Origin: Tannerella sp.
Lineage (GTDB): Bacteria; Bacteroidota; Bacteroidia; Bacteroidales; Tannerellaceae
DNA length: 13,959 bases
NCBI GenBank assembly: GCA_031268395.1
Contig: JAIRXI010000079.1
Coordinates: 1 to 13,959 of the forward strand
Direction of reading: 5' to 3'
Part shown: piece after piece, positions 1 to 13,959 of the stretch
Position numbering within the stretch: the first letter of the stretch is position 1
How the letters are laid out: each line of letters opens with the position of its first letter
Notes under the pieces: generated by a model
The model's database searches: none
What the model was told of the DNA's origin: nothing
What the model saw: the letters and a program-made list of their open reading frames with translations, nothing else
Made by a program: the position numbers and the translations under genes

Positions 1-171
1 AGGAACGAAGCAATCGCAGTAGCGGAAAGCTTAGCTGTTTACTTCTACGTTTATATCAACCGGATGAATGAAACGAATAACCGTATCAAGCGGCTCAAAA
101 AAAAGAATCAGCATAAATTTCAATATAAAATAACAGTAAAAAAATTTCAAGATGAGAACAAAGACAATTAG
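1..171 (+). CDS. Possible 3' end of an upstream gene (partial, unidentified)
   Basis: Frame 1 is open from the window edge to a TAG at 169-171, giving about 56 residues with no start codon visible near the edge. The first 20 residues are fairly hydrophobic with several Tyr and Ala, and are followed by a Lys/Arg/Asn-rich tail. That would suit the C-terminus of a membrane-anchored or basic protein, but I recognise no family. The last third is A-rich and looks more like intergenic DNA. If real, it overlaps the start of the OsmC-like lipoprotein gene by 20 bases, implying co-transcription. An open run of this length can occur by chance, so this is a weak call. Confidence 0.3.
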   Translation, partial: RNEAIAVAESLAVYFYVYINRMNETNNRIKRLKKKNQHKFQYKITVKKFQDENKDN

Positions 172-1435
172 ACCATTCCGTATTTTATCTGCCATCCTGG
201 TGGCAGTGTTTGTAACCCTTTCCTGCACCCGGCATCAGGCCGGCGACGGCGTGACGCTGCCCGATTTTCAGCAGCGTCGCCTGGCTGCGCTCCGGGCGCT
301 CGAAAAAACGCCTTCCGACCGGATTCAACCCATCCGCCTAGAAGTCCGCACCACGGCCGAACAGCGTGCCGGCGTGCGCCGCATCCGCATCCGCGGACAT
401 CAGATCATCAGCGACAGCGACTACTCGTTTGCCGGCTACAGCCTCGGCCCCGGCTCGCCCGAATCGTCGCTCACCGCCATCGCCAGCGACCTGGCCGACG
501 CCTTCCTCAGTCAGGCCGCCCTCCAGGGCGTGCCCGTCGACTCGCTCGGCGTATCCATCACCAGCCGCCGCGATTCGGTACCGCCCGCCGTGCGGATCGT
601 TCATCCGCACAACCTGCTTTACACGATCTATGTGAAGTCGCCGGCCACCGACACGCAGCTGGAAGAAATCCGCCTGCTTGCCGAACAGCATTCGCCCGCC
701 TTCAACATCGCGTCGGTCAGGCAAGCCGTCAGCGGCGACATTGATTACGTGCAAACGCCGTGGGACCTGACCTTCGAGCCGCCCTATCAGCCCGGGCTGC
801 GCGAATACCTCAAATACAAGCGGGCGGCCCTGCTGGCCCGCTCCGGACGCCGGCAGGCCGCCGACAGCAACCGCCGCAACCCGGCCGGCGAACCGTCGCA
901 GCGTCAGCCCGACACGGCGAATCTCCCGGCCGCGCAGGAGCCGCAGCCCCAGCTCGACCGCCTGCATGTGGAAATCGACCCCGTTTCGGGTGCGCGCAAG
1001 GTGCATATCCGTCATTTCAACTTTATTCACGACCACTCGCCGCTGTATGCAGGCCAGGACCTCGGCCCCAGTTCGCTGGAACACCAGCTGGGCGCCCTCA
1101 CGAGCTGCATCACCCACATCACCGAGATTCAGGCCGCCTCGCGCGAAATAACGCTCGACACCCTCTACGTGACCGCCGAAGCCCTTTACGACCCGCGCGC
1201 AGGCCGGCCGGGTTTTGAAGACATTCCGGCCTGGCCATACGATATTCATTATACCGTACATTACCGCTCGCCCCACAGCTACGACGAAATCGTCGCCCTG
1301 CGCGACGCCGTCGAAGCGGTGTGCCCGATCTACAACCTCTTTCTTTCCGAACAGAAAATAGAAGGGCGCATCGTGCGCGACAACCCGGATGCTTACCGTC
1401 TCCATCCGCAGTTTTATTATCACTATAAAGATTAA
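152..1435 (+). CDS. Lipoprotein with two tandem OsmC-like domains
   Basis: The 427-residue product starts with a basic N-terminus, a hydrophobic stretch and a lipobox (TLSC, Cys25), so it should be a lipoprotein outside the cytoplasm. Residues about 61-190 and about 268-400 align with each other and with the OsmC/Ohr fold. The second copy has the GPSSLEHQLGALTSC helix (Cys319) and a CPIYNLF motif (Cys391), the two positions of the OsmC redox cysteines. In the first copy the equivalents are Asp113 and Ser181, so it is probably redox-dead. A Pro/Gln/Arg-rich linker (about 190-267) joins the two. OsmC/Ohr proteins reduce organic hydroperoxides, normally in the cytoplasm as small single-domain dimers; a lipidated tandem form is unusual. 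The gene is visibly richer in G+C than its neighbours. It lies 12 bases before the S9 peptidase gene. Domain assignment is by motif reading; peroxidase activity is inference. Confidence 0.8.
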   Translation: MRTKTIRPFRILSAILVAVFVTLSCTRHQAGDGVTLPDFQQRRLAALRALEKTPSDRIQPIRLEVRTTAEQRAGVRRIRIRGHQIISDSDYSFAGYSLGPGSPESSLTAIASDLADAFLSQAALQGVPVDSLGVSITSRRDSVPPAVRIVHPHNLLYTIYVKSPATDTQLEEIRLLAEQHSPAFNIASVRQAVSGDIDYVQTPWDLTFEPPYQPGLREYLKYKRAALLARSGRRQAADSNRRNPAGEPSQRQPDTANLPAAQEPQPQLDRLHVEIDPVSGARKVHIRHFNFIHDHSPLYAGQDLGPSSLEHQLGALTSCITHITEIQAASREITLDTLYVTAEALYDPRAGRPGFEDIPAWPYDIHYTVHYRSPHSYDEIVALRDAVEAVCPIYNLFLSEQKIEGRIVRDNPDAYRLHPQFYYHYKD

Positions 1436-1447
1436 GAATACATCATT

Positions 1448-3475
1448 ATGAACAGAAAAATTGTTTTGTTTGTCATACCTTTTGTTTTGACGGTTTTGAC
1501 GGCGGCGGCTCAGTCCGCCGCCCGAAAACCGGTTGGCAGCGATTTCTTCACACAGGTGAAACGCATCGCAAACCTCAACATCTCGGACGGCAACATCTTC
1601 TTTACCGTCAGTCAGGCCGACCGGGAAAAGAACAGCTATTCGACCGCCCTCTATCAGCTGGTCGATAATCGGCCGGTGAAGATCGCCAAAGACGTTTCCG
1701 ACTATTTCTTTCAGGACGGCGGAATTATTTTCAGGGAAAGAAGAGAAAGCGCCCGCGACAGCAGAAGCGCCGAACTCGAAGAGCCTCCGTCAACCGCTTT
1801 CTTGAAACTGGACTCCGGTTACGGCGAAGCGGACGAATGGCTGAAGCTGCCCTTCCTGGCCGCCCAAATCGAATGGATCGAAAAAGACGTATTCTTCTAT
1901 ACCTCTTCTTATCACCGCAACCCGGATAAAAGCCGGAACTGGCATATTTACGACGAACTGCCCTTCTGGTCGAACGGCAGAGGCGATGTCAGCGGCCGGC
2001 GCACGCACCTTTATTTCTATCATAAGGGCGAAAGCCGGCTACTGTCCGACACGCTGGCGTCAGTTTCGAGCCTCCGGTTAAGTCCCGATAAAAAAACGCT
2101 GGTCTATACGCTCAAGCCGGCATGGTACGGCAAACAGCCCGAAGGCAACGTGCTGGTAACGCTCGACGTCGCGTCGCTCGAAAAAAAGGAATGGAACCTG
2201 TTCGACCGGGCGTCGTATGGCAACATCATCTTTCTCAACAGCGACGAAATCGTACTGACCGTCAACCGCAGCCTGGAGCATGACAGAATTGAAAACGCCG
2301 CCATCTACCGCCTCCATCTCCGTACCGGTCAACCGACGCTGATCAACGACGGCGCACGCTATGCCGTCGGCAACAGCATCGGATCGGATGTGGGCGGAGG
2401 AGGCCGGCCGGAAATTACGTTCGACGACAAAGGCATCCGTTTCGTTACGACCGACGTCGATTATGCGCCGCTCGTTCACCTGGCCTGGAACGGCGCCGTC
2501 ACGCCCCTGTCGAAGGGACGTATTTCGATCGGGGAATACCAGCCTTACCGGGACGGTTTTCTCGCCATCGGCCTCGAAGAACAGCAGGGAGCCGAAATCT
2601 ATTTCATCGACAAAAAAGGAAATGCTGCGCCGCTGACGGCCATCAACAGGCCGGTTTTTGATGAGTACGACATCGTAAAACCCGTCGAAATAAAGTACAC
2701 CGGCAACACAGGCCGTGAACTGAACGGGTATGTCCTCCCGCCCGCCCATTACGAAAAAGGGCGGAAATACCCCGCCATACTCGACATTCACGGCGGCCCG
2801 AGAACGGCTTACGGTACGGTTTTCTTCCACGAAATGCAATACTGGGCCAGCGAAGGCTATGCCGTATTCTTCACCAACCCGGCGGGCAGTTCGGGACGCG
2901 GCTCGGCGTTTTCCGACATCCGCGGCAAGGTGGGCGAAACCGACTACGACGACCTGATCGCTTTTACCGACGCCGTGCTTGCGCAGACCGACTTCATCGA
3001 CGCCGACCGCCTGGGCGTGACCGGCGGTTCCTACGGCGGACTGATGACCAACTGGATCATCGGGCAAACCGACCGTTTCAAGGCGGCGGCTTCCCAGCGC
3101 GGCATCTCGTCGTGGCTCTCGTTCAGCAATACCAGCGATATAGGTTACAGTTTTACTTATACTTACTGGGGCACGGACATCTGGAAAAACGGGCAGCGGC
3201 TCTGGGACGCTTCGCCGCTGAAATATGCCGACAGGGTGAAAACGCCCACGCTCTTTATTCACAGCGAACAGGATTACCGCTGCTGGCTGGTCGAAGGCTT
3301 GCAGATGTACAGCGCCCTGCAATATTTCGGCGTCCCGTCGCGGATCGTCGTTTTTGAAAACGAAAACCACGAACTGTCGCGTTCGGGAAAACCGCAAAAC
3401 CGCATCAAACGCCTGGAAGAAATAAAGGGATGGTTTGACAGGTATCTGAAAGAAGACGTTTCAACTGAAAAATAG
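1448..3475 (+). CDS. Exported S9-family (prolyl oligopeptidase-like) serine peptidase
   Basis: The 675-residue product has an N-terminal signal peptide (hydrophobic core to about Ala21, no lipobox Cys), so a periplasmic location is expected. Residues about 30-400 are beta-rich and fit the propeller that gates substrate entry in S9 enzymes. Residues about 410-670 form the alpha/beta-hydrolase domain, with HGGP (448-451) for the oxyanion hole, the nucleophile elbow GGSYGG with Ser528, Asp609 in HSEQDY, and His641 in ENHEL. The triad is complete and the length is normal for the S9C (acylaminoacyl-peptidase/oligopeptidase) branch. Such enzymes cleave short peptides. Its position 12 bases after the OsmC-like gene and 51 bases before the SusC gene suggests it processes peptides brought in by that transporter. 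The exact specificity (dipeptidyl, acylaminoacyl or endopeptidase) cannot be read from the sequence. Confidence 0.9.
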   Translation: MNRKIVLFVIPFVLTVLTAAAQSAARKPVGSDFFTQVKRIANLNISDGNIFFTVSQADREKNSYSTALYQLVDNRPVKIAKDVSDYFFQDGGIIFRERRESARDSRSAELEEPPSTAFLKLDSGYGEADEWLKLPFLAAQIEWIEKDVFFYTSSYHRNPDKSRNWHIYDELPFWSNGRGDVSGRRTHLYFYHKGESRLLSDTLASVSSLRLSPDKKTLVYTLKPAWYGKQPEGNVLVTLDVASLEKKEWNLFDRASYGNIIFLNSDEIVLTVNRSLEHDRIENAAIYRLHLRTGQPTLINDGARYAVGNSIGSDVGGGGRPEITFDDKGIRFVTTDVDYAPLVHLAWNGAVTPLSKGRISIGEYQPYRDGFLAIGLEEQQGAEIYFIDKKGNAAPLTAINRPVFDEYDIVKPVEIKYTGNTGRELNGYVLPPAHYEKGRKYPAILDIHGGPRTAYGTVFFHEMQYWASEGYAVFFTNPAGSSGRGSAFSDIRGKVGETDYDDLIAFTDAVLAQTDFIDADRLGVTGGSYGGLMTNWIIGQTDRFKAAASQRGISSWLSFSNTSDIGYSFTYTYWGTDIWKNGQRLWDASPLKYADRVKTPTLFIHSEQDYRCWLVEGLQMYSALQYFGVPSRIVVFENENHELSRSGKPQNRIKRLEEIKGWFDRYLKEDVSTEK

Positions 3476-3526
3476 CGCGCCGTTGCGGGAAAATATAGTT
3501 TACAACTGTTTAAATACATCCAAGTT

Positions 3527-6500
3527 ATGATAAACATAAAAACATTTTATTGCCTGGTTCTCCTTTTCTTCCTGCCTGTTTTTACATCCGCACAGGAAGG
3601 AGGAGTGAATCTGAGCGGAACCGTAGTAGATGAGCAAACCGGCGAGGCGGTGATCGGAGCAAGCGTATCCATTTCCGGATCGCGCAGCGGGACGGTAACG
3701 GATATCGACGGGCGCTTTTCGCTGGAGGCCGGTTCGCTGCCGGTGACGGTTTCGGTGGCTTACATGGGGTATAAATATCAGGAAATGGATATTTATGACG
3801 CGGAAAATGAAATAGTGGTTTATCTAAAGGAAAACTACTATTTGCTGAACGAAATCGTCGTTGTCGGATACGGGACGCAAAACCGGAAGGAATTTACCGG
3901 TTCCGTAGCGACTGTTCAGGGAGATCACATCAAAGACCTGCCGGTTCAGAGCTTTGAGCAGGCCTTGCAGGGCAAAGCCGCCGGGGTCAGCATATCGCTG
4001 CCTACCGGTGTGCTGAATGCAGCGCCGGTGGTCAGGATAAGGGGCGTCAATTCCATTTCGCTGAGTTCGTTCCCGCTGGTAGTGGTCGACGGAATACCTG
4101 TAACCACAGGCGATATATCGACTACCCATGCGGCCAACAATCCGCTGAGCGATATCAATCCGTCGGATATTGAATCGATAGATATTCTTAAAGATGCCGC
4201 ATCGACAGCCATTTATGGCTCGCGGGCGTCGGCGGGCGTCATCCTGATTACGACCAAACAGGGTAAAGTCGGCAAAACCGTTACCACTTACGACGCATGG
4301 GTGGGCGTAACCAATGCCGTGAGGCTTCCCACGGTGCTGAACGCCCAGCAATACACCGATCTGAAGAACGAAGCCATCGCCAACCGGAACGAAATCGCCG
4401 GCCGGAACGACCCGGACGCCTATTTTCTCTCCTACCGTCCCGACGGTTCCGTCACAGATACGCGATGGCGCGACTATATTTACCGGACGGCGATCTCGCA
4501 CAATCATACGGCCGGCATTTCGGGAGGGACGGAAAAGACGCGGTTCTATTTTTCCGCCAATTATTCCGACCAGGAAGGTTTTCTGGTGGGAAACGACTAC
4601 ACGCGGAAAAGCATGCGCTTCAATATAGACAATAAAGTAACACAGTGGCTCAACCTTACCGGAGGAGGCTCGTATGGGGTTACGTCCAACCGGTCGTTCG
4701 ATTCCGGAAGCTTGCCGGGCGAGTCGATGACGACCACCGGCGTTACCCGTCTGGCGCTGGTGTTGCCGCCCAATGTGCCGGCATACAATGCCGACGGAAG
4801 CTTTAACGTGAATCCGGCCAGCAACGGCACGCTGGGGAAAGGCAACAATACGGCCAATATTCCGCTCTACAATCCGGTTTCGCTGTTTGCGCTCACTTCC
4901 AATCAATCGGAGAACAGTCATTTCAACGGCAACATGGCACTCGCCATTCATCCTTTCAAACAGGTTGAGATCAAAACACTGTATGCCCTCGACCGCCTGA
5001 AACGGGACGATCATACCTGGGGCAGTCCCGATCTGGGATCAGATTCGTACGGTTCGGGCGGTTCGGCTACCGCTATTTCCGATTTGCGTCAGCACGAAAC
5101 ATGGACCAATACGGTCCGTTACAGCGACCGGTTCGGCCTGAAGCATCATCTGAGCGCACTCGCGGGATCTGATTTGCAGAAAATCCTGCGTTCTTCGTGG
5201 GGCGCGCGGGCAACGCAGGCCTCGGACAACTTTTTTGAATACTATCAGGGCGGCTGGGGAAATATTGCGGCCACAGGCAACAGCATGGGGGAACGGTTTT
5301 TTTCTTCCTTCTTTGCCAGGTTGAGTTACGATTTCAACGAACGGTACTTCATCACCGGAAATTTCCGCAGAGACGGCAACTCGGCGCTGGCCGTCGGGAA
5401 AAAATACGGCAACTTCGGCGGCATTTCCGGCAGTTGGCTGCTGTCGGAAGAGGCCTTCTTCAAGACGCTGAATGTCGCGCCTCTGCTCAGCAATGTGAAA
5501 CTGTCGGCCAGCTGGGGACGAGTCGGAAACGGAAACCTGTCGAACGATTACAGTTCGTATGATTTATATTCGGCGTCCCTGTATGGCAACGCCGCCACAT
5601 GGTCCATCACCCAGCAGGGCAATTCCGAACTGAGCTGGGAGACCAGCGACCAGACCAATCTCAGTTTAAGTTTCAACGCGCTGCGAAACAGGCTGGCCGT
5701 CGAAGCGGCTTATTTCAACAACAATGTGAACGGATTAATACTCAGTTCTCCTCAGTCGCCCTCCAAAGGGATTCCCGACAATGCCATCCTTGCCAATGTC
5801 GGATCGCTGTATAACCGCGGCGTTGAACTGTCGGCCGACGCACATGTGATCGAATCGAGAATACTGTCGTGGAACGTATCCTTCAATCTGACGACTGTTG
5901 CGAACAAGGTAACTTCTCTTGCCGAAGGCAATGAAGACATCATCGGCTCGACCGGCAGCGGGAATACCAACATCACCCGTGCAGGCGAGCCGATCGGCAG
6001 TTTGTACGGACTGAAAAGCCTTTATGTAAATCCCGAAAACGGACGGCGCGTATTCCTCAATGCGGCCGGCGAAGAAGTTCAGTACGACGGCGTCAGCGCA
6101 TGGTCGTATCTCGACGGCCGCCCGGCTGCCGCACTGACGGGAGTCGACTACTATGTGCTCGGTAACGCCCTGCCCAAATGGTACGGCGGATTGAACAGCC
6201 ACCTGCGATACAGGCGCTTCGATCTGGACTTGCAGTTTACGTATGCCGGCGGCCACCGCGTGATGAACCGCACCCGCTCGACCCTGACCGACCAGATATT
6301 TTTCAACAATTCCACAGAAATACTGGACCGCTGGACCACTCCCGGACAGCAAACCGATGTGCCGCGGGCCGTCAACGGCGACAGGATTTCGTTTGGCGGT
6401 TCCCTGCCCATCGCAGCGCATGTGGAGAAAGGCGATTTTCTCCGCCTGCAGAACGTTGTCCTGGCATACAATTTCTCTTCCCGCCTCCTTTCGGCCACCG

Positions 6501-6676
6501 GATTGAGCGCCGTCAGGATCTACGGACAGGTCAGCAACGCATTCCTGTTCACCGGATATACCGGCACAGACCCGGAAGTTTCGGCCAACGGCAATTCCAA
6601 CACCACGCCAGGCGTCGAATACAATACCGCCGGCCTCGGGCGAACCTTTACGCTCGGAATCAATGTCAAATTTTAA
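3527..6676 (+). CDS. SusC/RagA-family TonB-dependent outer-membrane transporter
   Basis: The 1049-residue product has a signal peptide ending near SAQ (21-23). A carboxypeptidase-regulatory-like beta-sandwich domain follows (about 27-101, with SGTVVDEQTGEAVIGASV), then the SusC signature EIVVVGYG (109-116), a plug domain (about 120-245, with VRIRGVNS, VVVDGIP and DIESIDILKDAAS) and a long 22-strand-type barrel ending in an aromatic Phe (LGINVKF). This is the standard SusC architecture without the STN anti-sigma-interacting domain, so trans-envelope signalling through it is not expected. SusC proteins pair with a SusD lid and import oligosaccharides or, as in RagAB, peptides, powered by TonB. 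With a peptidase and no glycoside hydrolase beside it, peptide import is a reasonable guess. The 51-base gap before it holds no clear TAnnTTTG promoter, so read-through from upstream is likely. Confidence 0.95.
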   Translation: MINIKTFYCLVLLFFLPVFTSAQEGGVNLSGTVVDEQTGEAVIGASVSISGSRSGTVTDIDGRFSLEAGSLPVTVSVAYMGYKYQEMDIYDAENEIVVYLKENYYLLNEIVVVGYGTQNRKEFTGSVATVQGDHIKDLPVQSFEQALQGKAAGVSISLPTGVLNAAPVVRIRGVNSISLSSFPLVVVDGIPVTTGDISTTHAANNPLSDINPSDIESIDILKDAASTAIYGSRASAGVILITTKQGKVGKTVTTYDAWVGVTNAVRLPTVLNAQQYTDLKNEAIANRNEIAGRNDPDAYFLSYRPDGSVTDTRWRDYIYRTAISHNHTAGISGGTEKTRFYFSANYSDQEGFLVGNDYTRKSMRFNIDNKVTQWLNLTGGGSYGVTSNRSFDSGSLPGESMTTTGVTRLALVLPPNVPAYNADGSFNVNPASNGTLGKGNNTANIPLYNPVSLFALTSNQSENSHFNGNMALAIHPFKQVEIKTLYALDRLKRDDHTWGSPDLGSDSYGSGGSATAISDLRQHETWTNTVRYSDRFGLKHHLSALAGSDLQKILRSSWGARATQASDNFFEYYQGGWGNIAATGNSMGERFFSSFFARLSYDFNERYFITGNFRRDGNSALAVGKKYGNFGGISGSWLLSEEAFFKTLNVAPLLSNVKLSASWGRVGNGNLSNDYSSYDLYSASLYGNAATWSITQQGNSELSWETSDQTNLSLSFNALRNRLAVEAAYFNNNVNGLILSSPQSPSKGIPDNAILANVGSLYNRGVELSADAHVIESRILSWNVSFNLTTVANKVTSLAEGNEDIIGSTGSGNTNITRAGEPIGSLYGLKSLYVNPENGRRVFLNAAGEEVQYDGVSAWSYLDGRPAAALTGVDYYVLGNALPKWYGGLNSHLRYRRFDLDLQFTYAGGHRVMNRTRSTLTDQIFFNNSTEILDRWTTPGQQTDVPRAVNGDRISFGGSLPIAAHVEKGDFLRLQNVVLAYNFSSRLLSATGLSAVRIYGQVSNAFLFTGYTGTDPEVSANGNSNTTPGVEYNTAGLGRTFTLGINVKF

Positions 6677-6686
6677 TTATTCCTCA

Positions 6687-8132
6687 ATGAAAACAACGTT
6701 ATTTCAATTATTTTCGGCCGTCGTCCTGATGGTTCCGGTATGTTCATGCAATGATTTACTGGACACGACGTCCAAAACATCGCTCAGTTCGGCCAGCGTC
6801 TTCGACACGCCGGACAGGATCGAAGCCTTAGTGAACGGCGCATACAAATCGCTCAAAAGCGCCGATCTCTACAGCGGGCGACTGCTGCACTGCAACGACC
6901 TGCGCGGAGAAGAATTTATCTGCCTGACCGAAAATTCACTGGGCGGCGGATATGCATGGCAGCAAAACCTGTCGAGCACAACAGGCGAAGTGAACAGCAT
7001 CTGGTCTCAGGCATACCGGCTTATCAACAATGCAAACATCCTGATTGCCGGATTATCCCGGTCCGAAGGGATTCTTTCCGACGAAGCCAAAAAGAACTAT
7101 GCCGGCGAAGCGCATTTCCTTCGGGCGCTGGCCTATTTTACACTGGTAACAACCTATGCCCGCCCTTACACGGATGGCGACGGAAATAACCGTGGCGTAC
7201 CTCTCCGCCTGCTGCCGGAATCGACTTCCGAAAACAACGATCTGGAGCGGAGCGACGTAAAAATTATCTACGAACAGATCATCAACGATCTGGATGCGGC
7301 CGAACTTTATCTGCCGGAACAGTATGCAACCGCTTTGCAGAACACCGTGCGCGCACATAAAAACACCGCCATCGCGCTGAAGACAAGGGTGTACCTGAGC
7401 AAACACGATTTTGCCGGGGTAAGGGAAGAAGCGCGAAAAATAGTGGCGCAGGAACAGGCGCCGTTTTCTTCCGTTTCGGGCGTGCAGCATCAGTTACAAA
7501 GCAATATCACCGAAATCTTTTCATCCGATTACACGACCGGCGAATCGATTTTTTCCATGCCGATGTCTGCTGCCGATCCTCCGTCGGGTTCGGCGCTGGC
7601 CACAGTGTATCACAGCGCGCCGAACTATGCGCTGAACCATACGGCGCCGGGCATTCTCACGGCCTCCGAATGGACAGACACGGACGCCCGCCGCTCATTC
7701 GTCAGGGAACAGGCCGGTCTGTATTATCTCACCAAGTTCTCCAAAGTCAGCCCGGCCATCGACTATATCCCCGTGATCCGTTACGCGGAAGTCCTGCTCA
7801 ATTATGCCGAAGCCGAGATCCGCGGAGGCGGCGCTGTCAGCAAGGCCATCGCGCTGCTCGAAGCGGTACGGCACCGCTCCGATCCCGGCTATCATTTCCC
7901 GGAAAGCCAGCTGACGGCAGACCGGCTCCTCCATACCATACGTATCGAGCGGCGCATCGAACTGCTGGGCGAAGGCTTCCGGTCGACCGATATTCTGCGC
8001 GACCTGCTGACATTCCCCGACAAGCCTTCCCGCAGCAGCTATACATCGCGCGAAGTGAAGCCGGACGACGAAGGATATGTATTCCCCCTGCCAAACAGCG
8101 AAATACTGACAAATAAACTTTTACTGAACTAA
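6687..8132 (+). CDS. SusD/RagB-family surface lipoprotein
   Basis: The product is 481 residues if started at the ATG at 6687. An in-frame ATG at 6663 exists but would overlap the SusC gene by 14 bases and add eight polar residues before a normal signal peptide, so 6687 is preferred. It has a lipoprotein signal ending VCSC (Cys21). Next come the SusD hallmarks: DLLDTTSKTSLSSASVF, the VNGAYKSL helix, IWSQAYRLINNANILI, and the AGEAHFLRALAYFTLVTTYA TPR helix pair. RYAEVLLNYAEAEIR and a short C-terminal segment (FPLPNSEI) complete the family pattern. The protein caps the SusC barrel on the cell surface and captures substrate. It begins 10 bases after the SusC stop and ends 10 bases before the TlpA-like gene. 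Length is within the usual range. Its ligand cannot be predicted from sequence. Confidence 0.94.
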   Translation: MKTTLFQLFSAVVLMVPVCSCNDLLDTTSKTSLSSASVFDTPDRIEALVNGAYKSLKSADLYSGRLLHCNDLRGEEFICLTENSLGGGYAWQQNLSSTTGEVNSIWSQAYRLINNANILIAGLSRSEGILSDEAKKNYAGEAHFLRALAYFTLVTTYARPYTDGDGNNRGVPLRLLPESTSENNDLERSDVKIIYEQIINDLDAAELYLPEQYATALQNTVRAHKNTAIALKTRVYLSKHDFAGVREEARKIVAQEQAPFSSVSGVQHQLQSNITEIFSSDYTTGESIFSMPMSAADPPSGSALATVYHSAPNYALNHTAPGILTASEWTDTDARRSFVREQAGLYYLTKFSKVSPAIDYIPVIRYAEVLLNYAEAEIRGGGAVSKAIALLEAVRHRSDPGYHFPESQLTADRLLHTIRIERRIELLGEGFRSTDILRDLLTFPDKPSRSSYTSREVKPDDEGYVFPLPNSEILTNKLLLN

Positions 8133-8142
8133 AAACAAATCA

Positions 8143-9156
8143 ATGAAACATTGGACAACAACTCATCTTGTCGCCTTCCTGTCCGTCCTGATGCTGACGG
8201 CCGGATGCGCAAAAGATCCCGGGCGTCTGAATCTGTCGGGCGTCGTAAAAAACATTTCTTCCGGCGTGATCTATCTGCAACGCTACGAAAACAAATCGTT
8301 TTTCACGATTGATTCAGCCGCTGTCATCGACGGGAAATTTCGTTTCGACACAAAGGTCCGGCTGCCGGAAATATACGGGCTGGCGATCGACGATTCGGGC
8401 AATCCGTTTCACTCGTTTATCCTCTTTCTGGATCATAACAAAATTACGGTGGAACTGGATACCGTCCACGAATTTAAGCACACCGTGGTTTCAGGCTCTG
8501 TCGAGCAGGATTTGCTGAACGAATTTACCGGAAAGTATCGGACGCCCGTCAGCGAGATACTGAAAAGCCATCCCAAGTCGCTGGCGGCCCTGTACACTTT
8601 TTACAGATATTATTCCTACCGTCTGTCGCCGGACGAAATACGTGAAAACCTGCGGTTAGTCGATCCGTCGTTCGCCGGTTCGGAATACGTGAAAACCCTT
8701 CAGGAGCTGGCCGATCATCTCGAAAAGGTATCCGTAGGCAGCAAAGCGCCCGATTTCCGGGCGAAGACGGCGGATGGAAACACCGCGTCTCTGTCCGAAT
8801 ACCTCGGGAAAGGCTATGTGCTGATTGATTTCTGGGCGTCGTGGTGCATCCCCTGCCGCGAAGAGAGTCCCGCCTTGAAAGCGGTCTATCACAAATACAG
8901 GGACAAAGGGATTGAATTTATCGGCGTTTCGCTCGATCACAAATCCGAACGCTGGCTCGAAGCGGTCCGGCAGGATGAGTTGCCCTGGATTCAATGGATA
9001 GATTACAGCACCTGGGGCGGCGAAGGCGTAAAGACTTACGGCGTGAGACTGATTCCGTACAAGTTTCTGATCAACAAAGAAGGCGTAATCGTCGCCAAAA
9101 ACCTCCGGGGCGCGGATCTGGACAAACTGCTCGAAACATATTTGGATGCCCTGTAA
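8143..9156 (+). CDS. TlpA-like thioredoxin lipoprotein with N-terminal DUF4369
   Basis: The 337-residue product has a lipobox LTAGC (Cys22), placing it on the periplasmic side of a membrane. Residues about 30-115 match the DUF4369 beta-sandwich (LSGVVKNISSGVIYLQRYEN, then an IDSAAVIDGKFRF-type strand). Residues about 196-337 form a TlpA/ResA-type thioredoxin fold with WASWCIPC (Cys235, Cys238) and the cis-proline at IP (304-305), so the redox centre is intact. The segment between the two domains (about 118-195) looks shorter than in typical DUF4369-TlpA proteins, which usually carry a longer charged helix pair there; I judge this from memory of the family. These proteins reduce or exchange disulfides outside the cytoplasm and often accompany SusCD loci. 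It is the last gene of the five-gene run and could supply reductant to the OsmC-like domain encoded at the other end. Confidence 0.92.
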   Translation: MKHWTTTHLVAFLSVLMLTAGCAKDPGRLNLSGVVKNISSGVIYLQRYENKSFFTIDSAAVIDGKFRFDTKVRLPEIYGLAIDDSGNPFHSFILFLDHNKITVELDTVHEFKHTVVSGSVEQDLLNEFTGKYRTPVSEILKSHPKSLAALYTFYRYYSYRLSPDEIRENLRLVDPSFAGSEYVKTLQELADHLEKVSVGSKAPDFRAKTADGNTASLSEYLGKGYVLIDFWASWCIPCREESPALKAVYHKYRDKGIEFIGVSLDHKSERWLEAVRQDELPWIQWIDYSTWGGEGVKTYGVRLIPYKFLINKEGVIVAKNLRGADLDKLLETYLDAL

Positions 9157-9270
9157 ATTTCATCCCACCATGCCCATTAGCCGCTTCAGCAGTTGAGAAT
9201 TGAAAATTACAAATACACAATCCGTTCATCGTTCATCGTTAATAGAAGAGCAGCTCGCAACGCAATATGG

Positions 9271-9294
9271 CCCGTCCCGGCCAGGGACGGAATG
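9271..9294 (-). repeat. Palindromic repeat family 1, copy 1 (inverted, 5-nt loop)
   Basis: On the minus strand this reads CATTCCGTCCC, then a TGGCC loop, then GGGACGGG. The arms CCGTCCC/GGGACGG are perfect 7-bp complements. It matches copies 2 and 3 except for one extra loop base and its opposite orientation. The strand-specific CATT flank on one side gives the element a direction. Confidence 0.75.
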
Positions 9295-9337
9295 TGGTCG
9301 GAACGGCCTTATTTTGCGCAGGGTAAGACAGGCGGAT

Positions 9338-9360
9338 GGACACAGCTCCGGCATGTGTCC
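9338..9360 (+). other. Hairpin: GGACACA / TGTGTCC, 9-nt loop
   Basis: Perfect 7-bp arms at 9338-9344 and 9354-9360 flank CGTCCGGCA-like loop sequence. A GGC on the left (9331-9333) and a GCC on the right (9361-9363) could extend the stem across a bulge. A C-rich stretch and five Ts (9372-9376) follow about ten bases on, so a weak terminator for the TlpA-like operon is possible. The T-run is rather far from the stem. Confidence 0.4.
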
Positions 9361-9382
9361 GCCGTGCCCCCTTTTTCATCCA

Positions 9383-9405
9383 CATTCCGTCCCTGCCGGG
9401 ACGGG
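9383..9405 (+). repeat. Palindromic repeat family 1, copy 2
   Basis: CATT followed by CCGTCCC (9387-9393), loop TGCC, GGGACGG (9398-9404) and a trailing G. It is the same sequence as copy 3 except for one loop base, and lies 52 bases before it in the same orientation. Confidence 0.75.
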
Positions 9406-9434
9406 TGATTCTGCGGGGTACCGTTTTCTACCAA

Positions 9435-9457
9435 CATTCCGTCCCAGCCGGGACGGG
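9435..9457 (+). repeat. Palindromic repeat family 1, copy 3
   Basis: CATT followed by CCGTCCC (9439-9445), loop AGCC, GGGACGG (9450-9456) and a trailing G. Only the first loop base differs from copy 2. This copy is followed by a T-run and may double as a terminator. Confidence 0.75.
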
Positions 9458-9466
9458 CCGTTTTTT
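9439..9466 (+). terminator. Candidate intrinsic terminator built on repeat copy 3
   Basis: A 7-bp all-paired GC-rich stem (CCGTCCC/GGGACGG, loop AGCC) is followed after GCCG by six Ts at 9461-9466. That is the layout of a Rho-independent terminator for + strand transcripts, here about 280 bases after the TlpA-like stop codon. The four-base gap before the T-run makes it imperfect. Confidence 0.4.
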
Positions 9467-9503
9467 ACCGGCAGGCCCTCTTCCGGACACGACGGGGAAA
9501 GGT

Positions 9504-9518
9504 CTAATGGACATTTTG
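9504..9518 (+). repeat. Repeat family 2 (CTAATGGRCATTTTG), copy with one mismatch
   Basis: CTAATGGACATTTTG matches 14 of 15 bases with the reverse complement of 13689-13703. A shorter reverse copy (TGCCCATTAGCCG) is at 9171-9183, and that one is identical for 14 bases (9170-9183) to 13693-13706. Confidence 0.5.
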
Positions 9519-9600
9519 TTATTAAAAGGAGGAGGAAAGGAGGTTCTCTGTCCGAAACGAAGGTTTGCCGTGCAGCGATCATCAAGCGCTTCGTTCCATG

Positions 9601-9666
9601 AACACATGGTTTTACCGGTGCCCCGTTTGTTATCAGAAAAAACACAGGGTTTTACGGGTGATCCGG
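9601..9666 (+). repeat. Repeat family 3: two direct copies 40 bases apart
   Basis: AACACATGGTTTTACCGGTG at 9601-9620 and AACACAGGGTTTTACGGGTG at 9641-9660 match at 18 of 20 positions with a period of exactly 40 bases. A third copy lies on the minus strand at 13727-13752 and matches 9641-9666 at 21 of 26 positions. Confidence 0.6.
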
Positions 9667-9686
9667 AAAAACTGTTGCTGAGGCCG

Positions 9687-9737
9687 GGCAAACCGTAGCC
9701 GTTCATGTCGGGGAGAGCATGTGTCAGACGGTTTGCC
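9687..9737. repeat. Inverted repeat GGCAAACCGT / ACGGTTTGCC just past the Pit gene
   Basis: Perfect 10-bp arms at 9687-9696 and 9728-9737 are separated by 31 bases. The nearer arm is about 20 bases past the Pit stop codon in the direction of transcription. No T-run follows, so it is not a classical terminator. The same 10-mer occurs again in the proC/DUF47 gap (11484-11493). Confidence 0.5.
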
Positions 9738-9756
9738 GCCAACGCCTGATCCTTAC

Positions 9757-10797
9757 TCAGGCATTGAAAAACGGGCTTACCAGGAGATACGTCAGTGCGG
9801 CAAGAAGGGCGCTTACGGGGATGGTCAATATCCATGCCCAGAGCAGGTGGATGGTTACGCCCCAGCGGACGGCGGACAGCCGTTTGACGGCTCCCGCTCC
9901 CATGATGCTCCCGGTGATTACGTGCGTCGTACTTACCGGGACTTTCAATATTTCCGTGGCAAACAGCGTCAGTGCGCCCGACGCCTCTGCGCAGAAACCT
10001 TCCACGGCCGTCAGTTTGGTGATTTTGTGGCCCATCGTTTTCATGATTTTCCATCCGCCGGACATCGTTCCCAGCGCAATGGCCGTAAAGCAGGTCAGCG
10101 GAACCCAGTCGTGCATGTCGTGCATGTCGTTCAGTCGCAGCCAGTGTGGCAGGGTAGCAGAGCCGGCCGTTGTGTTGAAGGCGATCAGCGCTACGCCAAT
10201 GATGCCCATCACTTTCTGCGAGTCGTTCAGCCCGTGACCGATGCTCAGGAGCGCCGAAGAGGCAAGCTGCAGCCGCCTGAACCACTGTTCCGCGCTGCGC
10301 GGTTTGGCTCTCCGGGCGACGTGCAGGGTCACAATCGTGATGAGGCTCCCGCCAATCATCCCCAGCAGGGGCGCGATGATGATGAAGGCGGCAATCAGCC
10401 CGATCACCCCGCGGTTGATCGAAAGGAAACCGCCGCAGGCAATCGCCGCGCCGGAGAATCCGCCGATCAGCGTGTGCGACGACGACGAGGGGATGCCGAA
10501 CCACCATGTGATGAGGTTCCAGATGATGGCCGCCACCAGGCCGGAAAAGATGACCGGCAGCGTGATAAAGTCGGCAAACACCGTTTTGGATACCGTATTG
10601 GCGATGCCGAAATCGCCGATGAGGTATTTGGCTATGAAAAAAGCGACAAAATTGAATGCCGCCGCCCAGATCACCGCCTGCAGAGGAGTGAGTACCTTGG
10701 TCGAGACAATCGTGGCGATGGAATTGGCCGCATCATGAAAACCGTTGATAAAGTCGAATATAACGGCAAGGAGGATGATGATAACAAGTAATGTCAT
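9757..10797 (-). CDS. Pit-family inorganic phosphate transporter
   Basis: The 346-residue product is almost entirely hydrophobic, with about nine to ten membrane segments, and carries both halves of the inverted Pit repeat. The first half shows GFHDAANSIAT (19-29) and the GIPSSSSHTLIGG loop (101-113). The second shows GHGLNDSQKVMG (187-198) and VPVSTTHVITGSIMG (286-300). Pit proteins carry phosphate, usually as a metal-phosphate complex, into the cytoplasm with proton (or sodium) symport. It is shorter than E. coli PitA (about 500 residues), as expected for the short type that partners a DUF47 protein, whose gene ends 15 bases upstream. A small in-frame tandem repeat encodes MHDMHD (about 225-230) in a loop between membrane segments. 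Substrate is inferred from family; sulfate cannot be excluded. Confidence 0.94.
   Translation of the reverse strand: MTLLVIIILLAVIFDFINGFHDAANSIATIVSTKVLTPLQAVIWAAAFNFVAFFIAKYLIGDFGIANTVSKTVFADFITLPVIFSGLVAAIIWNLITWWFGIPSSSSHTLIGGFSGAAIACGGFLSINRGVIGLIAAFIIIAPLLGMIGGSLITIVTLHVARRAKPRSAEQWFRRLQLASSALLSIGHGLNDSQKVMGIIGVALIAFNTTAGSATLPHWLRLNDMHDMHDWVPLTCFTAIALGTMSGGWKIMKTMGHKITKLTAVEGFCAEASGALTLFATEILKVPVSTTHVITGSIMGAGAVKRLSAVRWGVTIHLLWAWILTIPVSALLAALTYLLVSPFFNA
10111..10128. repeat. 9-bp tandem repeat inside the Pit gene
   Basis: GTGCATGTC occurs twice in a row on the + strand. In the gene's frame each unit encodes Met-His-Asp, giving MHDMHD. Unit-number change would keep the frame. Confidence 0.7.
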
Positions 10798-10812
10798 GGT
10801 ATCTCTCTTGTG

Positions 10813-11463
10813 TTAAGCATATTTGACAACAATCGTTTTCAGCGTTTTACCCACATTGTTGATGCGGTTGGCGGATTTTTCCAGTTCCTGGATGATTTCC
10901 TTCTGCTTAATCAGTTCCGTCGGGCTGGTCTCTTCCCTGAACAGCCTGGAGATACCTTCTTCATAAACCACATCGGCCTTTTCTTCCAGGCGTTTGATTT
11001 CTTTTGCATGGGCACGCACGTGATTGTGGCATTTCTTGAAATTGGACAGCTTATCCACGGCTTCCAGAATTTCGGCAGTTCCCAGTTTGATGATTTCGGC
11101 CAGGAGCACAGTCGTTTCGGGCAATACTTCCGGCGAATAGAGCAGCACTTTCTGGGCCGAGCGGTTGATGGCGTCGATGACGTCGTCCATCTCGTCGGCC
11201 AGCGCGCTGATGTCTTCGCGGTCGAAAGGGGTAATGAACGTATTGTTCAGTTCTTTGAATATAAGTCCCGTGGCCCGGTCGCCCTTCACTTCTTCGGACT
11301 TGATGTCCACACACAGTCCCTTCCACAGGGATTTGTCCGGGGACGAAAACAATTGCAGCAGCCGCGTCGCCGCCTGATCCAGAATGACGGCCGTATCCTT
11401 CAACAGCGGAAAAAAACGCGGATCTTTCGGCGCAAAGATAGTAAGTATCGTATTCAGTTTCAT
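10813..11463 (-). CDS. DUF47 (PhoU-like) Pit accessory protein
   Basis: The 216-residue product is soluble, strongly charged and predicted all-helical, as in the PhoU-like DUF47/TIGR00153 family. Visible family features are the FAPKDPRFFPLL start, an acidic metal-binding-type motif in ADEMDDVIDAI, a second charged helix pair (EIKRLEEKADVVYEEGISRLF) and a coiled-coil-like C-terminus. These proteins sit next to Pit transporters and are thought to modulate phosphate uptake, by analogy with PhoU; no enzyme activity is assigned. The gene precedes the Pit gene by 15 bases, and proC ends 36 bases upstream of it. No TAnnTTTG box is visible in that gap, so transcription from the proC promoter is likely. 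Start ATG at 11461-11463 gives the normal family length. Confidence 0.93.
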   Translation of the reverse strand: MKLNTILTIFAPKDPRFFPLLKDTAVILDQAATRLLQLFSSPDKSLWKGLCVDIKSEEVKGDRATGLIFKELNNTFITPFDREDISALADEMDDVIDAINRSAQKVLLYSPEVLPETTVLLAEIIKLGTAEILEAVDKLSNFKKCHNHVRAHAKEIKRLEEKADVVYEEGISRLFREETSPTELIKQKEIIQELEKSANRINNVGKTLKTIVVKYA

Positions 11464-11499
11464 CTTAATTTCTATTTATATTTACGGTTTGCCCGTTCG

Positions 11500-12294
11500 T
11501 CAGTTGCAACTTGCTTTCAAGCCGCGGATGACGGCTGAGGTAAATCCGGCCTGTTCCATTTCGTTCAGTCCCCGGATGGTAATTCCGCCTGGTGTAGAGA
11601 CCCGGTCGATTTCCGCCTCCGGATGGGCGCCACCGGCCTGCAGCAAGGCTACAGCCCCTTTCAGGGTTTGCAGAACAATGTCTTTGGCCTGCTCCGGATA
11701 AAACCCAAGTTCTACGCCGCCTTCCATGGCCGCCCGGATATACCGGAAGGCATACGCAATGCCGCACGAGGCCAGCGCCGTTCCGGCCGCCATCAGCCGT
11801 TCCGCGACGAGCATGGTCGCTCCCAGTTCGCTGAAAATCGACACCACAGCATCGGTCTGTTCCTGTGAAGCTCCCTGTGCCGAAATAAAAGTCATGCTGT
11901 TTTGCACGCTGACGGCCGTGTTTGGAATCAGCCGAAAAAGCGCCGGCGGTTCTTCCTGTTCCTTTTCGAGGAAGCCGGTTAACTGTTCAAAGGTGACGCC
12001 GGCTACGATCGAAACAACGATTTGACGGCGATAATCCAGTTCCGATTTGATTTCGTGCAGCACGTCTTCCGTCAGCCACGGCTTGACGGCAATCACTACC
12101 ATATCCGCCTCTTTGACGGCTTCCCTGTTATTCAGTGTCGTACGGATTGCCGGATACTTCAGGCGCAGTTTCTCCAGCGTGGCGTCGGAACAGTCAGCAC
12201 ATGTGATGTCGCAGGGATTCACCCTGGAACCCTGCGCCAGGCCACAAGCTATGGCACCGCCCATGTTTCCGGCTCCAATAATTGTTATTTTCAT
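11500..12294 (-). CDS. proC: Pyrroline-5-carboxylate reductase
   Basis: The enzyme reduces 1-pyrroline-5-carboxylate to L-proline with NAD(P)H, the last step of proline synthesis, in the cytoplasm. The 264-residue product shows the Rossmann glycine motif GAGNMG (7-12), VIAVKP (67-72), RLIPNTAV (121-128, the family RxxPNTP motif) and the signature STPGGITIRGL (233-243). In the motif usually written SGPAY it has CGIAY (177-181); I recall similar forms in Bacteroidetes enzymes, so this need not mean loss of function. A TTG three codons upstream (12301-12303) is in frame, but the ATG at 12292-12294 starts exactly at the usual MKITIIG, so it is preferred. It leads a likely operon with the DUF47 and Pit genes, an odd functional pairing. 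Confidence 0.95.
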   Translation of the reverse strand: MKITIIGAGNMGGAIACGLAQGSRVNPCDITCADCSDATLEKLRLKYPAIRTTLNNREAVKEADMVVIAVKPWLTEDVLHEIKSELDYRRQIVVSIVAGVTFEQLTGFLEKEQEEPPALFRLIPNTAVSVQNSMTFISAQGASQEQTDAVVSIFSELGATMLVAERLMAAGTALASCGIAYAFRYIRAAMEGGVELGFYPEQAKDIVLQTLKGAVALLQAGGAHPEAEIDRVSTPGGITIRGLNEMEQAGFTSAVIRGLKASCN

Positions 12295-12311
12295 ATTATT
12301 CAATTCTTCAA

Positions 12312-12340
12312 TTTGTTTTGAAAAAAATAGACTGTATTTG
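12312..12340 (+). promoter_or_regulatory. Candidate promoter for the C1B peptidase gene
   Basis: TTTG at 12312-12315 and TGTATTTG at 12333-12340 resemble the Bacteroidetes -33 (TTTG) and -7 (TAnnTTTG) boxes with one mismatch in the -7 box. The 17-base spacer is slightly short. It would give a leader of roughly 80 bases before the ATG at 12429. Confidence 0.35.
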
Positions 12341-12367
12341 AGTATTCAATATTCAATTCAGACGAAG

Positions 12368-12375
12368 CAAAAGTA
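12368..12375 (-). promoter_or_regulatory. -7 box (TACTTTTG) for the proC operon
   Basis: The minus strand reads TACTTTTG, an exact match to the Bacteroidetes -7 consensus TAnnTTTG, about 75 bases upstream of the proC ATG. No clear TTTG -33 box lies at the usual distance upstream, so only half of the promoter is supported. Confidence 0.45.
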
Positions 12376-12428
12376 CGGAAAAAATCACATGTATGGAAAA
12401 AAGATTGTATGTTTGCCACAAAAAAGAG

Positions 12429-13607
12429 ATGAAAAAAGGATTTATCATTAGTTTACTGTGCCTGTATGCGTCCATAACGGTCTGTGCACAGGAAGAATAC
12501 GAGTTCACAACCGTAAGAGAGTTGAAAATTACGCCGGTGAAAAATCAGAGCCGTTCGGGGACATGCTGGTCATTTTCAGGCGTAGGGCTGATTGAAGCCG
12601 AACTGCTGCGTACCGGAAAGGGCGAATATGATCTGTCGGAGATGTTTGTGGTGAACCATTCCTACAGGGACAAGGCGGACAAGTATGTCCGGCTGCACGG
12701 CCACCTGAATTTTGCACAGGGCGGCTCGTTTGCCGACGTATTATACGTGTTCAAGCACTACGGCGCAGTCCCGCGCTCCGTGTACAGGGGGCTGGAATAC
12801 GGCGAAGACATTCACGTGCACAGCGAGATGGAACAGATGGCGCTGGGCTGCATAAAGGCCGTGGCGGCGAATCCGAACAGGAAAGTGTCGCCGGTGTGGC
12901 GCAAGGCGTTCCAGGGGATTGTCGACAGCTATCTGGGTGAAATCCCCGAAACTTTCACCTTCGACGGAAAGTCGTACACACCAAAGAGTTTCGGAGAGTC
13001 GCTGGGGTTGAATATTGACGATTATGTTTCACTGACTTCGTTCTCCCACGAGCCGTTTTATACGCCGTTTGCCCTGGAAATTCCGGACAACTGGCGCTGG
13101 GCGCTGAGTTATAACGTGCCACTGGATGAATTGATGGAAACGGTTGACCATGCGATCCTGACCGGTTACACCGTTGCATGGGCGACCGACGTGAGTGAAC
13201 CTGGCTTCACCCGCGACGGACTGGCCACGATGCCGGACATCAAGGCGCTGGAAGCTTCCGGATCGGATCAGGATCGCTGGGTCGGACTGAGCCAGAAGGA
13301 AAAAGAGGAACAGATCAAGAAACTGGCTACGATGCCGTGTAAGGAAGTGGAAGTCACGCAGGCTTTACGCCAGCAAGGGTATGACTGTTACCAGACAACG
13401 GACGATCACGGAATGCTGATTTACGGCACGGCCAACGACCAGACCGGCAAGAAATTTTATATGGTAAAAAATTCGTGGGGCACGGAAAACAGATATAAGG
13501 GAACATGGTATGCGTCGGAGACGTTCGTCGCCTACAAAACGGTCAGTGTCCTCGTACACAAAGATGCCTTGCCGAAAGCGCTCCGGTCGAAACTGGGCAT
13601 TTTCTGA
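12429..13607 (+). CDS. Exported C1B-family cysteine peptidase (bleomycin hydrolase/PepC-like)
   Basis: Started at the ATG at 12429, the product has 392 residues and a normal signal peptide (MKKGFIISLLCLYASITVCA then Gln). An in-frame ATG at 12393 would add 12 charged residues ahead of it and is less likely. The papain-fold catalytic set is complete: Gln40 (oxyanion), Cys46 in SGTCWSF, His327 in DDHGML and Asn348 in VKNSWG. The long insert between Cys and His, with QGGSFADVLYVFKHYG and SHEPFYTPF, is typical of the C1B branch rather than ordinary papains. C1B enzymes are aminopeptidases that often form hexamers and trim peptides; the signal peptide puts this one in the periplasm, unlike cytoplasmic PepC of lactic acid bacteria. 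It is a single-gene unit, divergent from proC, and could act on peptides taken up by a SusCD system. Confidence 0.92.
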   Translation: MKKGFIISLLCLYASITVCAQEEYEFTTVRELKITPVKNQSRSGTCWSFSGVGLIEAELLRTGKGEYDLSEMFVVNHSYRDKADKYVRLHGHLNFAQGGSFADVLYVFKHYGAVPRSVYRGLEYGEDIHVHSEMEQMALGCIKAVAANPNRKVSPVWRKAFQGIVDSYLGEIPETFTFDGKSYTPKSFGESLGLNIDDYVSLTSFSHEPFYTPFALEIPDNWRWALSYNVPLDELMETVDHAILTGYTVAWATDVSEPGFTRDGLATMPDIKALEASGSDQDRWVGLSQKEKEEQIKKLATMPCKEVEVTQALRQQGYDCYQTTDDHGMLIYGTANDQTGKKFYMVKNSWGTENRYKGTWYASETFVAYKTVSVLVHKDALPKALRSKLGIF

Positions 13608-13666
13608 TTCGATACGTGCAGCCTCGATAGCGGATGGAGCTAAGCCCCGGTAGCGGATGATACTCC

Positions 13667-13701
13667 AATGGGCATTTTGGAATTATCCCAAAATGCCCAT
13701 T
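13667..13701. repeat. Perfect 14-bp-arm hairpin, 60 bases after the C1B stop
   Basis: Arms AATGGGCATTTTGG (13667-13680) and CCAAAATGCCCATT (13688-13701) are exact complements with a 7-base loop. No T-run follows, so it could act as a 3' stabilising structure or a dispersed palindromic element rather than a classical terminator. Its arm sequence is repeat family 2, seen singly at 9171-9183 and 9504-9518. Confidence 0.7.
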
Positions 13702-13715
13702 AGCCGTTATCGGTT

Positions 13716-13752
13716 CACTGGTAAAACCGAAACATCAGTAAAGCCCTGTGTT
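13716..13752 (-). repeat. Repeat family 3, minus-strand copies
   Basis: The minus strand reads AACACAGGGCTTTACTGATG (13733-13752), with 17 of 20 bases as at 9641-9660. A second partial copy, GGTTTTACCAGTG (13716-13728), matches 9608-9620 at 12 of 13 bases. Confidence 0.5.
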
Positions 13753-13787
13753 ATAGAAAAAGAATAAGCCTCTTTGCGCCCCCAGAG

Positions 13788-13898
13788 ATGCCAGGTATGC
13801 TTATTCAAATGAATTTATCCGAAGAGAAAATCCGGGAGCTAACTCACAAAAGATACCGGGAAAACAATCGGAAAAGAACCGGATACAAATTTACATGA
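13788..13898 (+). CDS. Very small ORF of doubtful reality
   Basis: An ATG at 13788 (with in-frame ATGs at 13797 and 13809) opens a frame to TGA at 13896-13898, giving 36, 33 or 29 residues. The last 29 (starting MNLSEEKIREL) are highly charged, Lys/Arg/Glu-rich and would form a helix. The frame is open further upstream to 13725 but has no start there. I recognise no family. It could be a fragment of a decayed gene or chance. Confidence 0.15.
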   Translation: MPGMLIQMNLSEEKIRELTHKRYRENNRKRTGYKFT

Positions 13899-13918
13899 TC
13901 CTTTCGGACAAAAAACCG

Positions 13919-13956
13919 TTTTGCGGAAGGGCGAAAAGAGTTTTTTTGTACATTTG
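13919..13956 (+). promoter_or_regulatory. Promoter-like sequence at the window edge
   Basis: TACATTTG at 13949-13956 matches the -7 consensus TAnnTTTG exactly. A TTTTG at 13919-13923 could be the -33 box, though the spacing (25 bases) is longer than usual. It would drive a + strand gene beginning after the window. Confidence 0.45.
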
Positions 13957-13959
13957 CAA

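Follow-up and report, generated by a model that had tools for sequence, protein, structure and literature searches.

The Ohr/OsmC thiol peroxidases, represented by E. coli OsmC and X. fastidiosa Ohr, have the fold and the two cysteine positions that are found in the second half of the protein analysed here, but there, according to the available part of PMC5962072, separate chains associate into a homodimer that has two active sites, whereas our protein is one exported chain with two domains and one cysteine pair. Of the OsmC_like_Se (NF041052) and YhfA-type OsmC proteins, E. coli YhfA has in common with it a glutamate nine residues before the first cysteine; the window protein differs from these proteins in being a tandem, in being exported and in scoring 37.5 bits against that model, the only NCBIfam model matched at E up to 1, which is below the cut-off of 95. 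Among proteins of known structure, GSU2788 (PDB 2opl) is the best sequence match to the family profile (E 7e-7) and has the highest structural Z for the whole model (10.6, within unit 1), but it is a single domain with a serine at the second cysteine position. Hydrolase-OsmC fusions of the EstO type also carry an OsmC domain inside a longer chain, although the partner is an alpha/beta hydrolase and not a second OsmC, as far as the available part of PMC5113044 describes them. The 400-residue PDB entry 9wo1, second PDB match of the family profile, was considered as a tandem OsmC and dismissed, since it matches a hydrolase-OsmC fusion protein from end to end (E 1.4e-123).

Closest in sequence among the proteins found are single-domain OsmC family proteins of Proteobacteria and one actinobacterium, such as those of Variovorax (QRF62098.1) and Rhizobium (WP_131646854.1), which resemble the tandem in the N-terminal helix, the hairpin motif and the cysteine core but, unlike it, consist of one domain with both cysteines and have no export signal by eye; in the annotated loci (L174 and L178) they lie near ABC importers, whereas the tandem lies near SusCD genes. 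A full-text literature search, judged by titles and the beginnings of abstracts and with most subscription papers outside it, listed no paper that describes a protein of this type. These non-exhaustive paper and PDB searches agree with the preliminary description, which knew of no characterised protein of this kind: the fold and the cysteine chemistry are known, and the tandem, asymmetric, exported form in a SusCD-peptidase locus is new as far as the searches show.

Architecture and residue conservation of the tandem protein

The gene lies at the start of the window, that is, the whole stretch of 13,959 nucleotides analysed from a contig of Tannerella sp. Its family was collected by a protein search (best 120 of 130 matches, query included) and a profile search built from 44 family proteins (best 120 of 149 matches, three of them new), both of which scored just the 8000 candidates that shared the most words with the search sequence or profile. 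All counts over the resulting 123 sequences refer to the matches listed, window protein included. The gene is laid out as follows.

152..1435, + strand: exported tandem-OsmC protein, 427 aa, ATG start (open reading frame with two Pfam OsmC stretches)
152..226, + strand: export signal with a plausible lipobox, T-L-S-C25 (sequence and N-termini of the family)
257..307, + strand: N-terminal helix of unit 1, residues 36-52 (model; aligns with the N-terminal helix of single-domain relatives)
332..754, + strand: OsmC domain of unit 1, residues 61-201, cysteine-free
488..490, + strand: codon of Asp113, first OsmC cysteine position (Asp in 123/123 listed members)
692..694, + strand: codon of Ser181, second OsmC cysteine position (Ser in 123/123 listed members)
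791..874, + strand: helix of unit 2, about residues 214-241, repeating that of unit 1 (216-241 in the model; single-domain relatives)
875..952, + strand: variable, low-confidence linker, residues 242-267 (pLDDT below 50 at 254-259; homologues mostly gapped at 240-250)
953..1387, + strand: OsmC domain of unit 2, residues 268-412, with both cysteines
1106..1108, + strand: codon of Cys319 (Cys in 123/123 listed members)
1322..1324, + strand: codon of Cys391 (Cys in 122/123 listed members, one gap)

Against the Pfam OsmC profile (PF02566, cut-off 27.5 bits) the whole protein scored 54.2 bits in two stretches, the second half alone 38.7 bits and the first half alone 20.8 bits (E 5e-4), so that both halves are OsmC by profile search, the first one weakly. 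The residues named in the preliminary description (Asp113, Ser181, Cys319, Cys391 and Cys25) were checked and are correct, and its overall observation of an exported tandem OsmC protein with a first unit devoid of cysteines was confirmed. The tandem repeat itself also stands, but its proposed length of about 120 residues does not, as the unit is longer and each copy has its own starting helix (36-52; 216-241).

The survey of homologues that had been suggested for the contrast between Asp/Ser in unit 1 and Cys/Cys in unit 2 found it invariant among the 123 listed members, apart from the single gap at 391. Because the four positions are kept in 123, 123, 123 and 122 of the 123, both the cysteine loss in unit 1 and the cysteine retention in unit 2 are fixed among the listed members. 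From residue 54 on, exactly two cysteines occur in 110 of these proteins, three in 12 and one in a single member. This exceeds what chance would give, as mean column identity is 52% in the 44-row family alignment. Over the 123 listed members R76, R81, D88 and D113 are invariant in unit 1 and R282, D294, E310 and H322 in unit 2. Glu310 stands nine residues before Cys319 (C-9), a spacing shared with E. coli YhfA; in E. coli OsmC both C-9 and C-10 are Glu. Judged by sequence position, the invariant Glu310, Arg282, Arg76 and Arg81 are candidate counterparts of the catalytic Arg and Glu of thiol peroxidases.

The sub-threshold Pfam score of the isolated first half is what would be expected if unit 1 were decaying, its cysteines lost by drift, and the tandem were non-functional. 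This explanation is highly improbable, since it is contradicted by the conservation of unit 1: D113 and S181 are kept in all 123 listed members, R76, R81 and D88 are likewise invariant, and invariant columns are frequent at residues 54-181 (21/41 in the 44-row alignment).

AlphaFold2 predicted one confident fold for the whole chain (pTM 0.85), and the top fold matches were OsmC/Ohr chains, whether the complete model or unit 2 by itself was compared, which bears out the OsmC fold expected earlier for the predicted structure. Most of these chains align from model residues 51-63 to residues 408-415, covering parts of both units, and when unit 2 was predicted alone its mean pLDDT fell to 76. For these three reasons an OsmC pseudo-dimer within one chain, with the dimer-like arrangement read off the first and last aligned residues of the fold matches, is supported, not proven, and the built-in pseudo-dimer put forward in the preliminary description stands to that extent. 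On this reading, the two units would pack in a dimer-like manner, Cys319 and Cys391 could form a disulfide, and the chain would have a single active site.

Export and lipid anchoring were scored by home-made rules, neither of which is SignalP. A hydrophobic N-terminus was recognised in 120 of the 123 listed members and, with a looser rule, a lipobox-like cysteine in 72; a further 48 have the hydrophobic N-terminus alone, and three have neither, of which one begins only at residue 36 and two are ambiguous. A stricter lipobox pattern matched 60 of 120 listed members and missed the window protein, whose T-L-S-C25 is weak at -3, although we take this motif to be plausible as a lipobox for Bacteroidota. 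Given 120 export-type N-termini against 72 lipobox-like cysteines, export looks like the conserved property and lipid anchoring like the variable one. The protein had been introduced as lipid-anchored; the export-type N-terminus holds for the family and the anchor for part of it, so that the earlier interpretation is partly supported, the profiles, the predicted fold and the residue pattern speaking for it. By the same home-made rule, the cytoplasmic location of Ohr/OsmC proteins is absent here. That location is not universally agreed, as E. coli OsmC is called periplasmic in a passing remark in the available part of PMC3686733.

Distribution and origin of the repeat

An OsmC match was present in all 148 genomes sampled from Bacteroidota, the window's own included (Pfam search). 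The tandem form is scarcer: full-length matches were found in 4 of 41 genomes of the genus (own included), matches at 1e-20 in 12 of 123 genomes of the family (own included, three partial), and matches at 1e-10 in 2 of 393 genomes of the order and 30 of 395 of the phylum, the one full-length match in each of the last two sets being the window's own. The 14 loci obtained from the genome collection are all from Bacteroidota MAGs, for example of Dysgonamonadaceae, Tannerellaceae and Prevotellaceae. The tandem-OsmC gene is rare and accessory, and is made by some gut Bacteroidales.

The 29 loci nearest to the family profile comprise 19 with Cys/Cys, nine with Cys/Ser and one (L047) gapped at the second position. 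The Cys/Ser proteins form a single-domain OsmC type of Bacteroidota with Ser at the resolving position (L027, L028, L042, L048-L051, L053 and L054), and PDB 2opl has the same Ser.

Closer relatives came from plasmid-collection records of Rhizobium, Variovorax, Azospirillum, Burkholderia, Paraburkholderia, Neorhizobium and Nonomuraea. Of 20 matching records, two (Natronorubrum) align with unit 2 alone, at less than 30% identity; in 14 of the 20, a single place of about 0.5-0.8 kb accounts for at least 80% of the query, since one and the same single-domain gene aligns with both halves. The Variovorax protein (192 aa) and the Rhizobium protein (183 aa) have both cysteines; their identity to unit 2 of the window protein is 47% and 43%, and to its unit 1 36-38%; across three family members, the same relatives reach 41-52% to unit 2 and 27-40% to unit 1. 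Their N-terminal helix has a counterpart in each unit, at residues 36-52 and at about 214-232, and the repeat unit is therefore a whole gene. Six of the 13 single-domain loci (L175, L178, L179 and L184-L186) carry near-identical Rhizobium proteins. The Neorhizobium relative is in several pieces around 8008-8460 of L183 and is seemingly a degraded gene.

In a tree of 53 rows, which included nine of the 13 relatives fetched (L183-L186 were omitted as broken or near-copies), both units and the nine relatives were together separated, at 100/100, from 12 further Bacteroidota OsmC proteins. A descent of unit 1 from the Cys/Ser type B of Bacteroidota was set aside, because the units group with the proteobacterial and actinobacterial relatives at this support. 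In the first tree, built without those relatives, units 1 and 2 fell together at 100/100, and unit 1 with type B had an AU p of 0.055, not strictly rejected. None of the sister topologies was rejected (D1+D2, p 0.31; D2+C, p 0.45; D1+C, p 0.39), and for this reason the tandem may have arisen by fusion of two copies that were already different.

SusC-SusD and peptidase genes around the tandem gene

Eighteen tandem-OsmC loci were compared (the window, the 14 from the genome collection and three from a further search, whose five remaining stretches duplicate loci of this set), 15 of which extend 2 kb or more upstream of the gene and are informative for that side. In 12 of the 15, the gene is preceded on its own strand by a SusC gene (45-100% identity to the L010 SusC) and a SusD gene (47-100%), and in these it has the features of a SusCD accessory, as it follows a co-oriented susC-susD pair and encodes an export-type N-terminus. 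The three other informative loci count against this reading: L011 has a differing SusC-SusD pair (34% and 27%) and L012 and L017 have none upstream. Four genes separate SusC-SusD from the OsmC gene in L009, and SusC is interrupted in L095; identity among nine SusC of tandem-OsmC loci is 54-83%. In the window, any upstream SusC-SusD pair is invisible because the contig starts 151 bases before the gene. At 1-168 an open frame, already running where the contig begins, extends over the OsmC start codon; on visual inspection it does not resemble the end of the SusD found upstream in other genomes. The best SusC match of the window's own genome to the conserved locus is 49% identical, in an assembly that is 82% complete. 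Downstream, the window continues as follows.

1448..3475, + strand: S9 (prolyl oligopeptidase family) peptidase of the conserved neighbourhood (Pfam PF00326, 187.5 bits; 64-79% identical to the S9 of seven other tandem-OsmC loci)
3527..6676, + strand: SusC-like receptor, a paralog (33%) and not the ortholog of the SusC of the conserved locus
6663..8132, + strand: SusD-like lipoprotein, partner of the SusC-like receptor at 3527..6676 (Pfam)
8143..9156, + strand: TlpA/ResA-like thioredoxin with W-C-I-P-C, a possible reductant (Pfam AhpC-TSA/Redoxin; best NCBIfam model ResA, sub-cut-off)

Peptidase genes, named from Pfam, recur in these loci. An S9 gene comes next among the conserved genes of the window, L008, L009, L012, L013, L017, L018 and L020, and in L097 it stands upstream of SusC; an M20 peptidase occurs in L009, L012, L013 and L020, and an M14 peptidase in L009, L019 and L097, as well as in L095 at 33% identity and on the opposite strand. 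A search of the window's own genome did not reveal the M14 peptidase, at the completeness given above. At least one of the three is present in 11 of the 18 tandem-OsmC loci and absent from the other seven, compared with 0 of 20 control SusC loci (Fisher p 2.6e-5); the control loci are 17-20 kb long and were all drawn from three genomes of a single other genus in the family. The peptidase and SusC queries themselves came from tandem-OsmC loci; without the locus that supplied them the count is 10 of 17 (p 5.6e-5). Loci with a related SusC and no OsmC gene found, several of them short contigs, have peptidases in 3 of 17 cases (L138, L142 and L144). As this clade of SusC-SusD and the peptidases occur without the OsmC gene, the latter is an optional part of the locus.

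A PBP-like gene upstream of SusC is found in L008, L010, L016 and L018; its identity was not accepted, with one sub-threshold Pfam match for the two proteins scanned and a best PDB E of 0.51. In positions 1-9300 of the window, promoter-like sites number 7 against 5.0 expected (shuffled mean) and terminator-like sites 19 against 12.3 (sd 3.8). At 9757-11463 (- strand) a PHO4-family phosphate transporter gene adjoins a PhoU_div (DUF47) gene.

The place of the gene bears on a non-catalytic role, in which the protein would be a SusE-like third component whose OsmC pocket binds a thiol or hydrophobic ligand for the importer. SusE/SusF-type lipoproteins sit after SusD, as does this gene, and the cysteine-free unit 1 keeps R76, R81, D88 and D113, which is more than scaffolding alone would require. 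On the other hand, a pair of cysteines outside the cytoplasm is normally redox-active or forms a structural disulfide, and both unit 2 cysteines are retained in 122 of the 123 listed members, the remaining one being gapped at 391; we regard a pure binding protein as quite unlikely.

The redox genes of the loci bear on another explanation, a periplasmic reductase of organic hydroperoxides (or of other electrophiles) that shields the cell surface, for which SusCD is merely a convenient neighbour. OsmC and Ohr are thiol peroxidases in the available parts of PMC5962072 and PMC4069020, and the invariant Glu310 and Arg282 and the TlpA-like thioredoxin within the window would fit such an enzyme. However, no redox gene was found among the clusters common to at least two of the 15 loci. 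Gut Bacteroidales are mostly anaerobic, which also speaks against a peroxide shield. In addition, the NCBIfam model that fits unit 2 best, OsmC_like_Se, scores below its cut-off, and for OsmC proteins of the YhfA type no activity is known according to the available part of PMC8945050. A hydroperoxide reductase appears a doubtful description of the protein. A TlpA-like thioredoxin gene follows a SusD gene beside the locus both in the window (8143-9156) and in L138:541-1533, the two being 48% identical; at E 1e-10, none of the 17 tandem-OsmC loci other than the window gave a match to this thioredoxin.

Sulfur genes and the proposed function

Seventeen loci with a related SusC (43-79%) and no OsmC gene found were also examined; its lack in L143, L145 and L146 means little, because those stretches end at or just past SusD. 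A sulfur gene (Cys/Met enzymes, an SsuA-like transporter or MetH) is present in 5 of the 17 (L106, L138, L147, L150 and L151) and in 0 of the 20 control SusC loci. The names O-acetylhomoserine sulfhydrylase, cystathionine/methionine gamma-lyase family and SsuA-like are NCBIfam names, mostly below curated cut-offs; the genes of L151 were assigned by sequence match to L106, and the MetH of L150 was recognised by eye. Single-domain relatives likewise lie near TauD, sulfonate-binding or transsulfuration genes in the annotated loci L174 (Variovorax) and L178 (Rhizobium), and the same markers were matched in L176 and L180, giving 4 of 13 single-domain loci, or 2 of 11 without the sources L174 and L178, against 0 of 9 control OsmC/Ohr loci. 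Markers for ABC subunits and oxidoreductases, being unspecific, do not enter these counts; the ATP-binding-subunit marker matched control locus L188 and test locus L180 besides its source.

These counts would favour sulfur scavenging, in which organosulfur material, cysteine-containing or other, would enter through the importer and have its disulfides reduced or exchanged by the OsmC protein. The sulfur genes searched for were found in 0 of the 18 tandem-OsmC loci, however, and it is for this reason that sulfur scavenging was demoted from main explanation to rival. The comparison is also partly circular, because the markers were picked from some of the same loci after inspection, and several of the NCBIfam names are sub-cut-off. 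The symporter beside the OsmC-less loci was rejected as a cystine carrier, as it is slightly closer to GltP (28%) than to TcyP (25%) and had no NCBIfam name at E 1e-10. The sulfur link of the locus is suggestive only, and scavenging as the role of the tandem protein seems unlikely to us.

Two of the OsmC-less loci deserve mention in their own right. In the window's own genome, L106:1-11588 has a SusC-SusD pair (SusC 49%) between cystathionine-type enzymes and an SsuA-like ABC transporter with an O-acetylhomoserine sulfhydrylase, apparently a SusCD sulfur-acquisition locus, which L151, from another genome of the genus, resembles. In L138:12050-15832, an O-acetylhomoserine sulfhydrylase is followed by NifH-like and NifD-like genes (the NifH model passed) next to an OsmC-less SusCD-M20-M14 locus; these genes are perhaps, and this is a guess, those of a nitrogenase-like organosulfur reductase and not of a nitrogenase.

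Our preferred reading, to which we give a probability of roughly 0.55, is that the gene encodes an exported, asymmetric OsmC pseudo-dimer with one thiol site that serves a SusCD peptide-uptake locus. Two copies of a whole single-domain OsmC gene, joined to an export signal and with the cysteine pair of unit 1 lost, would have produced the one-chain pseudo-dimer, if the units pack like the two subunits of an OsmC homodimer as we propose. The mature part has just two cysteines, both in unit 2: Cys319, of the peroxidatic type, on the central helix, and Cys391, of the resolving type. They would form one thiol/disulfide site at the unit interface, and the cysteine-free unit 1 would supply the other half of the fold together with conserved charged residues. 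The protein would act outside the cytoplasm, as an accessory to a dedicated SusC-SusD importer with S9, M20 and M14 peptidases; the cargo, most likely peptides, would cross the outer membrane and then be cleaved by the peptidases, and the OsmC thiol site may reduce, exchange or detoxify the imported material or oxidants met on the way, possibly recharged by a TlpA/DsbD-type reductant. Against this reading count the rarity of the gene, the lack of a conserved reductase beside it in the loci compared, the informative loci that have no conserved SusC-SusD upstream, the tandem-OsmC loci that show none of the three peptidases, and the loci in which the SusC-SusD clade and peptidases occur with no OsmC gene found. 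A narrower version, in which the pseudo-dimer performs a dedicated thiol-disulfide or persulfide reaction on sulfur peptides imported by SusCD, with the redox site in one unit and a conserved cysteine-free charged site in the other, is offered as speculation that we think improbable at present.

A single-chain, exported, asymmetric OsmC protein allows asking what a dimer partner adds to the active site, and it places OsmC chemistry where lipoyl reductants are unexpected. Besides, the neighbourhood with genes for peptide import and cleavage hints at a thiol-chemistry step in nutrient uptake, and the tie to SusCD and the peptidases, if true, would add a redox step to importers that are usually described in terms of binding, transport and hydrolysis.
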